Part shown: positions 1-64,000 of the stretch, one piece after another
Layout of the letters: the number at the start of each line of letters is the position of its first letter
How positions within the stretch are numbered: position 1 is the stretch's first letter
Source: Buttiauxella massiliensis
Lineage (GTDB): Bacteria; Pseudomonadota; Gammaproteobacteria; Enterobacterales; Enterobacteriaceae
Assembly (NCBI RefSeq): GCF_902500225.1
Contig: NZ_LR722652.1
Coordinates: 124,001 to 188,000, forward strand
Reading direction: 5' to 3'
Length of the DNA stretch: 64,000 nucleotides
Notes under the pieces: model-generated
The model's input: only the letters and a program-made list of their open reading frames with translations
Database searches by the model: none
What the model was told of the DNA's origin: nothing
Position numbers and translations under genes: made by a program

Positions 1-1250
1 TCGGAAATATCAATCGAATAGCGTTGGGAATCGCCCCAGGTTGGCATCAAACCGCCACGCGAACGGGTACGGTTAAGGCTCAAACCAGGATAAAGCAGCA
101 TCGTGGTGTTGGTGACGTCTGCCTGGGTAAAGTGATCGAGGCTCCAGCGCAGGTTAATGGCGTGCTGCCAACCGCTGGATAAATCCCAGTATCGTGAGAC
201 CGCGAGGGTGCTGGAGTCGGACTTAGTATCGTTCAAGTCGGTCGCTTTAAAGCCGCCCTGCACCAGATAATATTGTTCCAGCGGGTTTTTAAGCAGCGGC
301 ATTTTGTAGCTGAAATCAACGATCTGTTCTGGAGCGGAAAGGCTGATGCTGCTGGTCAGGCTGTGGCCGTAAGAGTTCATCCACGGTTTTTTCCACGTCG
401 CTTTTACGCGCGGCCCAACATCGGTGGAATAACCCACACCGGTTTCGATGGTGTTCTCAGTACGTGGTGAAACAACACCATGCAACGGTAATACTTTGGT
501 TTCGCGAGACTTGTCGAATTCCGGCGCAACCACAACCGAATTAAACCAACCTGTCGCGGATAAACGGCGGTTTAGCTCCGCCAGGTCTTTCGATTGGTAG
601 TAATCGCCCTGTTTAAAAGGCACAAGGTTTTGCAGGTACTCTTCGCGTATTTGTGAGCCTTCAAAAGTCACGGCACCAAAACGATAACGCTCGCCGCTGT
701 TGTAATCGATGTCCCAGAACGCCTGGCGGCGCTCAAGCGAAACACCTAGCTGGCTTTTAAGGAATTCACTGTCGAAATAACCCTTTCGCACCGCAATGTT
801 GGAAAGATCTTTTTTGAAGCTGTCGTAATCGTGATGATTGAGGATAGTGCCAATCTTTGGGCGCTCACCGAGCAGCGCGATGTAGTCTTTATCGTCACGC
901 GCTCCGCCGCGCAGAATCACATCGGTGCCGCCAATCAGCACTGGCGGGCCGGGATCAACTTTGGCAATCAAAACCTGGCGTCCTTTGGCTGGTGGTGGCC
1001 GCAGGTCGAAATCAATGGTTGGCTCATAATAGCCGAGCGCTTTCAATCCATTACGGATAGCGTCATCCACACGCGCACGGAAACGCCTGTCTGGCGTAAC
1101 TTCATCACTCTGGATAGTTGAAAGCTGAGCGCGAACGTTTTTTTGCAGTTCACCGCTTAGCCCTTCTACCTGTAAACGCACGTTGGCAGCGCTGGCCCAC
1201 GTGCTTACCAGGCATAGGCAAGCCGAGCAAATAGTACGGAATCGTGGCAC
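1..1250 (-). CDS. tamA: TamA, outer-membrane translocation and assembly module subunit (3' end outside window)
   Basis: TamA is an Omp85-family outer-membrane protein that works with TamB in inserting outer-membrane and autotransporter proteins. The visible ~416 codons read from a GTG at 1250, preceded by a GGAGAAAA ribosome site. A hydrophobic signal peptide ends near ASA-ANVRL, then come POTRA domains with recognisable stretches such as [16 protein letters not shown] and [16 protein letters not shown], then the start of the beta-barrel ([17 protein letters not shown]). The C-terminal barrel lies beyond the left edge. It is divergent from msrA, as in E. coli. Identification comes from the family sequence as remembered. 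The GTG start is my choice; no ATG sits at the right place. Confidence 0.95.
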
Positions 1251-1463
1251 GTTTTCTCCTGAATATCCTTGTTCCCACCCCTGGAAGGAAACGTCTTCGT
1301 TACAAAACCCCAACAATCGGGGTTGAAAACTGCACAATAACCCAAATAATTCTTATATGTACTGTAGTCTCATACAGAGGAGTTATTGTCTGCAATAACA
1401 CGCCTCGTTACAACCGCATGGCGGTTGTTGTTAAATTTAGCCAACATCGGGAGAGCATGACTG

Positions 1464-2102
1464 ATGAAATTATTTGAGAAAACCCATCCTGTGACACAGT
1501 CAGAAGCGTTGCCTGGTCGCAATACCCCGATGCCAATCGCCACTTTACATGCGGTAAACGAGCATTCCATGACAAATGTACCAGATGGGATGGAGATCGC
1601 TTATTTCGCAATGGGTTGTTTCTGGGGTGTTGAGAGAATGTTCTGGAGAATTCCAGGGGTTTACAGCACCGCCGCAGGTTATGCTGGGGGCTTTACGCCT
1701 AACCCAACCTATCGCGAAGTGTGTAGCGGAATGACCGGACACACAGAAGCGGTGCGCGTGGTTTACGACCCGCAAGAGGTAAGTTACGAACAATTATTGC
1801 AAGTGTTCTGGGAAAACCACGATCCAGCCCAGGGAATGCGCCAGGGTGGTGACGTTGGCACACAATATCGCTCCGCAATTTACCCATTAACGCCAGAACA
1901 GGATGCCGCCGCCCGCGCAAGTTTTGCACGCTTCCAGCAAGCGATGAATCTTTCCGGCGACGATCGCAAAATCACCACCGAAATTGCCAACGCCGGGCCG
2001 TTCTATTACGCCGAAGACGACCACCAACAATACCTGCATAAAAACCCGTATGGCTATTGCGGCATCGGCGGCATTGGTGTGTGTTTGCCGCCAGAGAGTT
2101 AA
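1464..2102 (+). CDS. msrA: Peptide methionine-S-sulfoxide reductase A
   Basis: Reduces methionine-(S)-sulfoxide in proteins and free methionine using thioredoxin. The product is 212 aa, the usual enterobacterial length. It carries the catalytic GCFWG motif (Cys52) and the C-terminal resolving cysteines Cys199 and Cys207 in [12 protein letters not shown]. The start [10 protein letters not shown] aligns with the E. coli N-terminus, so the first ATG is kept. The stop codon overlaps the stop of the convergent LacI-type gene. In E. coli the next gene is ytfL; here about 12.7 kb of extra genes intervene. Confidence 0.97.
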
Positions 2103-3151
2103 TCGTAATCCTGCCGCATGGTGCGGGTTGTACGAACCACCGAATCACGAACCAGTAAACGCCCCTGCAGCATCAGGTTGAACACCGGTGCATGGGGGCG
2201 AGTGATGCGGCTTTGCAATAAATGTACGGCTTCGATGCCCAGTTCGCGGCAAGGCACCTGAATAGCCGATAACGCCGGGCTAAATGGCCCGGAGAGTGTC
2301 CAGCTAAAATCAGTGACCATCAGCGAGACATCTTGCGCAACGCTAAGGTTCCGCCGCTTAAGGACCTGCTGCGCCCCTTTTGCCATAAACACGCCAGCGC
2401 ATAGAATCGCACTCGGCCACTGTTCCTGCGGATGTTGTAAAAACCAGCTTTCAACCGCCGCTTCTGACTCCACCGCGCCAAACCCCTCCGTCACCACCAG
2501 ATTGAGCGACTCATCAAACGGAGCATGGAAATAACGTGCCGCTTCTTTGATCCCTTCCAGCCGACTTACCATCGTATCCCGCCGCAGGCTAGTCAGGCAC
2601 AACAGCCGCCGATGCCCTTGTTGATAAAGATGGCGAGCCGCACTAAAACCAATGGCCCGATGGTCTGGCGAGACGTTATCCAGCATCATTTCCCGGTCAG
2701 AGGTGTTGATAAGAATGCAGGGTTTGTTTAGCGTGGCGGCGAGTTTATGAATGGTTGGGTCATCAACACCGATAATAATAATGGCGTTAATATTGCTGTC
2801 GCTGGTTTTTTTAAGAAACAACTCCAAATCTGCCTGCTGCTCCTCAAGCCCACAATAACGGATATAAATATCATGAGGAGAAATGGCTTCGACGATGCCT
2901 TTTATCACCTCATTATAAAAAATATCATCGCGACTATTAAAAGCACGCTCAGGCGCAAATACAATCACGCCGTTAATTAATAAGCGTCCAGTTATTAGCT
3001 CACCCAATACCCCAAAGTCCTGAGCGCTACGAAGTATTTTTTGCCGCGCCAGCGGACTGGTATTCAATTTCCCGGCTAAAACTCTTGAAACCGTACTGAC
3101 GGAATAGCCTGTCATTACGGATATTTGCTGCATTTTTAATTTCCCTGCCAT
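2099..3151 (-). CDS. LacI/GalR-family transcriptional regulator
   Basis: A 350-aa regulator starting at MAGKLKMQ, chosen because AGGGGTC lies 8 bases upstream; a longer frame to 3193 lacks a ribosome site. The N-terminal helix-turn-helix ([19 protein letters not shown], about residues 9-27) is typical of LacI proteins. It is followed by a periplasmic-binding-protein-like effector domain. It is divergent from the TRAP/isomerase/dehydrogenase operon, so it most likely controls that operon in response to the transported sugar or sugar acid (inference). A perfect 9-bp inverted repeat at 3205-3226, between the two genes, is a candidate operator. The effector is unknown. Confidence 0.85.
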
Positions 3152-3204
3152 TTTGTGACCCCTGACACAATGCATCCGTGCAAATATTATCACGCATATT
3201 TCAT

Positions 3205-3226
3205 TGTTTTTAAAACATTAAAAACA
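3205..3226. promoter_or_regulatory. Candidate LacI-type operator (inverted repeat)
   Basis: TGTTTTTAA (3205-3213), a 4-base spacer, then TTAAAAACA (3218-3226): a perfect inverted repeat in the 187-bp gap between the divergent regulator and the TRAP operon. The location fits an operator. Lac-family sites usually have a central CG, which this lacks, so the assignment is tentative. Confidence 0.4.
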
Positions 3227-3338
3227 GAAAGCCGACGGACAATTACTTATGTTGCAACTATTATCACAAAATCAGTTTGCCGAGATTAAAGCAGTTTTTT
3301 AAGGTGGCAGAGATTATCCTCCAGGTGAGAAATACATA

Positions 3339-4313
3339 ATGAAAAAAAATCTCTTTAAAGGTTCCGTTATTAGCTGTGCTCTCGCGCTTATTACCAGTTA
3401 TTCTGCCCAGGCGATTACTCTAAAAGTTGCCGACAACCATTTAGCGATTGATTCCACGGTTCTTGCGTTAAAAGCGATGAATGAGGAATTAAAAAAGACC
3501 ACGAATGGTGAAGTGAAATTACGTATTTTTGCCAACGGGGCGCTGGGAGATGAAACCCAGGTCTTACAAGATGTGCAAAAAGGCACCGTCGATATGGCGC
3601 GTGTATCTTCTTCTAATCTGCAATCTTTTAACGATAAGTTTTCTGTTCTCTCCATGCCTTATCTTTTCGCCAGCAACGATGCGTATCTGAAATTTAGCCT
3701 TAGCCCGTTGGCTGAGACTTACTACAGCTACCCGGAAACCAGCGGAATTAAAGGTCTGACTTTCTACACCAGTCCATTCCGTTCGTTCTATACCCGCGAT
3801 AAAGGCATTGAAAAACCCGCTGACTTAAAAGGCGTCAAAATCCGCGTCATGGCCGACCCTACGGTGCTCAATATGATGAAACGTTTAGGTGCCACCGCCA
3901 CACCACTTCCGTACAGCGAAGTGTTCGGAGCGATGCAACAAGGCGTGGTAGATGGCGCGGAGAATGCGGTATCTACGCTGACTGACGCCCGCCACGGCGA
4001 AATGATGAAAGCCTATTCGTTTGATGAACATACGCTGGTGCCGGATATCGTGGTTATCAGCATGAAAACCTGGGCAAAACTGACACCTGATCAGCAAGCA
4101 AAAGTGAAACAAGCGGCGCTCAATTCCGCCGTTTTCCAGACTCAGGAGCAGGCACGTTTGCAGGCGAAAGCCAAGACCGATGCCGAAACGATGGGGGTGA
4201 AGTTCTACTACCCGGAGAAAAAGGCTTTCCAGGATTTAGTTGAACCGATGTACGCCGAGCTTCCCGCCGAAAAAATGCAGCAAGTGACTGAAATCCGTAA
4301 TTCTATGCAATAA
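3339..4313 (+). CDS. TRAP transporter solute-binding protein (DctP family)
   Basis: Periplasmic substrate-binding protein of a tripartite ATP-independent transporter. The 324-aa product begins with a signal peptide (about residues 1-25, ending SAQA). It shows DctP-family features: GALGDETQVLQDVQKGTVDMA, then LKGVKIRVMADP with the arginine that usually contacts the substrate carboxylate, and EVFGAMQQGVVDGAEN. First gene of a five-gene operon with the small and large membrane subunits and two sugar-metabolism enzymes. An organic acid or sugar acid is the likely substrate, by family precedent and context. The exact compound cannot be read from sequence. Confidence 0.93.
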   Translation: MKKNLFKGSVISCALALITSYSAQAITLKVADNHLAIDSTVLALKAMNEELKKTTNGEVKLRIFANGALGDETQVLQDVQKGTVDMARVSSSNLQSFNDKFSVLSMPYLFASNDAYLKFSLSPLAETYYSYPETSGIKGLTFYTSPFRSFYTRDKGIEKPADLKGVKIRVMADPTVLNMMKRLGATATPLPYSEVFGAMQQGVVDGAENAVSTLTDARHGEMMKAYSFDEHTLVPDIVVISMKTWAKLTPDQQAKVKQAALNSAVFQTQEQARLQAKAKTDAETMGVKFYYPEKKAFQDLVEPMYAELPAEKMQQVTEIRNSMQ

Positions 4314-4380
4314 CAGCCACGCTATTGGGTTGCCCACAGTAGCGACCCAATAGGTCTGTGCTGCTTTCCCGGAGTACTTC

Positions 4381-4866
4381 ATGAAACTGATTACCTTTAA
4401 GTCATACCTTGATAAAGGTATTGGGCTACTGGTGGCGTGCCTGCTCACCGCACTTTGCCTGATTGCGATGTGGCAGGTTTTTAGCCGCTACATCCTGAAC
4501 GACCCCAGCACTTACACCGAAGAATTACTGCGTTACATTATGATTTGGATGGGCTTTTTAGGTGCGGTTTGCTGCTTTTCTTCCCAGCGCCATTTAGCCC
4601 TGACCTTGCTGGAAAGCAAACTGAATATTCGCCTGCGCGTGCGGCTGAACACCGTGCATCACGTCATCATTATGGTTTCCATTTTCTTCGTCATGATCCT
4701 TGGCGGCTGGCAATTCATGCTTGAAGGAATGGGTCAGCGTTCCAGTACTTTGGGGATCCCAATGGGCTGGGTTCACGCCATTATTCCCCTGAGCGGCGTG
4801 CTGATTATCCTGCTGGAAGTCATCAATATTCTTAGCAATTTCCAGGGAGGGAAATCTCATGATTGA
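4381..4866 (+). CDS. TRAP transporter small membrane subunit (DctQ family)
   Basis: A 161-aa protein with four predicted membrane helices (about 14-34, 51-69, 91-110 and 132-152). Between helices 1 and 2 it has the DctQ pattern WQVFSRYILNDPSTYTEELLRY. DctQ bridges the binding protein and the large DctM permease in the inner membrane. Its end overlaps the start of dctM by 8 bases, indicating translational coupling. Length and topology are normal for the family. Confidence 0.92.
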   Translation: MKLITFKSYLDKGIGLLVACLLTALCLIAMWQVFSRYILNDPSTYTEELLRYIMIWMGFLGAVCCFSSQRHLALTLLESKLNIRLRVRLNTVHHVIIMVSIFFVMILGGWQFMLEGMGQRSSTLGIPMGWVHAIIPLSGVLIILLEVINILSNFQGGKSHD

Positions 4867-6166
4867 TTCCGAAATTCTCGTCGCCTGTAGCATGTTGCTC
4901 GGCACCTTTATCTTCTTTTTAGTGCTGGGTTTACCGGTGGCGATTGCCATTATGCTGTCTTCTATTTTCACGCTGGTTTTCAGCATGTCGGTAGGCGATA
5001 TTCTCTATTCCGGTAGCCAGAAAATGTTTACCGGCATCAACAACTTTGGCCTGCTGGCGGCCCCGTTCTTTATTCTTTCAGGTAACTTAATGAATAAAGG
5101 CGGAATCGCCCGGCGGCTGGTGAATCTCGCCATGTTGCTGGGCGGACGTATTCCGGGTTCACTGGCTCATGCCAACGTAATCAGTAATATGCTGTTCGGC
5201 AGTGTCTGCGGTTCATCCGTGGCTGCGGCTTCTGCGGTGGGCGGCTTTATGGGGCCGCTGCAAAAAGAGAAAAACTACGATCCTTATTTCTCCGCCGCCG
5301 TGAATATCGCTTCTGCCCCAACAGGTTTGCTGATCCCACCTACTGGGTTGTTTATTGTTTTCTCATTAATGACCGGAACTTCAGTTGCCACCCTGTTTGT
5401 TGCTGGTTACGTACCCGGTATTTTAATGGGCCTCGGCGTTATGTTTTATGCCTGGGTTTATGCAAAAAAACATAACTACCCGGTAGAAGATAAAGTGCCA
5501 ATGAAGCAGGCACTGCGCATTGTTTTTGATGCTATCCCCAGCTTATTAATGATTGTCGTGGTGATTGGCGGGATTATTGTTGGCATATTCACCGCCACCG
5601 AAGGTGGCGTAATATCGGTGTTTTACGGGTTAATTCTTTCACTGTGTTATGGAACGATTAAGCCGAAAGATTTACCGGGAATTATGATCGAATCGGCGAT
5701 TATTTCCGGCATGATCTTATTCTTAATTGCCGCATCGTCATTTATGTCGTGGGCAATGACCTGGCTTTCTATTCCAGATACCGTTAGCGAACTCCTGCTG
5801 TCTGTTTCTGAAAACCCTATCGTTATTTTGCTGATCATGAACTTGCTGTTAGTGATTGTCGGCACCTTTATGGATATCAGCCCGGCATTGCTGATCTTTA
5901 CGCCGATCTTTTTCCCGATTACGCAAAGCATCGGCATGGATCCGATTCACTTCGGCATTATGCTGGTCTTTAACCTGTGCATCGGGAACATCACTCCACC
6001 GGTAGGCAGCGCCCTGTTTGTCGGTTGCAGTATCGCCAATGTACCGATGGAAAAGGTGATTAAACCGTTATTACCTATTTTCGCCATTGAATTCGCTTTA
6101 TTGCTGGTAGTGACGTATATCCCTGAAATTTCATTATTCCTTCCCCATTTATTTGGTATGAGCTAA
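4859..6166 (+). CDS. TRAP transporter large permease subunit (DctM family)
   Basis: A 435-aa, strongly hydrophobic protein with about 12 membrane segments. It carries DctM-family motifs such as FFILSGNLMNKGGIARRLVNL, SGSSVAAASAVG-type repeats and NLCIGNITPPVG near the C-terminus. It is the ion-coupled transport channel of the TRAP system. It is coupled to the DctQ gene by overlap, and the isomerase gene starts 12 bases downstream, so transport and catabolism share a transcript. Length is normal. Substrate unknown. Confidence 0.93.
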   Translation: MIDSEILVACSMLLGTFIFFLVLGLPVAIAIMLSSIFTLVFSMSVGDILYSGSQKMFTGINNFGLLAAPFFILSGNLMNKGGIARRLVNLAMLLGGRIPGSLAHANVISNMLFGSVCGSSVAAASAVGGFMGPLQKEKNYDPYFSAAVNIASAPTGLLIPPTGLFIVFSLMTGTSVATLFVAGYVPGILMGLGVMFYAWVYAKKHNYPVEDKVPMKQALRIVFDAIPSLLMIVVVIGGIIVGIFTATEGGVISVFYGLILSLCYGTIKPKDLPGIMIESAIISGMILFLIAASSFMSWAMTWLSIPDTVSELLLSVSENPIVILLIMNLLLVIVGTFMDISPALLIFTPIFFPITQSIGMDPIHFGIMLVFNLCIGNITPPVGSALFVGCSIANVPMEKVIKPLLPIFAIEFALLLVVTYIPEISLFLPHLFGMS

Positions 6167-6178
6167 GAGGTTTATCAG

Positions 6179-7036
6179 ATGCACAAATTTACTTTATCTG
6201 CCTTTGCAGATGAAATTTCGCCGTGGCTGGAAACGCAAATGGATGTTCTGGATAAATTCAATATCCGCTATATCGAAATGCGCGGTGTGAACGATCGTCC
6301 GCTGGTGGAACATTCACTGGACGAAGTGCGTTTAATTAAACAACGCTTAGATGAACGCGGCTTTGCTATTTCCTCGGTGGGCTCACCGATTGGGAAAATT
6401 GGCATGGATGAGGATTTTGATACCCATCTTGCATTGTTCCGCCACACGTTAGAAATTGCGCAAATATTAGAAGTGCCGTACATCCGCATGTTTAGTTTCT
6501 GGATGCCAAAAGATGCAGACCCGCAACACCACTGGCCGGAAGTGCTTCGCCGCTGGCAACAGTTGGTTGCTGCGGCTGATGGCTATCACGTCACGCTGCT
6601 GCATGAAAACGAAAAGGACATTTTCGGTGACACCGCCGGACGCTGCCTGCAACTGCTTGAAGCGCTCGATACGCCAAAAGTCAAAGCGGTATTCGACCCG
6701 GCAAACTTTGTGCAATGCGGCGTGACTCCCTTCCCAAATGCCTTTGAGGCGCTGCAAAAACACATCGCCTACATCCACATTAAAGACGCTCTTTTCACCA
6801 CGGGCGACGTGATGCCAGCGGGCCAGGGCGACGGGCGAATCGGCGACATGCTGGAAGAACTGGCCGCCAGTGGCTATCACGGATTCTTGTCCCTTGAGCC
6901 GCATCTGGCCGATTTCAGCGGCTTCAAGGCGCTGGAAAATGCACAAATAACCAGTGGCAAAATGGACCACGGCGAAGCGGCATTTACCTGCGCGGTGAAT
7001 GCTCTGGATAACCTGATTCAGGCGCGAGGGCTATAA
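6179..7036 (+). CDS. Sugar phosphate isomerase/epimerase (xylose-isomerase-like TIM barrel)
   Basis: A 285-aa protein of the AP-endonuclease-2/xylose-isomerase-like TIM barrel superfamily. Likely metal ligands are visible: Glu143 (LLHENEKDIFGD), Asp173 (VFDPANF), His200 (YIHIKDA) and Glu240 (LSLEPHL), the pattern used by hydroxypyruvate isomerase and ketose epimerases. It sits 12 bases after dctM and one base before the oxidoreductase gene. It probably isomerises or epimerises the imported sugar or its oxidised form (inference). Confidence 0.85.
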   Translation: MHKFTLSAFADEISPWLETQMDVLDKFNIRYIEMRGVNDRPLVEHSLDEVRLIKQRLDERGFAISSVGSPIGKIGMDEDFDTHLALFRHTLEIAQILEVPYIRMFSFWMPKDADPQHHWPEVLRRWQQLVAAADGYHVTLLHENEKDIFGDTAGRCLQLLEALDTPKVKAVFDPANFVQCGVTPFPNAFEALQKHIAYIHIKDALFTTGDVMPAGQGDGRIGDMLEELAASGYHGFLSLEPHLADFSGFKALENAQITSGKMDHGEAAFTCAVNALDNLIQARGL

Positions 7037-7037
7037 C

Positions 7038-8192
7038 ATGGAAAAAGTACGCTTTGGTATTATTGGTGTCGGCAATATGGGCACCGTTCACGCTCGCTAT
7101 TTACTGGCGGGTACCGTGAAAGAAGCGGTGCTGGCTGCCGTGTGCGACAACAATCCCCAAAAACATGACGCGATTCGCCAGGTGATTGGCGAAAATATCC
7201 CGCTATTTAGCGACGCTCAAGAGATGCTGCAAAGCGGCCTGATTGACGCGGTGCTTATCGTCACGCCTCATTACGATCACCCTGCGCTTGCCATGCTGGC
7301 GATGCGCAACGGCATTCATACTTTGTGCGAGAAGCCCGCCGGAGTGTATACCGCGCAAGTGCGGGAAATGAACGAGTGCGCGCAGCAGTGTGATGTGGTT
7401 TTTGGCCTGATGTATAACCAGCGCCCTAACCCGCTGTATCTGAAAGTGAAAGATTTGATAGACAGTGGCGAGCTGGGTGAAATTCGCCGCTCAAACTGGA
7501 TCATTACTAACTGGTACCGTTCGCAAAGCTATTACGATTCCGGAAGCTGGCGTGCCACCTGGAAAGGCGAAGGCGGCGGCGTGTTACTCAACCAGGATCC
7601 GCATCAACTGGATTTGTGGCAGTGGCTGGTAGGAATGCCGGTGCGCCTGCGGGCGTTTTGCCAGTTTGGTAAACATCGCCAGATTGAAGTGGAAGACGAA
7701 GTCACCGCTTATGCCGAATATGCCAACGGCGCAACCGGTGTGTTTATCACCACCGTGGCGGAAACGCCGGGTACCAACCGCCTGGAAATCATCGGCGACA
7801 AAGGCAAAGTGGTGGTTGAAGAAGGCAAGCTACGTTACTGGCGTTTGCGGGAATCTGAAACCGAATTTAATGCCCGCTGGAAAGGGGGTTTTGGCGAACC
7901 AGAATGCTGGGAAGTGTTGATATCCACGGCATCGGAATGTAGCGAGCATCATGTTATCACCCGCAATTTCTGCGCCGCAGTTCTGCGCGGCGAACCGTTA
8001 ATTGCTCCAGGGGAAGAAGGCATCCGTGGCCTGACTATTTCTAACGCCATGCATCTTTCGAGCTGGACGGATAACTGGGTTACGTTGCCGCTCGACGAAA
8101 AACTGTTCAAGAAATTGCTTGATGAACGGATTACGCAGTCCATTGAAAAGCAAACCGAAAGTAAAACCCTCGACGCCAGCGGAACCTGGTAA
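7038..8192 (+). CDS. Gfo/Idh/MocA-family NAD(P)-dependent oxidoreductase
   Basis: A 384-aa dehydrogenase. The N-terminal Rossmann fold shows GIIGVGNMG (residues 7-15). The family EKP motif is CEKPAG, with Lys99. The C-terminal substrate domain has the GGGVLLNQDPHQLDLWQW region containing the usual catalytic Asp/His. Such enzymes oxidise or reduce sugars, inositols and sugar acids. Last gene of the operon with the TRAP transporter. Paired with the isomerase, it suggests a catabolic route feeding oxidised sugar into central metabolism (inference). Confidence 0.88.
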   Translation: MEKVRFGIIGVGNMGTVHARYLLAGTVKEAVLAAVCDNNPQKHDAIRQVIGENIPLFSDAQEMLQSGLIDAVLIVTPHYDHPALAMLAMRNGIHTLCEKPAGVYTAQVREMNECAQQCDVVFGLMYNQRPNPLYLKVKDLIDSGELGEIRRSNWIITNWYRSQSYYDSGSWRATWKGEGGGVLLNQDPHQLDLWQWLVGMPVRLRAFCQFGKHRQIEVEDEVTAYAEYANGATGVFITTVAETPGTNRLEIIGDKGKVVVEEGKLRYWRLRESETEFNARWKGGFGEPECWEVLISTASECSEHHVITRNFCAAVLRGEPLIAPGEEGIRGLTISNAMHLSSWTDNWVTLPLDEKLFKKLLDERITQSIEKQTESKTLDASGTW

Positions 8193-8316
8193 CCGCCCCA
8201 AAAAGCGGATGGCCGTGCTGGCTGTCCGCTCTCAAACACTCTCAAATCGCCTCACCGTAAACGCAAAACTGTACAAACGGTTACCCGCGCTGCGTTTACG
8301 GATTATTCACCTCCGT

Positions 8317-8339
8317 GATATGTTATATGATAACAATTC
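8317..8339. promoter_or_regulatory. Putative Zur (zinc uptake regulator) operator
   Basis: The 15-bp core TGTTATATGATAACA (8321-8335) is nearly palindromic. Over the 23-bp window it matches, by hand, 19 positions of the enterobacterial Zur consensus as I recall it (GAAATGTTATA ... TATAACATTTC). It ends 25 bases before the start codon of the first SPFH gene, so a bound repressor would block transcription of the four-gene operon. It does not fit a Fur box (no GATAATGATAATC repeats). The match is seen in sequence; the regulator assignment is inference. Confidence 0.65.
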
Positions 8340-8363
8340 AACCTCAGCGACACCGCCTTTCAA

Positions 8364-10313
8364 ATGACTGAACCCACGCAATGTTCGCCGTTTAGCTCTC
8401 AGGCTCGATATTCTTTAGCGTCCTCGCAGGCCATGCTCGCCGCAAGAGTGGTTTTCGGGTTAGGTACAGCGATTTTTTTGATGCTGGTTATGGCGCTGCT
8501 CGCGCATATTTTCGAGTCATCTTCCCGCTGGCCTGCGCTATTAAGTAACAACGCCGCCGTGCTGATTTTATTGGCTGTCGCGTGGTATAACGCCCAGCGA
8601 ATTTGCCAGTGGCGTGCGATTATCTTCGCGCCAACGCTCAAACCTGAAGACGCCGCAGAAACCGAACCTTTGCCGATGATTTATCAGCGGCTTGGCGCAC
8701 TTATTCCCATAAGCTTCAAACGTTTTGGAGCGTTGCTCACAAGCGATGGAATTGGGCTGGCGGCGATGGCCGCCTTCGTATTGTTTGTCGCGCTTTCGGG
8801 CTGGAATACCCATTACGTCGCCCTTGATGAAGGCACTGTGCGTTGGGTGGCGGTCGGGATTATTGCGACGGCGATGTTTGCCACTCTGGTTGCTGAACGT
8901 CATTTGGCTGCAACGGCGAGCGAAGCCTGGCCGGAAGCCAAATTCATTGCGCCGATATTACGTGTAACTCTCGCGGTGCAATTGCTCTCTTTGCCCGCAC
9001 TGATATTCCCGACAACAAACCTCTCATTGTTGGTCAATCTGCCTGCGATCCTTGTGGTGTTGGTAGCAATTGAGTTTCTGCTGCGCGGCCTGTTCTCACT
9101 ATTCACACCACCGGGTGAAGAAGGCTGCGAACCCAAGTTCCTTGCTCAAAGCCAACTGGCAGCACAACTCGTCTGGCCGCCACGCCCACTACTTTTTTTA
9201 CAACGCGAGCTGCACCACCACTTTGGCATCGATTTACGCCAGCTTTGGGCATTCACGGTATTGCGTCGGGCATTTTTACCTGTGCTGGCAGTCATGCTGT
9301 TTTGTGGCTGGCTGTTGACCGGGATGCAGCAAGTTTCCCCAACCCAACGCGGTATTTATGAACGCTTTGGCAAACCGGTTGCCGTGTTGCCATCGGGCCT
9401 GCATTACGGGCTGCCCTGGCCTTTTGGCCAGGTGATACTGGCGGAAAATGGCCAGGTGCATGAGTTAGCGGCCGGAGAAGAAGCCGATACACCTGCGGAG
9501 CCGCTGGCGAATGCCGAAGGGAATGCACCGCAAAGCGCCGATCGCCTGTGGGATGCGATTCATAGCTTTGATAAAGCGCAGATTATTGCCAGCCAAAGCG
9601 GTAACCAGCAAGGTCTGCAAATCATTAATAGCGATGTCCGTTTTATGTGGCGCGTTGGCTTAACCGATAACGCAGCACTGGCGGCAACCTATAACAGCGT
9701 GAATTTGCCAGAGTTGATTCGCAGCGCCGCAAACCAGGTTCTGGTGCATCAGTTTTCCTCGCTGACTCTTGAGCAGGTTTTAGGGGAACAGCGCATCGAA
9801 TTAGCAAGCCAGATTAATCAGGCAGTGCAGCAAAAACTCGATGGCCTGCATAGTGGTGTGGAACTGCTCTCGACCGTCGTCGAAGCTATCCACCCTCCAG
9901 CAGGGGCTGCTGATGCCTTCCATGGTGTACAGGCCGCGCAAATTGCAGCTCAAGCGCTCGTGTCCCGGGAGCGTGGGCATGCAGCAGAGCTGGCCGCCAG
10001 CGCACAAACTACAGCTACCACGCGCCAGAACCAGGCACAGATGAACGCCACCGATGTGACCAGTAAAGCGCAGTCAACGGCTGTGCGTTTTGCCGCACAG
10101 AAACAAGCAGTGGCGAAATCCGGCCAGGTGTTTGTCGATGAATTATGGTTTAGCCAGTTGCACCAGACTTTAGGCAAAAGCCCGTTGTTAATTATCGATC
10201 ACCGTATTGGCGCGACCTCACAGCCCACTATCGACCTGCGCGAGTTTCCCTCGTTAAGCCAGGCAGCACGCAAAGATGCACCTTCCAAACCGACACAGGA
10301 GTCTTCCCGTTGA
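8364..10313 (+). CDS. SPFH/band-7 membrane protein, HflK-like, with extended membrane N-terminus
   Basis: A 649-aa protein. About the first 315 residues hold several hydrophobic segments (for example 25-48, 68-82, 127-145, 158-175, 198-214, 222-242 and 301-318). An SPFH/prohibitin domain then begins at VSPTQRGIYERFGKPVAVLPSGLHYGLPW. The C-terminal ~150 residues are an Ala/Gln-rich coiled-coil-like region, as in HflK. Classical HflK has only one membrane helix, so the long N-terminus is unusual. It is the first of four overlapping genes behind a Zur-like operator. It probably forms an inner-membrane scaffold around the metal ATPase encoded at the end of the operon (inference). The start has no strong ribosome site. 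Confidence 0.8.
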   Translation: MTEPTQCSPFSSQARYSLASSQAMLAARVVFGLGTAIFLMLVMALLAHIFESSSRWPALLSNNAAVLILLAVAWYNAQRICQWRAIIFAPTLKPEDAAETEPLPMIYQRLGALIPISFKRFGALLTSDGIGLAAMAAFVLFVALSGWNTHYVALDEGTVRWVAVGIIATAMFATLVAERHLAATASEAWPEAKFIAPILRVTLAVQLLSLPALIFPTTNLSLLVNLPAILVVLVAIEFLLRGLFSLFTPPGEEGCEPKFLAQSQLAAQLVWPPRPLLFLQRELHHHFGIDLRQLWAFTVLRRAFLPVLAVMLFCGWLLTGMQQVSPTQRGIYERFGKPVAVLPSGLHYGLPWPFGQVILAENGQVHELAAGEEADTPAEPLANAEGNAPQSADRLWDAIHSFDKAQIIASQSGNQQGLQIINSDVRFMWRVGLTDNAALAATYNSVNLPELIRSAANQVLVHQFSSLTLEQVLGEQRIELASQINQAVQQKLDGLHSGVELLSTVVEAIHPPAGAADAFHGVQAAQIAAQALVSRERGHAAELAASAQTTATTRQNQAQMNATDVTSKAQSTAVRFAAQKQAVAKSGQVFVDELWFSQLHQTLGKSPLLIIDHRIGATSQPTIDLREFPSLSQAARKDAPSKPTQESSR

Positions 10314-11293
10314 GCCATTCACATCATCACGGTTGCAGTAGCGGTTGCCACCACAGCCACCATTCTGACGCTCCTGTAACAAAAGCCTGGAAGCGCATTG
10401 CTGGCGCAAGTGCGCTGGTGCTCATTCTTGCCGCCGCCGCAAGCCTTGTGCAGGTTCGCTCTGGCGAATCGCTGATTATTACTCGGTTCGGTAATCCGGT
10501 ACGCGTACTGCTCAAGCCAGGTCTTGCGTGGCGCCTGCCCGCACCTTTTGAAATGTCCACCGCCGTCGATCTGCGTCTGCGAACGACTTCGAGCGGCTTG
10601 CAGGATGTGGGCACGCGGGACGGGCTGCGCATCATTGTGCAGTCATATGCGGTCTGGCAGGTTGATAATACCCCTGAGCATGTGCAGCGCTTTATGCGCG
10701 CGGTACAAAATCAGCCCGATGAAGCGGCACGGCAAATTCGTGCTTATCTCGGCTCGGCACTCGAAACCACCGCGAGTGGCTTTACGCTCTCTCAACTGGT
10801 CAATACGGACAGCAAACAAGTGCAGTTAAACCAGTTTGAATCGCATCTGCAGGCGCAAATCAGCCAGCCATTATTGGAAAGCTATGGTATTCGGTTGGTG
10901 CAGGTTGGAACCGAACGCCTGACCCTGCCCGCGGTGACGCTTAGCGCCACAGTCGATAGGATGCGCGCCGAGCGCGAAACCATTGCGACTGAACGCACCG
11001 CTGAAGGCAAACGCGCCGCGGCTGAAATTCGCTCGGCGGCAGAGCGTGATGCTCGCATTGTGGAGGCGACAGCACAGGTTCAGGCAGCAGATATCGAAGC
11101 ACAGTCTCAGGCGCAAGCCGCCGAAATTTATGGCAAAGCTTATGCCAGTTCACCTCAGCTATACAGCCTGTTACGCCAGCTTGATGCGCTCAGCGGCGTG
11201 GTTAATTCCAGCACCCGTCTGGTGTTACGCACTGATGCCGCACCGTTCCGTCTGCTGGTAGAAGGGCCAAAGCTGGATACAACTCATGAGTGA
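10310..11293 (+). CDS. SPFH/band-7 protein, HflC-like, with His/Cys-rich N-terminus
   Basis: A 327-aa protein starting at a TTG codon that overlaps the previous stop (TTGA), with AGGAG about 8 bases upstream. Residues 3-18 contain eight histidines and two cysteines (H3, H5-H7, C9, C13, H14-H15, H17-H18), a clear metal-binding head. A single membrane helix follows (about 28-47), then an SPFH domain (GESLIITRFGNPVRVLLKPGLAW) and an Ala/Glu-rich coiled coil (about 225-275). HflC of E. coli lacks such a head. With the P-type ATPase in the same operon this suggests a zinc-handling scaffold (inference). Confidence 0.82.
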   Translation: MSHSHHHGCSSGCHHSHHSDAPVTKAWKRIAGASALVLILAAAASLVQVRSGESLIITRFGNPVRVLLKPGLAWRLPAPFEMSTAVDLRLRTTSSGLQDVGTRDGLRIIVQSYAVWQVDNTPEHVQRFMRAVQNQPDEAARQIRAYLGSALETTASGFTLSQLVNTDSKQVQLNQFESHLQAQISQPLLESYGIRLVQVGTERLTLPAVTLSATVDRMRAERETIATERTAEGKRAAAEIRSAAERDARIVEATAQVQAADIEAQSQAQAAEIYGKAYASSPQLYSLLRQLDALSGVVNSSTRLVLRTDAAPFRLLVEGPKLDTTHE

Positions 11294-12338
11294 GCATCAC
11301 AAAAATAAACCTGCGGGCCCGTGGACACAGTCAATACGCCTCGCCTTTTACGCACTGTATGCACTGACACTGCTGGCAGCAGCGTCGTGGTTGTTTTCGA
11401 ATATTCGCCAGATACCCGCAGACAGCCGCGCCGTGGTACTGCACTTCGGTGCACAGCAGCGAATTGCCGAATCGGGTTTATTGCTCACCTGGCCGAAGCC
11501 GATTAACGATGTGGTGATGGTTCCGGCACCTGACCGCGTGATTGAACACCACGTTACGGCGCTATTACGCTCGAATGATGCGCTGCATGCAGATGCTCGT
11601 GGCGATAACAGCAGCGATGCACTGGCGGGTTCCGGCTATCTGCTTACTGGTGACTCAGGCGTGGTGCAGTTAGATATCAGCGTGTTTTACCGTGTCGTCA
11701 CGCCAATGGCGTATGTATTGCAGGGCGAACATGTGATTCCGGCTCTCGATCGACTGGTTGAGCGTGCTGCCGTTGCGGTATGTGCCTCGCGCGATCTGGA
11801 TACTATTCTTGTCGCCCGCCCGGAAATGGTCAGCGGCGATTTAAATGTTGCCCAGCAACGCGAACGCCTGCGGGCTGATGTTCAGCACAACGTCGAGCAA
11901 AATTTGCAGCGCCTGGCACAATCAGGCAGTGACCTGGGGATTACTCTTAAGCGGGTTACTGTGCAATCCACTTTGCCGGAAACCACAGTCACCGCATTCA
12001 ATGCGGTATTAACTGCCAGTCAGCAAGCGTCACAGGCAATAGCCACGGCCAATACCGACGCCTCTTTAATTCGCCAGAAATCCACCCAGCTTGCCGACCA
12101 GACACGCCAGACGGCTCAGGCACAGGCCCGCGAACGAGTGGCGAAAGCTCAGTCCGACACGGCAATGGTGAATCGTCTGGCCAAAAGCCCGCACGACCCC
12201 GACTTGTTAGCGCGAGTTTACCGCGAACGCATTGCGGCGATTCTGGCGCAAGCTGAATCCGTCATTACCGTCTCTCCAAAAGATGATGCGAATTTGATTC
12301 TGCAAGCTGCTGGGCAAAAGGAACCTTCGAAACCATGA
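11286..12338 (+). CDS. SPFH/band-7 membrane protein, HflK-like (third member)
   Basis: A 350-aa protein with one N-terminal membrane helix (about 15-38), an SPFH domain beginning near PADSRAVVLHFGAQQRIAESGLLLTWPKP, and a C-terminal coiled-coil region rich in Ala/Gln (about 220-285). Its start overlaps the end of the HflC-like gene by 8 bases, and its stop overlaps the ATPase start. Three different SPFH proteins in one operon suggest a hetero-oligomeric ring like HflKC. Here the partner gene is a metal ATPase rather than ftsH. Confidence 0.8.
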   Translation: MSEHHKNKPAGPWTQSIRLAFYALYALTLLAAASWLFSNIRQIPADSRAVVLHFGAQQRIAESGLLLTWPKPINDVVMVPAPDRVIEHHVTALLRSNDALHADARGDNSSDALAGSGYLLTGDSGVVQLDISVFYRVVTPMAYVLQGEHVIPALDRLVERAAVAVCASRDLDTILVARPEMVSGDLNVAQQRERLRADVQHNVEQNLQRLAQSGSDLGITLKRVTVQSTLPETTVTAFNAVLTASQQASQAIATANTDASLIRQKSTQLADQTRQTAQAQARERVAKAQSDTAMVNRLAKSPHDPDLLARVYRERIAAILAQAESVITVSPKDDANLILQAAGQKEPSKP

Positions 12339-14233
12339 GTACCCACACTGTTAACCCCGGTGGCGCACTGAGCCATCAGGAACAACGGCAGATTACCCGC
12401 CAGTTGATACTGGCATTGATCGCCAGCGGCACATTAATTCTTGGTTTGCTATGGCGTGGTCTGGCACCCGATCAAGTTGCGGTAGCCGATATCTTACTGG
12501 GTGCTGCATCGCTGATGGTCGGCATTCCGGTATTGCGCCACGCCTTTTACAGCCTGCGTTACCCGAGCTTGCATGGCATTACCGATCAACTGGTTGCGCT
12601 AGCGCTAATTGGCTCGTGGGCGACCGGGGATTTGCTTACTGCCGCATTGCTACCGCTGATTATGATCGTCGGCCATATCCTCGAAGAGCGCAGTATGATT
12701 GGTTCGCAAGAAGCGATTGAAGCTCTCAGCAAATTGACCCACAGCCGGGCGCGACGCTTTGATGCAGACGGCAATCTGCATGAAATTGACAACCATGAAC
12801 TGGTGGCTGGTGACATCGTCGAAGTGCGAGCTGGCGACCGGTTACCTGCTGACGGGCGCGTGCTGGAAGGAACGGCAAGCCTGGATACCGCACCGATCAC
12901 GGGTGAATCCGTACCACTGGAAGTAAAACCGGGCATGAACGTTTACGGTGGTGCAATCAATCTTGATGGGCGGTTGCGAATTGAAGTGACGCACATTGGC
13001 GAAACCTCAACACTCGGGCGCGTGGTGGCATTGATGCAAAGTGCCGAGCAAGCCAGCCCGCCGATTACCCGCCTGCTTGAACGTCATGCGGCGCGTTATC
13101 TGCTGCTGGTTTTATTGATTGCCGCCAGCACATGGTTTTTGACGCAAAACGACCAGGCCATGTTGGCGGTACTGGTCGCCGCCTGTCCTTGTGCGCTGGT
13201 GCTTTCCGCGCCTGCAACGTCTATTGCCGGGCTGACCGTTGCCGCACGTCACGGTATTTTGATTCGCGGCGCGGCCTTCCTCGAAGAGTTAGCCGAACTG
13301 AATGCGGTGATTATCGATAAAACCGGCACGCTCACACACGGCAAGCTGCAACTTCATGAACTGATTCCTGAAGCGGGAGAATCGCCGGAAGTTCTGTCTG
13401 CACTGGCGGCGAGCCTTGGTGCCACCAGTAACCACCCGGTCAGCCGTGCGCTGGTCAATATTGCCCCGCAAAACACATGGCCGCAGCTTGAAAATGTGCA
13501 TGAACACCAGGGTTTGGGTATTTCTGCCACTACAGCAGCGGGCGAGGCTTATCTCGGCCGACATGAGCTGTTAAAAACTCAGGTCGCTGATTTACCGGAA
13601 GAACCACCACATGACGGGCCGATAGTTGGGCTGGTACTAGGGGGGCGTTTCCGTGGCTGGATTTTACTGGCCGATAGCCTACGCGACGAAGCGGCCAGTG
13701 CAATGGCGGAGCTGCGTGATCTTGGGCTTAACCATCAACTATTACTGACCGGCGACCGCGAAGCCGTGGCACAACGCATCGCAAAGAACGTAGGGATTAA
13801 CGACGTTATAGCCGGGGCATTACCTGCAGACAAACTCCACCAGGTCAGTGCGCAAATCGACAATGGCTTCAGGCCAATGGTAGTCGGCGATGGCATCAAC
13901 GATTCCCTGGCAATTAAAGCGGGTGTGGTTGGCGTTGCGATGGGTGCAGGTGGCTCGGATATCGCCATGGCATCAGCGGATATTGTATTAATTGGTGGCG
14001 ACTTACGCCGTCTTGGAACCTGCGTGCGCTTAAGCCGCCTGTGCCGTCGCACCTTACAGATGAACGTGCTGATTGGGCTGGGTTGGACGCTGGTGATTGT
14101 CGTCGCCGCCGCATTTGGCTGGCTGGGAGCCTCGGGGGCCGTAATTGCCGCCCTATTGCACAATCTGAGCACACTGCTGGTGCTGGGCAACGCCGGGCGA
14201 TTGTTAAGGTTTGAAGAAAAACTGGGTGGGTGA
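12335..14233 (+). CDS. P1B-type heavy-metal translocating ATPase without HMA domain
   Basis: A 632-aa cation pump with all P-type signatures: ITGES (188-192), membrane CPC (284-286), phosphorylated Asp in DKTGT (Asp328), nucleotide-domain His-Pro (H367), TGD (472-474) and GDGIND (518-523). There is no N-terminal CxxC metal-binding domain. The last helix reads HNLSTLLVLGNAGRLL, whereas zinc/cobalt pumps usually have H(D/E)GxT there, so ion choice is uncertain. It is translationally coupled (ATGA overlap) to three SPFH genes behind a Zur-like box, pointing to zinc (inference). Transport direction is not evident from sequence. Confidence 0.88.
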   Translation: MSTHTVNPGGALSHQEQRQITRQLILALIASGTLILGLLWRGLAPDQVAVADILLGAASLMVGIPVLRHAFYSLRYPSLHGITDQLVALALIGSWATGDLLTAALLPLIMIVGHILEERSMIGSQEAIEALSKLTHSRARRFDADGNLHEIDNHELVAGDIVEVRAGDRLPADGRVLEGTASLDTAPITGESVPLEVKPGMNVYGGAINLDGRLRIEVTHIGETSTLGRVVALMQSAEQASPPITRLLERHAARYLLLVLLIAASTWFLTQNDQAMLAVLVAACPCALVLSAPATSIAGLTVAARHGILIRGAAFLEELAELNAVIIDKTGTLTHGKLQLHELIPEAGESPEVLSALAASLGATSNHPVSRALVNIAPQNTWPQLENVHEHQGLGISATTAAGEAYLGRHELLKTQVADLPEEPPHDGPIVGLVLGGRFRGWILLADSLRDEAASAMAELRDLGLNHQLLLTGDREAVAQRIAKNVGINDVIAGALPADKLHQVSAQIDNGFRPMVVGDGINDSLAIKAGVVGVAMGAGGSDIAMASADIVLIGGDLRRLGTCVRLSRLCRRTLQMNVLIGLGWTLVIVVAAAFGWLGASGAVIAALLHNLSTLLVLGNAGRLLRFEEKLGG

Positions 14234-14260
14234 TGGAAATCTACTCAGTCAAAACCTATA

Positions 14261-14289
14261 CTCAATGTAAGATTATGTCTTACATTGAG
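14261..14289. promoter_or_regulatory. Palindromic operator of the parDE-type operon
   Basis: A perfect 12-bp inverted repeat: CTCAATGTAAGA (14261-14272), 5-base loop, TCTTACATTGAG (14278-14289). It lies immediately upstream of the antitoxin start codon. Ribbon-helix-helix antitoxins repress their own operon through such sites, so this is the probable autoregulatory operator. Confidence 0.75.
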
Positions 14290-14294
14290 GGGCT

Positions 14295-14564
14295 ATGATG
14301 GCACGAACAGTTACAGTCGATCTCGGCGATGAACTACGCGAATTTATTGATTCACTAGTAGAATCAGGTGATTACAGAACGCAAAGTGAAGTCTTACGTG
14401 ATGCTTTACGCCTCTTGCGTGAGAAACAAGCAGCATCCAGATTACAGCAGTTACGCGACTTACTTGCTGAAGGCATCAGCAGCGGAGCTCCGCAAATCTG
14501 GGAACAGGATACTTTTCTACAAAGGATGAAAGAAAAGGTGAAATCAAGGGATGAGAACAATTGA
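14295..14564 (+). CDS. ParD-like type II antitoxin (ribbon-helix-helix)
   Basis: An 89-aa protein. The N-terminus MARTVTVDLGDELREFIDSLVESGDYRTQSEVLRDALRLL is a ribbon-helix-helix DNA-binding domain of the ParD/CC2985 type. The C-terminal part, which wraps the toxin, is charged. Two consecutive ATGs are possible (14295 or 14298). It overlaps the toxin gene by 14 bases. It binds and neutralises the ParE-like toxin and represses the operon, probably at the palindrome at 14261-14289. Confidence 0.9.
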   Translation: MMARTVTVDLGDELREFIDSLVESGDYRTQSEVLRDALRLLREKQAASRLQQLRDLLAEGISSGAPQIWEQDTFLQRMKEKVKSRDENN

Positions 14565-14847
14565 ACTAACACCGAAGGCGTCTGAGGATCTTGAATCTAT
14601 CTGGTTGTATAGCTTTGAGCGCTACGGAGAGGCAAAAGCGGATAGTTACATCACGCGCTTTTCAGATATTTTCAATGCTCTTGCGTTACATGATATCGGC
14701 ACGCCAAGACCTGAATTAGGTGACGGTATTTGTTCGCTGCCGATAGAGCAACATGTCATTTTCTTTCTCTCTGCTCAGACGAGTATTACGGTAATTCGTG
14801 TACTCAGCCATGCGCAGGATGCGACCCGGCATCTTTCCTGGTATTAG
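14551..14847 (+). CDS. ParE/RelE-superfamily toxin
   Basis: A 98-aa protein with the ParE-family layout: N-terminal LTPKASEDLESIWLYSFERYGEAKADSYI and C-terminal ITVIRVLSHAQDATRHL. ParE toxins inhibit DNA gyrase; other members of the fold cleave mRNA on the ribosome, so the target is not certain from sequence. It overlaps the antitoxin gene. The pair closes the accessory block just before the conserved ytfL gene and could stabilise it (inference). Confidence 0.9.
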   Translation: MRTIELTPKASEDLESIWLYSFERYGEAKADSYITRFSDIFNALALHDIGTPRPELGDGICSLPIEQHVIFFLSAQTSITVIRVLSHAQDATRHLSWY

Positions 14848-15011
14848 CGATTAGCAGCCCAAATTTTGCCCTCTGGCAGCCCCATGCACCCTTACGCTAT
14901 ACTACCCGTTGAAATTGCTGGCCCAACCTCCACGGACTGGCAGTCAAAATGTACTAACCCTTAGATTTTCAACTTTCCTTCCGAGGCTCTGGCTCTAAAG
15001 CCGGATAAACT

Positions 15012-16349
15012 ATGTTAAACAGTATTTTATTAATACTTCTTCTTATTTCCGTCAGTGCATTCTTCTCAATTTCGGAGATCTCACTGGCTGCTTCCCGCAA
15101 GATAAAACTCAAGCTGCTGGCTGATGATGGCAACCTTAACGCGCAACGCGTACTGAAAATGCAGGAAAGTCCTGGCATGTTCTTTACCGTAGTGCAGATT
15201 GGCCTGAACGCAGTGGCGATTCTCGGCGGTATCGTCGGCGATGCGGCATTTTCCCCGGCCTTTAAAGTGCTTCTGGAGCGCTTCTTCTCGCCAGAAATGG
15301 CTGACCAACTGAGCTTTATCATCTCCTTTACCCTGGTCACCAGTTTGTTCATTCTGTTTGCAGACCTCACCCCGAAACGCATCGGTATGATTTCGCCTGA
15401 ATCTGTTGCTTTGCGAATCATCAACCCGATGCGCTTCTGTCTGTTTATCTTCCGCCCGCTGGTATGGTTCTTTAACGGCCTGGCAAACGTTATTTTCCGC
15501 ATTTTCAAATTGCCGATGGTGCGTAATGACGATATCACCTCTGACGATGTTTACGCCGTGTTTGAAGCCGGTGCGCTGGCTGGCGTGTTGCGTAAGCAAG
15601 AACATGAGCTGATTGAAAACGTGTTTGAGCTCGAATCACGTACTGTGCCCTCGTCAATGACCTCACGTGAAAACGTCATCTGGTTTGATTTGCATGAAGA
15701 TGAGCAAAGCCTGAAGAATAAAATTGCCGAGCACCCGCACTCCAAGTTCCTGGTGTGTAATGGTGATATCGACCATATCGTGGGTTATGTGGATTCAAAA
15801 GAGCTGCTGAACCGCGTACTGGGCAACCAGAGCATGGCGCTTAACAGCGGCGTACATCTGCGTAATACGTTGATTGTGCCGGATACGTTAACGCTCTCAG
15901 AAGCACTGGAAAGCTTTAAAACCGCCGGTGAAGATTTCGCGGTTATCATGAACGAATATGCGTTGGTGGTAGGCATCATCACGCTGAACGACGTCATGAC
16001 CACGCTGATGGGTGACCTGGTCGGCCAGGGTATGGAAGAGCAAATCGTAGCGCGTGACGAGAACTCATGGCTGGTTGAAGGCGGTACGCCAATTGACGAC
16101 GTAATGCGTGTGCTGGATATCGACGAGTTCCCGCAGAATGGAAATTACGAAACCATCGGCGGCTTTATGATGTTTATGCTGCGAAAAATCCCGAAACGCA
16201 CCGATTCGGTGAAGTTCTCAGGGTATAAGTTCGAAGTAGTAGATATCGATAACTACCGCATCGACCAGTTGCTGGTGACGCGTATCGACAATAAACCGAC
16301 ACCGTTGACGCCAAAACTGCCTGATGCTGAAGATCAGAACGCAGCGTAA
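15012..16349 (+). CDS. ytfL: YtfL, CNNM/CorC-family membrane protein with CBS domains
   Basis: A 445-aa inner-membrane protein: N-terminal DUF21/CNNM membrane domain (ISVSAFFSISEISLAASRKIKL, about residues 1-190), two CBS domains (about 210-335) and a C-terminal CorC/HlyC domain (about 350-430). E. coli YtfL has been linked to cytoplasmic pH and cadaverine balance; the wider family handles Mg/Co. It ends before a bidirectional terminator shared with convergent ytfK. The leader of at least 100 bases after the parE-like gene contains TATACT (14898-14903) as a possible -10 box, without a good -35. Confidence 0.95.
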   Translation: MLNSILLILLLISVSAFFSISEISLAASRKIKLKLLADDGNLNAQRVLKMQESPGMFFTVVQIGLNAVAILGGIVGDAAFSPAFKVLLERFFSPEMADQLSFIISFTLVTSLFILFADLTPKRIGMISPESVALRIINPMRFCLFIFRPLVWFFNGLANVIFRIFKLPMVRNDDITSDDVYAVFEAGALAGVLRKQEHELIENVFELESRTVPSSMTSRENVIWFDLHEDEQSLKNKIAEHPHSKFLVCNGDIDHIVGYVDSKELLNRVLGNQSMALNSGVHLRNTLIVPDTLTLSEALESFKTAGEDFAVIMNEYALVVGIITLNDVMTTLMGDLVGQGMEEQIVARDENSWLVEGGTPIDDVMRVLDIDEFPQNGNYETIGGFMMFMLRKIPKRTDSVKFSGYKFEVVDIDNYRIDQLLVTRIDNKPTPLTPKLPDAEDQNAA

Positions 16350-16370
16350 TTTCCAAAACTCAGAAACACT

Positions 16371-16395
16371 AACGGCACCCTCGGGTGCCGTTTTT
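16371..16395. terminator. Bidirectional Rho-independent terminator between ytfL and ytfK
   Basis: ACGGCACCC, a two-base loop (tc), then GGGTGCCGT followed by TTTTT. It lies between the convergent ytfL and ytfK stop codons. Confidence 0.85.
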
Positions 16396-16411
16396 GGTAC
16401 TTCTTTTGGCC

Positions 16412-16618
16412 TTACGCCAATTCCGCCTGCATATGTTTTACCTGGCGGTTTACTTCGGACATAACAGATAGATGCTGCTTATCTTTCACTTTTGGGATAA
16501 GAATCTTGCCCTTATCAAATTCAAAAGCGCCAACGTCCTTGATGTACAACCGTCCACGGAACAGGATTTTCACGTACTTCGCCACCTGAAGCGGGTTGTA
16601 CCGTTGGAAAATTTTCAT
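16412..16618 (-). CDS. ytfK: YtfK, stringent-response modulator
   Basis: A 68-aa basic cytoplasmic protein almost identical to E. coli YtfK ([20 protein letters not shown]). YtfK stimulates SpoT-dependent (p)ppGpp accumulation under phosphate or fatty-acid starvation. The start at 16618 is chosen because it matches the E. coli protein and is preceded by GGAGAGAAAAAG; an upstream ATG would only add a non-conserved nonamer. Confidence 0.95.
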
Positions 16619-16958
16619 TCTTTTTCTCTCCTGCAGTGTTAACACCCCTGCGGTTCCACATTTGGTCCGACAAAACGAGGCGAAAAATTTGGTGCCTGGA
16701 AACTATAGTCCATATACAAACCGACACCTAGTTTGCACAATCTTATTTACCGTATGATTACAATTTCTCAGAATATTCTTTGTAATTGTAAACAAAACTC
16801 AGTCTAAGCCTTCAAAAAATAGGGATATGTGCGGTCACCCGCAAACTGGCATTGTTGTTGCGGGACAGATGGCTATTCAGCACATATGCTTAAAACGTCA
16901 CGACGAAGTGGTCGGATCACCTGCAAACTTTTCACAAATAATAAGATTAGGAGTTCTC
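16619..16958. other. Divergent ytfK/ytfJ intergenic region
   Basis: 340 bp without a gene, AT-rich. ATTACAA (16757-16763) and TTGTAAT (16780-16786) form an inverted repeat that could be a regulator site for either promoter. In E. coli ytfK is under PhoB and CRP control, but I do not see a clear pho box. An in-frame upstream extension of ytfJ is not conserved. Confidence 0.4.
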
Positions 16959-17516
16959 ATGTCCCTACGTAAAACCCTTGCGCTTGCCCTGCTGCTACTG
17001 CCACTTGCGGCATCGGCACATAACTTTGAGAAAAATCAGCGAGTCTCGCCTATTGGTATTACGGATAAAGGCGAGTTGATGCTCGACAATGATAAGTTTA
17101 GCTATAAAAACTGGAATAGCGCGCAGCTAGTGGGAAAAGTGCGAGTGCTGCAGCATATTGCTGGCCGCACGAGCGCAAAAGAGAAGAACGCCGGGCTGAT
17201 TGAAGCGATTAAGGCAGCCAAACTCCCGCATGACCGCTACCAGACAACGACTATCGTGAACACGGATGACGCGATTATGGGTACCGGAATGTTTGTGCGC
17301 AGCAGCCTTGAGAGCAATAAAAAGCAGTATCCGTGGTCGCAATTTATTGTCGATAGCAACGGCGTGGCGAAGAGTGCCTGGCAGTTGGAAGAAGCCAGTT
17401 CAGCGATTGTGGTGCTGGATAAACAAGGCCGCGTGCAGTTTGCTAAAGATGGCCCACTGACACAGGAAGAAGTGCAGCAGGTCATGAGCCTGCTGCGCGA
17501 ACTGTTGAGTAAATAG
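16959..17516 (+). CDS. ytfJ: YtfJ, periplasmic thioredoxin-like protein
   Basis: A 185-aa protein with an N-terminal signal peptide (MSLRKTLALALLLLPLAASA, cleavage after residue 20) and a YtfJ-family thioredoxin-fold domain (GKVRVLQHIAGRTSAKEKN). Function is unknown; the active-site CxxC of thioredoxins is absent. The start at 16959 is chosen for the signal peptide and the AGGAG site just upstream. It is convergent with cysQ, with only 4 bases between the stops. Confidence 0.95.
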   Translation: MSLRKTLALALLLLPLAASAHNFEKNQRVSPIGITDKGELMLDNDKFSYKNWNSAQLVGKVRVLQHIAGRTSAKEKNAGLIEAIKAAKLPHDRYQTTTIVNTDDAIMGTGMFVRSSLESNKKQYPWSQFIVDSNGVAKSAWQLEEASSAIVVLDKQGRVQFAKDGPLTQEEVQQVMSLLRELLSK

Positions 17517-17520
17517 TTGT

Positions 17521-18261
17521 TTAGTAAATAGAAACGCGGAAACCTGGGTTTAAGAATGACTCGCGTGGGGTATAGTCGAGAGACTTGCCCTGCCAGTCAT
17601 GAACGTGAGCACCTGCCGCGGCCGCCACAGCATGACCTGCTGCCGTGTCCCAAATGTTAGTTGGCCCGAAGCGTGGATAGAGCTGTGCCTGCCCCTCAGC
17701 CACCAGGCAAAACTTCAGCGATGAGCCGATAGACGTGGTCTGGTGTTCACCCAACTGGTGAAGATACTCTTTGAGTTCATCATCGCCATGTGAACGGCTT
17801 ATCACCACCAGAGGTGGGCGAGCATCACGCACGTGGATTTGGTTACGCACACCGTTTTCTTCTTTCCAGGCTTTGCCTTCTGCCGCGCTGTACATCACGT
17901 TCAGCACTGGCGCATACACTACCCCCAGCACCGCTTTGCCTTTTTCGATAAGCGCGATGTTGACCGTGAATTCCCCGTTACGCTTCAGAAACTCTTTGGT
18001 GCCGTCCAGCGGGTCCACAAGCCAGTAACGCCCCCAATTCTGACGGTTTTCCCAACTCTGCGGATCTTCTTCTGAAAGCACCGGAATGTCCGGCGTCAGT
18101 GTTTGCAGCCCTTGCAGGATAATGGTGTGAGCTGCGATATCCGCCGCAGTTACGGGTGAATCATCGGATTTTTGGGTCGCCTCTAGCGGCTTTTGCCCGT
18201 CATACACCTGCATGATGGCAGCTCCAGCCTCCCGAGCCAGTTGGCAAATTTTATCTAGCAT
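17521..18261 (-). CDS. cysQ: CysQ, 3'(2'),5'-bisphosphate nucleotidase
   Basis: A 246-aa Mg-dependent phosphatase of the inositol-monophosphatase superfamily that hydrolyses PAP/PAPS, keeping sulfate assimilation and small-RNA decay running. Metal-binding motifs visible: SEEDP (Glu64/Glu65), DPLDGT (Asp83, Asp86) and the C-terminal WDTAAGHAV. Start at [10 protein letters not shown], matching E. coli; a longer frame adds four residues. Divergent from cpdB, a related nucleotide phosphatase. Confidence 0.96.
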
Positions 18262-18449
18262 TCTCCACCTCATGTTGTGTCGTGCGATTAACCTGTTGTT
18301 TTACTTATATCTCATCACGCCTGGTTGCGCTATCTGTGAACCCATTCCGGTTTACTTCGCCCTTTTTCTGGCACACTTCACAAATCTGTAAGCAACAACG
18401 TTTATATACATAGCCTTTTGCGGCCTATCTCTAAAAAGGACCTTTTATC

Positions 18450-20381
18450 ATGATCAAGTTTAGCGCAACGATGCTGGCCATGCTGGTTGCTACCGGCGCT
18501 CATGCGGCAACCGTTGACCTCCGTATCCTGGAAACCAGCGATCTCCATAGCAATATGATGGACTTCGATTACTACAAAGATACCTCCACGGAAAAATTTG
18601 GACTGGTGCGTACGGCAAGTTTAATCAACGCCGCGCGCGGTGAAACGGTAAACAGCGTACTGGTCGATAACGGAGACCTGATTCAGGGCAGCCCGCTGGG
18701 CGATTACATGGCGGCAAAAGGCCTCAAAAAAGGCGATATCCACCCGGTTTATAAGGCGCTCAATACGTTGGATTACGCCGTGGGCAACCTGGGCAACCAC
18801 GAATTTAACTACGGCCTCGATTACCTGCATATGGCTCTATCGGGGGCCAAATTCCCGTATGTGAATGCCAACATTATTGATGCCAAAACCAATAAGCCAC
18901 TGTTCACACCTTACGTGATTAAAGAAACCGTGGTGAAAGACAAAGACGGCAAAGAGCAGACGCTGCGCATCGGTTATATCGGTTTTGTACCACCACAAAT
19001 CATGACGTGGGATAAAACTAATCTGGAAGGCAAAGTGACGGTGCAGGATATTACCGAAACGGCCCGCCATTATGTGCCTGAAATGCGCAAACAAGGGGCG
19101 GATTTAGTGGTGGTTATCGCCCACTCCGGCCTGTCGAGCGACCCATATCATGCGATGGCTGAGAACTCGGTTTATTACCTCAGCGAAGTGCCAGGCGTGG
19201 ATGCCATTCTGTTTGGCCACGCGCACGCCGTATTCCCAGGCAAAGACTTTGCCAATATCAAAGGTGTTGACCTCGAAAAAGGGACGCTTAACGGTATTCC
19301 GGCGGTGATGCCTGGCATGTGGGGCGACCATCTTGGCGTGGTTGATTTAGTGCTGAACAACGATAGCGGCGCATGGAAAGTTACCAGCAGCAAAGCGCAA
19401 GCGCGCCCAATTTATGACAGCGTGGCGAAGAAAGCCCTGGTGCCGGAAGATGCCAAACTGGTGGAAGTGATGAAGCACGATCACGATGCCACTCGCGAGT
19501 TCGTCAGCAAGCCAATCGGTAAATCTTCCGACAATATGTATAGCTACCTGGCGCTGGTGCAGGACGACCCGACAGTGCAGGTGGTGAATAACGCCCAACT
19601 GGCCTACGTTGAAAAATACATTCAGGGCGACCCGGACCTCGCGAACCTGCCGGTACTTTCCGCTGCCGCACCGTTTAAAGTTGGCGGGCGTAAGAATGAC
19701 CCGGCCAGTTTTGTCGAAGTGGAAAAAGGCCAGCTTACCTTCCGTAACGCCGCAGATTTGTATCTCTACCCGAACACACTGGTGGTGGTGAAAGCTAGCG
19801 GGAAAGAGGTCAAAGAGTGGCTGGAATGTTCTGCCGGGCAGTTTAACCAGATTGATGTAAACAGCACGAAACCCCAGTCGCTGATCAACTGGGACGGTTT
19901 CCGCACCTATAACTTTGATGTTATCGACGGCGTGGATTACCAGATTGATGTGTCACAACCGGCACGTTATGACGGCGAATGCCAGATGGTGAACCCGAAA
20001 GCCGAGCGTATCAAAGGGCTGACGTTCAAGGGCAAGCCAATCGACCCGAACGCGACGTTCCTGGTCGCAACCAATAACTACCGCGCCTACGGCGGTAAGT
20101 TTGCCGGAACTGGCGACAGCCATATTGCGTTTGCATCGCCAGACGAAAACCGCTCGGTGCTGGCGAACTGGATTACCGCAAGCAAAGAGATCCACCCGGC
20201 CGCTGATAACAACTGGCGCCTGGCGCCAATCCACAGCAATCAGAAATTAGATATTCGCTTTGAAACCTCACCGGGTGAAAAAGCGGCGGCATTTATCAAA
20301 GAGAAAGGCCAGTATCCGATGAAGAATGTGGGGACGGATGAAATCGGCTTTGCGATTTACCAGTTGGATTTAGGTAAGTAA
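18450..20381 (+). CDS. cpdB: CpdB, periplasmic 2',3'-cyclic-nucleotide 2'-phosphodiesterase / 3'-nucleotidase
   Basis: A 643-aa bifunctional periplasmic enzyme that converts external cyclic nucleotides and 3'-nucleotides to nucleosides. Signal peptide residues 1-19 (ends AHA). The metallophosphatase domain has ETSDLHSN (Asp31, His33), GNLGNHEF and GHAHAVFPG. The C-terminal 5'-nucleotidase domain carries [15 protein letters not shown]. Length is within a few residues of E. coli CpdB. Confidence 0.97.
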
Positions 20382-20392
20382 TTTTCGTTCTT

Positions 20393-20462
20393 TTGTCGGA
20401 TGGATTAGCCTTAGCGACATCCACCCGCCTAGTGTTAGCGTTCCGCACGGGACGCTAACACT
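20393..20462. repeat. REP-like palindrome and hairpin between cpdB and ytfH
   Basis: GTCGGATGG...CATCCACC (20395-20424) resembles an enterobacterial REP unit. It is followed by an 11-bp perfect inverted repeat AGTGTTAGCGT (20431-20441) / ACGCTAACACT (20452-20462) that covers the ytfH stop codon. There is no T-run, so it is a transcript-stabilising or processing hairpin rather than a clear intrinsic terminator. Confidence 0.5.
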
Positions 20463-20824
20463 CTCGGCAAATTCCCCTCGATCCAGTCGGCAAGCCCCGC
20501 TACTTTCTCAGCAACTTCACAACCCAGCGGCGTCAAACTGTATTCCACATGCGGCGGCACAACCGGGTAGGATTTTCGATTTACAAAACCGTCGGCCTCA
20601 AGCCATTGCAGCGTTTGCGCGAGCATCTTTTCACTCACCCCGCCCATCTTACGGCGCAGGTCGCTGAACCGGTGAGTCCCACCCTGCAAGGCCACCAGAA
20701 TCAACACGCCCCAGCGGCTGGTGACGTGCTTTAACACATCTCGTGACGGGCACTGCTCAGCAAATAAATTGCCATCACGCATTTGCTCAGTTAACGACAG
20801 CGGACGGATTTCAATCTCATTCAT
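20435..20824 (-). CDS. ytfH: YtfH, HxlR-family transcriptional regulator
   Basis: A 129-aa winged-helix protein of the HxlR family (LFAEQCPSRDVLKHVTSRWGVLILVAL ... GVSEKMLAQTLQWLEADGFVNR). One cysteine is visible in FAEQCPS, the residue used for redox sensing in homologues such as QorR/YodB. In related genomes it is divergent from qorB, whose expression it probably controls. Here a 24-kb transposon separates the two. Confidence 0.92.
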   Translation of the reverse strand: MNEIEIRPLSLTEQMRDGNLFAEQCPSRDVLKHVTSRWGVLILVALQGGTHRFSDLRRKMGGVSEKMLAQTLQWLEADGFVNRKSYPVVPPHVEYSLTPLGCEVAEKVAGLADWIEGNLPRVLASRAER

Positions 20825-20847
20825 TTCATACTTACCTTTTTGTGCGT

Positions 20848-20864
20848 ACTTACTTTAAGTTAGT
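20848..20864. promoter_or_regulatory. Candidate YtfH operator
   Basis: ACTTACTTTAAGTTAGT is a near-perfect palindrome (two mismatched positions), 24 bases upstream of the ytfH start. It resembles the ACT...AGT palindromes bound by HxlR proteins. It stayed with ytfH when the transposon inserted. Confidence 0.5.
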
Positions 20865-20905
20865 GCCGGTGATAGTGTGGCACAACTTAACCAGAAACCC
20901 ACAGG

Positions 20906-20983
20906 TGTGATGTGACAATAAAGTTGTATATTAGACGCTAAAGTTGTAACTCTAAGCTCGAAAAATGACATCAAAGTTGTATA
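20906..20983. repeat. Left end with three TnsB-type binding sites
   Basis: Terminal TGT at 20906. Direct repeats: TGACAATAAAGTTGTATA (20913-20930), AGACGCTAAAGTTGTAAC (20933-20950) and TGACATCAAAGTTGTATA (20966-20983). The third contains TATACT (20980-20985), which could serve as a -10 for tnsA, so TnsB binding may also repress its own operon (inference). Confidence 0.85.
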
Positions 20984-21047
20984 CTTAAATTTAGGTTAAG
21001 TTAACTGAAAGCAGCATACGGCGGGTTCATTTAGTGGCACATTTATC

Positions 21048-21878
21048 ATGAGCAGAGGAAGAAAATTTAACTCCTACCAGAACTACGAACAAGCTCTAGG
21101 TCAGGGAGTTGGGTTAGGGCATTTCCAAGAATACCAACCCTGGCTAAGGGTCCAGGATGTACCATCTTACGGTAATCGCTCTGTGATTTTTGGCCTGAAA
21201 ACCATGCGCAAACACCACTTCATGTCTTCTATAGAAAGTGATTTCTTCTATCAGGCTGAGTTTAATGAATCGGTGGCTGATATTCGTGAGCAATTCCCCC
21301 TCTTACCCCTTACCCTCACAGAACGGATTGCCAATCACATTGGGGTAAAACATCCTACAATCAAAGGCATAAAAGGCCCTGCCGCGCTGCATGTCATGAC
21401 AACCGATTTTCTTCTGACGATTAAAAATGCTAATGGGGATATAAAATACAAGGCATTTGCAGTAAAACCCGATGGCATTCCTTCACTCCGGGTCGCTGAA
21501 AAGTTAGAAATCGAGCATCTGTTTTGGGCATTACACGACATCGAATTTAAAATCTATACAGGCTCAGAATTAAATAAAAATGTGAGTAAAAATATCGCAT
21601 GGGCAACATCCGCAATCCGGATGGATGCTTCACCCTTTGAACATTTACCCTGCCACGAGGTTGTATCGATATTGCAACCCGTCGACTATTCTGTCGACGA
21701 ACTTTGTTCATACCTTGCTCAAACGTTCCATCTCGAATGCTGTGAGATTATGACCATAATACAGGTAGCCATCGCCAAAAAATTCATTCAGGTTGATTTA
21801 ACTAATCCGATACTCGAGGTCGGTGTCCTGCGTGTTCTGAGTAACACCCACTACCAGAAGGTGGCAGAACAATGGTGA
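21048..21878 (+). CDS. tnsA: TnsA-like transposon endonuclease
   Basis: A 276-aa protein matching Tn7 TnsA in length and layout. TnsA is a restriction-like endonuclease that cuts the 5' transposon ends, so that the element moves by cut-and-paste. Catalytic residues by alignment from memory: Glu63 (SSIESDFF), Asp120 (VMTTDFLLTI) and Lys140 (FAVKPDG). The C-terminal winged-helix part contacts TnsB/TnsC. The gene overlaps tnsB by 7 bases. Confidence 0.93.
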   Translation: MSRGRKFNSYQNYEQALGQGVGLGHFQEYQPWLRVQDVPSYGNRSVIFGLKTMRKHHFMSSIESDFFYQAEFNESVADIREQFPLLPLTLTERIANHIGVKHPTIKGIKGPAALHVMTTDFLLTIKNANGDIKYKAFAVKPDGIPSLRVAEKLEIEHLFWALHDIEFKIYTGSELNKNVSKNIAWATSAIRMDASPFEHLPCHEVVSILQPVDYSVDELCSYLAQTFHLECCEIMTIIQVAIAKKFIQVDLTNPILEVGVLRVLSNTHYQKVAEQW

Positions 21879-24004
21879 TAATAAAAAATAGTGTCTGGGA
21901 AATCAGTGATACTGATGACCTAAAAAATGGCTTGTACAGAGTCCTCGATCTCAATGCCGATCTGGATGTCGTTATTCTTTTTGAACTCCAGGATAAGCGA
22001 ATAAGCAAACCATTCGGTTTCTCACTTCGGCGCTTCGATCTTATGGTCAGGACACGTACTGCTGTTCATTACAGCTATGCTCTTCCGGTATATATGCTGG
22101 TTGATGAGGAACATATAAATAAGAAAAGCAAAAATAAGCGTAATGAAAATTACCAGCTCATTCGGCCTCTAATTAATGACAGGGACTTTCTCTTTGACTA
22201 CGCATTGTCACTGCGTTCTCCAGCATTATCTCGGTATGCGTCACGTGTGGGTGTTAATTCACAGCATATCAGGCTCCTGTTGACGCACTACTGGCGGTAT
22301 GGTCAAAATATTTATGGGTTACTGCCTGCTTATCCCCACAGCGGCGCACCTGGAAAGGAACGAAAAACCAATGCAGTACCGCTTGGTAAAAATAAGAAAA
22401 ATCGAGTCCTCCCGATGCAACGGGCCAGTACCTTCATATTGAAAGATAGTGATAAAAAGAACATCATTAAATCACTCAAAAAACACAATCTGAAAGTCGG
22501 GGGGTTATCGCTCGCCCGAACGTACAGAGTGTTCCTGATGGATTTTTTCCGCGATGAGATCGAGCTTGCCGAACAGGAAAAAAGGGCTGCCTGTGTCCCT
22601 TCACTTAGACAATTTAGATACTGGGGCGAAAAACTCGTTCCCGGAAGGGAAACGATTCGCGCAAAAACCACGGAATCAAATTTTTTACTCAACCAACGTG
22701 CCCACCAGGGTTCTGCTGCGGATACCCGCACGCTCGCAGGCGATGCTTTCGAAATTGACGCCACCGTTGCCGATGTCCATCTCGTTTCAAGTCTGAATAA
22801 AAAAAATGTCATTGGCCGGCCGACCGTATATACCGTTGTTGACCGGGCAACCAGAATGATTACTGGCGTACATGTATCGCTCTACCACGCGTCATGGAGA
22901 GCGGCCCGGCAGGCTCTGGCAAACTGTTTTATGCCCAAGAAACATTTCTGCAAACTATTCGGGCTTTCAATCACTGAGAGGGAATGGCCCTGTTCACATG
23001 TTCCGATGAAACTGGTATGCGACAACGGAGAAATGATAGGTCTGAAGCCTCAGAATGTTGTTACTCCGATGACAACTCTTGAATTTGCGCCCAGCTACAG
23101 AGCAGACAGGAAAAGTATTGTCGAGAGGCGATTTGGTATTTTAAATGAAGAGACCATACATTCTCTCCTGGGCTCTACCCGGGGAGGATATATTGTTAAA
23201 GGCGAGCCGTCACCAACGTCGAGAGCCTGTTTGACGCTGCAGGAAGTAACGAAGTCCATTATTCTCGCCATCCTCGAACATAACCAGTCGATTTTCAAAG
23301 AGCTGGCCTATATAAATCCACTCCTGATTGAACATGATCTTAAAATGTCGCCACTCAATAGCTGGCAAATTAGTCTGGAAAAAAGCAGATTCAGCGCCCG
23401 GACAATCAGAGAAGATGAAGTCATTTCCAGGCTTCTGCCTCCTGAGCGAGTCAGTATTACTTCCGGTGGGTTAAAATATAACAACCTCTATTATGAGTGT
23501 GAGGACGACCTGGCCTCCGCCGCACGCGTTTTTGGACAATCAAGTTGCGAAGCCCGCATAGATGATAACTGTGTTGACTATATCTATGTTCGCCTAGATA
23601 AAAACAAACCCTTCACGAGGCATCGCCTCCTGGAGAAACGTAACATATTTAAAGGGTTGCCTCACCTTGAGGCTGATGTTCTGGCTGACTGGGTTGACCT
23701 GTATACTGAAAAGTCCCCCGTAGCCATAGCCTCGTTTGCTGCGAAGGGCTTCTCCGAAACATTACACGAAACAGGCCTGCTAAGGCTCAGTACTCTGAAA
23801 AAACACAATAGAACCCGGACCAGGAATATAATTGATAACAGGAAAGAGGAACTACTGAACTCTACCGGTATCTCCGAACAAAAACCCCGGTTACTTCCCC
23901 ATTTCTCAGCAGAAAATGTCCCCCTCCTCCCTGGGCCAGAAGAAAAGGAAAAATGGTTGGCAACAAAAAATACGCGAGAAGACCAACAGGGAGATAAAAA
24001 ATGA
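21872..24004 (+). CDS. tnsB: TnsB-like DDE transposase
   Basis: A 710-aa Mu/Tn7-type transposase that binds the repeats in the ends and joins 3' ends to target DNA. Catalytic triad: Asp296 (FEIDATVADVHLV), Asp384 (MKLVCDNGEMIG) and Glu418 (SIVERRFGILNEE); the 88- and 34-residue spacings fit Tn7 TnsB. N-terminal helix-turn-helix DNA-binding regions and the C-terminal Mu-type domain are at the expected places. It overlaps tnsA and tnsC, suggesting translational coupling. Intact, so probably active. Confidence 0.95.
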   Translation: MVIIKNSVWEISDTDDLKNGLYRVLDLNADLDVVILFELQDKRISKPFGFSLRRFDLMVRTRTAVHYSYALPVYMLVDEEHINKKSKNKRNENYQLIRPLINDRDFLFDYALSLRSPALSRYASRVGVNSQHIRLLLTHYWRYGQNIYGLLPAYPHSGAPGKERKTNAVPLGKNKKNRVLPMQRASTFILKDSDKKNIIKSLKKHNLKVGGLSLARTYRVFLMDFFRDEIELAEQEKRAACVPSLRQFRYWGEKLVPGRETIRAKTTESNFLLNQRAHQGSAADTRTLAGDAFEIDATVADVHLVSSLNKKNVIGRPTVYTVVDRATRMITGVHVSLYHASWRAARQALANCFMPKKHFCKLFGLSITEREWPCSHVPMKLVCDNGEMIGLKPQNVVTPMTTLEFAPSYRADRKSIVERRFGILNEETIHSLLGSTRGGYIVKGEPSPTSRACLTLQEVTKSIILAILEHNQSIFKELAYINPLLIEHDLKMSPLNSWQISLEKSRFSARTIREDEVISRLLPPERVSITSGGLKYNNLYYECEDDLASAARVFGQSSCEARIDDNCVDYIYVRLDKNKPFTRHRLLEKRNIFKGLPHLEADVLADWVDLYTEKSPVAIASFAAKGFSETLHETGLLRLSTLKKHNRTRTRNIIDNRKEELLNSTGISEQKPRLLPHFSAENVPLLPGPEEKEKWLATKNTREDQQGDKK

Positions 24005-25440
24005 AGAAAGTTATTGCACGTTACACTGAAGCAATACTCCCGGAACATCGGGGAAACCCGCTCATTGAGGCATTACCGCCCCTCCTGGAGGAATCAGAGA
24101 TCCTGTTAGCTCTCAGCCATTTCCCTCCACTCGATGAGCATATCAGGAAGAGTAATTCTGCAGCAGTGAGAGGACAATACGTGGATCGCATCAAAAATTT
24201 TCGGTGCCCACAGACATGTTACGTTGAATGCTATAAGTATCTGGTCCGAATAATCAGGGATAGTTACGCCTCAAGAAATCCTCTCAAAAGTAGTACGCAA
24301 CAATATCTTCACTACTATGGTGATGAAAGACCAGCAATTGAACCTCAGGATGGCTATTTCCATCCAAGCGCCGATACAATGACAATTGTTGGTATAAGTG
24401 GTTCCGGGAAAACCACCATGCTAGAACAGGTTCTTGGCTATTTCCCGCAAGTCATTGAACATAAAAAATACAAAAACTCTTTTCCAAGAGTTTCTAATCA
24501 GGTCATTTGGCTAAAAGTTAACTGCCCCTATAATGCCAGCGTCCGTGATCTCTGCGAATCTATCCTCGCTATGCTTGATGATGCTTTGGGCATAGATGCG
24601 ACAATACCGGCAAGCAGAAATGGTTCACTGGCACGCCAGATCGCTCAAAAAATAAAATCTTCGTTTCTTGGCGTACTGGTCATTGATGAAATGCAAAGAC
24701 TTAAATTCTCACGAACAGGGGGCGAAGCTACCCTGATTGATTTCCTGCATGAAATTGTCGACTCATTGGGGGTTTCACTGGTGTTCTGTGGCAATCATCC
24801 ATTCGAAGAAACTCTCTCTAAAAAACTCAGAATTGCAAGAAGGGCTGAATCTGGGGGGTACATGAAAATATCCGCGCCAGGGTACAACACCTCGGATTGG
24901 CAATCATTTATTAATTATCTATGGCCACTTCAATGGACTAACATAGAAACAGCATTGACTCAGGAGCTGAACGAGGAAATTTTCTTACTTTCTAAAGGCA
25001 ACATCGCAATTGCACAATCAATTTATAGAAGAGCACAAATGATGGTGATTGGAAGTGGGAATGAGGTCATCAACAAAGCGGTATTGCGAGCAGCATTGCC
25101 ACCTCTATCGGGCTATTCTGAGGAATTTATTAGTACTCAACGCCCTTACACTAGATCTTCAAGTGCAACGATCACAGCTGAAACGGATAACTCAGAAAAT
25201 ATACCCAGTAAAATTATAAATAATTATAAAAAAACATATCCCACACTGATTGCAGGTGATTTGAGTCGTCCTCAGCATGCTGAGTTCTTTGATAAGACAA
25301 TGAACGTGCTCAAAACATTTGAGGATAAAATATCCCTAATCGAATATAGTCAGGCATTTCAAACTCTTGCCATTGAACAGGAAAGCTTTTCGCGCTTATC
25401 AGCTTACGGATTACTATGTACCGACCCCTTATTGGAGTAA
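24001..25440 (+). CDS. tnsC: TnsC-like AAA+ transposition regulator
   Basis: A 479-aa AAA+ ATPase that links the target-choosing protein to the transposase. Walker A is GISGSGKTT (131-139); Walker B is LGVLVIDE (223-230), followed by MQRLKF as in Tn7 TnsC. It is shorter than Tn7 TnsC (about 555 aa). The C-terminal ~70 residues after the AAA+ domain are low in recognisable motifs. It overlaps tnsB by 4 bases (ATGA). Confidence 0.93.
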   Translation: MKKVIARYTEAILPEHRGNPLIEALPPLLEESEILLALSHFPPLDEHIRKSNSAAVRGQYVDRIKNFRCPQTCYVECYKYLVRIIRDSYASRNPLKSSTQQYLHYYGDERPAIEPQDGYFHPSADTMTIVGISGSGKTTMLEQVLGYFPQVIEHKKYKNSFPRVSNQVIWLKVNCPYNASVRDLCESILAMLDDALGIDATIPASRNGSLARQIAQKIKSSFLGVLVIDEMQRLKFSRTGGEATLIDFLHEIVDSLGVSLVFCGNHPFEETLSKKLRIARRAESGGYMKISAPGYNTSDWQSFINYLWPLQWTNIETALTQELNEEIFLLSKGNIAIAQSIYRRAQMMVIGSGNEVINKAVLRAALPPLSGYSEEFISTQRPYTRSSSATITAETDNSENIPSKIINNYKKTYPTLIAGDLSRPQHAEFFDKTMNVLKTFEDKISLIEYSQAFQTLAIEQESFSRLSAYGLLCTDPLLE

Positions 25441-25483
25441 ATGCTATAATCATTCTATACTCAACTTGCAACTGTGGTATCCT

Positions 25484-26332
25484 ATGTTGCTTCTGCCCCC
25501 CTTTCCTGATGAAACACTATACAGCCGCTGCGTGAGAACTCGAGAAGTTTATGGCATGTCAGCGGAGCAGTTTTTTTGCGTTTTTTTTAAAAATACAGCA
25601 CATTCTGTTCATCCTTACTTAAATACATCACTGAATATTTTATCTGAGAGTACATCAGAATCGGCCTATGAATTATTGTCATGGCAAACGCTTATTCCAC
25701 TTTATGCATGGGCGTTACAAGAATTTAACCCTGAACTTCAAGACCTGGATATTTCGGCCTTTAAATTACAAACTATCTGTAGCTTATTAAACTTTGCTGA
25801 ACATCATCCTGCAATATTAAAGCACTGCCCTGTTTGCACATATCATGACGTTAAGAAATTTGGCGTTGCATACTGGCACCGGCAGCATCAAATATTTGGT
25901 ATCACATCCTGCAATCATCATCAGGTCAGACTAAATCATTTAACACGCCCCAGACTATCAGATATCAGACATCATTTATCTCAATACAAAAAAGGACAGG
26001 TATCATTAAGTACCGAAAACGACTTTAAGTTTGCACGCTTTACTTCGCATTTATTTGATGACATATGTAAATCACTACCTGATTTTAAAAACCGTCGAAG
26101 CTCATCTCTTGTTAAAACCTTAGAGCAGCACACTCATATAATAAATGACCAATCTATACTCATAGAGCTATATAAAATTACAAAAAAACTGGACCACAAA
26201 GAAATAAACTTATTCCCGACTCAGGAAAACCACAATGATTACTGGAAGACCTTGTTTTACAGGACATCTACACAATCTCCTTCCAAATATCTTATTTTAT
26301 TATATTGTCTCAATCAGCTCAGCATCAAATAG
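25484..26332 (+). CDS. tniQ: TniQ/TnsD-family target-site protein 1 (short form)
   Basis: A 282-aa TniQ-family protein, 43 bases after tnsC. The start at MLLLPPFPDETLYSRCVR is chosen because the PDETLYSR motif opens nearly all TniQ proteins; the longer frame would run back into tnsC. Zinc-finger ligands: Cys115, Cys118, Cys143 and His145/146, around the family WHRQHQIFG motif (Trp131-His132). Tn7 TnsD is about 508 aa, so the C-terminal DNA-reading region is largely missing. The gene is markedly AT-rich. It likely couples TnsC to a target. Confidence 0.88.
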   Translation: MLLLPPFPDETLYSRCVRTREVYGMSAEQFFCVFFKNTAHSVHPYLNTSLNILSESTSESAYELLSWQTLIPLYAWALQEFNPELQDLDISAFKLQTICSLLNFAEHHPAILKHCPVCTYHDVKKFGVAYWHRQHQIFGITSCNHHQVRLNHLTRPRLSDIRHHLSQYKKGQVSLSTENDFKFARFTSHLFDDICKSLPDFKNRRSSSLVKTLEQHTHIINDQSILIELYKITKKLDHKEINLFPTQENHNDYWKTLFYRTSTQSPSKYLILLYCLNQLSIK

Positions 26333-26547
26333 GATTAGAAGTTCGCACTCGATAAAGCCAATCACAGAACCACTTCGGCCAGAATAAATCAACCAACACT
26401 TACGTCAGATTTTTTTAGACAGTAAAATTTCATTAAAAATATTTAAACTGCAATTTCTTTGTAGTAAGGACTTACCTTCAACTTCTGTTCTTATTCGTTT
26501 CTCTTTTTGTTATAATATATACTATATCTTCCATAAAAGGTCTTAGT

Positions 26548-27543
26548 ATGTTAACCAGATTACGTTACCTACCAGACGAAACCTTGCACAGTTTCATCTT
26601 TAGAGTTTGCTTAGTTAACGGTGATGAAAATTTCGCAGACGTTACTGACCTGCATGTGCAGTGGAAAGAAAAACTGCGATTAAATGTAAAGATAATGAAA
26701 TACTTTACTCAATATAGTGATAATAACTTCCTTACTTTAATGAGAAACTCCTGGCAAGCCAGAAAAAAAGTTGCAATATTCGACAATCCGATAGAGTACA
26801 TGTCAGAAATAAAATACCTCCTTAGAAGACAAGATTCTCGCAGAGGTCATGGACATAACCACCAACTAAAGTACTGCATCGACTGCATCAGAGAATCTAT
26901 TAATACAAATGGATTCGGTTATTTTAAATCATCATGGCACTATAGGTTTGCTGAATATTGTTTTATTCATGACATCCCTTTAACTCACTACAAAAAACAT
27001 GGTTCTCTACAAAACCATGAAATATTAAAAACAATCATTAGTGGGGAGCATCCTGTGGGTTGCTATAGTATACTGCTCAACTATAGACCTTTAAAAGAGC
27101 GACAGCCATCATTAACGGATACAGGCACACTTGTAGAGAGGACATTGCCATATGATCATAGTGAGTTCATTTTTGTTTCAGCCTGTTTAAGAGCAGAAAT
27201 TGAAAATTTCATACGCACACATCCTAATGACCTTCCCAAAATGGCATTGATAAGTGATACCTTTAACAAAACAACAATTAGGAAGCCTTACAATGAATCG
27301 TATTTATTTAAAAATTACATCTTATCAAAAATACTGAGATGTTTTTTCGAGGAAAACTTCCAACCGTTTATGACTTTTTGGAAAGAGAATACTTCAAAAA
27401 CAGTTTTATATTGTGGCGTTGTTAAACCCACAGATGTAATTGAATATATATACATCTATCAAAACACTGAAAAATGTAATATGTGTAAACATTTATCCTG
27501 CCCGATGAAGACCCACTTAATTAATTACACGTCGACATACTGA
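26548..27543 (+). CDS. TniQ/TnsD-family target-site protein 2
   Basis: A 331-aa protein that again opens with LTRLRYLPDETLHSFIFRV and has a zinc ribbon at Cys110, Cys113, Cys138 and His141 around SSWHYRFAEYCFIH. A further Cys cluster lies near the C-terminus (NMCKHLSC). It is divergent in sequence from the first TniQ. A 215-bp AT-rich gap suggests its own promoter. Two TniQ proteins are known where one gives homing to a fixed site and the other another pathway; which does what here is unknown. Confidence 0.8.
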   Translation: MLTRLRYLPDETLHSFIFRVCLVNGDENFADVTDLHVQWKEKLRLNVKIMKYFTQYSDNNFLTLMRNSWQARKKVAIFDNPIEYMSEIKYLLRRQDSRRGHGHNHQLKYCIDCIRESINTNGFGYFKSSWHYRFAEYCFIHDIPLTHYKKHGSLQNHEILKTIISGEHPVGCYSILLNYRPLKERQPSLTDTGTLVERTLPYDHSEFIFVSACLRAEIENFIRTHPNDLPKMALISDTFNKTTIRKPYNESYLFKNYILSKILRCFFEENFQPFMTFWKENTSKTVLYCGVVKPTDVIEYIYIYQNTEKCNMCKHLSCPMKTHLINYTSTY

Positions 27544-27692
27544 ATGAAATTAAATAAAAATCCAACGCATTTACCTAAAGATGCAAATAGTGTCAGCGCC
27601 AGTGATATAAAACCATAAAACGCCATTTAGATTGTCCGCTCCACCCGACATGTAGTTTCCTGATGGTTACCACACCAGAAAAGGAAACCAGC

Positions 27693-28056
27693 ATGCTGAG
27701 CAGAGAGGACTTTTTCATGATAAAGCAAATGCGCCTTCAGGGCGTTTACATTGTCGATATTGCTGAGCAAATTGGCTGCTCCGAAAGAACCGTCAGGCGG
27801 TACCTCAAATATCCTGAGCCTCCGGTCAGAAAAACACGCTTTAAGATGGCTAAACTACGCCCGTTCATGGACTACATCGATATGCGGCTGGCTGAGAATG
27901 TCTGGAATGCCGAAGTCATCCTCCATGAAATCAAAGCAATGGGTTATACCGGTGGACGTTCCATGCTGCGGTATTACATCCAGCCCAAACGTAAAATGCG
28001 TCCGGGTAAGAAAACCGTCCGCTTCGAAACACAGCCCGGCTACCAGCTCCAGCGGG
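27693..28056 (+). pseudogene. IS21-family IstA transposase, 5' fragment
   Basis: The first ~120 codons of an IS21 IstA: MLSREDFFMIKQMRLQGVYIVDIA, an N-terminal helix-turn-helix (CSERTVRRYLKYPEPPVRK) and GYTGGRSMLRYYIQPKRKMRP. The frame stops matching at GYQLQRD, where IS66-family DNA begins at about 28057. The catalytic domain and istB are missing, so it is inactive. Confidence 0.85.
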
Positions 28057-28057
28057 A

Positions 28058-28450
28058 TCACTGTTTAAGCTCCCGTATCAACATTGTCAGCAGGCTTTCG
28101 CTGACAGCTCCGTTTAGCCGGAGCGTCCCGTGCCGGAAGGTTATTTCACAGGTGACGCTGAGGGTTTCAGGTTCATGCGCTTCCGATGGAGGCTGAACAA
28201 CGGGAACAGTATCAGCATTGAGTGTTACAGGGATCAGCACTGGCATGTTGGTATCAGATTGTTGAGGCGCGCGAAGCTTTCCCTCACGCCAGTATTGACG
28301 CCATTTGAACAACAGATTGTCGTTAATTCCCTGCTCACGAGCGAGTTGTGCGACTGATACACCGGGTTTGTATGAGAGTTCGACCATTTTTATTTTGAAC
28401 TCAACGGGATAGTTGGGGTGTTTTTTACGAACAGAAGTTAATGAATTCAT
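28058..28450 (-). CDS. IS66-family accessory protein TnpA (remnant element)
   Basis: A 130-aa protein with an N-terminal helix-turn-helix (YPVEFKIKMVELSYKPGVSVAQLAREQGINDNLLFKWRQYWREG) typical of IS66 TnpA/OrfA. The frame is intact, but the IS66 TnpB and TnpC genes needed for movement are absent, so this is a truncated element. It interrupts the IS21 fragment on one side and abuts the IS30 fragment on the other. Confidence 0.82.
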   Translation of the reverse strand: MNSLTSVRKKHPNYPVEFKIKMVELSYKPGVSVAQLAREQGINDNLLFKWRQYWREGKLRAPQQSDTNMPVLIPVTLNADTVPVVQPPSEAHEPETLSVTCEITFRHGTLRLNGAVSESLLTMLIRELKQ

Positions 28451-28499
28451 GGATAGCGTCCACCATATATGGTGTCCACTATGTTGTCAGAAATGTCAG

Positions 28500-29024
28500 G
28501 TTCTGCCAGACGGTGCTGGAACGACGCTTACCCTGATTATCGGGATAACAGCGTTTCAACCAACCGGCGATTTGTTCTGGTGCCCAGCCCTGATGCATTT
28601 TTTCCGCAATGATTTTACACAATGCGGGGCATTCAATTAGCTTACAAGGTTTAGGCCTGAGGGTACTGTTCCACGCTTCCTTATCAGCTTTTGCTGCACG
28701 ATATTGATTTGCACCTCCGTGCCTCTGTATCTCGCGGCTAATAGTCGAAGGGGCTCTTGATAATTTATCAGCTATTTCCCTGATACTGCGTTTTGCTACC
28801 AGCCCTCTGGATATCTCCTCTCTTTCATCAAGCGAAAGAGATAACCGGTGCCGTTTTCGAGTTGGAGGACGGTACCCACCCGTTTGGTAAATCGTGGGCA
28901 TAATAGAAGAGTGATATCTGTCGAACATTCTGGCGATTTCATGCAAAGAATCACCTTGCTTATACCTGTCCCAGATAATCGCTTTCTGTTCTGGCGTGTA
29001 GTAAATACGGGATCTTTGTTTCAT
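28500..29024 (-). pseudogene. IS30-family transposase, 5' fragment
   Basis: Start at MKQRSRIYYTPEQKAIIWDRYKQGDS. It has the IS30 helix-turn-helix regions (SLSLDEREEISRGLVAKRSIREIADKL, APSTISREIQRHGG) and MHQGWAPEQIAGWLKR. It breaks after about 165 residues at CYPDNQGKR; the full protein is about 380 aa and the DDE domain is lost. Its terminal repeat lies just upstream at 29051-29077. Confidence 0.85.
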
Positions 29025-29050
29025 GGTAACGCCCTCCTTGTTTAAGGATA

Positions 29051-29077
29051 GCGTTGCATCGACCAATTGAACTCACA
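29051..29077 (-). repeat. IS30-family terminal inverted repeat (copy 1)
   Basis: Reading inward on the minus strand: TTGTGAGTTCAATTGGTCG followed by ATGCAACGC, close to the known IS30 tip (TGTAGATTCAATTGGTCAAC). It belongs to the transposase fragment at 28500-29024. Confidence 0.8.
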
Positions 29078-29079
29078 AT

Positions 29080-29590
29080 CCGTCGCTGACCTTCCCCGGT
29101 TTACCTGCCTGGACTCAGGCATACTGAGGAGGCTGCCCGTCGCACTCTTTATCCTTGCTTGCCGCAAGTTGGCAGAAGTCAGCAACGCGAGCGTGATAGA
29201 CGCTGCTGCCCCGGAGTTTCGCATACATGTCAAAACACCTTCGACCGGCAGTGCTTTCGTATCACTGCCAGTTCCTCCTGCACGACCTGTCAGATCACGT
29301 AGGCCGTGGTGACGTTTTCAACCCACAGAGGCGGATTAACGGGTTCATGTTCTTCAGCCTTTCAGTACTTAACCTTGAGGATCATCTCGGCTTAGTGATC
29401 TTGCCTCAATCCCCGTTGTCAGCGGGTTACATCACCCTGCGGGCATGCCGCAGGTCACTGCCGCTCAGGTTCTCCACCGTCACACCCGGTGGGATTGTTG
29501 GGTTTCTCATCGTGAGTTACCGGTTCAATATTCCAGACAGACTCGTGGTTCATTTGAGCGTCCATGCTCGCCCTGGACTCCGGGCACACC
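29080..29590 (-). other. Non-coding stretch, possible 5' fragment of a group II intron
   Basis: About 500 bp without a convincing gene. On the minus strand it reads GTGTGACGGTGGAGAACC from about 29487, with the GTGYG start typical of group II introns. It then shows many short paired stretches (CTGCGG...CCGCAG; AACCCGCTGACAACGGG; AACCCGTT...TGTGGGTTG) like intron domain I. No reverse transcriptase follows; it is cut by the IS30 end at 29077. Suggestive only. Confidence 0.3.
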
Positions 29591-29806
29591 ATAGATAAAA
29601 TCCGCCACCCAAAGCAGATCGGGGCGCTCATCCACGAACTGACGGTTCACCCGATCCTGCGGTGTTTCGGCTTTGCTGCTGCAGGTGGTTCTGACTCTTT
29701 TACCGCGTGTTACCCCACGTATCTGCAGGGCTTTCATCAGACGTTCAATGGTGCATCGGGCAGCATCAACACCTTCACGTTTTAGCTGTCGCCAGACCTT
29801 ACGCAC
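29591..29806 (-). pseudogene. IS3-family transposase OrfB fragment
   Basis: Reads VWRQLKREGVDAARCTIERLMKALQIRGVTRGK then VNRQFVDERPDLLWVADF, the N-terminal and first-aspartate part of an IS3-group OrfB (helix-turn-helix plus the start of the DDE domain). It is truncated at both ends: no OrfA, and after YGVPG the frame enters unrelated sequence. Confidence 0.75.
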
Positions 29807-29877
29807 ACCGTAAACCGGTGCGGTTCATTCAATACATGCCTGTTGTGCATACAGGCATGTATTCAGTTTTGCTACTT

Positions 29878-31398
29878 TTATTCCGGACCCACAATGCAAT
29901 TCTTACCCGAGTTTTTAGCTTGGTACAGTCGAGAGTCTGCTTTTTCTAATATCTCATCTGGGTTGGAGCCTTCATTCCATGAGGAAACACCACAGCTAAA
30001 TGTTACATTCAATCCATTTTCTCGCCATTGCTTTTCTTCTACGCTTTTTCTCCAAAGATCAAGTAATGTATAGAACGCATCATAATTACTCCCCTCAAAT
30101 ATTGCGACGAGCTCTTCTCCGCCAAATCTATATACCTGACTAAGGATCTCACTCCCTATATTGCTAATGTATTTTAATACAATATCACCTGTATGATGGC
30201 CAAACGAGTCATTAACACTTTTAAAATTATCAACATCAATAATTGCTAAATAAAAAGGATGTTTGGATAGTAGAATATTGTGCATGTCAGAGTTAAGTTT
30301 TTTTCTTGAAAATAAATTAGTAAGGCCATCTGTCTCGGCTTCATGTATGGCAAGCTCGAGTTTTTTGCTGTTGTCCGCTAAGGTCTCAGTAACTTTTTTA
30401 ATACTATCATTGTCAAGGGATATACCATTAAGGTTCAAATAAAGCGCAGTGATAATCTGTCTAAAATACAGTTTGGATATAAACATAATGATCAGATACA
30501 GTATTACACATGCTGCTGAAACTAATATAAACGAATATTTTTCCGAAGCAGAGTGTGCTTCATAGTCAGACTCACTGACTATACTAAATGCAATCCATTC
30601 AGGATTATCATAAACTCTATAAAAAACAAATGCTCGTGTTACTGAGTCAAAAAAATGACCTTCAGACTCTTTTGCCATATCTATCCATTCTTGGGGAATT
30701 GGTCTTTTAAATAACTCTTTAGTATTAGAATACATAATTAAGCTTCCATCATAGGAAACAACCTTAAATCGGCTATTGTAAGGGGGGTGACTACCTTTTA
30801 ATAATTGACTCAAACTGTTGAGGTCTAGGTCAAATGCAATATTACCTACAAATTCTGACTTTTCGTTAAAAATATTCATGCTGGCCGTGATTGCCATGCC
30901 ATTATAATGATTATTGTCTGATAGTGATTTATATGGACTTGAGAAACGCACCTCATCTTTTCTTGATGAGGATGGATACCAAGGTCTTTGTTTTACGCTA
31001 AATTTCCTGGCTTTGGTTTCAGGGTAAACTAAATAGTTTCCATTTTTATCAGATAATATAACTGTTTCAAAAAAGGTTGTTGAGTTTACGATAGATGGAA
31101 TGATTGAGTTTAGTTCTGAATGCAATGGCGATATATAGTTACTTATATCTTGTCTACTCAACTGACCTAAAATAGATTGGAATAATAACCTCATTTCTTG
31201 GATAGGTCTTTCTATAGCACTTTTCGAACTGTTCTCATTAAATCGAGTCATGGTTTGAATCAAATCTTCTTTATTTCTTGATTCCATTGATGTAAAGGTG
31301 TAAAAAAACATTATAAAAAATGGAATGAATGTGCTTACAGTAAATAATAGAATGTGTTTGTGTGATATGGTGTTTTTCACTTGACTACAATGCTCCAT
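29878..31398 (-). CDS. Membrane-bound diguanylate cyclase (Cache + GGDEF)
   Basis: A 506-aa protein. Membrane helix 1 (about 15-36), periplasmic Cache-type sensor domain (about 40-285; RQRPWYPSSS and MAITASMNIFNEKSEFVGNIAFDLDL are typical), membrane helix 2 (about 289-308) and a GGDEF domain (about 355-503). The catalytic signature is GGEEL (426-430) with IDVDNFKSVNDSFGHHTGD upstream, so it should make cyclic-di-GMP. No RxxD inhibitory site precedes GGEEL, so product inhibition may be weak. AT-rich cargo gene without obvious partners; it could link an external signal to biofilm or motility. Confidence 0.88.
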   Translation of the reverse strand: MEHCSQVKNTISHKHILLFTVSTFIPFFIMFFYTFTSMESRNKEDLIQTMTRFNENSSKSAIERPIQEMRLLFQSILGQLSRQDISNYISPLHSELNSIIPSIVNSTTFFETVILSDKNGNYLVYPETKARKFSVKQRPWYPSSSRKDEVRFSSPYKSLSDNNHYNGMAITASMNIFNEKSEFVGNIAFDLDLNSLSQLLKGSHPPYNSRFKVVSYDGSLIMYSNTKELFKRPIPQEWIDMAKESEGHFFDSVTRAFVFYRVYDNPEWIAFSIVSESDYEAHSASEKYSFILVSAACVILYLIIMFISKLYFRQIITALYLNLNGISLDNDSIKKVTETLADNSKKLELAIHEAETDGLTNLFSRKKLNSDMHNILLSKHPFYLAIIDVDNFKSVNDSFGHHTGDIVLKYISNIGSEILSQVYRFGGEELVAIFEGSNYDAFYTLLDLWRKSVEEKQWRENGLNVTFSCGVSSWNEGSNPDEILEKADSRLYQAKNSGKNCIVGPE

Positions 31399-31807
31399 GA
31401 AAACTATTACTAATAAAGATATGTCTTGACTTCTATTGTAAGCACTGTGCTAAAGGCGACTAAAAGTGTAGGAAGCTTAAATTTTCTGTAAATTTTTTTG
31501 TGGATCTAAATGAGATTGTGCTTTTTTTATTGTCAACTTAATGCGTTATAAGCTTGGAAAAAAACAAGTCCTCTTCATGAAATCAAACAGTCAGTTTATT
31601 TATAATTTCACTTTTTGTCACTAAATTCATCTTTATACAGGTGAGCGCAAGGTCTGACATAGTTTGCCCAGAAGTATTGCGCTACCTGAAATGTGTTTTT
31701 TGTTGAATCAACTAGATGGATTTACGCAGTAATTCCAGAAATAAAAGCAGCTGAAACGGTCTTTTGCTTTAACAGTTGTATATTCATTTGCATGCCTATG
31801 GTGATAT
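31399..31807. other. AT-rich spacer
   Basis: About 410 bp upstream of the diguanylate cyclase and downstream of the hha-like gene. Strongly AT-rich. I see no convincing gene, repeat or terminator; the promoter for the diguanylate cyclase must lie here. Confidence 0.4.
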
Positions 31808-32011
31808 TTATTTTACATGCTGCCAAACCGATGCAGGTATTTTATCATAGAGTTTATTCATTGTTATTTCAGCCAACCGATGATCAGCAGCAGAGTTAAA
31901 AATTTCCAGCTCCGTATCAGAAAGCTCATACCTGTTTTTTTCTATTATTTTTTCTAAGGTCTCTAAACATGTGCATCGCCGTAATTTCATTAACCAGTCA
32001 ATTTTTTTCAT
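31808..32011 (-). CDS. Hha/YmoA-family nucleoid-associated modulator
   Basis: A 67-aa protein clearly of the Hha family: [59 protein letters not shown]. Hha proteins bind H-NS and strengthen silencing of AT-rich, horizontally acquired DNA. It is distinct from chromosomal Hha and resembles plasmid-borne copies. A remnant of a plasmid-type recombinase lies just upstream, pointing to a plasmid source. In this AT-rich transposon it may silence cargo genes (inference). Confidence 0.92.
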
Positions 32012-32107
32012 TCTGATATCTCTTCTGTTTTTGCAATATTGCGCAGGAATTTTAGCCCATTCTGATTTAGCTGTTCGCTCTGTACAACACTCCCCTGCCC
32101 ACTAAAG

Positions 32108-32285
32108 CTACATAATCTTCTGGCTGCTGCTGTTTTTCAGCATCGCCACCGCATCGGCTGCTGGCATCTGAAACTGCACCCTGTGTCGTGTCGCCACATC
32201 AAGCGCAAACAACTTCCGTTGAGCTGGTACTCCGGTGTCCCGTCAGGCTCTGTAGGATCTTGAGCGGAATAACGGAGTGAGTGTC
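32108..32285 (-). pseudogene. Remnant of a plasmid-type (ResD-like) tyrosine recombinase, C-terminus
   Basis: On the minus strand, SVIPLKILQSLTGHRSTSSTEV, then a short deletion/frameshift, then LFALDVATRHRVQFQMPAADAVAMLKN and a stop. This matches the C-terminal box of F-plasmid ResD-type recombinases (HR, then the region around the active Tyr), with the tyrosine lost. Recognised by eye from remembered family sequence. Confidence 0.6.
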
Positions 32286-32360
32286 ACCCTGCCCGGGGTC
32301 TCAAAAATTGTATGGAACTAAAAGGGGTCTATTTACACATTATTATTAATTAAAAGTATT

Positions 32361-32394
32361 AAAAATCCACGTAGCGTTTACTATGTGGGTTTTG
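32361..32394 (-). terminator. Rho-independent terminator of the FUSC-cfa-metK operon
   Basis: On the minus strand AAACCCACATAG / CTACGTGGATTT form a stem followed by TTTTTAATAC. It lies about 130 bases past the metK-like stop codon. Confidence 0.7.
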
Positions 32395-32525
32395 CAATTA
32401 ATAAGAACACACAAACAAAAAAATATTAAAATATCATTTAATTGAAATAAATATTTCACCTGTGAAATGAGTTTCTATTGTCTGTTTTTAATATGCTTCA
32501 CTAGTCCTACTTGGTAGGATTAATT

Positions 32526-33671
32526 TTAAAGAAAACAACGTAGAAGATCAGCTTTATCTGTCTGTTCCCAGCTAAATATATCGCGTCCAAAATGACCATA
32601 GGCCGCAGTTTGCTGATAAATGGGTTGCAACAAATTAAGTGAGATAATTAATCCATGTGGACGAAGGTCAAAAAATTGGCGAATAAGTGAGATTAAAGTT
32701 TCATTCTCAAGTTTTCCAGTACCGAAGGTTTCCACCATTATTGAGGTGGGTTCCGCAACACCAATGGCGTAAGAAATCTGAATCTCACAGCGCTCTGCTA
32801 ACCCGGCGGCGACAATATTCTTAGCGACATAGCGGGCAACATATGCGGCTGAACGATCGACTTTAGACGGATCTTTACCGGAAAATGCACCGCCCCCGTG
32901 GCGCGCCATACCGCCGTAAGTATCTACAATAATTTTGCGGCCCGTCAGCCCGCAGTCACCCATTGGCCCACCAATGACAAATCGACCGGTTGGATTGATA
33001 AAATATTTAGTATTACGCGTCAACCACTCTGGCGGTAAAACAGGCTTAATGATCTCTTCCATCACGCCTTCACGTAGAATTTGCTGAGTGACGGCTTCAC
33101 TGTGTTGCGTGGAAATCACCACGGTATCAATACCAATTATTTTACCGTTCTCATAAGCAAAGGTGACCTGGCTTTTCGCGTCAGGGCGTAACCATGGCAA
33201 TAAACCGTTTTTGCGCACTTGTGCCTGACGCGCCATTAAACGGTGAGCAAAGGTGATAGGTGCAGGCATTAACGCATCGGTTTCGTTGGAAGCATATCCA
33301 AACATAAGCCCTTGATCGCCAGCACCCTGATTCGCTTCATTTTCACGATCCACGCCACGATTAATATCAGGAGACTGTTTGCCAATCGCACTTAAAACCG
33401 CACACGTGTTGGCATCAAAACCCATTTCTGAGCTGTTATAGCCGATGTCGTGAATCGTGCGGCGCACAATTTCTTCTATATCCACCCACGTGTCGGTGGT
33501 AATTTCCCCACCAACCAAAACCATGCCTGTTTTTACCAGTGTTTCACAGGCCACGCGTGCTTTGGGGTCTTGTTCAATAATAGCATCGAGAATGGCATCA
33601 GAAATTTGGTCGGCTATTTTGTCGGGATGTCCTTCAGAAACAGATTCTGAAGTGAATAATTGTTGTGACAT
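32526..33671 (-). CDS. metK: S-adenosylmethionine synthetase, second (cargo) copy
   Basis: A 381-aa MetK homologue. It makes S-adenosylmethionine from ATP and methionine. Signature motifs are intact: [32 protein letters not shown] and [19 protein letters not shown]. The C-terminus ([10 protein letters not shown]) is slightly shorter than the 384-aa housekeeping MetK. It follows cfa by about 50 bases in the same direction. The chromosomal metK is normally elsewhere (near speA/galP), so this is probably an extra copy. Cyclopropane synthesis consumes SAM, so it likely feeds the neighbouring enzyme (inference). Confidence 0.93.
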
Positions 33672-33723
33672 ACGAAAATCCTTAAATTAATAACGTAGTG
33701 ATTCAGTCGGGATAATGAAAATC

Positions 33724-34872
33724 TTAGCGATAAACGTACATACCGCCTTCGACACCACGGCTAAATAAGACTTGCCAGAGCTGAATATCACGCGCACGGA
33801 AAGCCCCCGCGCAAGACGTGAGGTAATAATTGAACATACGTTTAAATGACTCAGAATAATTATCCTGGATCTCTGGCCAGAAACTATTAAAACGCTGGTG
33901 CCATGCCATTAATGTCAGGTCGTAATCTGCGCCGATATTGTGCCAGTCTTCGACGACAAAATATGGCTCAGATGCGCTGGCGATTTGTTTTACCGAAGGC
34001 AGACATCCGTTAGGGAAAATATATTTGTTAATCCAGGGATCGACGTTGGTATCTGATTTATTTGCCCCGATAGTATGCAGCAGGAACATTCCGCCCGGTT
34101 TAAGGCAACGGTTCACCACTTCAAAATAGGTGTCGTAATTTTTTGGCCCAACATGCTCGAACATGCCGACGGAAACGATGCGGTCAAAATGGCTTTCGAG
34201 GTCGCGATAATCCATCAGCTTGATGGAGACATCCAGCCAGGTACAACGGTCCTGCGCCATTTTCTGTTGTTCTGCCGAGATGGTTACGCCGGTAACATGG
34301 ACGTTATAATGTTCGGCAGCGTACTCCGCCAGACCACCCCAACCGCAGCCAATATCCAGCAGTTTCATGCCGGGTTGAAGCTGCAATTTTTCGCATAACA
34401 TTTTCAATTTGGCTTCTTGAGCCTGGCGTAAGTTAGTGGCTGTTTTCCAGTAGCCGCAGGAATACTGCATATACGGATCGAGCATTTTGGCGAAGAGATC
34501 ATTGCCGATATCGTAATGCTCTTTGCCGACAATCCAGGCGCGTTTACGCGTCTGTAAATTAAACAAACGCATCCCGGCGATGCGAGCTAAATCCTTGAAG
34601 TTTTTTGGTGCTTTCTCATCGAGTTTTGCACGAAGGATTTTCTCGAATAAAACATCCAGTGCAGCGCAGTCCCACCAACCTTCCATGTAGGATTCACCCA
34701 GGCCAATAGAACCTTCCTGCAAAACGCGTTTATAAAAGTCAGGATTGTGGACCTGAATATCCCAGCTCCGGCTGCCGTTAAAACGGACATCAGCCTGGTT
34801 CACAAGTTCTTCCGCAATCCGATACCAGTTGTCTTTGCGTACGACAGGTGCACTTTCAACTTCAACACTCAT
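33724..34872 (-). CDS. cfa: Cyclopropane-fatty-acyl-phospholipid synthase
   Basis: A 382-aa protein, the same length as E. coli Cfa. It transfers a methylene group from SAM to cis double bonds of membrane phospholipid acyl chains, making membranes less permeable to protons and more stress-resistant. SAM-binding motif LLDIGCGWGG (171-180); catalytic-region Cys354 in SCAGAFRARDIQLWQ; EHVGPKNY in the active site. The second gene of a three-gene operon between a FUSC transporter-like gene and metK. The host's own cfa is normally elsewhere, so this is likely a second copy. Confidence 0.93.
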   Translation of the reverse strand: MSVEVESAPVVRKDNWYRIAEELVNQADVRFNGSRSWDIQVHNPDFYKRVLQEGSIGLGESYMEGWWDCAALDVLFEKILRAKLDEKAPKNFKDLARIAGMRLFNLQTRKRAWIVGKEHYDIGNDLFAKMLDPYMQYSCGYWKTATNLRQAQEAKLKMLCEKLQLQPGMKLLDIGCGWGGLAEYAAEHYNVHVTGVTISAEQQKMAQDRCTWLDVSIKLMDYRDLESHFDRIVSVGMFEHVGPKNYDTYFEVVNRCLKPGGMFLLHTIGANKSDTNVDPWINKYIFPNGCLPSVKQIASASEPYFVVEDWHNIGADYDLTLMAWHQRFNSFWPEIQDNYSESFKRMFNYYLTSCAGAFRARDIQLWQVLFSRGVEGGMYVYR

Positions 34873-34905
34873 ATCTCATCCTCAGTAAAAGCCTAAGTCA
34901 GTTTT

Positions 34906-36879
34906 CTACTCGACTATCAGAACTTGTTTATATTTCGTTAAAAGGGTGGCCAGGCGTTCCACGTTTTCCACAATTTCAGTGGCGACGCCATGGACATAAA
35001 GTTTGTCGCGATAAATACAAATATCCTTTTTCAGGCGCTCGATATGCAGGCGCCGCGCCGGTTCATCTTCCGCCTTCAATATGAGCTGCGCGGTTTCACG
35101 CAGGCGCTCATGAATCAGAGATAAATCTTCGTCCTGGGGTAATTCACACTCCCGTAACCTCTCATGCGTGACAATCAAATCCAGCGCCAGGCGATAACGG
35201 TCGATATCATTCGGAAAAAGGTTCAGCAGCGTGAAAAGCTGTTGATACAAAGCCGGAAGATGATTCTCTTCACGGCGCGCTGCGCGGCTGGTTAACGTGC
35301 CGATGACTGCGCTTATTAACTGGGTCAGGATCACGCGTCCGGTGTGCTGTCGGGTGACGTCTTTGATAAGCACAATCATCGCGGTGGCAATCAAGCAACC
35401 GACAATTTGAGACAAGGCGCCATGAACGAACATCGAATAATGAAACGGTGCGTCGCTATCGAGAATCAGCACATTGGCGGTTAACGGCAGCGCGGTCATC
35501 ATGCCAAGCCGCTGTTTTTGTACCTCGATGGCAAAGAAAAAACCGACAACACACAGCACGCCAATCAGCACCAGCGGGTTCTGCTGGGGCATCGGCAGCA
35601 CGATGGCGAAATACACGGCTCCGACCGCCAACGCAATAAGCGAAGCCACGATAAAATCTTTGGCGACCGCCAAAGGATCAGGTGCGCGCATCGCAAAAGA
35701 AGTCACCACACCGACCATCACCAGCCCGCCATTGCCGCCTGGGCAGCCGGCCCATACCCACAACAGGGCGAAGGCCACACAGGAAATAGAAGTGCGCCAG
35801 AAGTTAATTTTCGCGCGATGAAATTCCGGTGATACCGGTTTCACTTCGGTTTCTGCGTGCAGAATTTCTTCTTCAATCGCCGAAATGTGCTTATTGGCGA
35901 CAACACCCTGCATCAATAGATGGAAACGACTTGCGGCACCGACCCAACTGCGTAGCGTGACGGGCGTTGATTTAGCGCCTAACGCCCCGACGTTATGACG
36001 CAACCGCTTAAGTTGTATTTTCACCTCGTCGGCATTGTTCAAGTGCTGAGCGAACATCTCGTTAAGCAGGGGAGAAAAATAACCACTGCGGGTCCCCTGA
36101 ATCAGCGAGGTTTCACATGCCTGAGTAATGAGTGTTAACGACAGCGTGTGTAACGCTTTTAAACGGCGATTCGTTTTCCCGGCTGTCGCTGACTCCAGCA
36201 CCAGCGTGCGGCGCATCCCGTCCAGTGTTTTGGTTCGCTGAATCAGCGAATGCCAGAGTTTTTCCATTTCTTTTCGGTCAGTGCCGGTCACGCATATCTG
36301 CATCAGTCGGTAATGATCGACCAGCAATTCATGCAGTTCATTTTCGATATTTTTACGCACTGAGCGCGGGGCAAAAACCATATCGGCAATAACTGCCGCG
36401 ATCAAACCCATAAAGACTTCTGAGACGCGGAACCATGCCAGAATTACCCCCATTTCCGGGTGCAGATAAATGGCGCTGACAATGGTTAGTGCGGTGATGC
36501 CAGCAAGTCCCAGCGCGTAAGAATTTTCGATGCGAATTACGGTAGCGGCATAACAGCAAACTCCGGTCCATACCGCGCCTATAATTAACATCGTGAGCGG
36601 CGACCAGATAAACACCCAGACAATAATCAGCGCGGATGAGCAGCCAATTATTGTTCCTGCAAAACGTAATAACCCACGGTGACGCATCGCTCCGGTGAAG
36701 GGTTCGCCGCCTGCAATAAACGCCGGAGCAGTGGTGATAATTATTGCAGTCACTACCGCCCAGCGCGGCATATCCAAATGAAATCCAAAACCAATAGCCA
36801 AAGAAAGCGCAATTGCAAAAGTCAGTTTGAAAGCGAAACGCAAATGATGTAGCGATATGCGATATAAAGGACGGCTCAT
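34906..36879 (-). CDS. FUSC-family membrane protein (AaeB/YccS-like)
   Basis: A 657-aa inner-membrane protein. Two clusters of about five to six membrane helices (about 15-165 and 365-500), each followed by a cytoplasmic helical region: the duplicated layout of the FUSC/aromatic-acid-exporter family. The family includes AaeB (hydroxybenzoate efflux) and YccS/YhfK; the substrate here is unknown. First gene of an operon with cfa (33 bases on) and metK, divergent from an AraC regulator. Context suggests membrane or acid-stress physiology (inference). Confidence 0.82.
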   Translation of the reverse strand: MSRPLYRISLHHLRFAFKLTFAIALSLAIGFGFHLDMPRWAVVTAIIITTAPAFIAGGEPFTGAMRHRGLLRFAGTIIGCSSALIIVWVFIWSPLTMLIIGAVWTGVCCYAATVIRIENSYALGLAGITALTIVSAIYLHPEMGVILAWFRVSEVFMGLIAAVIADMVFAPRSVRKNIENELHELLVDHYRLMQICVTGTDRKEMEKLWHSLIQRTKTLDGMRRTLVLESATAGKTNRRLKALHTLSLTLITQACETSLIQGTRSGYFSPLLNEMFAQHLNNADEVKIQLKRLRHNVGALGAKSTPVTLRSWVGAASRFHLLMQGVVANKHISAIEEEILHAETEVKPVSPEFHRAKINFWRTSISCVAFALLWVWAGCPGGNGGLVMVGVVTSFAMRAPDPLAVAKDFIVASLIALAVGAVYFAIVLPMPQQNPLVLIGVLCVVGFFFAIEVQKQRLGMMTALPLTANVLILDSDAPFHYSMFVHGALSQIVGCLIATAMIVLIKDVTRQHTGRVILTQLISAVIGTLTSRAARREENHLPALYQQLFTLLNLFPNDIDRYRLALDLIVTHERLRECELPQDEDLSLIHERLRETAQLILKAEDEPARRLHIERLKKDICIYRDKLYVHGVATEIVENVERLATLLTKYKQVLIVE

Positions 36880-37188
36880 TAACGGGGTCCGGGTTTGTTA
36901 TTAATCCACAATTCATTGTTAAAAAACATAGATAACTCAAGTCGTTCTTTTATTTTAAAAATAGTTATCCCGTTCGTTTTCAATATTGACGAGTGTTGAT
37001 GGGGTTAATCATTATTTAAATGGGGCTATTATTTTTTCATTAAATTAATGCAAGCACATGTTGCGATTTTATTCATGCTTGGTTATTCATTTGCCGAGTT
37101 TATGAATTTATTATCGCAGCAAACACGGTTTGTGTATCATGAAGGGATGCCAAGTTGTATAGACCAAGCGTCAATTTAGGTGGGATAG
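36880..37188. other. Divergent promoter region, FUSC operon / AraC regulator
   Basis: About 310 bp, AT-rich, separating the divergent FUSC operon and araC-like gene. It should hold both promoters and the AraC-type binding sites. I see no obvious long palindrome or direct repeat. Confidence 0.4.
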
Positions 37189-38025
37189 ATGGTTAAAGCA
37201 AAAAAGATACTGCACTCGTTCCGCTACGAAGGTGATGCTGAAGGGGCTAAACTCGCTCGTCCCGTCTTCTTCCGGTCGTTTATGTTGGCGGAGAATGTGC
37301 AATCAGAACTACATTCTCATCCTTTCATTCAGTTTCACTACGCCCGTGAAGGCTCCTTATACATTTCCGTGGAGAATAATTCGTACATCATTCCGGCCTG
37401 TTACGGGTTGTGGATACCGGCTTTTATGCCTCATCGGGTGCAAACCGCCAGTGAAGTGATGCTTGAAAACCTCGATATCGACCCTGACTATTACGCAGCC
37501 ACGGGATTTAAAGCCGAACTGAAGTTAGTGACAGTCTCTGATTTTGCGCGCAATTTTATCCACCACGCTACGCAGACTATCCCTGAATTTTATGATGCCG
37601 ATGGCAAAGAAGGGCGGCTGGTTTCCACATTGATCGATGTGCTAAACGATCTCCCGGCCGCAGGCTTTGCCATGACCTGGCCTACGGCACCGGCACTGCT
37701 GGAAATTTGCCAGGCAATCAGTGAATCACCCGATTTACCCCATTTAATGGAAGAATGGGCTGAGAAAGTGGGTATGTCGCGACGTACCTTTTCACGACGT
37801 TTTATTAAAGAAACCGGCATAACGTTCAGCAACTGGAAACAACGTCATCGCTTGCTGCATTCCATTATTTTATTACGCCAGTCGCGAAGCGTGACTGAGA
37901 TTGCATTAATGCTGGGTTACGGTAGTACATCCGCTTATACCTACGCATTCCGTCAGTTATTTGGTGTTTCACCATCACGTTATGAAGTCGCACCGCCACC
38001 GCCGGATGCGGTATTACATGATTAG
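37189..38025 (+). CDS. AraC-family transcriptional regulator (cupin + HTH)
   Basis: A 278-aa regulator. The N-terminal cupin domain (SELHSHPFIQFHYAREGSLYISVENNSYIIPACYGLWIPAFMPHRV) would bind a small ligand. The C-terminal double helix-turn-helix reads LPHLMEEWAEKVGMSRRTFSRRFIKETGITFSNWKQRHRLLHSI then SVTEIALMLGYGSTSAYTYAFRQLFGVSPSRY. It is divergent from the FUSC-cfa-metK operon and so is the probable local regulator (inference). It starts at ATG 37189 after GGTGGGAT. Confidence 0.88.
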   Translation: MVKAKKILHSFRYEGDAEGAKLARPVFFRSFMLAENVQSELHSHPFIQFHYAREGSLYISVENNSYIIPACYGLWIPAFMPHRVQTASEVMLENLDIDPDYYAATGFKAELKLVTVSDFARNFIHHATQTIPEFYDADGKEGRLVSTLIDVLNDLPAAGFAMTWPTAPALLEICQAISESPDLPHLMEEWAEKVGMSRRTFSRRFIKETGITFSNWKQRHRLLHSIILLRQSRSVTEIALMLGYGSTSAYTYAFRQLFGVSPSRYEVAPPPPDAVLHD

Positions 38026-38249
38026 CATTCCTCGCGCCAATTTTGAGTTGCTTTGCATTGTTCTCTGTATTTTCCAAAACTCATTTAGTTAATAAACTGT
38101 CTTAACGATGCCCTATTTAAATCACTAAGTCTGGCGTTGAATCGCTGCCGACTTATGAGGGGTCAGTTTGGATATCGAATCGTAAGCGGCTCATCTAGAC
38201 CGTCTGTTCAGGAGCCTCCGGTTCGGGAAAAATAGTGTCCATCATTTTT

Positions 38250-39367
38250 TGTAGTGAGCCCCAAAAGTTAGACACCAGAGCGAAAACTGAGGGCACATGG
38301 CAAAATTTTCATTGAAGTTCAAACAGGAAGTTGCAGAAAAATACCTGGAAGACGAGTTGAGTCTGAAATCTGTAGCCAGGATGTATGACATCAGCCCCTG
38401 CCCGGTAAGAAAATGGGCTTATGCCTACCGGGTGCATGAATAGACATACTTACAAATAAAAAGTGGCGCTACTCTGCTGATTTCACACTTATGGTCGTGA
38501 AAGAAGTCCTGGATGATTGTTTTTCTGTTCGTGAAACTGCGGTAAAACATGGGATACCAGCCTTTGGAACTGTATGCACCTGGCTTGAAAAATATAGAAA
38601 ATATGGTGAGGATGCTTTCATCCGAAAAAATAAAAAGAACATATCTGTGCCAGATAAAAGCGTCATTCCGGCCCCACCACTGCCAGCATTAACCGAAAAT
38701 GAGCGAGAGGAACTTGAACAACTCAGAGTCGAGAATGCCTATTTAAAAAAGCTGAAGGCCTTGGTTCAGCAGAAAACATGCTCAACACACAAGAAAAAGT
38801 AAGCATTGTTAATGAACTAAGGCAAGAGTGGTCATTGTCCCGGTTGTAAATTGTTGCAGGGCTGCCGCGGAGCACATTCTATTATCATGTCAAACGTCTT
38901 GCGGCCCCGGACCGATATCAGTCTGCCAGGACGCTTGTACTGAAAATATATCACCAACACAAAGGTCGCTATGGTTATAGACGCATCAGGCTGGCATGTC
39001 GTAACGAGGGGGTTTTACTTAATGGCAAAACCGTCAGAAAACTAATAAAGGAACTGGGTATTAGCAGCCTGATCCGCGTCAAAAAATACCGTTCATATAA
39101 AGGAGAACAAGGACGAATTTGCGATAATCTCCTGAAACGCCAGTTTTATGCAGAACGCCCCAACGAGAAGTGGGTCACAGATGTAACTGAATTTAAAGTT
39201 AATGGGAAGAAGCTTTACTTGTCCCCCATCATGGATCTTTATAATGGTGAAATCATTGCTTACAACCTCGCTACACGGCCCTTACCATCAATGGTGAAAG
39301 CCATGCATCACTGATGCTTTAAAAGTGCTGACTGAAGGGAAACATCCAATATTGCACAGCGATAGTA
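38250..39367 (+). pseudogene. IS150-like (IS3 family) element, decayed
   Basis: The left tip TGTAGTGAGCCCCAAAAGTTAGACACC at 38250 (first 20 bases characteristic of IS150-type ends) is followed by OrfA (ATG 38297, MAKFSLKFKQEVAEKYLEDEL) interrupted by a stop after VHE, resuming at 38491-38802 (REELEQLRVENAYLKKLKALVQ). OrfB remains as VAGLPRSTFYYHVKR ... YGYRRIRLACRNEG ... ERPNEKWVTDVTEF ... LYLSPIMDLYNGEIIAYNL, with several stops. It is cut at about 39367. Inactive. Confidence 0.82.
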
Positions 39368-39823
39368 ATAATGCCGGTGTCAGTTTTGTCATCACTCAGT
39401 TTGCCGTTTAAACCGATTGGTGTGATTACTGATGCAGTGAAGACCTTCCCGCATCCTGACTCACACAGCGATCGACCTTTTGTGTCTTGCCCTGGACTCG
39501 TCGGTTGCCGGAAGCACCTTCATGCGAGGCATCTCCTCATCGGTGCGCGTGACTCAAGAAGGGCCTGACGGCTTGTCTCATTACTGTCCTGTCCGGGTTA
39601 TCTGTCTGGAGATTCAACTCTGTTTCCTCACAGGAGTTTTGTCATGGCTGATAACGTTACCGAAGCCACCGTTGTGGGTGGCGTGGATACACATAAAGAT
39701 TTGCACGTTGCCGCTGTCGTAGATCAGAACAATAAAGTTCTGGGGACCCAGTATTTTTCCGCAACACGACAAGGTTACCGGCAGATGCTGGTAGCTGACT
39801 TTAGTTCCGCGTCCGCTTCGTGC
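39368..39823 (+). pseudogene. IS110-family element, 5' fragment
   Basis: A frame at 39644 reads TEATVVGGVDTHKDLHVAAVVDQNNKVLGTQYFSATRQGYRQML, the N-terminal part of an IS110 DEDD transposase with the first catalytic Asp in GVDTHKD. The upstream ~275 bp is probably the element's non-coding 5' end, which in IS110 elements encodes the bridge RNA. The frame is cut by an IS30-type tip at 39824. Confidence 0.75.
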
Positions 39824-39850
39824 TGTGAGTTCAATTGGTCGATGACACGC
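39824..39850 (+). repeat. IS30-family terminal inverted repeat (copy 2)
   Basis: TGTGAGTTCAATTGGTCGAT then GACACGC, matching the tip at 29051-29077 in opposite orientation. No IS30 transposase follows; a solo end. Confidence 0.7.
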
Positions 39851-39929
39851 TGGCTGGCGGAGCTTCCGTAGTAGTCCGCGATGGGGAAAGCCCATTACAT
39901 GGCGAAGGGAAGCAGTTTGAATGTGTTTG

Positions 39930-40243
39930 CGACGTGAATTAACTGACCTAACGAGGTGAAGACCTTTGATAATCAGCGAAACAGGCGGTGGCGAGACAAC
40001 GGCTTACCGGGAGACGGCTTATAACCAGCGTTCAGTGGCCGAAACGGCGATGGACCGTGTATAACAGCTGTTTAGTGGACATCTTACGCTGCGGGATTAA
40101 GATGCGCAGGTTGGGAAGCTATGGCGATGATCCGTGCCTTAAACAAAATGACGCGTGCCGGTATGCCAAAAAGTGTACGGATTGCCTGAAGAAGCCAGTG
40201 ACGAGAGGCGCTTTTGTCTAAATCCGATTTATTCAACAAAGCC
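39930..40243 (+). pseudogene. IS903-like (IS5 family) 3' remnant
   Basis: Reading frames with shifts give ETAYNQRSVAETAMDRV, QLFSGHLTLRD, VGEAMAMIRALNKMTRAGMPKSVRIA, the C-terminus of an IS903/IS5-type transposase. It ends in GATTTATTCAACAAAGCC at 40226-40243, the reverse complement of the IS903 tip. Only the 3' third survives. Confidence 0.75.
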
Positions 40244-40255
40244 GCAAAAAGGTTG

Positions 40256-40282
40256 AAAAGCCCACGATGAGTGGGCTATTTG
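40256..40282 (-). terminator. Terminator after hicB
   Basis: AGCCCAC-loop-GTGGGCT stem with TTTT on the minus strand, 9 bases past the hicB stop codon. Confidence 0.7.
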
Positions 40283-40290
40283 TCTGACAG

Positions 40291-40701
40291 TTAAGCTGTT
40301 CGTGCAATCCTTTCTAACGCGACTTGGGCAAGAAAGCCCGAGCGGGTTTTAAACTCTGGATGTGTTGCGACACAGCGGTCAATCCGGTCAATTAGAGATT
40401 TAGGCAGTGTGACGTTAATTTTTTCTGAGCCGCCAAGTAAGCGCGTTACGTCAATATCAACGACAGCCCAGGTGTAACCGGCAAATTCGGGATTTTTGGC
40501 CAGCGCACCAACTGATGAAACGGCTGGAATATCCCCTCCCATTTCAACCAGCAATTCAATATGACCAGTGATCGCTTCTTTGGCATTAGCAATCGCTTCT
40601 TCCATCGTATCCCCAGCTGAGAAACAACCAGGTAAATCAGGCACTGTCACACCATATGCATGTTGTTCATCGCCTGCTTCAATCGCAATTGGATATAACA
40701 T
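40291..40701 (-). CDS. hicB: HicB-family antitoxin
   Basis: A 136-aa antitoxin. The N-terminal RNase-H-like HicB fold (MLYPIAIEAGDEQHAYGVTVPDLPGCFSAGDTMEEAIANAKEAI) is followed by a ribbon-helix-helix DNA-binding end (INVTLPKSLIDRIDRCVATHPEFKTRSGFLAQVALERI). It neutralises HicA and represses the operon. It overlaps hicA by 23 bases. Confidence 0.93.
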   Translation of the reverse strand: MLYPIAIEAGDEQHAYGVTVPDLPGCFSAGDTMEEAIANAKEAITGHIELLVEMGGDIPAVSSVGALAKNPEFAGYTWAVVDIDVTRLLGGSEKINVTLPKSLIDRIDRCVATHPEFKTRSGFLAQVALERIARTA

Positions 40702-40915
40702 AATTTAAGCCCTTATGATGAAGCTGGGATTTAATCCCAGCTTGTTTCCTGATGCTCTTAACCGTTTTAATGGGTAAGTCCTTTTTCGGGTGCGATGTGG
40801 TTACCAGTCCCGCTTTTGTCGGGTGAGTAAAGTGCTGATGACTTCCATTTACTCTTACCAGTATCCAACCATCTTCCTTGATTTCTGCAATTAACCTTCT
40901 GCTATCCATCGCCAT
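40679..40915 (-). CDS. hicA: HicA-family mRNA interferase toxin
   Basis: A double-stranded-RNA-binding-fold RNase that blocks translation. Core DSRRLIAEIKEDGWILVRVNGSHQHFTHPTKAGLVTTSHPKKDLPIKTVKSIRKQAGI, with the catalytic His in GSHQHF. Start at 40915 (MAMDSRR) or 40909 (MDSRR). Most HicA proteins end soon after RKQAGI; this one reads on for about 20 residues through a perfect palindrome at 40721-40743 and into hicB. Confidence 0.9.
   Translation of the reverse strand: MAMDSRRLIAEIKEDGWILVRVNGSHQHFTHPTKAGLVTTSHPKKDLPIKTVKSIRKQAGIKSQLHHKGLNYVISNCD
40721..40743. promoter_or_regulatory. Perfect palindrome at the hicA/hicB junction
   Basis: AAGCTGGGATT, one central base, AATCCCAGCTT: an 11-bp perfect inverted repeat inside the extended hicA 3' end, about 20 bases upstream of the hicB start. 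It could be an internal operator for HicB or an RNA hairpin setting the hicA:hicB ratio. Confidence 0.5.
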
Positions 40916-40947
40916 TCTCTGTTGTGTCCTGATACAATTTTTATAAC

Positions 40948-40994
40948 CCCAACAACCCCATAATGCAAACTTTTTGGGGTTGTTGGTTTTTTTT
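40948..40994 (+). terminator. Rho-independent terminator upstream of hicA
   Basis: CCAACAACCCC (40948-40958) pairs with GGGGTTGTTGG (40975-40985) and is followed by nine T. It points in the + direction, away from any intact upstream gene, so it is probably a leftover of displaced DNA, or it shields hicAB from antisense transcription. Confidence 0.7.
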
Positions 40995-41029
40995 TGTTGC
41001 GAGCGGTTTGAACCTTTCTGCAACGCTAC

Positions 41030-41458
41030 ATGGTAATGCGCCCTGATAAATGCGCATCCGCATCCGGACGCTGAGCCTCATAGCGGCAGGTCGACAGGGG
41101 CAAACCTGCCAGCCTGAAGCCACGGCGTTGCGACAGACCGGTCGCATCACACATCAACACTACAGCGTCCCACTTCTTGTCTGTCGTCAGTACGTTCGCT
41201 TAAGAGTCACCTGAAGCTCATCCTTATCCAGCATGGCTTCGTTGAGCAGCTTCTTCAGACGGGCGTTCTCTTCTTCAAGTGACTTCAAGCGACTTCAGGC
41301 GCTTAACTTCGGTCACTTCCATACCGCCTACTTCTTACGCCAGATGTAAAACGTGCATCGAAGATGGCGTGCTTATGGTAAAGCTTTCAGGCAGAAATAC
41401 CGGCCTTGCTTTCCTGGAGAATACTGATGATCTGTTCGTCGGAAAAATGCTTCATCAT
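41030..41458 (-). pseudogene. IS3-family element remnant (OrfA and start of OrfB)
   Basis: From ATG 41458 on the minus strand: MMKHFSDEQIISILQESKAGISARKLYHKHAIFDARF, then, with frameshifts, LKRLEE/NARLKKLL-like and SQRRGF/ACRLAG-type OrfB pieces. Clearly an IS407/IS2-type OrfA with broken frame. Inactive. Confidence 0.7.
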
Positions 41459-41684
41459 GAGGATGTCCTCACGTTTCTGATGAAAACATTCATAACATCC
41501 GGGCGATAATCACCCGGGAGCAGGTCAGCGTTAAACCTTGAAGCATTTCATACCAATCGTAGTTCCTTTTATATGTAGTTTTATTTGTATGATGAATGGT
41601 GTGTTTGTGACTAGTATCACAGACATACTCACCCTATAAACACTATTTTTAAAATATAAATTTATAAATTAAAACGGTGTTTTC

Positions 41685-42635
41685 ATGAAAATAAAACAGT
41701 GTATTGAACGTGTTCCAGGGGGAATGATGCTGGTTCCTCTAATTCTTGGCGCTATGGTTCACACCTATTTTCCGGGTTTTGCCGATTATTTTGGTTCGTT
41801 TACAAAAGGAATCATGACCGGAGTTGTCCCGATACTCTCTGTGTGGTTTTTTTGCATGGGAGCGTCAATAACTCTAAAAGGAACAGGGACCGTTTTCCGC
41901 AAATCCGGAACATTAGTTGTTGTAAAAACGCTCACCGCGTTTGTTGTCGCAAAAATTGCGATGCACGTACTTCCTGGCGCAGGTATTACCACTGGTTTTT
42001 TTGCTGGCATTTCCGCTCTGACACTGGTCGCGGCAATGGATATGACAAATGGGGGGCTGTATGCGGGGATCATGCAACGCTATGGTACCAAAGAAGAAGC
42101 CGGCGCATTCGTGCTGATGTCTATCGAGTCAGGTCCGCTGATGACGATGATTATCCTGGGAACTGCCGGGATAGCATCATTCCAGCCGCACATCTTTGTT
42201 GGCGCTGTTCTGCCATTTATCATTGGCTACGCAGTAGGAAATATTGACCCGGAATTCCGGAGTCTATTTTCACCAATGGCAAAAAGCCTCATCCCGTTTT
42301 TTGGTTTTGCTCTCGGAAATACGATCAGTCTGAATGTGGTTGCACAGACTGGATTGTTGGGGATCCTGATGGGAATAGCCGTTGTGATCATTACGGGTAT
42401 TCCATTGATGTTGGCTGACCGTTACTTCGGTGGTGGTGACGGGACTGCGGGCTTAGCTGCCTCAAGCTCAGCCGGGGCTGCTGCCGCTACCCCGATGCTT
42501 ATTGCACAAATGTCGCCTGGATTTATGCCTATTGCTGCTCAGGCTACAGCGCTGGTTGCGACCTCAATCATCGTGACTTCTGTTTTAACCCCGCTTGCCA
42601 CAGCTGCCTGGGCAAAATATAAGGGACGCATATAG
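41685..42635 (+). CDS. kdgT: 2-keto-3-deoxygluconate permease (KdgT family)
   Basis: A 316-aa inner-membrane proton symporter (E. coli KdgT is 327 aa) with about ten hydrophobic segments. Family motifs include [44 protein letters not shown] and [17 protein letters not shown]. It imports 2-keto-3-deoxygluconate, an intermediate of pectin and uronate breakdown. It stands alone in the cargo with no kdgK or kdgA beside it, so it would rely on host enzymes. A strong terminator follows. Confidence 0.92.
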
Positions 42636-42660
42636 TCTTCTTTTGTGAAGCCCGCTGAAC

Positions 42661-42692
42661 AATACCGATCGAATCCCGATCGGTATTTTTTC
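42661..42692 (+). terminator. Terminator of the kdgT-like gene
   Basis: AATACCGATCG (42661-42671) and CGATCGGTATT (42677-42687) form a perfect stem followed by a T-run. Confidence 0.85.
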
Positions 42693-43013
42693 GTTTATTT
42701 TTTTGCACCCGAAACCAATTCATCATACAAATGATGCATTTTATACAGAAATAAAGGCATTTCATTCCGCTTTAACGGCACTTCATTCCTTTTCTGATCC
42801 CTTGCAATAAATAGGGAATAGAGTGGGCATAATTTAGTTACCGCTACTTAAGGTTCATTCGATGAAAAATAAATCGGGCTCTCAGAAGGTCTATCCGGCA
42901 CATACTCGCCGGCTAACCTTTGTTGGAACACTGCTCGCTCAGTTCGCACTCGTGTCAAGGCTAAGTAGAAATGTCCGCACTCCCCAGGGCAAAGTACAGA
43001 TGTCCTATTATTG
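42693..43013. other. Spacer without recognised gene
   Basis: About 320 bp between the kdgT terminator and an IS30-type tip. A 60-codon frame (42862-43044) matches no family I know and runs into the IS30 tip, so I do not call it a gene. TGTCCGCAC and TGTCCTATTA near 42972-43010 may be worn IS tips. Confidence 0.35.
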
Positions 43014-43042
43014 CTGTGAGTTTAATTGGTCAATGCAACGCT
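43014..43042 (+). repeat. IS30-family terminal inverted repeat (copy 3)
   Basis: CTGTGAGTTTAATTGGTCAA then TGCAACGCT, the same tip as at 29051 and 39824 with one or two changes. No transposase beside it. Confidence 0.7.
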
Positions 43043-43119
43043 AGCCTTTATCAAGAACCTGAAATGAAAGGGGCTGAGCCCGGTTGAGTTCCGGACTCAT
43101 AATCATTATCCCTGACGGT

Positions 43120-43857
43120 TTAATCATGTGGTTTCCATGTGGCAGGCAAAGAAAGGTCACCGGAAGCAATGTCCCATACGCTACTGACACAGAGTAATGG
43201 ATTATGGAGATTGGCATTAACCTGCAAGGCCGTCGTCACACCATCGTAATTAAAACTTGCCGGAAATCCGACAGCAGCCAGTGGTACGCGGATCTGTGCT
43301 GCATCATTCTTCAGGCTGAAATGATAACCGGGTGAGCCAATATAAATGGGAACTCCAGGCCAGGTTGGGGGCAATTTAGGCTTTGCCCCTTCGGGAATAT
43401 CTCGCACTTTCAGCCCACCAGGGCCGCAACTGGTGTCTTTACTCAGTACTACCCAGTGAGAATGCCACAGGCCACCATCATTTACTTTATCGCCATCACC
43501 ATTTTCATCCAGTTGAGGGGTGTCATCAAAGTCAGGATTTGAGGTGAGAGCCAGCGCCAAAATACCCGAGCCGGGTTCGAAACCGACTGCACTACTATCC
43601 AGACTGGTGGGCCATACATAACTGTATACTTCAGACCCGGCGAATTTTCCCCTGGCCGAAGGTTTACGGCTACCCGCCTTACCATCAACAAGTTGTTCAA
43701 ACACCAGGTCATTGCCATCCTTAAACACTCGCGTATGGACGAGATCGAACGCTTTATCCACCTTAGCGTTTTTTTCACTGGTTATACCTCCTGTGTCATG
43801 TGCAATAACGGGGCTAGCCAGTAAACAACCTAAGACAACAATGGAGAGATCTTTCAT
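43120..43857 (-). CDS. Secreted protein of unknown function
   Basis: A 245-aa protein with a signal peptide (MKDLSIVVLGCLLASPVIA, cleavage after residue 19). The mature part is hydrophilic, contains an Asp-rich stretch (DENGDGDKVNDGG) that could bind calcium, a GGLWHSHWVVL segment and three cysteines (two near the middle and C-terminus may pair). I do not recognise the family. Its start overlaps the stop of the isochorismatase-like gene (ATGA), so the two are translated together and may act in one process. Confidence 0.75.
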   Translation of the reverse strand: MKDLSIVVLGCLLASPVIAHDTGGITSEKNAKVDKAFDLVHTRVFKDGNDLVFEQLVDGKAGSRKPSARGKFAGSEVYSYVWPTSLDSSAVGFEPGSGILALALTSNPDFDDTPQLDENGDGDKVNDGGLWHSHWVVLSKDTSCGPGGLKVRDIPEGAKPKLPPTWPGVPIYIGSPGYHFSLKNDAAQIRVPLAAVGFPASFNYDGVTTALQVNANLHNPLLCVSSVWDIASGDLSLPATWKPHD

Positions 43858-44393
43858 AAGTCCCCCTCCACCTTATTCAGATATTCACTTGTCGAAATCA
43901 CGGGTGCATAGCCGAAACGTAGCGCAGCCATAAATGCCGCATGAACATGTTCTGCGGGCACGTTTACGCCATTGAACTCAAGATCAAGAGTGGCACAGGC
44001 ATCATGCAAAACAGTGGTGGAATAGCCAAAATCAACAGCAGCCCGCGTTATTCCATCCACGCACATATGGCTCATATTGCCGACAACTACGATATCTTCA
44101 ACGCCAGCCTGTTCAAGGAGAGTCTTTAATTCAGTATCACGGAATGAGTTGATGTAATGCTTAAGCACCACTGATTCGTCACCTTTATTAATGACGCTGG
44201 GATGTAGCTGCGCACCTTCGCTGCCAGGGCGAAAGAATGGTGCATCATTACTGGTAAACTCATGTCGAATATGTACCACGAGATCGCCACGCTTGCGGAA
44301 AAAAGCAATCACTTGAGCAGCATTTTTCGCCGCAGCCTCAACATGTTTTAGAGCCCAGAGCCCTCCGGGGAAATAGTCATTCTGGATATCCAC
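43854..44393 (-). CDS. Isochorismatase-family cysteine hydrolase (5' end uncertain)
   Basis: A 179-aa protein with the family catalytic triad: Asp2 (VDIQNDYFPGG), Lys78 (VLKHYINSF) and Cys111 (GNMSHMCVDGITRAA). Members hydrolyse amides (nicotinamide, biuret) or vinyl ethers. The frame opens at a GTG directly on the VDIQNDYF strand, lacking the usual 5-10 preceding residues; an in-frame stop lies nine codons upstream. The true start was probably lost to the adjacent IS3 remnant or a frameshift, so activity is doubtful. Coupled to the secreted-protein gene. Confidence 0.8.
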   Translation of the reverse strand: MDIQNDYFPGGLWALKHVEAAAKNAAQVIAFFRKRGDLVVHIRHEFTSNDAPFFRPGSEGAQLHPSVINKGDESVVLKHYINSFRDTELKTLLEQAGVEDIVVVGNMSHMCVDGITRAAVDFGYSTTVLHDACATLDLEFNGVNVPAEHVHAAFMAALRFGYAPVISTSEYLNKVEGDL

Positions 44394-44429
44394 TACAGGG
44401 ATACTTACAAATGCACTGCATTAATGGCG

Positions 44430-44702
44430 AAGACTATCTCAAAAATCGCAATTATTGAGATAGTTGAAGGGAGCTATTGGGTGTCGCTTTGTTTCTATTC
44501 AGGCACTTCCTCAGGCAATCCGAACACTTTCTGGTATTCTTGCTCGCTCTTCTTTCCGTTGTTGAACCATTTGTCCATTGTGGATTTGCCGACATTCATT
44601 GCAGTGGCAGCGGGGGGAAATGGTGTAGTGCTGATTGATTATCTGTTGAGCAGTTTCGAGGCGAAACTCGGGGCTAAAATTGCGTCTGTTACGTCCGGTC
44701 AT
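44430..44702 (-). pseudogene. IS3-family OrfA remnant
   Basis: MTGRNRRNFSPEFRLETAQQIINQHYTI, then a frameshift to ATAMNVGKSTMDKWFNNGKKSEQEYQ-like sequence: an IS3/IS51-type OrfA helix-turn-helix protein, broken and without OrfB. Confidence 0.75.
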
Positions 44703-44705
44703 AAT

Positions 44706-44748
44706 GCCACCTGCATAGAGGTGATGATACCACCTCTATGCAGGTGGC
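44706..44748. repeat. 18-bp perfect inverted repeat
   Basis: GCCACCTGCATAGAGGTG (44706-44723), 7-base loop, CACCTCTATGCAGGTGGC (44731-44748). It lies between the IS3 remnant and the Phd-like gene. No T-run follows. It may be two abutted insertion-sequence tips or a strong RNA hairpin. Confidence 0.8.
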
Positions 44749-44860
44749 CAGATTTAGTATTCCACTTCGACTAATCAACGGGGAGCAGGTCACGTCGTGA
44801 GGACAGAATTTTTCTACTGCCGTGGGTAAACCCACCTCATCATCTACTGGGAGGCCTGAA

Positions 44861-45091
44861 ATGAAAGTTAAAACAGTTGGTTATTTGAAAAAAAATGCAG
44901 CGAAACTCGATTTAGCTGAACCTATTTTGGTTATGAGGAATGGGATACCTGTATGTGCGATTGAATCCTATGATGCCTGGCAAGAACGCGATAATTCGAT
45001 AGTTCTTCTGAAATTGCTTACTCTTTCTGAGCAAGATAAAACTGAAGGTAAAGTGTTCTCAAAAAAACAATTGCTGGCAGGTTTACTGTGA
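44861..45091 (+). CDS. Phd/YefM-family antitoxin, toxin gene not seen
   Basis: A 76-aa protein: MKVKTVGYLKKNAAKLDLAEPILVMRNGIPVCAIESYDAWQERDNSIVLLKLL. The N-terminal layout (short start, helix, strand with a G-x-P turn, then Y-x-x) is that of Phd/YefM antitoxins. Start at 44861 for the GGAGG about 7 bases upstream. No RelE/Doc/PIN-type toxin follows before the transposon end; only about 180 bp remain. Either an orphan antitoxin or a truncated pair. Confidence 0.7.
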   Translation: MKVKTVGYLKKNAAKLDLAEPILVMRNGIPVCAIESYDAWQERDNSIVLLKLLTLSEQDKTEGKVFSKKQLLAGLL

Positions 45092-45212
45092 ACATAACAA
45101 CCATTCATTACATTCTCATCGCAAAGTCCTCTGCCTCGTTTTACGGATACTATCCCCCTTCAGTGCGAAGCCCCATTCTAAGGTTTAATGATCAATAGCA
45201 TACGAAAATAAG

Positions 45213-45269
45213 GATGCAACTTTAGTGTCATTTTCTACATTAAGGATACAACTTTAATGTCACTCTACA
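45213..45269. repeat. Right end with two TnsB-type binding sites
   Basis: On the minus strand: TGACATTAAAGTTGTATC (45262-45245) and TGACACTAAAGTTGCATC (45230-45213), inverted relative to the three left-end copies. The tip reads ...CTCTACA, ending at 45269. An ATG at 45257 lies inside this end and is not the qorB start. Confidence 0.85.
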
Positions 45270-45280
45270 GGAGATTTATC

Positions 45281-46129
45281 ATGATCGCGATTACCGGAGC
45301 TTCCGGCCAACTGGGCCAACTCGTTGTTGAAGAATTACTGAATACCGTTGCGGCTAACCAATTAGTTGCCATCGTGCGTAACCCGGCAAAAATTCAATCA
45401 TTTGCTGACCGTGGCGTTCAGGTACGAGCTGCCAGCTATGAAGATAAAGCGGCTTTGGTGCAAGCGCTGAATGGCGTGGAAAAACTGCTGCTTATCTCTT
45501 CAAGTGAAGTGGGCCAGCGTGCAGTTCAGCATCGCAATGTGATTGATGCAGCCAAAGAAGCAGGCGTGAAACTGATTGCCTACACAAGCCTGTTGCATGC
45601 AGACTCCTCGCCGCTGAGCCTTGCCGATGAACATATCGCCACCGAAGAAATGCTTAAACAATCCGGCATTCCATTCGTACTGCTGCGCAACGGCTGGTAT
45701 ACCGAAAACTATCTCGCCAGCGTACCGCCTGCTCTGCAACACGGCGTGTTTATTGGCAGCACCGGCGAAGGAAAAATCGCTACTGCGGCACGTGCTGATT
45801 ACGCAGCAGCAGCCGCTAAAGTCATGACTCTGGACAACCTGGCGGGCAAGGTTTACGAACTAGCGGGCGACCACGGCTGGACGCTGTCTAAGCTGACTGC
45901 TGAGTTGACCAAACAGAGCGGAAAAACAGTGGTGTATCAGAACTTGTCGGAAGCTGATTTTAAAGTAGCATTGCTCGGTGCTGGCCTGCCAGAAGGGCTA
46001 GCAGCAATGTTGGCAAACTCTGACGTTGGCGCATCCAAAGGTGGCCTGTTTGATGATAGCCACCAGCTAAGCACCCTGATTGGTCGCCCAACCACTCCGC
46101 TTGCAGAAAGCCTGCGCGCAGCGCTGTAA
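45281..46129 (+). CDS. qorB: QorB (YtfG), NAD(P)H:quinone oxidoreductase 2
   Basis: A 282-aa atypical-SDR protein (NmrA-like) reducing quinones with NADPH. Rossmann motif ITGASGQLGQLVVEELL at the N-terminus. The start MIAITGASGQ (45281) matches E. coli, with the AGGAG ribosome site at 45269-45273; the in-frame upstream ATG belongs to the transposon end. The insertion lies directly before the ribosome site, so the original promoter and the link to ytfH are gone. Expression now depends on the transposon end. Confidence 0.95.
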   Translation: MIAITGASGQLGQLVVEELLNTVAANQLVAIVRNPAKIQSFADRGVQVRAASYEDKAALVQALNGVEKLLLISSSEVGQRAVQHRNVIDAAKEAGVKLIAYTSLLHADSSPLSLADEHIATEEMLKQSGIPFVLLRNGWYTENYLASVPPALQHGVFIGSTGEGKIATAARADYAAAAAKVMTLDNLAGKVYELAGDHGWTLSKLTAELTKQSGKTVVYQNLSEADFKVALLGAGLPEGLAAMLANSDVGASKGGLFDDSHQLSTLIGRPTTPLAESLRAAL

Positions 46130-46192
46130 ATGTTAACTTTCCGTTAAAGAAGGACATCCCTATACTTACGGGGTGTCCATACGGAGATTAGC

Positions 46193-47017
46193 GTGCAAGG
46201 CGTTCCTGAGTTATTCACTGATGAAAAAGACAACGCCCAATTCCGGCATTTACCACAATTGCCCGGCGTTGAGCTTTATCACGCCCATATCTCGCGTTAC
46301 GCCTTTGAACCGCACACTCACGAAGCTTTCGGTATTGGCACGGTGACTCGAGGCGCAGAACGCTTTCGCTATCGGGGTGTTCAACATGTTGCCGCGCAGG
46401 ATTCGCTGGTGCTGATGAACCCGGATGAATTGCACACCGGCGAAGCCGCCACGGAAGACGGCTGGCAGTACCGCATGATTTATCTCGAGCCGGAACTGCT
46501 TGAAAGCGTGACCGGATCGCGCAACTGGTCGTTTAGCGATGTGGTTAAACACGATCCGCTGCGTGCAGGTTGTATTTCACAATTAATTAATGGCTTGTGG
46601 AGCGAAAGCGATTCGCTGGCCCAGCAAGGTTTGTTGCTGAATCTTATCGAAACTTTCCAGCCTTACGCTCAACATCAGGCTGGCGGAACGACAGAGTCCG
46701 CACACCGCTTTGAACAAATTCGGGACTATCTGCACGATAACTATATGCAACCGGTAACGCTTGATGAGCTCGCTGCCGTGGTTTCGCTTAGCCCTTATCA
46801 TTTTCAACGCATGTTCAAAGCACACTTCCACGTCACCCCCCATCAGATGCTAATGGCGATCCGTCTTTGGCACGCTAAGCGATTACTAACCAGCGGAATG
46901 CCTGCCGCGCAAGTGGCAGCAGCCAGCGGATTAACCGATCAGGCACATCTGACTCGCGCCTTTTCCCAGCGTTATGGCATCACGCCCGTTCGCTATCAAA
47001 AACAGGTCGCCCGTTAG
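46193..47017 (+). CDS. AraC-family transcriptional regulator
   Basis: A 274-aa regulator with a GTG start. N-terminal cupin-type domain (LYHAHISRYAFEPHTHEAFGIGTVTRGAERFRYRG, DSLVLMNPDELHTGEA) and C-terminal AraC helix-turn-helix pair (VTLDELAAVVSLSPYHFQRMFKAHFHVTPHQMLMAIRLWHAKRLL, PAAQVAAASGLTDQAHLTRAFSQRYGITPVRY). It is absent from the E. coli ytfF-qorB interval. It precedes ytfF in the same direction and may control that transporter (inference). Confidence 0.9.
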   Translation: MQGVPELFTDEKDNAQFRHLPQLPGVELYHAHISRYAFEPHTHEAFGIGTVTRGAERFRYRGVQHVAAQDSLVLMNPDELHTGEAATEDGWQYRMIYLEPELLESVTGSRNWSFSDVVKHDPLRAGCISQLINGLWSESDSLAQQGLLLNLIETFQPYAQHQAGGTTESAHRFEQIRDYLHDNYMQPVTLDELAAVVSLSPYHFQRMFKAHFHVTPHQMLMAIRLWHAKRLLTSGMPAAQVAAASGLTDQAHLTRAFSQRYGITPVRYQKQVAR

Positions 47018-47094
47018 CTAAACCGCAAGCTGGTACAATATTTTTGATCCCGCCACACCTACACTCATTCCAAAGACATTATTGGATATAGAAG

Positions 47095-48069
47095 ATGTTA
47101 ACTGGAGTGCTGTATGCCCTGCTCGCAGGGTTGATGTGGGGGCTGATTTTTGTCGGGCCGTTGATTGTTCCTGATTACCCGGCTGCCATGCAGTCGACCG
47201 GGCGTTATCTGGCGCTGGGCTTTATTGCGCTACCGCTGGCCTGGTTTGGCCGCCAGCGCTTGCGCCAACTGACACGTTCGGATTGGTTTACCGCGCTGAA
47301 GCTCTCTACCGTCGGCAATCTCATTTATTACGTGTGTCTCGCGAGCGCCATTCAGCGTACCGGCGCGCCGATTTCTACCATGATTATCGGCACGCTTCCG
47401 GTGGTGATCCCGGTCTTTGCCAACCTGCTTTACAGCAAACGTGACGGCAAACTGCCGTGGCGTCGACTTGCGCCTGCACTGGTGATTATCGCCCTGGGTC
47501 TTGTGATGGTAAATACTGCAGAGTTACGCACCGGGCAGCTTGATTTCAGCTGGTGGCGATATATCAGCGGCATCAGCCTGGCGTTTATCTCGGTGGCCTG
47601 CTGGGCGTGGTATGCACTGCGTAACGCCTGTTGGCTGCGCGAAAACCCGGATAAAAATCCGCTGATGTGGGCGACGGCGCAGGGACTGGCGATTCTGCCC
47701 TTTTCACTGATCGGGTACATCGCCGTCTGCCTGTGGATGTCGCGCACCAACACTGATTTCACCCTACCCTTTGGCCCACGCCCGGAAGTGTTTTTAACAC
47801 TGATGTTAGCCATCGCACTGTTTTGTTCCTGGCTCGGCGCGCTATGCTGGAACATCGCCAGCCAGCGTTTGCCTACCGTTATCGTCGGCCCGCTGATTGT
47901 CTTTGAAACGCTCGCAGGCCTGGCTTACACCTTTATGCTGCGCCATAGCTGGCCACCTCTGCTGACATTGCTGGGGATTGTTTGCCTGGTAATTGGCGTG
48001 GTGATGGCTGTGTTGACCAAACCGCAGAAAAACACGCTCGCTGAAGTGGTTGTCGTGACGGACAAATAG
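47095..48069 (+). CDS. ytfF: YtfF, DMT/EamA-family transporter
   Basis: A 324-aa inner-membrane protein with ten predicted helices and two EamA repeats, close to E. coli YtfF (LYALLAGLMWGLIFVGPLIVP, SAIQRTGAPISTMIIGTLPVVIPVFANLLY). The family exports small metabolites; the substrate is unknown. It lies between the AraC regulator and ytfE. Confidence 0.93.
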   Translation: MLTGVLYALLAGLMWGLIFVGPLIVPDYPAAMQSTGRYLALGFIALPLAWFGRQRLRQLTRSDWFTALKLSTVGNLIYYVCLASAIQRTGAPISTMIIGTLPVVIPVFANLLYSKRDGKLPWRRLAPALVIIALGLVMVNTAELRTGQLDFSWWRYISGISLAFISVACWAWYALRNACWLRENPDKNPLMWATAQGLAILPFSLIGYIAVCLWMSRTNTDFTLPFGPRPEVFLTLMLAIALFCSWLGALCWNIASQRLPTVIVGPLIVFETLAGLAYTFMLRHSWPPLLTLLGIVCLVIGVVMAVLTKPQKNTLAEVVVVTDK

Positions 48070-48103
48070 CGCCTTACCTCTAAATAGTCATAGCGCCGCT
48101 TTA

Positions 48104-48126
48104 AAGATGCATTTAATATACATCTT
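48104..48126. promoter_or_regulatory. NsrR operator upstream of ytfE
   Basis: AAGATGCATTT, a central A, and ATATACATCTT form a palindrome almost identical to the E. coli ytfE NsrR site as I recall it. NsrR is a nitric-oxide-sensing [Fe-S] repressor. It lies 28 bases before the ytfE start codon. Confidence 0.85.
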
Positions 48127-48153
48127 ATATTATCGACAACGAGGTATCTGCTT

Positions 48154-48816
48154 ATGGCCTTCCGCGATCAAGCTTTAGGTGAACTGGCTTTAACTATTCC
48201 GCGCGCTTCGGCGCTGTTCCGTAAATTGGATCTCGATTTCTGCTGTGGTGGTAAACAGACGCTTGAGCGTGCCGCAACGCGCAAAGAGTTGGATCTCGAG
48301 GCGATCGAAGCCGAGCTTACTGCTCTTGCTGAAGAACCCACTGAGAAAGAGTGGCGCACGGCACCGCTGGCGGAAATCATCGACCACATTCTGGTGCGCT
48401 ACCATGACCGCCACCGCGAACAACTGCCAGAGCTGATTCTTCAGGCCACCAAAGTTGAGCGCGTGCATGCCGATAAGCCTAACGTACCGAAGGGGCTGGC
48501 GAAGTATCTCACCATGCTGCATCAGGAACTCAGCAGCCATATGATGAAAGAAGAACAGATCCTGTTCCCGATGATTAAAAATGGCATGGGAACGCAGGCC
48601 AACGGCCCGATTAGCGTGATGGAAAGCGAGCATGATGACGCTGGCGAATTGCTGGAAGTGATCAAGCACACCACCAATAACGTGACGCCGCCACCAGAAG
48701 CCTGCACGACCTGGAAAGCGATGTATAACGGAATTAATGAGCTGATTGACGATCTGATGAATCACATCAGTCTTGAGAATAACGTGCTGTTCCCACGGGC
48801 TTTGGCTGGGGAATAA
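48154..48816 (+). CDS. ytfE: YtfE (RIC), di-iron iron-sulfur-cluster repair protein
   Basis: A 220-aa cytoplasmic protein that repairs iron-sulfur clusters after nitrosative and oxidative damage. The N-terminal ScdA domain has the CC pair (Cys30-Cys31 in [13 protein letters not shown]). The hemerythrin-like di-iron site ligands are in [46 protein letters not shown] and [14 protein letters not shown]. Preceded by an NsrR-type palindrome. Confidence 0.97.
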
Positions 48817-48821
48817 GGGTT

Positions 48822-48850
48822 AATCCCCCTCACCTGTGGCGAGGGGGATT
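48822..48850. terminator. Hairpin between convergent ytfE and cycA
   Basis: AATCCCCCTC (48822-48831) and GAGGGGGATT (48841-48850) form a 10-bp stem. There is only a short T-run, but it lies between converging genes. Confidence 0.6.
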
Positions 48851-48854
48851 ATGA

Positions 48855-50267
48855 TTACTTACGCATTGCAGCGATGCGCTTCTTGCCGATAAACATCCAA
48901 CATACACCTAACAACACAAACCACAATGGCGTCACGATCAGCGCCTGGCGCGTATCAGTTTCCAGCGTCAACAGCACAATCACAAACACGAAGAACGCCA
49001 TACACATCCAGCACATAAACTTGCCGAGCGGCATTTTGTAGATCGATTTCTCGTGCAAATGTGGGCGCTGTTTGCGGTACACCAGGTACGAGCAAAGAAT
49101 AATCGTCCAGACGAACATAAACAGAATCGCCGACACGGTAGTTATCATGGTGAACGCCGCAATCACGTTCGGGTTCACGTAAAGCATCACCACGCCACCC
49201 AGCAGGCAGATACAGGAGAAGGTCAAACCCTTCGCCGGAACTGCGCGCTTAGAGAGTTTGGCGAATGCTTTCGGTGCCATACCATCTTGTGCCAGGCCAA
49301 ACAGCATACGGCTGGTTGAGAACACTCCGCTGTTGGCAGAAGAAGCCGCAGAGGTCAGCACCACAAAGTTGATGATACTCGCGGCGGCAGGCAGGCCCAC
49401 CAACACAAACAGTTCAACGAACGGGCTCTTATCCGCGACGACGGAACGCCATGGCGTCACCGACATAATCACGATCAGCGCAAACACGTAGAACATGATG
49501 ATACGGATCGGAATCGAGTTGATGGCGCGTGGCAGAGATTTTTCCGGGTCTTTGGTTTCTGCTGCCGTCGTTCCCACCAGCTCAATACCCACAAACGCAA
49601 ATACCGCTATCTGGAAGCCTGCGAAGAATCCGCTGATGCCTTTCGGGAACCATCCGCCGTCGTTCCACAAGTTGTTGATGGAAGCCTCTACGCCAGACGG
49701 GGAATGGAAGTTGGTTAAAATCATCACCAGGCCGATAACGATTAGCGCAACGATGGCGACAATTTTAATCATCGCAAACCAGAACTCCATTTCGCCGAAC
49801 ATTTTCACCGTGGCCAGATTCAGGCTCAGCAGCAAAACAATCACCGCGAGCGACGCCACCCAGTCCGATAAGCCGGGGAACCAGAACTGCGCGTAGGCGG
49901 TTATCGCCACAACGTCCGCCATGCCGGTGACCACCCAGCAAAACCAGTAAGTCCAGCCGGTAAAATACCCCGCCCACGGGCCGAGTAAGTCCGCTGCAAA
50001 ATCGCTAAATGACTTGTATTCGAGGTTTGAAAGCAGCAGTTCGCCCATCGCGCGCATCACGAAGAACAGCATAAAGCCGATAATCATGTATACGAAGATG
50101 ATGGATGGGCCTGCGAGGCTAATCGTTTTACCGGAGCCCATAAACAGGCCGGTTCCGATGGCGCCACCGATGGCAATAAGCTGAATATGGCGGTTGGTTA
50201 AATTACGCCGCAGAGACTGTTCTGACGGCTCTTCAGCAACGTCAGAAACCTTTATCTGATCTACCAT
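48855..50267 (-). CDS. cycA: CycA, D-serine/D-alanine/glycine permease
   Basis: A 470-aa amino-acid transporter of the APC superfamily with 12 membrane helices. The amino-acid-permease signature is visible near the N-terminus (LTNRHIQLIAIGGAIGTGLFMGSGKTISLAGPSIIFVYMI). It takes up D-serine, D-alanine, glycine and D-cycloserine. In E. coli the mRNA is repressed by the GcvB small RNA. Upstream, 50268-50566 is a 299-bp AT-rich gap with no gene that I can see. Confidence 0.96.
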   Translation of the reverse strand: MVDQIKVSDVAEEPSEQSLRRNLTNRHIQLIAIGGAIGTGLFMGSGKTISLAGPSIIFVYMIIGFMLFFVMRAMGELLLSNLEYKSFSDFAADLLGPWAGYFTGWTYWFCWVVTGMADVVAITAYAQFWFPGLSDWVASLAVIVLLLSLNLATVKMFGEMEFWFAMIKIVAIVALIVIGLVMILTNFHSPSGVEASINNLWNDGGWFPKGISGFFAGFQIAVFAFVGIELVGTTAAETKDPEKSLPRAINSIPIRIIMFYVFALIVIMSVTPWRSVVADKSPFVELFVLVGLPAAASIINFVVLTSAASSANSGVFSTSRMLFGLAQDGMAPKAFAKLSKRAVPAKGLTFSCICLLGGVVMLYVNPNVIAAFTMITTVSAILFMFVWTIILCSYLVYRKQRPHLHEKSIYKMPLGKFMCWMCMAFFVFVIVLLTLETDTRQALIVTPLWFVLLGVCWMFIGKKRIAAMRK

Positions 50268-50532
50268 GTTGTATTTTTCCTGTACCTGTCTGTTGTGTTC
50301 AGGCTCTACCGGCCTTTATAAAAATTAAAATAGTGAGGATGTGATGTTGTTCCGGGGAACTCAAAGATAGTAGGGAAGAATTGGCAGGATGAATACTAAG
50401 AAAGAAATTATTTGTTAATTTAATGTTTGTTTTGAGTGCAAAATCACGGCTATAAAGTGAGCAGTCTCACATAAACACTCAGGAAGGTAGCGTTTACCAG
50501 ATAAAATCACGCTAATTTTGTTAACCACCAAA

Positions 50533-50555
50533 TAAAAACCCCGCCGAAGCGGGGT
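50533..50555 (-). terminator. Terminator of fklB
   Basis: On the minus strand ACCCCGC-TTCG-GCGGGGT followed by TTTTA; a UUCG tetraloop intrinsic terminator 12 bases past the fklB stop. Confidence 0.88.
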
Positions 50556-50566
50556 CGTTCGAACGC

Positions 50567-51187
50567 TTACAGAATTTCCAGCAGTTCAACTTCAAAAACC
50601 AGAGTGCTGTACGGAGGAATTGACGCACCCGCGCCACGCTCACCGTAAGCCAGGTTATGAGGAATAGTCAGTTCCCACTTTGAGCCAACTGGCATCAGAG
50701 TCAGAGCTTCAATCCAGCCTGCGATAACGCCGCTAACCGGGAATTCAGCTGGTTCGCCACGTTGTACGGAGCTGTCGAACACAGTGCCATCAACCAGTTT
50801 GCCGGTGTAATGCACGCGAACGTGGTCTTTACGCGCTGGAATTGGACCAGTACCTTGAGTCAGAACACGGAATTGCAGGCCAGATTCGGTGCTGCTTACG
50901 CCGTCTTTCTTCAGGTTTTCTTCGAGGAATTTCACGCCTTCAACAGCCAGTTCTTTCTGGCGTTCCTGGCGAACGGCGTCGGCACGTTCGTGAACTTCAC
51001 GCAATGCGCGATGAACCACATCAACCGGAACTACCGGGGCATTCCCTTCCAGCGCATCACGCAGACCAGCCACCAGTGCTTCTGGCAGCAGGCCTTGCAG
51101 ACCAGATTCACTCAGTTGTTGACCTACCTGTAAACCAATACCGTAACTTGCTTGCGCTTCGACGCTGTCAAAAGAAGGGGTCGTCAT
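50567..51187 (-). CDS. fklB: FklB, FKBP-type peptidyl-prolyl isomerase (FKBP22)
   Basis: A 206-aa protein. The N-terminal helical dimerisation domain ([35 protein letters not shown]) is followed by an FKBP domain ([39 protein letters not shown] ... [25 protein letters not shown]). It accelerates proline isomerisation in protein folding. Start at [16 protein letters not shown], matching E. coli and preceded by AAGGAAATCCC; the longer frame adds ten non-conserved residues. Confidence 0.96.
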
Positions 51188-51431
51188 GGGATTTCCTTTA
51201 ATGGTATTTAAAAGCAAGCCCGCAGCATAGCAGCGTCAACCTGACGGGTAAAATGCAAAAGCGGCAAAGGTGACAAATGCAGGCGAAACAGGAACAATGG
51301 TTTAAGTGAGCGTGAAATTGCGGTTGAGAATCACGTTACGCGGGATTATTCAGCGCATCAAACAGTTAGCGTTCTATAATGGAGTGGGTAAATGTACAGA
51401 GCACGTTGTGTGGAAATGAGGAGTGTTGCCG

Positions 51432-52022
51432 ATGCGATTCGCTGTTAAACCCTGGCTTGCGCGGATTTGGCATGCACCCGACAATTTCCGGTTGATGGAT
51501 CCACTGCCGGTGATGCACCGCCGTGGCATTATTATTGCGGCGATCGTGGTTGTACTCGGCTTCCTGTGGCCTACACCTGATGCCCCTACTCTGCCAGTTA
51601 CGCGCGATGCACAACTTTCTATTGAGTCACAATCCCCAATTCGTGCCCACTTAGTCAACCCGCCAGAGAACTCAACTCCTGTCGAACCGTCACGTGTTGA
51701 AGAGCAACCACAGGCAGAAACGCAAGCGCCTGTGCCGCATGAGAATAACGATATTGACCAGCAATGGCGTTCGTACCGCGTAGAGTCCGGGCAAACTATG
51801 GCGCAACTGTTCCGCGATCATAATTTACCGCCCGCTGATGTTTATTCGATGGCGCAGGTAGAAGGCAGCAACAAACCACTGAGTACTTTGCAAACCGGGC
51901 AGATGGTGCAGATTCGCCAGAATGCAAATGGTGTAGTGACGGGGCTGACAATTGATATTGGCAACGATCAGCAAGTGCTATTTACACGTCAGCCTGATGG
52001 CAGTTTTGTACGGGCGCGCTAA
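51432..52022 (+). CDS. ytfB: YtfB, cell-division-associated OapA-family protein
   Basis: A 196-aa inner-membrane protein: OapA N-terminal segment (WHAPDNFRLMDPLPVMHRRGIII), one membrane helix (about 31-46), a Pro/Glu-rich periplasmic linker and a C-terminal LysM-like OapA domain (WRSYRVESGQTMAQLFRDHNLPPADVYSMAQVEG). E. coli YtfB binds septal glycans and localises to the division site. ATG 51432 is chosen for the GAGGAG 8 bases upstream; a GTG at 51423 is the alternative. Confidence 0.93.
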   Translation: MRFAVKPWLARIWHAPDNFRLMDPLPVMHRRGIIIAAIVVVLGFLWPTPDAPTLPVTRDAQLSIESQSPIRAHLVNPPENSTPVEPSRVEEQPQAETQAPVPHENNDIDQQWRSYRVESGQTMAQLFRDHNLPPADVYSMAQVEGSNKPLSTLQTGQMVQIRQNANGVVTGLTIDIGNDQQVLFTRQPDGSFVRAR

Positions 52023-52048
52023 TTTTTTAGCCGGTTCAGAAATGCAAA

Positions 52049-52072
52049 ACGCCGGCACGAGGCCGGCGTCTT
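52049..52072. terminator. Terminator between ytfB and rplI
   Basis: ACGCCGGC (52049-52056) and GCCGGCGT (52062-52069) form a stem followed by CTTT; on the other strand GTTTTGC follows. It lies between converging genes. Confidence 0.75.
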
Positions 52073-52094
52073 TACGTGTTTGAATCAGCGTAAA

Positions 52095-52559
<465 letters not shown>

Positions 52560-52586
52560 TCAAAGTCGTTAATGGACAGTGGCCGA

Positions 52587-53136
<550 letters not shown>

Positions 53137-53142
53137 TGGAAA

Positions 53143-53669
<527 letters not shown>

Positions 53670-53898
53670 GGTCATATGGAAATTAATTCTTTTGCATGAA
53701 GGCTAAATTTCTAACAAGCGCTAACTCAGTGAAATCTATAACTTTGACCTGGATCACTTAAAATTTTTGACCAACACCATCAGAAATGGTCGCTTTTTAT
53801 CCACCCCTAAGGGTTTACACTTATTGTCATAGGCCGCCACTATTTATTAACAGGAGCGACGACCGCAGCTGACACATTAAGTTGTAGTGGAGCGGATT

Positions 53899-54174
53899 AT
53901 GAAAATTACAGTTTTAGCCTTTCTGGCGGCGATTTTGCTTAGTTCAAATGCAGCTGCCGCGATCAAGATTGATGGTCGCCAGGCACAGAATATGGATGAT
54001 GTGATGAGCCTTGGGGTTATTTATATCAACCATAACTTCGCGACAGAACAGGAAGCTGAAGTTGCTATCCATGAGGATGCAGATCAGCACAATGCAAAGT
54101 ACTACCACACTATTTTGATGAGAGAATCCGGTAGTAACGGCAATATGCGCGTAAGCGCTGACATTTACCGGTAG
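53899..54174 (+). CDS. yjfY: YjfY, DUF1471 (YhcN/BhsA-family) periplasmic protein
   Basis: A 91-aa protein with a signal peptide (MKITVLAFLAAILLSSNAAAA) and the DUF1471 domain, very like E. coli YjfY (NMDDVMSLGVIYINHNFATE, YYHTILMRESGSNGNMRVSADIYR). Family members affect biofilm and stress responses; YjfY itself has no firm function. ATG 53899 is preferred over the upstream in-frame ATG at 53887. Two further DUF1471 genes, bsmA and yjfN, lie at the other end of the ula cluster. Confidence 0.92.
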   Translation: MKITVLAFLAAILLSSNAAAAIKIDGRQAQNMDDVMSLGVIYINHNFATEQEAEVAIHEDADQHNAKYYHTILMRESGSNGNMRVSADIYR

Positions 54175-54251
54175 CAGAATGCAATGAGGTAATGAAGTAA
54201 GGCGTTAACACCAGGAATACCACAACGACATAGAAAGCCAACGTTTGACTT

Positions 54252-54276
54252 GCCCCCGCTTGCGGGGGCTTTTTTA
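54252..54276. terminator. Strong terminator between yjfY and ulaF
   Basis: GCCCCCGC-TT-GCGGGGGC followed by TTTTTT; 78 bases past yjfY and about 100 bases past the end of the convergent ula operon. Confidence 0.85.
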
Positions 54277-54372
54277 TGGTTCATACTGAAAATTAAAGAG
54301 AGTTGGAACCTGCGCAAATGCGATTTAAAAGGCCAAAGCCATGTGCCCTGTAACCTCAATTATCTCGCGTAT

Positions 54373-55062
54373 TTATCTTCCCTGCCCGTAATAAGCGTTC
54401 GGGCCATGTTTACGCTGAAAGTGTTTGTTCATCAAATAACTGTCGATAGGTTTAAGTGCCGGATTAATCCCACGAGCAATCCACGCCATTCGCGCCACTT
54501 CCTCCATAACCACCGCGTTATGTACTGCGTCTTCGGCAGTTTTCCCCCATGCAAACGGGCCATGTTGATAAACCACGACGCCGGGCGTGTGCAGAGGGTG
54601 ATGGCTACCTAAGGTTTCGATAATCACTTTGCCGGTATTTAGCTCATATTCGCCCTGCACTTCGTCGATAGTTAATGCGCGAGTGCAGCGAATATCACCA
54701 AAAAAGTAATCAGCATGTGTCGTACCAAGTGGCGGAATACTTAGCCCAGCCTGCGCCCATGCGGTGGCATGGGTAGAGTGAGTGTGAACAACTCCGCCGA
54801 GTTCGGGATATTGCCTATATAATGCGAGGTGAGTCGCGGTATCAGACGAAGGGCGGTACTTCCCTTCAATCACCATACCGTTCATATCGACTATCACCAT
54901 GTCGTCAGCAGACATCTGCTCATAGGCCACGCCGCTTGGCTTAATCGCAATACATTGCCGCTCGCGGTCGATACCGCTGACATTCCCCCAGGTGAAGGTC
55001 ACCAGACCATGCCGTGGAAGCGCCATATTCGCCTCAAAAACCTGCTGTTTAAGCTGCTGCAT
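54373..55062 (-). CDS. ulaF: UlaF, L-ribulose-5-phosphate 4-epimerase
   Basis: A 229-aa class II aldolase/epimerase that makes D-xylulose-5-phosphate in L-ascorbate catabolism. Zn-binding His pairs are in [14 protein letters not shown] and [10 protein letters not shown], with [15 protein letters not shown] typical of the epimerase group. The start [23 protein letters not shown] is chosen by match to E. coli; the longer frame overlaps ulaE fully. It overlaps ulaE by 14 bases. Confidence 0.96.
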
Positions 55063-55915
55063 AATCAGCCTCCAGCAAACCGGCAGTTGCCATGCGAGCG
55101 AGCACCCAATCACGAGCAGCGATAACTTCAGCAATCGGGTCCACCGCTTTTTCACTCCACATTTCAATCAAATATGGGCCACGGTAGCCACTGCGTTTTA
55201 AGGTCGCAAAGCAATCCTCAAACGCCACCACGCCGCTGCCGAAGGGAACATTTTTGAACACGCCGGGCTTCGTGTCTTTTACGTGAACCGCCACAATGTG
55301 CCCGCGCCCTGCCTCCAGCTCCATTTGCACGTCGTTATCCCATGCGGATAAATTGCCGATGTCCGGATACAACTGGAACCAAGGGTTATTCAGGTAATGC
55401 GCGTAACCCATCGCTTTGCTGATGGAGTTCATCAGCGGGTAGTCCATGATTTCCATTGCCAGTGTGACCTGGGCGCGGCTCGCCATTTCAACAGCCTGAG
55501 TCAAGCCTTCACGAAAACGGCGACGGGTTTCGTCGTTGGCTTGCTGGTAATAGACATCGTAACCCGCCAGCTGAATTACGCGTACGCCAACGTCTTGCGC
55601 AAACTTGATGGCTTTACGCATGATCTCCAGCCCATGGTTACGAATTTCGTCATCTTCACTGCCTAGTGGATAACGGCGATGCGCACTCAGGCAGATAGAA
55701 GGAACGCGTACCCCGGTATCCGCGATGGCTTGTACCAACGAAAATCGCTGTTCGCGACTCCAGTCAAGCCGTGCGAGGCGTTCATCAGTTTCATCAATCG
55801 ACATCTCGACAAAATCGAACTCCAGACTGGCAGCGAGTTGTAGCCTTTCCCGCCAGCACTCCCCGGCAGGAAGCGCCTTTTCGTAAATACCCAGCGGCAC
55901 TTGCTTATTCAACAT
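55049..55915 (-). CDS. ulaE: UlaE, L-xylulose-5-phosphate 3-epimerase
   Basis: A 288-aa TIM-barrel isomerase converting L-xylulose-5-P to L-ribulose-5-P. Metal-binding Glu/Asp/His residues sit in [33 protein letters not shown] and [10 protein letters not shown] few residues longer than E. coli UlaE at the C-terminus, where it overlaps ulaF. Confidence 0.96.
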
Positions 55916-55924
55916 GAGCAGTCC

Positions 55925-56581
55925 TTATCCCCAAAGCTGGGCGATAGCACGTTTGAACTGGCGAGCTGCATCTACAGGCGAGGTTGCATCACGAATGCTG
56001 CGCCCGGCAATAAATACATGAATCGGAATGCCTTTAAACAGCGGTAAATCTTCAAGCGCAAGACCACCCGTAACCGTCACTTTAAACCCCATATTAGCCA
56101 GGCGTTTGATTGCACTAATATCCGTTTCGCTCCAGGCAACGCCCGCAGCTTGCGCATCACGGCTGCGGTGATAAACCACTTGTTCGATGCCCGCAGCACG
56201 CCACTCCTGGGCTTGTTCCCACGTCCAGAAACCTGTCAGCTCGATTTGCACATCACCGTTAAATTCACGGGCCACTTCCAGCGCACCTTTAGTGGTGTTG
56301 ATATCGGCACAGCAAATCACCGTAACCCAGTCAGCATGCGCTTCGAAACACATCCGCGAGAGGATTTTCCCGGCATCCGCAATTTTGGCATCGGCCAGTA
56401 CAATTTTATGTGGATAGAGCGCTTTGAGGTCACGCACCGCGCGCACGCCTTCGCCCACGCAAAGAATGGTTCCTACTTCAATAATGTCGACTTCTTCAGC
56501 GATCAGGCGCGTAGTTTTGTAAGCGTCTGATAGGGTCTGGTTATCTAGCGCAACTTGCAGCATCGGTAATGAATGAGACAT
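55925..56581 (-). CDS. ulaD: UlaD, 3-keto-L-gulonate-6-phosphate decarboxylase
   Basis: A 218-aa member of the OMP-decarboxylase suprafamily that yields L-xylulose-5-phosphate and CO2. The active-site DAKIAD motif (Asp64, Lys66) and the phosphate-binding [12 protein letters not shown] and FIAGRSI segments are present. Fifth of the operon steps. Confidence 0.97.
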
Positions 56582-56604
56582 AAAAAGCTCCTTAAACTGT
56601 GGGC

Positions 56605-57063
56605 CTACGCCGTAGCGCGATCAATTAAATCCAACACTTCCTGCGCGGTGCGGCAGGCGCGTAAACGATCAAAATTGGCTTCATCTTCAAATAGATTAAC
56701 GATCTGCATGATGCCGACCTCCTGATGTGTAGTGGCATCAACAGCAGCCATGGTAATAAGAATATCCACCGGGTCGTTATCTTCGTGGTTAAACACCAAC
56801 GGGGTTTTCAGCGTCACCAGCGAAAAACCGGTACTTTTCACCCCTTCTTCTGGCCGACCATGTGGCATAGCAAGACCTGGGGCAATCACGAAGTAAGGCC
56901 CGTGTTGTGCGACGCCATCCAGAATCGCCTGGTAATAGCGCGGCTCTACAACATCCGCTTTTACCAGCAGGTCAACGCCCAGCTTGACCGCGTCCTGCCA
57001 GGTTTCCGCCTGCGCCTGAAGTAAAATTGAGTGGTTATCAGCCAATGAGTCACGAAGTTTCAT
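56605..57063 (-). CDS. ulaC: UlaC, ascorbate-specific PTS EIIA component
   Basis: A 152-aa PTS EIIA of the mannitol/fructose type. Phosphorylated His68 lies in [14 protein letters not shown]. It passes phosphate from HPr to UlaB. Nine bases after ulaB. Confidence 0.96.
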
Positions 57064-57072
57064 GGTGCCTCT

Positions 57073-57378
57073 CTATTTCAGATCCTGCGGGAAGTGCGCA
57101 GTAATCACTTCCATCAGCTTTGGTCCAAAGTCCGCAGCCGAAAGCATGTTGCGCACACCCACCACATATTTATTGCCTACCACAGTGATTTCACCAGCAA
57201 TGTGCGTTGAGGCGATAATGACATCGGCACCGCTCAGTTCGCTTTTGTACTCACCCACCGCGCAGCTGTTTACTGAGTGATTGACGCCCTGCTGCGTCAG
57301 GAACTGATCCACCTTCATTTTCATAATCATGGAACTACCCTGCCCGTTACCGCATACCGCCAGAATTCGTACCGTCAT
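57073..57378 (-). CDS. ulaB: UlaB, ascorbate-specific PTS EIIB component
   Basis: A 101-aa PTS EIIB domain with the phosphorylated Cys9 in [21 protein letters not shown]. Start at [10 protein letters not shown] by match to E. coli; the longer frame extends into ulaA. It phosphorylates L-ascorbate as UlaA transports it. Confidence 0.96.
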
Positions 57379-57391
57379 AATCCAGATCCTT

Positions 57392-59159
<1,768 letters not shown>

Positions 59160-60224
59160 ATGAGTAAGGTTGAGACGATTACCCGTGAATCCTGGATTTT
59201 AAGCACCTTCCCGGAATGGGGTAGCTGGCTGAATGAAGAAATTGAGCAGGAAGTGGTTGCCCCTGGAACCTTCGCCATGTGGTGGTTGGGCTGCACGGGT
59301 ATCTGGTTGAAATCCCAGGGTGGTGCGAATATCTGCGTTGATTTCTGGTGTGGTACCGGTAAGCAAAGCCACGGTAATCCGCTGATGAAACAAGGCCACC
59401 AGATGCAGCGCATGGCTGGGGTGGAAAAATTACAGCCCAACCTGCGCACCACACCGTTCGTGCTCGATCCTTTCGCTATTCGCAATATTGATGCGGTACT
59501 TTCAACACACGATCACAACGATCATATCGACGTGAACGTGGCGGCCGCAGTGATGCAGAACTGTGCCGATGATGTGCCATTTATTGGGCCGCAGACCTGC
59601 GTTGATTTATGGATTGGCTGGGGTGTTCCGCACGAGCGTTGCATCGTAATGAAACCTGGTGATGTCGTGAAAGTGAAAGACATTGAAATTCATGCGCTAG
59701 ATGCTTTCGATCGTACCGCGCTGATTACGCTTCCTGCTGATGAAAAAGCGGCGGGTATATTACCTGATGGCATGGATAAACGCGCAGTCAACTATCTGTT
59801 CAAAACCCCTGGTGGCAACCTTTACCACAGCGGAGATTCTCACTATTCCAACTACTACGCAAAACATGGCAATGATCATCAGATTGATGTCGCACTAGGC
59901 TCTTATGGCGAGAACCCACGCGGGATCACCGACAAAATGACCAGTGCTGATATTTTACGCATGGCGGAGTCATTGAATACCAAAGTGGTCATTCCGTTCC
60001 ATCATGATATCTGGTCGAATTTCCAGGCCGATCCGCAAGAGATCCGTGTGCTATGGGATATGAAGAAAGATCGACTGAAGTATGGCTTTAAGCCATTTAT
60101 CTGGCAGGTGGGCGGCAAATTTACCTGGCCGCTGGATAAAGATCAGTTCGAATATCACTACCCACGCGGGTTTGATGATTGCTTTACTCATGAACCGGAT
60201 CTGCCGTTTAAGTCCTTCTTGTAA
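59160..60224 (+). CDS. ulaG: UlaG, L-ascorbate-6-phosphate lactonase
   Basis: A 354-aa cytoplasmic Mn-dependent metallo-beta-lactamase-fold enzyme that opens the lactone to 3-keto-L-gulonate-6-phosphate, the UlaD substrate. The metal motif THDHNDHID has His117, His119, Asp121 and His122. Start at [12 protein letters not shown], preceded by AGGAGAAGG; six earlier codons are not conserved. Divergent from ulaA, followed by its own terminator and ulaR. Confidence 0.97.
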
Positions 60225-60231
60225 TGTTGTG

Positions 60232-60259
60232 AAGCCGGGTCAATATCCGGCTTTTCCTT
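60232..60259 (+). terminator. Terminator of ulaG
   Basis: AAGCCGG-loop-CCGGCTT followed by TTCCTTT, immediately after the ulaG stop and before ulaR. Confidence 0.7.
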
Positions 60260-60319
60260 TAGGTATTCCATCTGATTTCAAATATCATCTTTAAAAATCA
60301 TCTCTCATCGGAAAAATTC

Positions 60320-61075
60320 ATGACCGAAGCACAACGCCACCAGATCCTGCTCGAACTGCTCCAGCAAACAGGATTTGTGACTGTCGAACAAGTGATGGAA
60401 CGCCTGGCGATCTCTCCGGCGACCGCACGGCGTGATATTAATAAGCTCGATGAGAGCGGCAGACTGAAAAAAGTCCGTAACGGTGCCGAAGCCATTAGCC
60501 AGCAGCGCCTGCGCTGGACGCCAATGAATATTCATCTGGCTCAAAATCACGATGAGAAAAGCCGTATTGCCAGTGCTGCATCAGCGCTCGTCAAACAAGG
60601 TGAAAGTGTCGTGATCAACTGCGGATCGACTGCTTTTTTACTCGGCCAGCAGATCTGTGGCAAACCGGTGCAGATCATTACTAACTATCTTCCGCTGGCG
60701 AATTACCTTATCGACGAAGATCATGAAAGTGTGGTGATCATGGGTGGCCAGTACAATAAAAGCCATTCCATAACCCTTGGGCCGCAAGAAAATGAGACTT
60801 CGCTGTATGCTGGGCACTGGATGTTTACCAGTGGCAAAGGGCTGACGGCTGAAGGGCTTTATAAAACGGATATGCTAACGGCGATGGCAGAGCAAAAGAT
60901 GCTGGGCGTCGTGGGTAAGCTGGCAGTATTGGTCGATAGCTCAAAAGTGGGGCAACGCGCGGGCATGCTCTTTAGCCGCACGGAGCAGATTGATTTAGTG
61001 ATTACCGGTAAGCAAGCAAACTCTGAAGTGGTCAAAAAACTTGAAGATCAGGGTGTGCAAGTGATTCTGGTGTAA
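60320..61075 (+). CDS. ulaR: UlaR, DeoR-family repressor of the ula regulon
   Basis: A 251-aa protein with a DeoR-type N-terminal helix-turn-helix ([43 protein letters not shown]) and a sugar-phosphate-sensing C-terminal domain. It represses ulaABCDEF and ulaG; L-ascorbate-6-phosphate is the known inducer. In E. coli ulaR also neighbours ulaG. Its stop abuts the convergent yjfP stop. Confidence 0.96.
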
Positions 61076-61801
61076 TTAAAGGTTCTCACTAAAGAAGCGA
61101 CTGACGGCTTCAAGCGCCGTAGGCGTAATACGGTGTTTTACGCCTGGTTCCCGTAAGCAGATCAGTTGTTTATCCAGCCCCTTCTCAACTAGCGCTTGCT
61201 GCAAACGCCATGTCTCGGCTGCCGGAACCACATCATCTTCCTCGCCATGCCACAGTAAAAGTGGCCGGTTACCGATGCTTTCTAGCTGATGGCTGATGTC
61301 ATAACCGGCAAGCGCATTTAGCGATGCAAGATCTTCGGCCCGCGGCGCGAATAGCGTTTGCCCAAGCGACATAAAATATCCCGATCCCATCAGGCATGCC
61401 ACGCAGCGAACTTGCGGGTTACGCGCCATAATACCAAGAGCCGTCATGCCTCCCATTGAAGCACCACCCACAGCGACTCGTCGCTCATCTACGGGATAGC
61501 GTTCAGATAAAGCCTGATAAAGCGGCGAGAACTCATCAATGTTGTGTTTAAGAATCGACCAGAATTGATACAGACGCGCGCTATCATCACCGTTAAATCG
61601 CGCACCGTGTTGATCGGCATCGGGCATAATCGCGCGTATTCCAGCCTGAGCAAGAGCGACCGCAAAGTAACTGTAAACCAGTTTAGATGAAGTAAAACCA
61701 TGATAGAAAAATACCACCGGGAGTTTGCACTCTTTTTTCCCGGAGGGCACAGCGTGGAGAACTTCAATGCCCGCAAGCTGTTCGGTATATATTTCAATCA
61801 T
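61076..61801 (-). CDS. yjfP: YjfP, alpha/beta-hydrolase esterase
   Basis: A 241-aa serine esterase with the nucleophile elbow GGASMGGMTA (Ser115), oxyanion-region YHGFTSSK, and acid/base residues near WHGEEDDVVP and GVKHRI. E. coli YjfP is a carboxylesterase reported to deacetylate some sugars. Divergent from bsmA; 61802-61995 between them holds the promoters and no other gene. Confidence 0.93.
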   Translation of the reverse strand: MIEIYTEQLAGIEVLHAVPSGKKECKLPVVFFYHGFTSSKLVYSYFAVALAQAGIRAIMPDADQHGARFNGDDSARLYQFWSILKHNIDEFSPLYQALSERYPVDERRVAVGGASMGGMTALGIMARNPQVRCVACLMGSGYFMSLGQTLFAPRAEDLASLNALAGYDISHQLESIGNRPLLLWHGEEDDVVPAAETWRLQQALVEKGLDKQLICLREPGVKHRITPTALEAVSRFFSENL

Positions 61802-61995
61802 GATATTAGACCTATATCGGTGTGATATATCCTTTGTATGTCAGGGTCCTGTGGATGGCAAGTCATTGATGGGTTGTGATTATTGTTCACTATGAGATCT
61901 GCTTAGCGATTTTCATTCGAAAGTGATTAAAAAGCGCGGGGAAGCTAACAAAATGGGAACATTCCCTCTTCTCAGAAAAAAACCGGGGCTACACT

Positions 61996-62325
61996 ATGGC
62001 TATTAAGAGACGAGAAACGATCATGCGATTGCTATCAGCTGTGATACTTGCGACCACGCTCAGTGCTTGCAGCGTGTTACAAGGGACACCACAACCAGCG
62101 CCGCCTGCAACCGGAACCCCTCAGGAAATCCAGCGTTACCAAACGCAGGGTTTGACCAAAATAGGGACGGTGACAGCACTTGAGCACGGCTCTCCGATGG
62201 ACGCAGAACGAGCGCTAGAAGAGAAAGCTGTTGCAGCCAAAGCGGATTATTACGTCATCGTGCTAAACGATGAGACGGTAGTACCTGGTCAGTGGTATGC
62301 CCAGGCGATTTTGTACCGTAAGTAA
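61996..62325 (+). CDS. bsmA: BsmA, DUF1471 biofilm/peroxide-stress lipoprotein
   Basis: A 109-aa lipoprotein with a lipobox LSAC, so the mature chain starts at Cys27, anchored in a membrane. DUF1471 domain follows (YQTQGLTKIGTVTAL ... AAKADYYVIVLNDETVVPGQWYAQAILYRK), close to E. coli BsmA (YjfO). Involved in biofilm stress resistance. A start at 62023 (MRLLSAV) is possible. Confidence 0.92.
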   Translation: MAIKRRETIMRLLSAVILATTLSACSVLQGTPQPAPPATGTPQEIQRYQTQGLTKIGTVTALEHGSPMDAERALEEKAVAAKADYYVIVLNDETVVPGQWYAQAILYRK

Positions 62326-62479
62326 TTTAGCGCTGTGTTTAATTTATGCATATTTACATAGCTTTGCGTCAATTGATCGTTTGTTATGCACAATGAACCT
62401 CAGCCAACGGACAGGTCTGAAGTTCACCCACGCGAAGGAATGCCCTGCTGATTTAGGGTAAGTATTAAAGGAGCTAATT

Positions 62480-62755
62480 ATGAAACGATCGCTTGCCTTA
62501 ACCTCATTACTGCTGTCCGTGGGGTTAATCACAACTTCGGCGCAATCGGCAGAAGATGTTGCCGCAGATTGTGTGACGGGTTTGAATGAAATCGGCATGA
62601 TTTCAGTAAATGGTATTGCCGGTAGCGTGCAAGATGTGGAGAAAGTCATTGCCCTGAAGGCTGACGAACATGGAGCATCATACTATCGCATCGTTAAAAT
62701 GCAGGAAAACCAGCTTGCTGAAGGCTGGCGTGTACAAGCCATTATTTATGCATAA
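62480..62755 (+). CDS. yjfN: YjfN, DUF1471 periplasmic protein
   Basis: A 91-aa protein with signal peptide (MKRSLALTSLLLSVGLITTSAQSA, cleavage near residue 24) and a DUF1471 domain (CVTGLNEIGMISVNGIAGSVQDVEKVIALKADEHGASYYRIVKM). In E. coli YjfN is reported to stimulate the periplasmic protease DegP. AAGGAG precedes the ATG. A terminator shared with convergent aidB follows. Confidence 0.92.
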   Translation: MKRSLALTSLLLSVGLITTSAQSAEDVAADCVTGLNEIGMISVNGIAGSVQDVEKVIALKADEHGASYYRIVKMQENQLAEGWRVQAIIYA

Positions 62756-62756
62756 A

Positions 62757-62801
62757 TAAGCCAGCGGCCATTGATACTCCCCTTATGGCGCTGGCTTTTT
62801 T
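62757..62801. terminator. Bidirectional terminator between yjfN and aidB
   Basis: AAGCCAGCG and CGCTGGCTT are the arms, with a TTTTTT run on the + strand and TTAT on the other. Confidence 0.75.
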
Positions 62802-62804
62802 GTT

Positions 62805-64000
62805 CTATCCTGTGCGGCCTGTCGCTCTGAGCAGTACATCAATAAGTACCTGATTCGGTAAAACACTTTCCCCCCGCGAGTCCAGCATCATACGGCACCA
62901 GGCTTCACCTAACGGTGGAGAGAGATGCTGTAAAACCTGGGTACCTGTCGCCAGAAGAGCCAGCGTTCGAGTAACTTCTCTGCTCCATTCCTCTTGTGGC
63001 TTATGAAGTCGCTGTTGCAACTGCCGCCAGCTACGATCGAAATGCCGGTTTTGCCCTTTCACTTCGTCAAACTCCGCATGCAACATCTCCATCGCACCGG
63101 GCTGTTTGGCCAGAACACGCAGCACATCAAGGCTCATGATATTGCCCGATCCTTCCCAGATACTATTCACCGGCATTTCACGGTAAATGCGTGGCAACTC
63201 GCTATCTTCGCAATAACCCATTCCTCCAAGCACTTCCATGGCTTCGGCGACAAAGGGGATACCCGATTTGCAGACGCTAAATTTAGCCGCAGCCGTAAAC
63301 AGCCGACTATAAGCCAACTCATGCGGATTACCGGGTGATTCCCAGGCGCGGGCCAGACGAAACAGAAACGCCGTTTGCCCTTCAAGTTGCAAAGCCATAC
63401 GCCCAAGTACCTGGCGCATAATAGGCAGGTCGATCAGCGTTTTGCCGAATGCCTGCCGTTGATGGGCGTGATACAACGCGACAGAAAGCGCACGGCGCAT
63501 CAAACCATGGCTGCCAAGCACGCAGTCAAAGCGCGTGTAGCCGCCCATTTTAAGAATCGAACGAATCCCCTCGCCTTCTTCACCGATAAGCCAGGCTGTC
63601 GCATCACAGAACTCCACTTCACTGCTGGCATTAGAACGGTTGCCGAGTTTCTCTTTAAGGCGCTCAAACCGAACCTGATTACGTTGCCCATCGGGCAAAA
63701 ATCGCGGCAGGAAGAAACATGAAAGCCCACCTTTCGCCTGCGCCAGAATCAAATGCGCGTCGCTTTGTGGTACGGAGAAAAACCATTTGTGGCCGACTAT
63801 GCGATACATTTCACCAGGGCCACGTTTATCGATGGCTTCAGCGCGCGTGGTATTGCTGAGCACATCCGAGCCTCCTTGCTTCTCAGTCATACCCATACCA
63901 ATCAGCAGGCCACGTTTTTGAGCGCCAGGTGAGAGGTGCGCATCGTAACGATCGCTGAGTAGCGGTTTCAGCCACGGCTGAAACTCTTTGGGTAGATGCT
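62805..64000 (-). CDS. aidB: AidB, acyl-CoA-dehydrogenase-like alkylation-response protein (5' end outside window)
   Basis: About 398 C-terminal codons of a protein that is 541 aa in E. coli. FAD-binding acyl-CoA-dehydrogenase fold (GMTEKQGGSDVLSNTTRAE, GHKWFFSVPQSDAHLILAQ, DLPIMRQVLGRMALQLEGQ, VLGGMGYCEDSELPRIYREMPVNSIWEGSGNIMSLDVLR). AidB is induced in the Ada adaptive response and protects DNA from alkylation. The N-terminal ~140 residues and promoter lie beyond the right edge. Confidence 0.96.
   Translation of the reverse strand, partial: HLPKEFQPWLKPLLSDRYDAHLSPGAQKRGLLIGMGMTEKQGGSDVLSNTTRAEAIDKRGPGEMYRIVGHKWFFSVPQSDAHLILAQAKGGLSCFFLPRFLPDGQRNQVRFERLKEKLGNRSNASSEVEFCDATAWLIGEEGEGIRSILKMGGYTRFDCVLGSHGLMRRALSVALYHAHQRQAFGKTLIDLPIMRQVLGRMALQLEGQTAFLFRLARAWESPGNPHELAYSRLFTAAAKFSVCKSGIPFVAEAMEVLGGMGYCEDSELPRIYREMPVNSIWEGSGNIMSLDVLRVLAKQPGAMEMLHAEFDEVKGQNRHFDRSWRQLQQRLHKPQEEWSREVTRTLALLATGTQVLQHLSPPLGEAWCRMMLDSRGESVLPNQVLIDVLLRATGRTG

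Follow-up and report, generated by a model that had tools for sequence, protein, structure and literature searches.

A predicted Zur-repressed operon of Buttiauxella that joins a P1B metal ATPase to three SPFH proteins and corresponds to the hmtA locus of Pseudomonas aeruginosa

HmtA of Pseudomonas aeruginosa is a reported importer of zinc (Zn) and copper (Cu) (Lewinson 2009, via PMC4542158, PMC10393844 and PMC8456098), and its overproduction is described as raising cellular Zn and Cu and causing hypersensitivity (PMC10393844). Several reports place the surrounding locus (PA2439-PA2434) within the response to zinc shortage. Transcripts of PA2434, PA2435 and PA2437-PA2439 are reported to rise 5.6- to 14.4-fold in a znuA mutant (PMC4542158), the PA2435 and PA2437-PA2439 proteins are more abundant, though not all significantly, in Zn-depleted cells (PMC11761036), and PA2437-PA2439 are listed in the Zur regulon in work on N-acetylcysteine, whose effect was read as zinc chelation (PMC9431628). 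A Zur-like site is given there with an E of 0.11 by Pederick 2015 (PMC4542158), and Zur together with Zn shifts the PA2439 promoter in a gel-shift assay (PMC8531726). In one study, however, hmtA mRNA was low and not repressed by zinc, and its authors suggest a mainly copper role (PMC8531726). A review citing that study states that every zinc uptake gene but hmtA has its promoter bound by Zur (PMC10393844), which is at odds with the PA2439 promoter shift reported in the study itself (PMC8531726). According to the same review, the import direction of HmtA is in need of confirmation (PMC10393844). The inward running of a P1B ATPase is an unsettled matter.

The locus described here lies in a stretch of 64,000 nucleotides of Buttiauxella massiliensis DNA (contig NZ_LR722652.1, positions 124,001 to 188,000), hereafter the window, to which all coordinates refer. 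Four genes on its forward strand form an operon at 8364-14233, with successive overlaps of 4, 8 and 4 bases. They encode an HflK-like SPFH protein of 649 aa with some six additional membrane helices at its N-terminus (8364-10313), an HflC-like SPFH protein of 327 aa with a TTG start and a His/Cys-rich N-terminal head, MSHSHHHGCSSGCHHSHHS (10310-11293), a third, HflK-like SPFH protein of 350 aa (11286-12338), and an HmtA-type P1B metal ATPase of 632 aa (12335-14233) with CPC at residues 284-286, DKTGT at 328-332 and HNLST at 609-613. A first-pass annotation made from the letters of the window had described four genes with overlapping starts and stops, a multi-helix HflK-like protein, an HflC-like protein with a His/Cys-rich head, a third SPFH protein and a P-type ATPase with CPC and DKTGT, and this description held throughout. 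Judged from sequence, the operon corresponds in Buttiauxella to the hmtA locus, which likewise encodes HflK-like, HflC-like and third SPFH proteins and a P1B ATPase in identical order and is counted in the Zur regulon. The comparison was made via genome G684 of the P. aeruginosa group, whose azurin is 98% identical to what we take to be P. aeruginosa azurin and whose matching locus encodes an ATPase about 70% identical to that of the operon. Whereas Buttiauxella has the four core genes alone, the P. aeruginosa-group locus has an extra 162-aa ORF between the third SPFH gene and the pump and a 181-aa ORF after the pump. The first-pass annotation had called the direction of such a zinc-starvation pump surprising; this is not new, HmtA having already been reported as an importer, induced under zinc depletion in two studies with one to the contrary.

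The fourth gene product contains E1-E2 ATPase and HAD hydrolase domains, and the Pfam search reported no heavy-metal-associated (HMA) domain at its N-terminus. Its family pairs CPC with H-N-x-(S/G)-T: among 92 ATPases, CPC is present in all 91 that cover it, and H609, N610 and T613 in all 89 that cover these sites. The operon ATPase shares the membrane CPC, DKTGT and overall family with ZntA and other P1B-2 exporters, being 36% identical to the ZntA-like pump of this genome (so named by motifs and length), but it differs from them in the HMA result and lies downstream of a Zur box, whereas ZntA is controlled by the excess sensor ZntR. Against the definition of P1B-2 (CPC with a membrane Asp and Lys), it retains CPC and carries His609 and Thr585 at the positions where the ZntA-like pump has Asp and Lys; against that of P1B-4 (SPC with HEGxT), it carries CPC and HNLST. 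The best solved relatives are 7qbz/7qc0 (Cadmium translocating P-type ATPase), of which 7qbz is a P1B-4 pump. H-N-x-(S/G)-T aligns with the HEGST of 7qbz, both having His in the last membrane motif followed by S-T, and is unlike CopA-like residues; the SPC of 7qbz differs from the CPC of the operon ATPase.

Upstream of the operon lies a predicted Zur operator of 23 bp, GATATGTTATATGATAACAATTC (8317-8339, assigned to neither strand), with 24 bases between it and the first ATG. The first-pass annotation had proposed Zur control and induction in zinc starvation from 19 agreements with the Zur consensus, and had suggested scoring the site with a matrix and comparing the upstream region across relatives; the count was confirmed (19 of the 22 positions that the consensus specifies), and both analyses strongly support the proposed Zur control. 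Our matrix, seeded with the Zur palindrome, drew on the upstream regions of znuC (14 genomes), zinT (10) and rpmE2/ykgM (11) in Enterobacteriaceae including this genome, together with three E. coli K-12 promoters. Two of these 38 upstreams (rpmE2 in two Cedecea-group genomes, with no credible site) were dropped to leave 36 sites, 28 of them distinct, and the target site was kept out of training. The target scores 25.1 bits, against 14.2-30.0 (median 24.4) for the training sites when left out one at a time, a maximum of 18.3 in 5 Mb of simulated first-order Markov sequence, and 12.0 for the runner-up within the window. A strict core pattern, composed after four of the five sites were known, has eight matches at five places in the 4.88-Mb genome (two for a backward control pattern), namely before zinT, znuC, rpmE2, an AztAB-like zinc ABC transporter and the four-gene operon. 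A zur gene is present in this genome. Two other accounts of the region were set aside: a chance palindrome at 8317-8339 is rejected by the 5-Mb null and by conservation across genera, and the best agreement with the Fur consensus in 8251-8365 is only 10 of 19 positions. An extended -10-like element read by eye, TGATATGTT (8316-8324, forward strand), overlaps the Zur box, its hexamer lying 18 bases after a -35-like TTTACG (8295-8300); a consensus promoter scan gave no promoter at its threshold.

The operator is kept in Buttiauxella and Cedecea and occurs in diverged form in Pseudomonas. Matrix scores reach at least 12 bits in 73 of 88 upstream regions, compared with 4 of 4315 control stretches, and fall below this value in the other 15; this count omits loci L011-L016 (the window itself or duplicates of named loci) and L204-L205, and an earlier count that included those duplicates gave 79 of 97. 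The upstream site outscores the rest of its own locus in 82 of the 88, and in an alignment of the window with nine other Buttiauxella upstreams identity is 0.95 within the box versus 0.54 outside it. On these grounds it is very likely that Zur represses the operon, and therefore very likely that the operon is induced in zinc starvation. The best upstream site of the P. aeruginosa-group locus, by comparison, has just 2.4 bits. Four copies on plasmids (Rhizobium, K. aerogenes, Paraburkholderia and Burkholderia) showed no Zur box in the matrix scan, and the Paraburkholderia copy has a gene for a PCu(A)C copper chaperone nearby; zinc control of the locus is thus not universal.

The copper chaperone gene bears on a reading in which the pump carries copper above all, or both metals, and zinc control reflects a shared starvation response. 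HmtA is reported to take Cu besides Zn (PMC10393844, PMC8456098), and a copper role has been offered to explain the zinc-insensitive hmtA mRNA (PMC8531726). We nevertheless consider this reading unlikely: each of the 16 relatives examined in Buttiauxella and the Cedecea group has a Zur site of at least 16 bits, the P. aeruginosa locus is reported as induced by zinc depletion (PMC4542158, PMC11761036), and the last membrane motif aligns with that of 7qbz and departs from CopA-like pumps.

All three proteins encoded ahead of the pump belong to the SPFH superfamily, with Pfam Band_7 matches above the Pfam cut-off (E 3.6e-24, 1.2e-28 and 1.4e-17 in gene order). Like HflK and HflC, which form the FtsH cage, and other SPFH proteins, they carry Band_7, and the solved relatives that reached threshold are HflK, HflC and QmcA. 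They differ in matching the curated HflK/HflC models below the equivalog cut-offs (67.7 vs 159.4, 101.4 vs 134.4 and 94.2 vs 159.4 bits), in being three paralogues per operon, and in their extra membrane helices, His-rich head and linkage to a metal pump. Hydropathy gives seven candidate membrane helices N-terminal to the SPFH domain of the HflK-like protein, and a low-confidence structure model (mean pLDDT 57.3) puts helices at the same places, helices 1-6 mostly above 75 and helix 7 below 50; the structure models are poor (63.8 for the ATPase), and helix positions are the sole use made of them. At least five His occur within the 45 residues preceding the helix of the HflC-like protein in 88 of 93 copies, the Buttiauxella copy counted, and fewer in the other five.

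What this analysis newly contributes is that pump and SPFH genes travel together. Of 398 genomes of the phylum, 11 have the ATPase orthologue at the thresholds used, and it is these 11, and no others, that have the HflK-like gene; the listed near-full-length matches of the two genes likewise fall in one set of 10 plasmid records, and gene order is retained in 84 of 84 loci, the pump being cut by a contig end in three. No report that treats the SPFH proteins as partners of the pump was found in the open-licence PMC literature, which is not proof of absence. For E. coli, megablast gave no match in 20,395 records. A Klebsiella michiganensis plasmid carries a related ATPase in four pieces (55% identity over 62%); the record lists no gene at the matched stretch and no SPFH gene closer than 8 kb, and gave no HflK-like match. 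It looks like a remnant, and is one counter-example to the pairing.

The likeness to HflK and HflC invites another reading, in which the SPFH proteins are additional modulators of FtsH that recruit or restrain this zinc-dependent protease in zinc starvation (for instance in zinc recycling or in sparing membrane transporters), the pump being just co-regulated. All three proteins match the HflK/HflC models, but all fall short of the cut-offs; the HflK-like gene keeps to genomes with the pump in the sample of 398, whereas FtsH is, to our knowledge, near universal; and the gene tables around the four plasmid copies, which are incomplete, list no neighbouring ftsH. Other authors have read PA2437-PA2439, or two of these, as modulators or interactors of FtsH (PMC9431628, PMC11761036). 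On balance we find the modulator reading doubtful, and the SPFH proteins would rather serve the pump.

We therefore regard the operon as probably the form that the hmtA locus takes in Buttiauxella: a Zur-repressed uptake pump for zinc, possibly also copper, that has an SPFH assembly to itself. Gene structure, operator, conservation, co-occurrence and pump motifs rest on the present analysis; the work of others in P. aeruginosa supplies the reported import, the binding of Zur and the response to zinc, on which one study disagrees. With sufficient cytoplasmic zinc, Zn-loaded Zur at 8317-8339 would cover the probable extended -10 and stop transcription; as zinc drops, Zur would depart and the four overlapping genes would be expressed. 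The ATPase would then carry metal from periplasm to cytoplasm alongside ZnuABC, while the SPFH proteins most likely assemble in the inner membrane into a hetero-oligomeric ring or cage, by which it is enclosed or organised. The HflC-like subunit, if it shares the topology of HflC, has its His-rich head in the cytoplasm, where the head may bind metal in place of the N-terminal metal-binding domain that the ATPase lacks. The first-pass annotation had spoken of a membrane-scaffolded zinc-handling pump; tight genetic linkage supports the SPFH partnership, and we infer the scaffold, the contact of ring and pump, import in Buttiauxella and the role of the His-rich head. Export to the periplasm, whether for loading secreted or periplasmic metalloenzymes or for protection, with Zur control serving re-distribution instead of uptake, is decidedly improbable, since, even though several solved P1B relatives are named exporting or efflux pumps and direction is not readable from sequence alone, repression at plentiful zinc is the opposite of an exporter's need, overproduced HmtA is reported to raise cellular metal in P. 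aeruginosa (PMC10393844), and the ZntA-like Lys and Asp are replaced.

The retention of a strong Zur operator across several genera is independent evidence for the uptake reading, and the close linkage of the pump to three SPFH proteins offers an explanation of its unusual direction that can be tested; the operon is also a clean system for asking what SPFH cages enclose besides FtsH. More tentatively, the SPFH proteins might be obligatory pump subunits, making a multi-subunit P-type ATPase: a P1B ATPase, its metal site a hybrid of CPC and H-N-x-(S/G)-T, would sit inside a membrane SPFH cage that forces or feeds inward transport. If so, P-type transport complexes would gain a new kind, and SPFH cages a function beyond protease control.

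A second conserved block, TGTACAAACNGTTACCCNCNCTNCGTTTACG (8270-8300, forward strand), lies upstream of the Zur box in the alignment of the window with nine Buttiauxella upstreams and includes the -35-like TTTACG. Its sequence varies among other Buttiauxella copies; the exact pattern recurs 12 times among 227 loci, in each case at a Buttiauxella copy of the operon, and several of these 12 are repeats of one genome.

The four genes at 8364-14233 belong to a 4.88-Mb genome of the Enterobacteriaceae and overlap successively by 4, 8 and 4 bases; domain searches place Band_7/SPFH domains in the first three products and a P1B ATPase in the fourth, so that gene coordinates and domains together confirm the three SPFH genes and one P-type ATPase gene proposed in the first-pass annotation. 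The first and third SPFH proteins are HflK-like and the second is HflC-like, with all three scoring below the curated cut-offs of the HflK and HflC families. By hydropathy and in a poor structure model (mean pLDDT 57.3), the first protein has about six additional membrane helices before the usual one, and the HflC-like protein begins with a His/Cys-rich N-terminal head. Fewer than five His occur in that head in 5 of 93 HflC-like proteins, four of them with 0 or 1, and the head is therefore not essential everywhere. Those lacking a His-rich head (0 or 1 His) belong to the operon copies L055, L206, L207 and L208; L206-L208 still carry a Zur-like box of 17.8-24.0 bits. The pump is 36% identical to an ATPase of the same genome that we call ZntA-like from its motifs. 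Among 92 ATPases compared, including the operon's own, CPC and H-N-x-(S/G)-T are present wherever the sequence spans the site (91/91 and 89/89, respectively). Where the ZntA-like ATPase has a membrane Asp and Lys, the pump has His609 and Thr585, and its best solved relative, 7qbz, has SPC and HEGST in place of the two conserved motifs; because of these differences, the pump is no clean fit to P1B-2 or P1B-4, as we take those subfamilies to be defined.

The predicted Zur operator at 8317-8339 was scored on a palindromic matrix seeded with a Zur consensus palindrome and trained on znuC, zinT and rpmE2/ykgM upstreams taken from E. coli K-12 along with 14 genomes of the Enterobacteriaceae. Two of the 38 training upstreams, having no credible site, were left out, and 36 sites (28 distinct) were kept. 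Itself outside the training set, the operator reaches 25.1 bits, close to the leave-one-out median of the training sites (24.4 bits); the second-best site in the window scores 12.0 bits, and the maximum in 5 Mb of simulated sequence is 18.3 bits. Read by eye, TTTACG and TGATATGTT lie upstream of the operon with 18 bases between the hexamers, and the candidate -10 in TGATATGTT would be covered by the box; a consensus promoter scan called none at its threshold. Upstream of the box, a second block (8270-8300) is kept in Buttiauxella, and the window contains a perfect 11-bp inverted repeat (8255-8265/8291-8301, CCGTAAACGCA/TGCGTTTACGG); block and repeat may mark where a second regulator binds.

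The box recurs before orthologous operons, the comparison that the earlier annotation had called for. Across the window and nine Buttiauxella genomes, per-column identity is 95% in the box vs 54% outside it. Among 88 distinct operon upstreams, 73 have a site of at least 12 bits (Buttiauxella 9/9, Cedecea group 7/7, other Enterobacteriaceae 5/7, Pseudomonas 52/65), compared with 4 of 4315 control stretches from the same loci; these species are related, and the conserved sites are therefore not independent events. In 82 of the 88, the upstream site is the best of the whole locus. An 11.5-bit site is also correctly positioned in L205, a locus from a genome outside the class. None of the four plasmid-borne copies (L054-L057, from Rhizobium, Klebsiella aerogenes, Paraburkholderia and Burkholderia) has the box; the Paraburkholderia copy lies close to a PCu(A)C copper chaperone gene. 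On this sequence evidence, the operon is very likely repressed by Zur.

What sets the interest of the locus is the SPFH trio that accompanies the pump. The order HflK-like, HflC-like, third SPFH protein, ATPase holds in 84 of 84 loci (four plasmids and the 80 genomes that ranked highest among 469 relatives of the first protein), with the ATPase cut by a contig end in three, and in seven of eight further loci, the eighth stopping at a contig edge. Of 398 genomes sampled phylum-wide, 11 carry the HflK-like gene (E ≤ 1e-40), and the ATPase orthologue (E ≤ 1e-110) turns up in those same 11, in a search that scored just the best few candidates per genome, so that misses are possible. Ten plasmid records have near-full-length ATPase matches of at least 55% among the best 20 of at least 5000, and the same ten have HflK-like matches of at least 39% among the matches listed; one plasmid has ATPase pieces only. 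The operon is patchy in Enterobacteriaceae (14/295 genomes, E up to 1e-30), and megablast against 20,395 E. coli records gave zero matches. Among named genomes, those closest to the source genome are Buttiauxella, nine of which share 79-89% identity in the first protein. The G+C of the operon, 0.54-0.56, is higher than the 0.46-0.52 of its flanks and suggests acquisition.

The operon is an additional member, ordinary in kind, of the hmtA locus family described in Pseudomonas aeruginosa. One compared genome, G684, we take to be of the P. aeruginosa group because its azurin is 98% identical to that of P. aeruginosa, against 83-88% for the azurins of 12 further Pseudomonas genomes. Its locus has the operon's genes plus two small ones, and its ATPase is about 70% identical to the pump. 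The predicted operator here is much stronger than that of G684, whose 2.4-bit site at the operon start agrees with the weak Zur site (E 0.11) in Pederick 2015 (PMC4542158), a study that also found 5.6- to 14.4-fold higher transcripts of PA2434, PA2435 and PA2437-PA2439 when znuA was mutated. In Ducret 2021 (PMC8531726), the PA2439 promoter is gel-shifted by Zur in the presence of zinc, and hmtA mRNA shows no response to zinc; a review (PMC10393844) states that hmtA alone among zinc uptake genes has a promoter that Zur does not bind, which contradicts the gel shift in its own source. A 2025 proteome has PA2435 and PA2437-PA2439 raised under zinc depletion, some not significantly (PMC11761036).

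A rival role for the SPFH proteins is modulation of FtsH, the interpretation given to PA2437-PA2439 in PMC9431628, which places them in the Zur regulon. Linkage leads us to favor, with some confidence, action of the SPFH proteins on the pump instead; a cage around it is more speculative, and we offer it only tentatively. That the pump exports metal for metallation is less probable, since control by Zur and the published work on P. aeruginosa make uptake the likely direction: two reviews describe HmtA, after Lewinson 2009, as a Zn/Cu importer (PMC10393844, PMC8456098), the former adding that this role needs confirmation. A third rival, also less likely, is a cargo of mainly copper, which those reviews name beside zinc.

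In the genome as a whole, a strict Zur core pattern, composed after four of its sites were known, has 8 matches at five places, vs 2 matches for the backward control pattern. The fifth place precedes an AztAB-like zinc ABC transporter that scores slightly below the curated AztA and AztB cut-offs and whose permease is cut at the locus end. This fifth site, near position 1501 of L227, a locus of the source genome (G000:C33:53319-53333), lies between two divergent gene pairs, one of them that transporter, and is probably another Zur target. Downstream of the operon, a ParD-family antitoxin gene (TIGR02606) and an overlapping 98-aa gene occupy 14301-14847; the latter has zero NCBIfam matches and is ParE-like by position only. 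Both are matched in three of nine Buttiauxella loci and unmatched in the other six. Between the pump gene and parD, a 12-pair hairpin at 14261-14289 is called as terminator-like on the minus strand.
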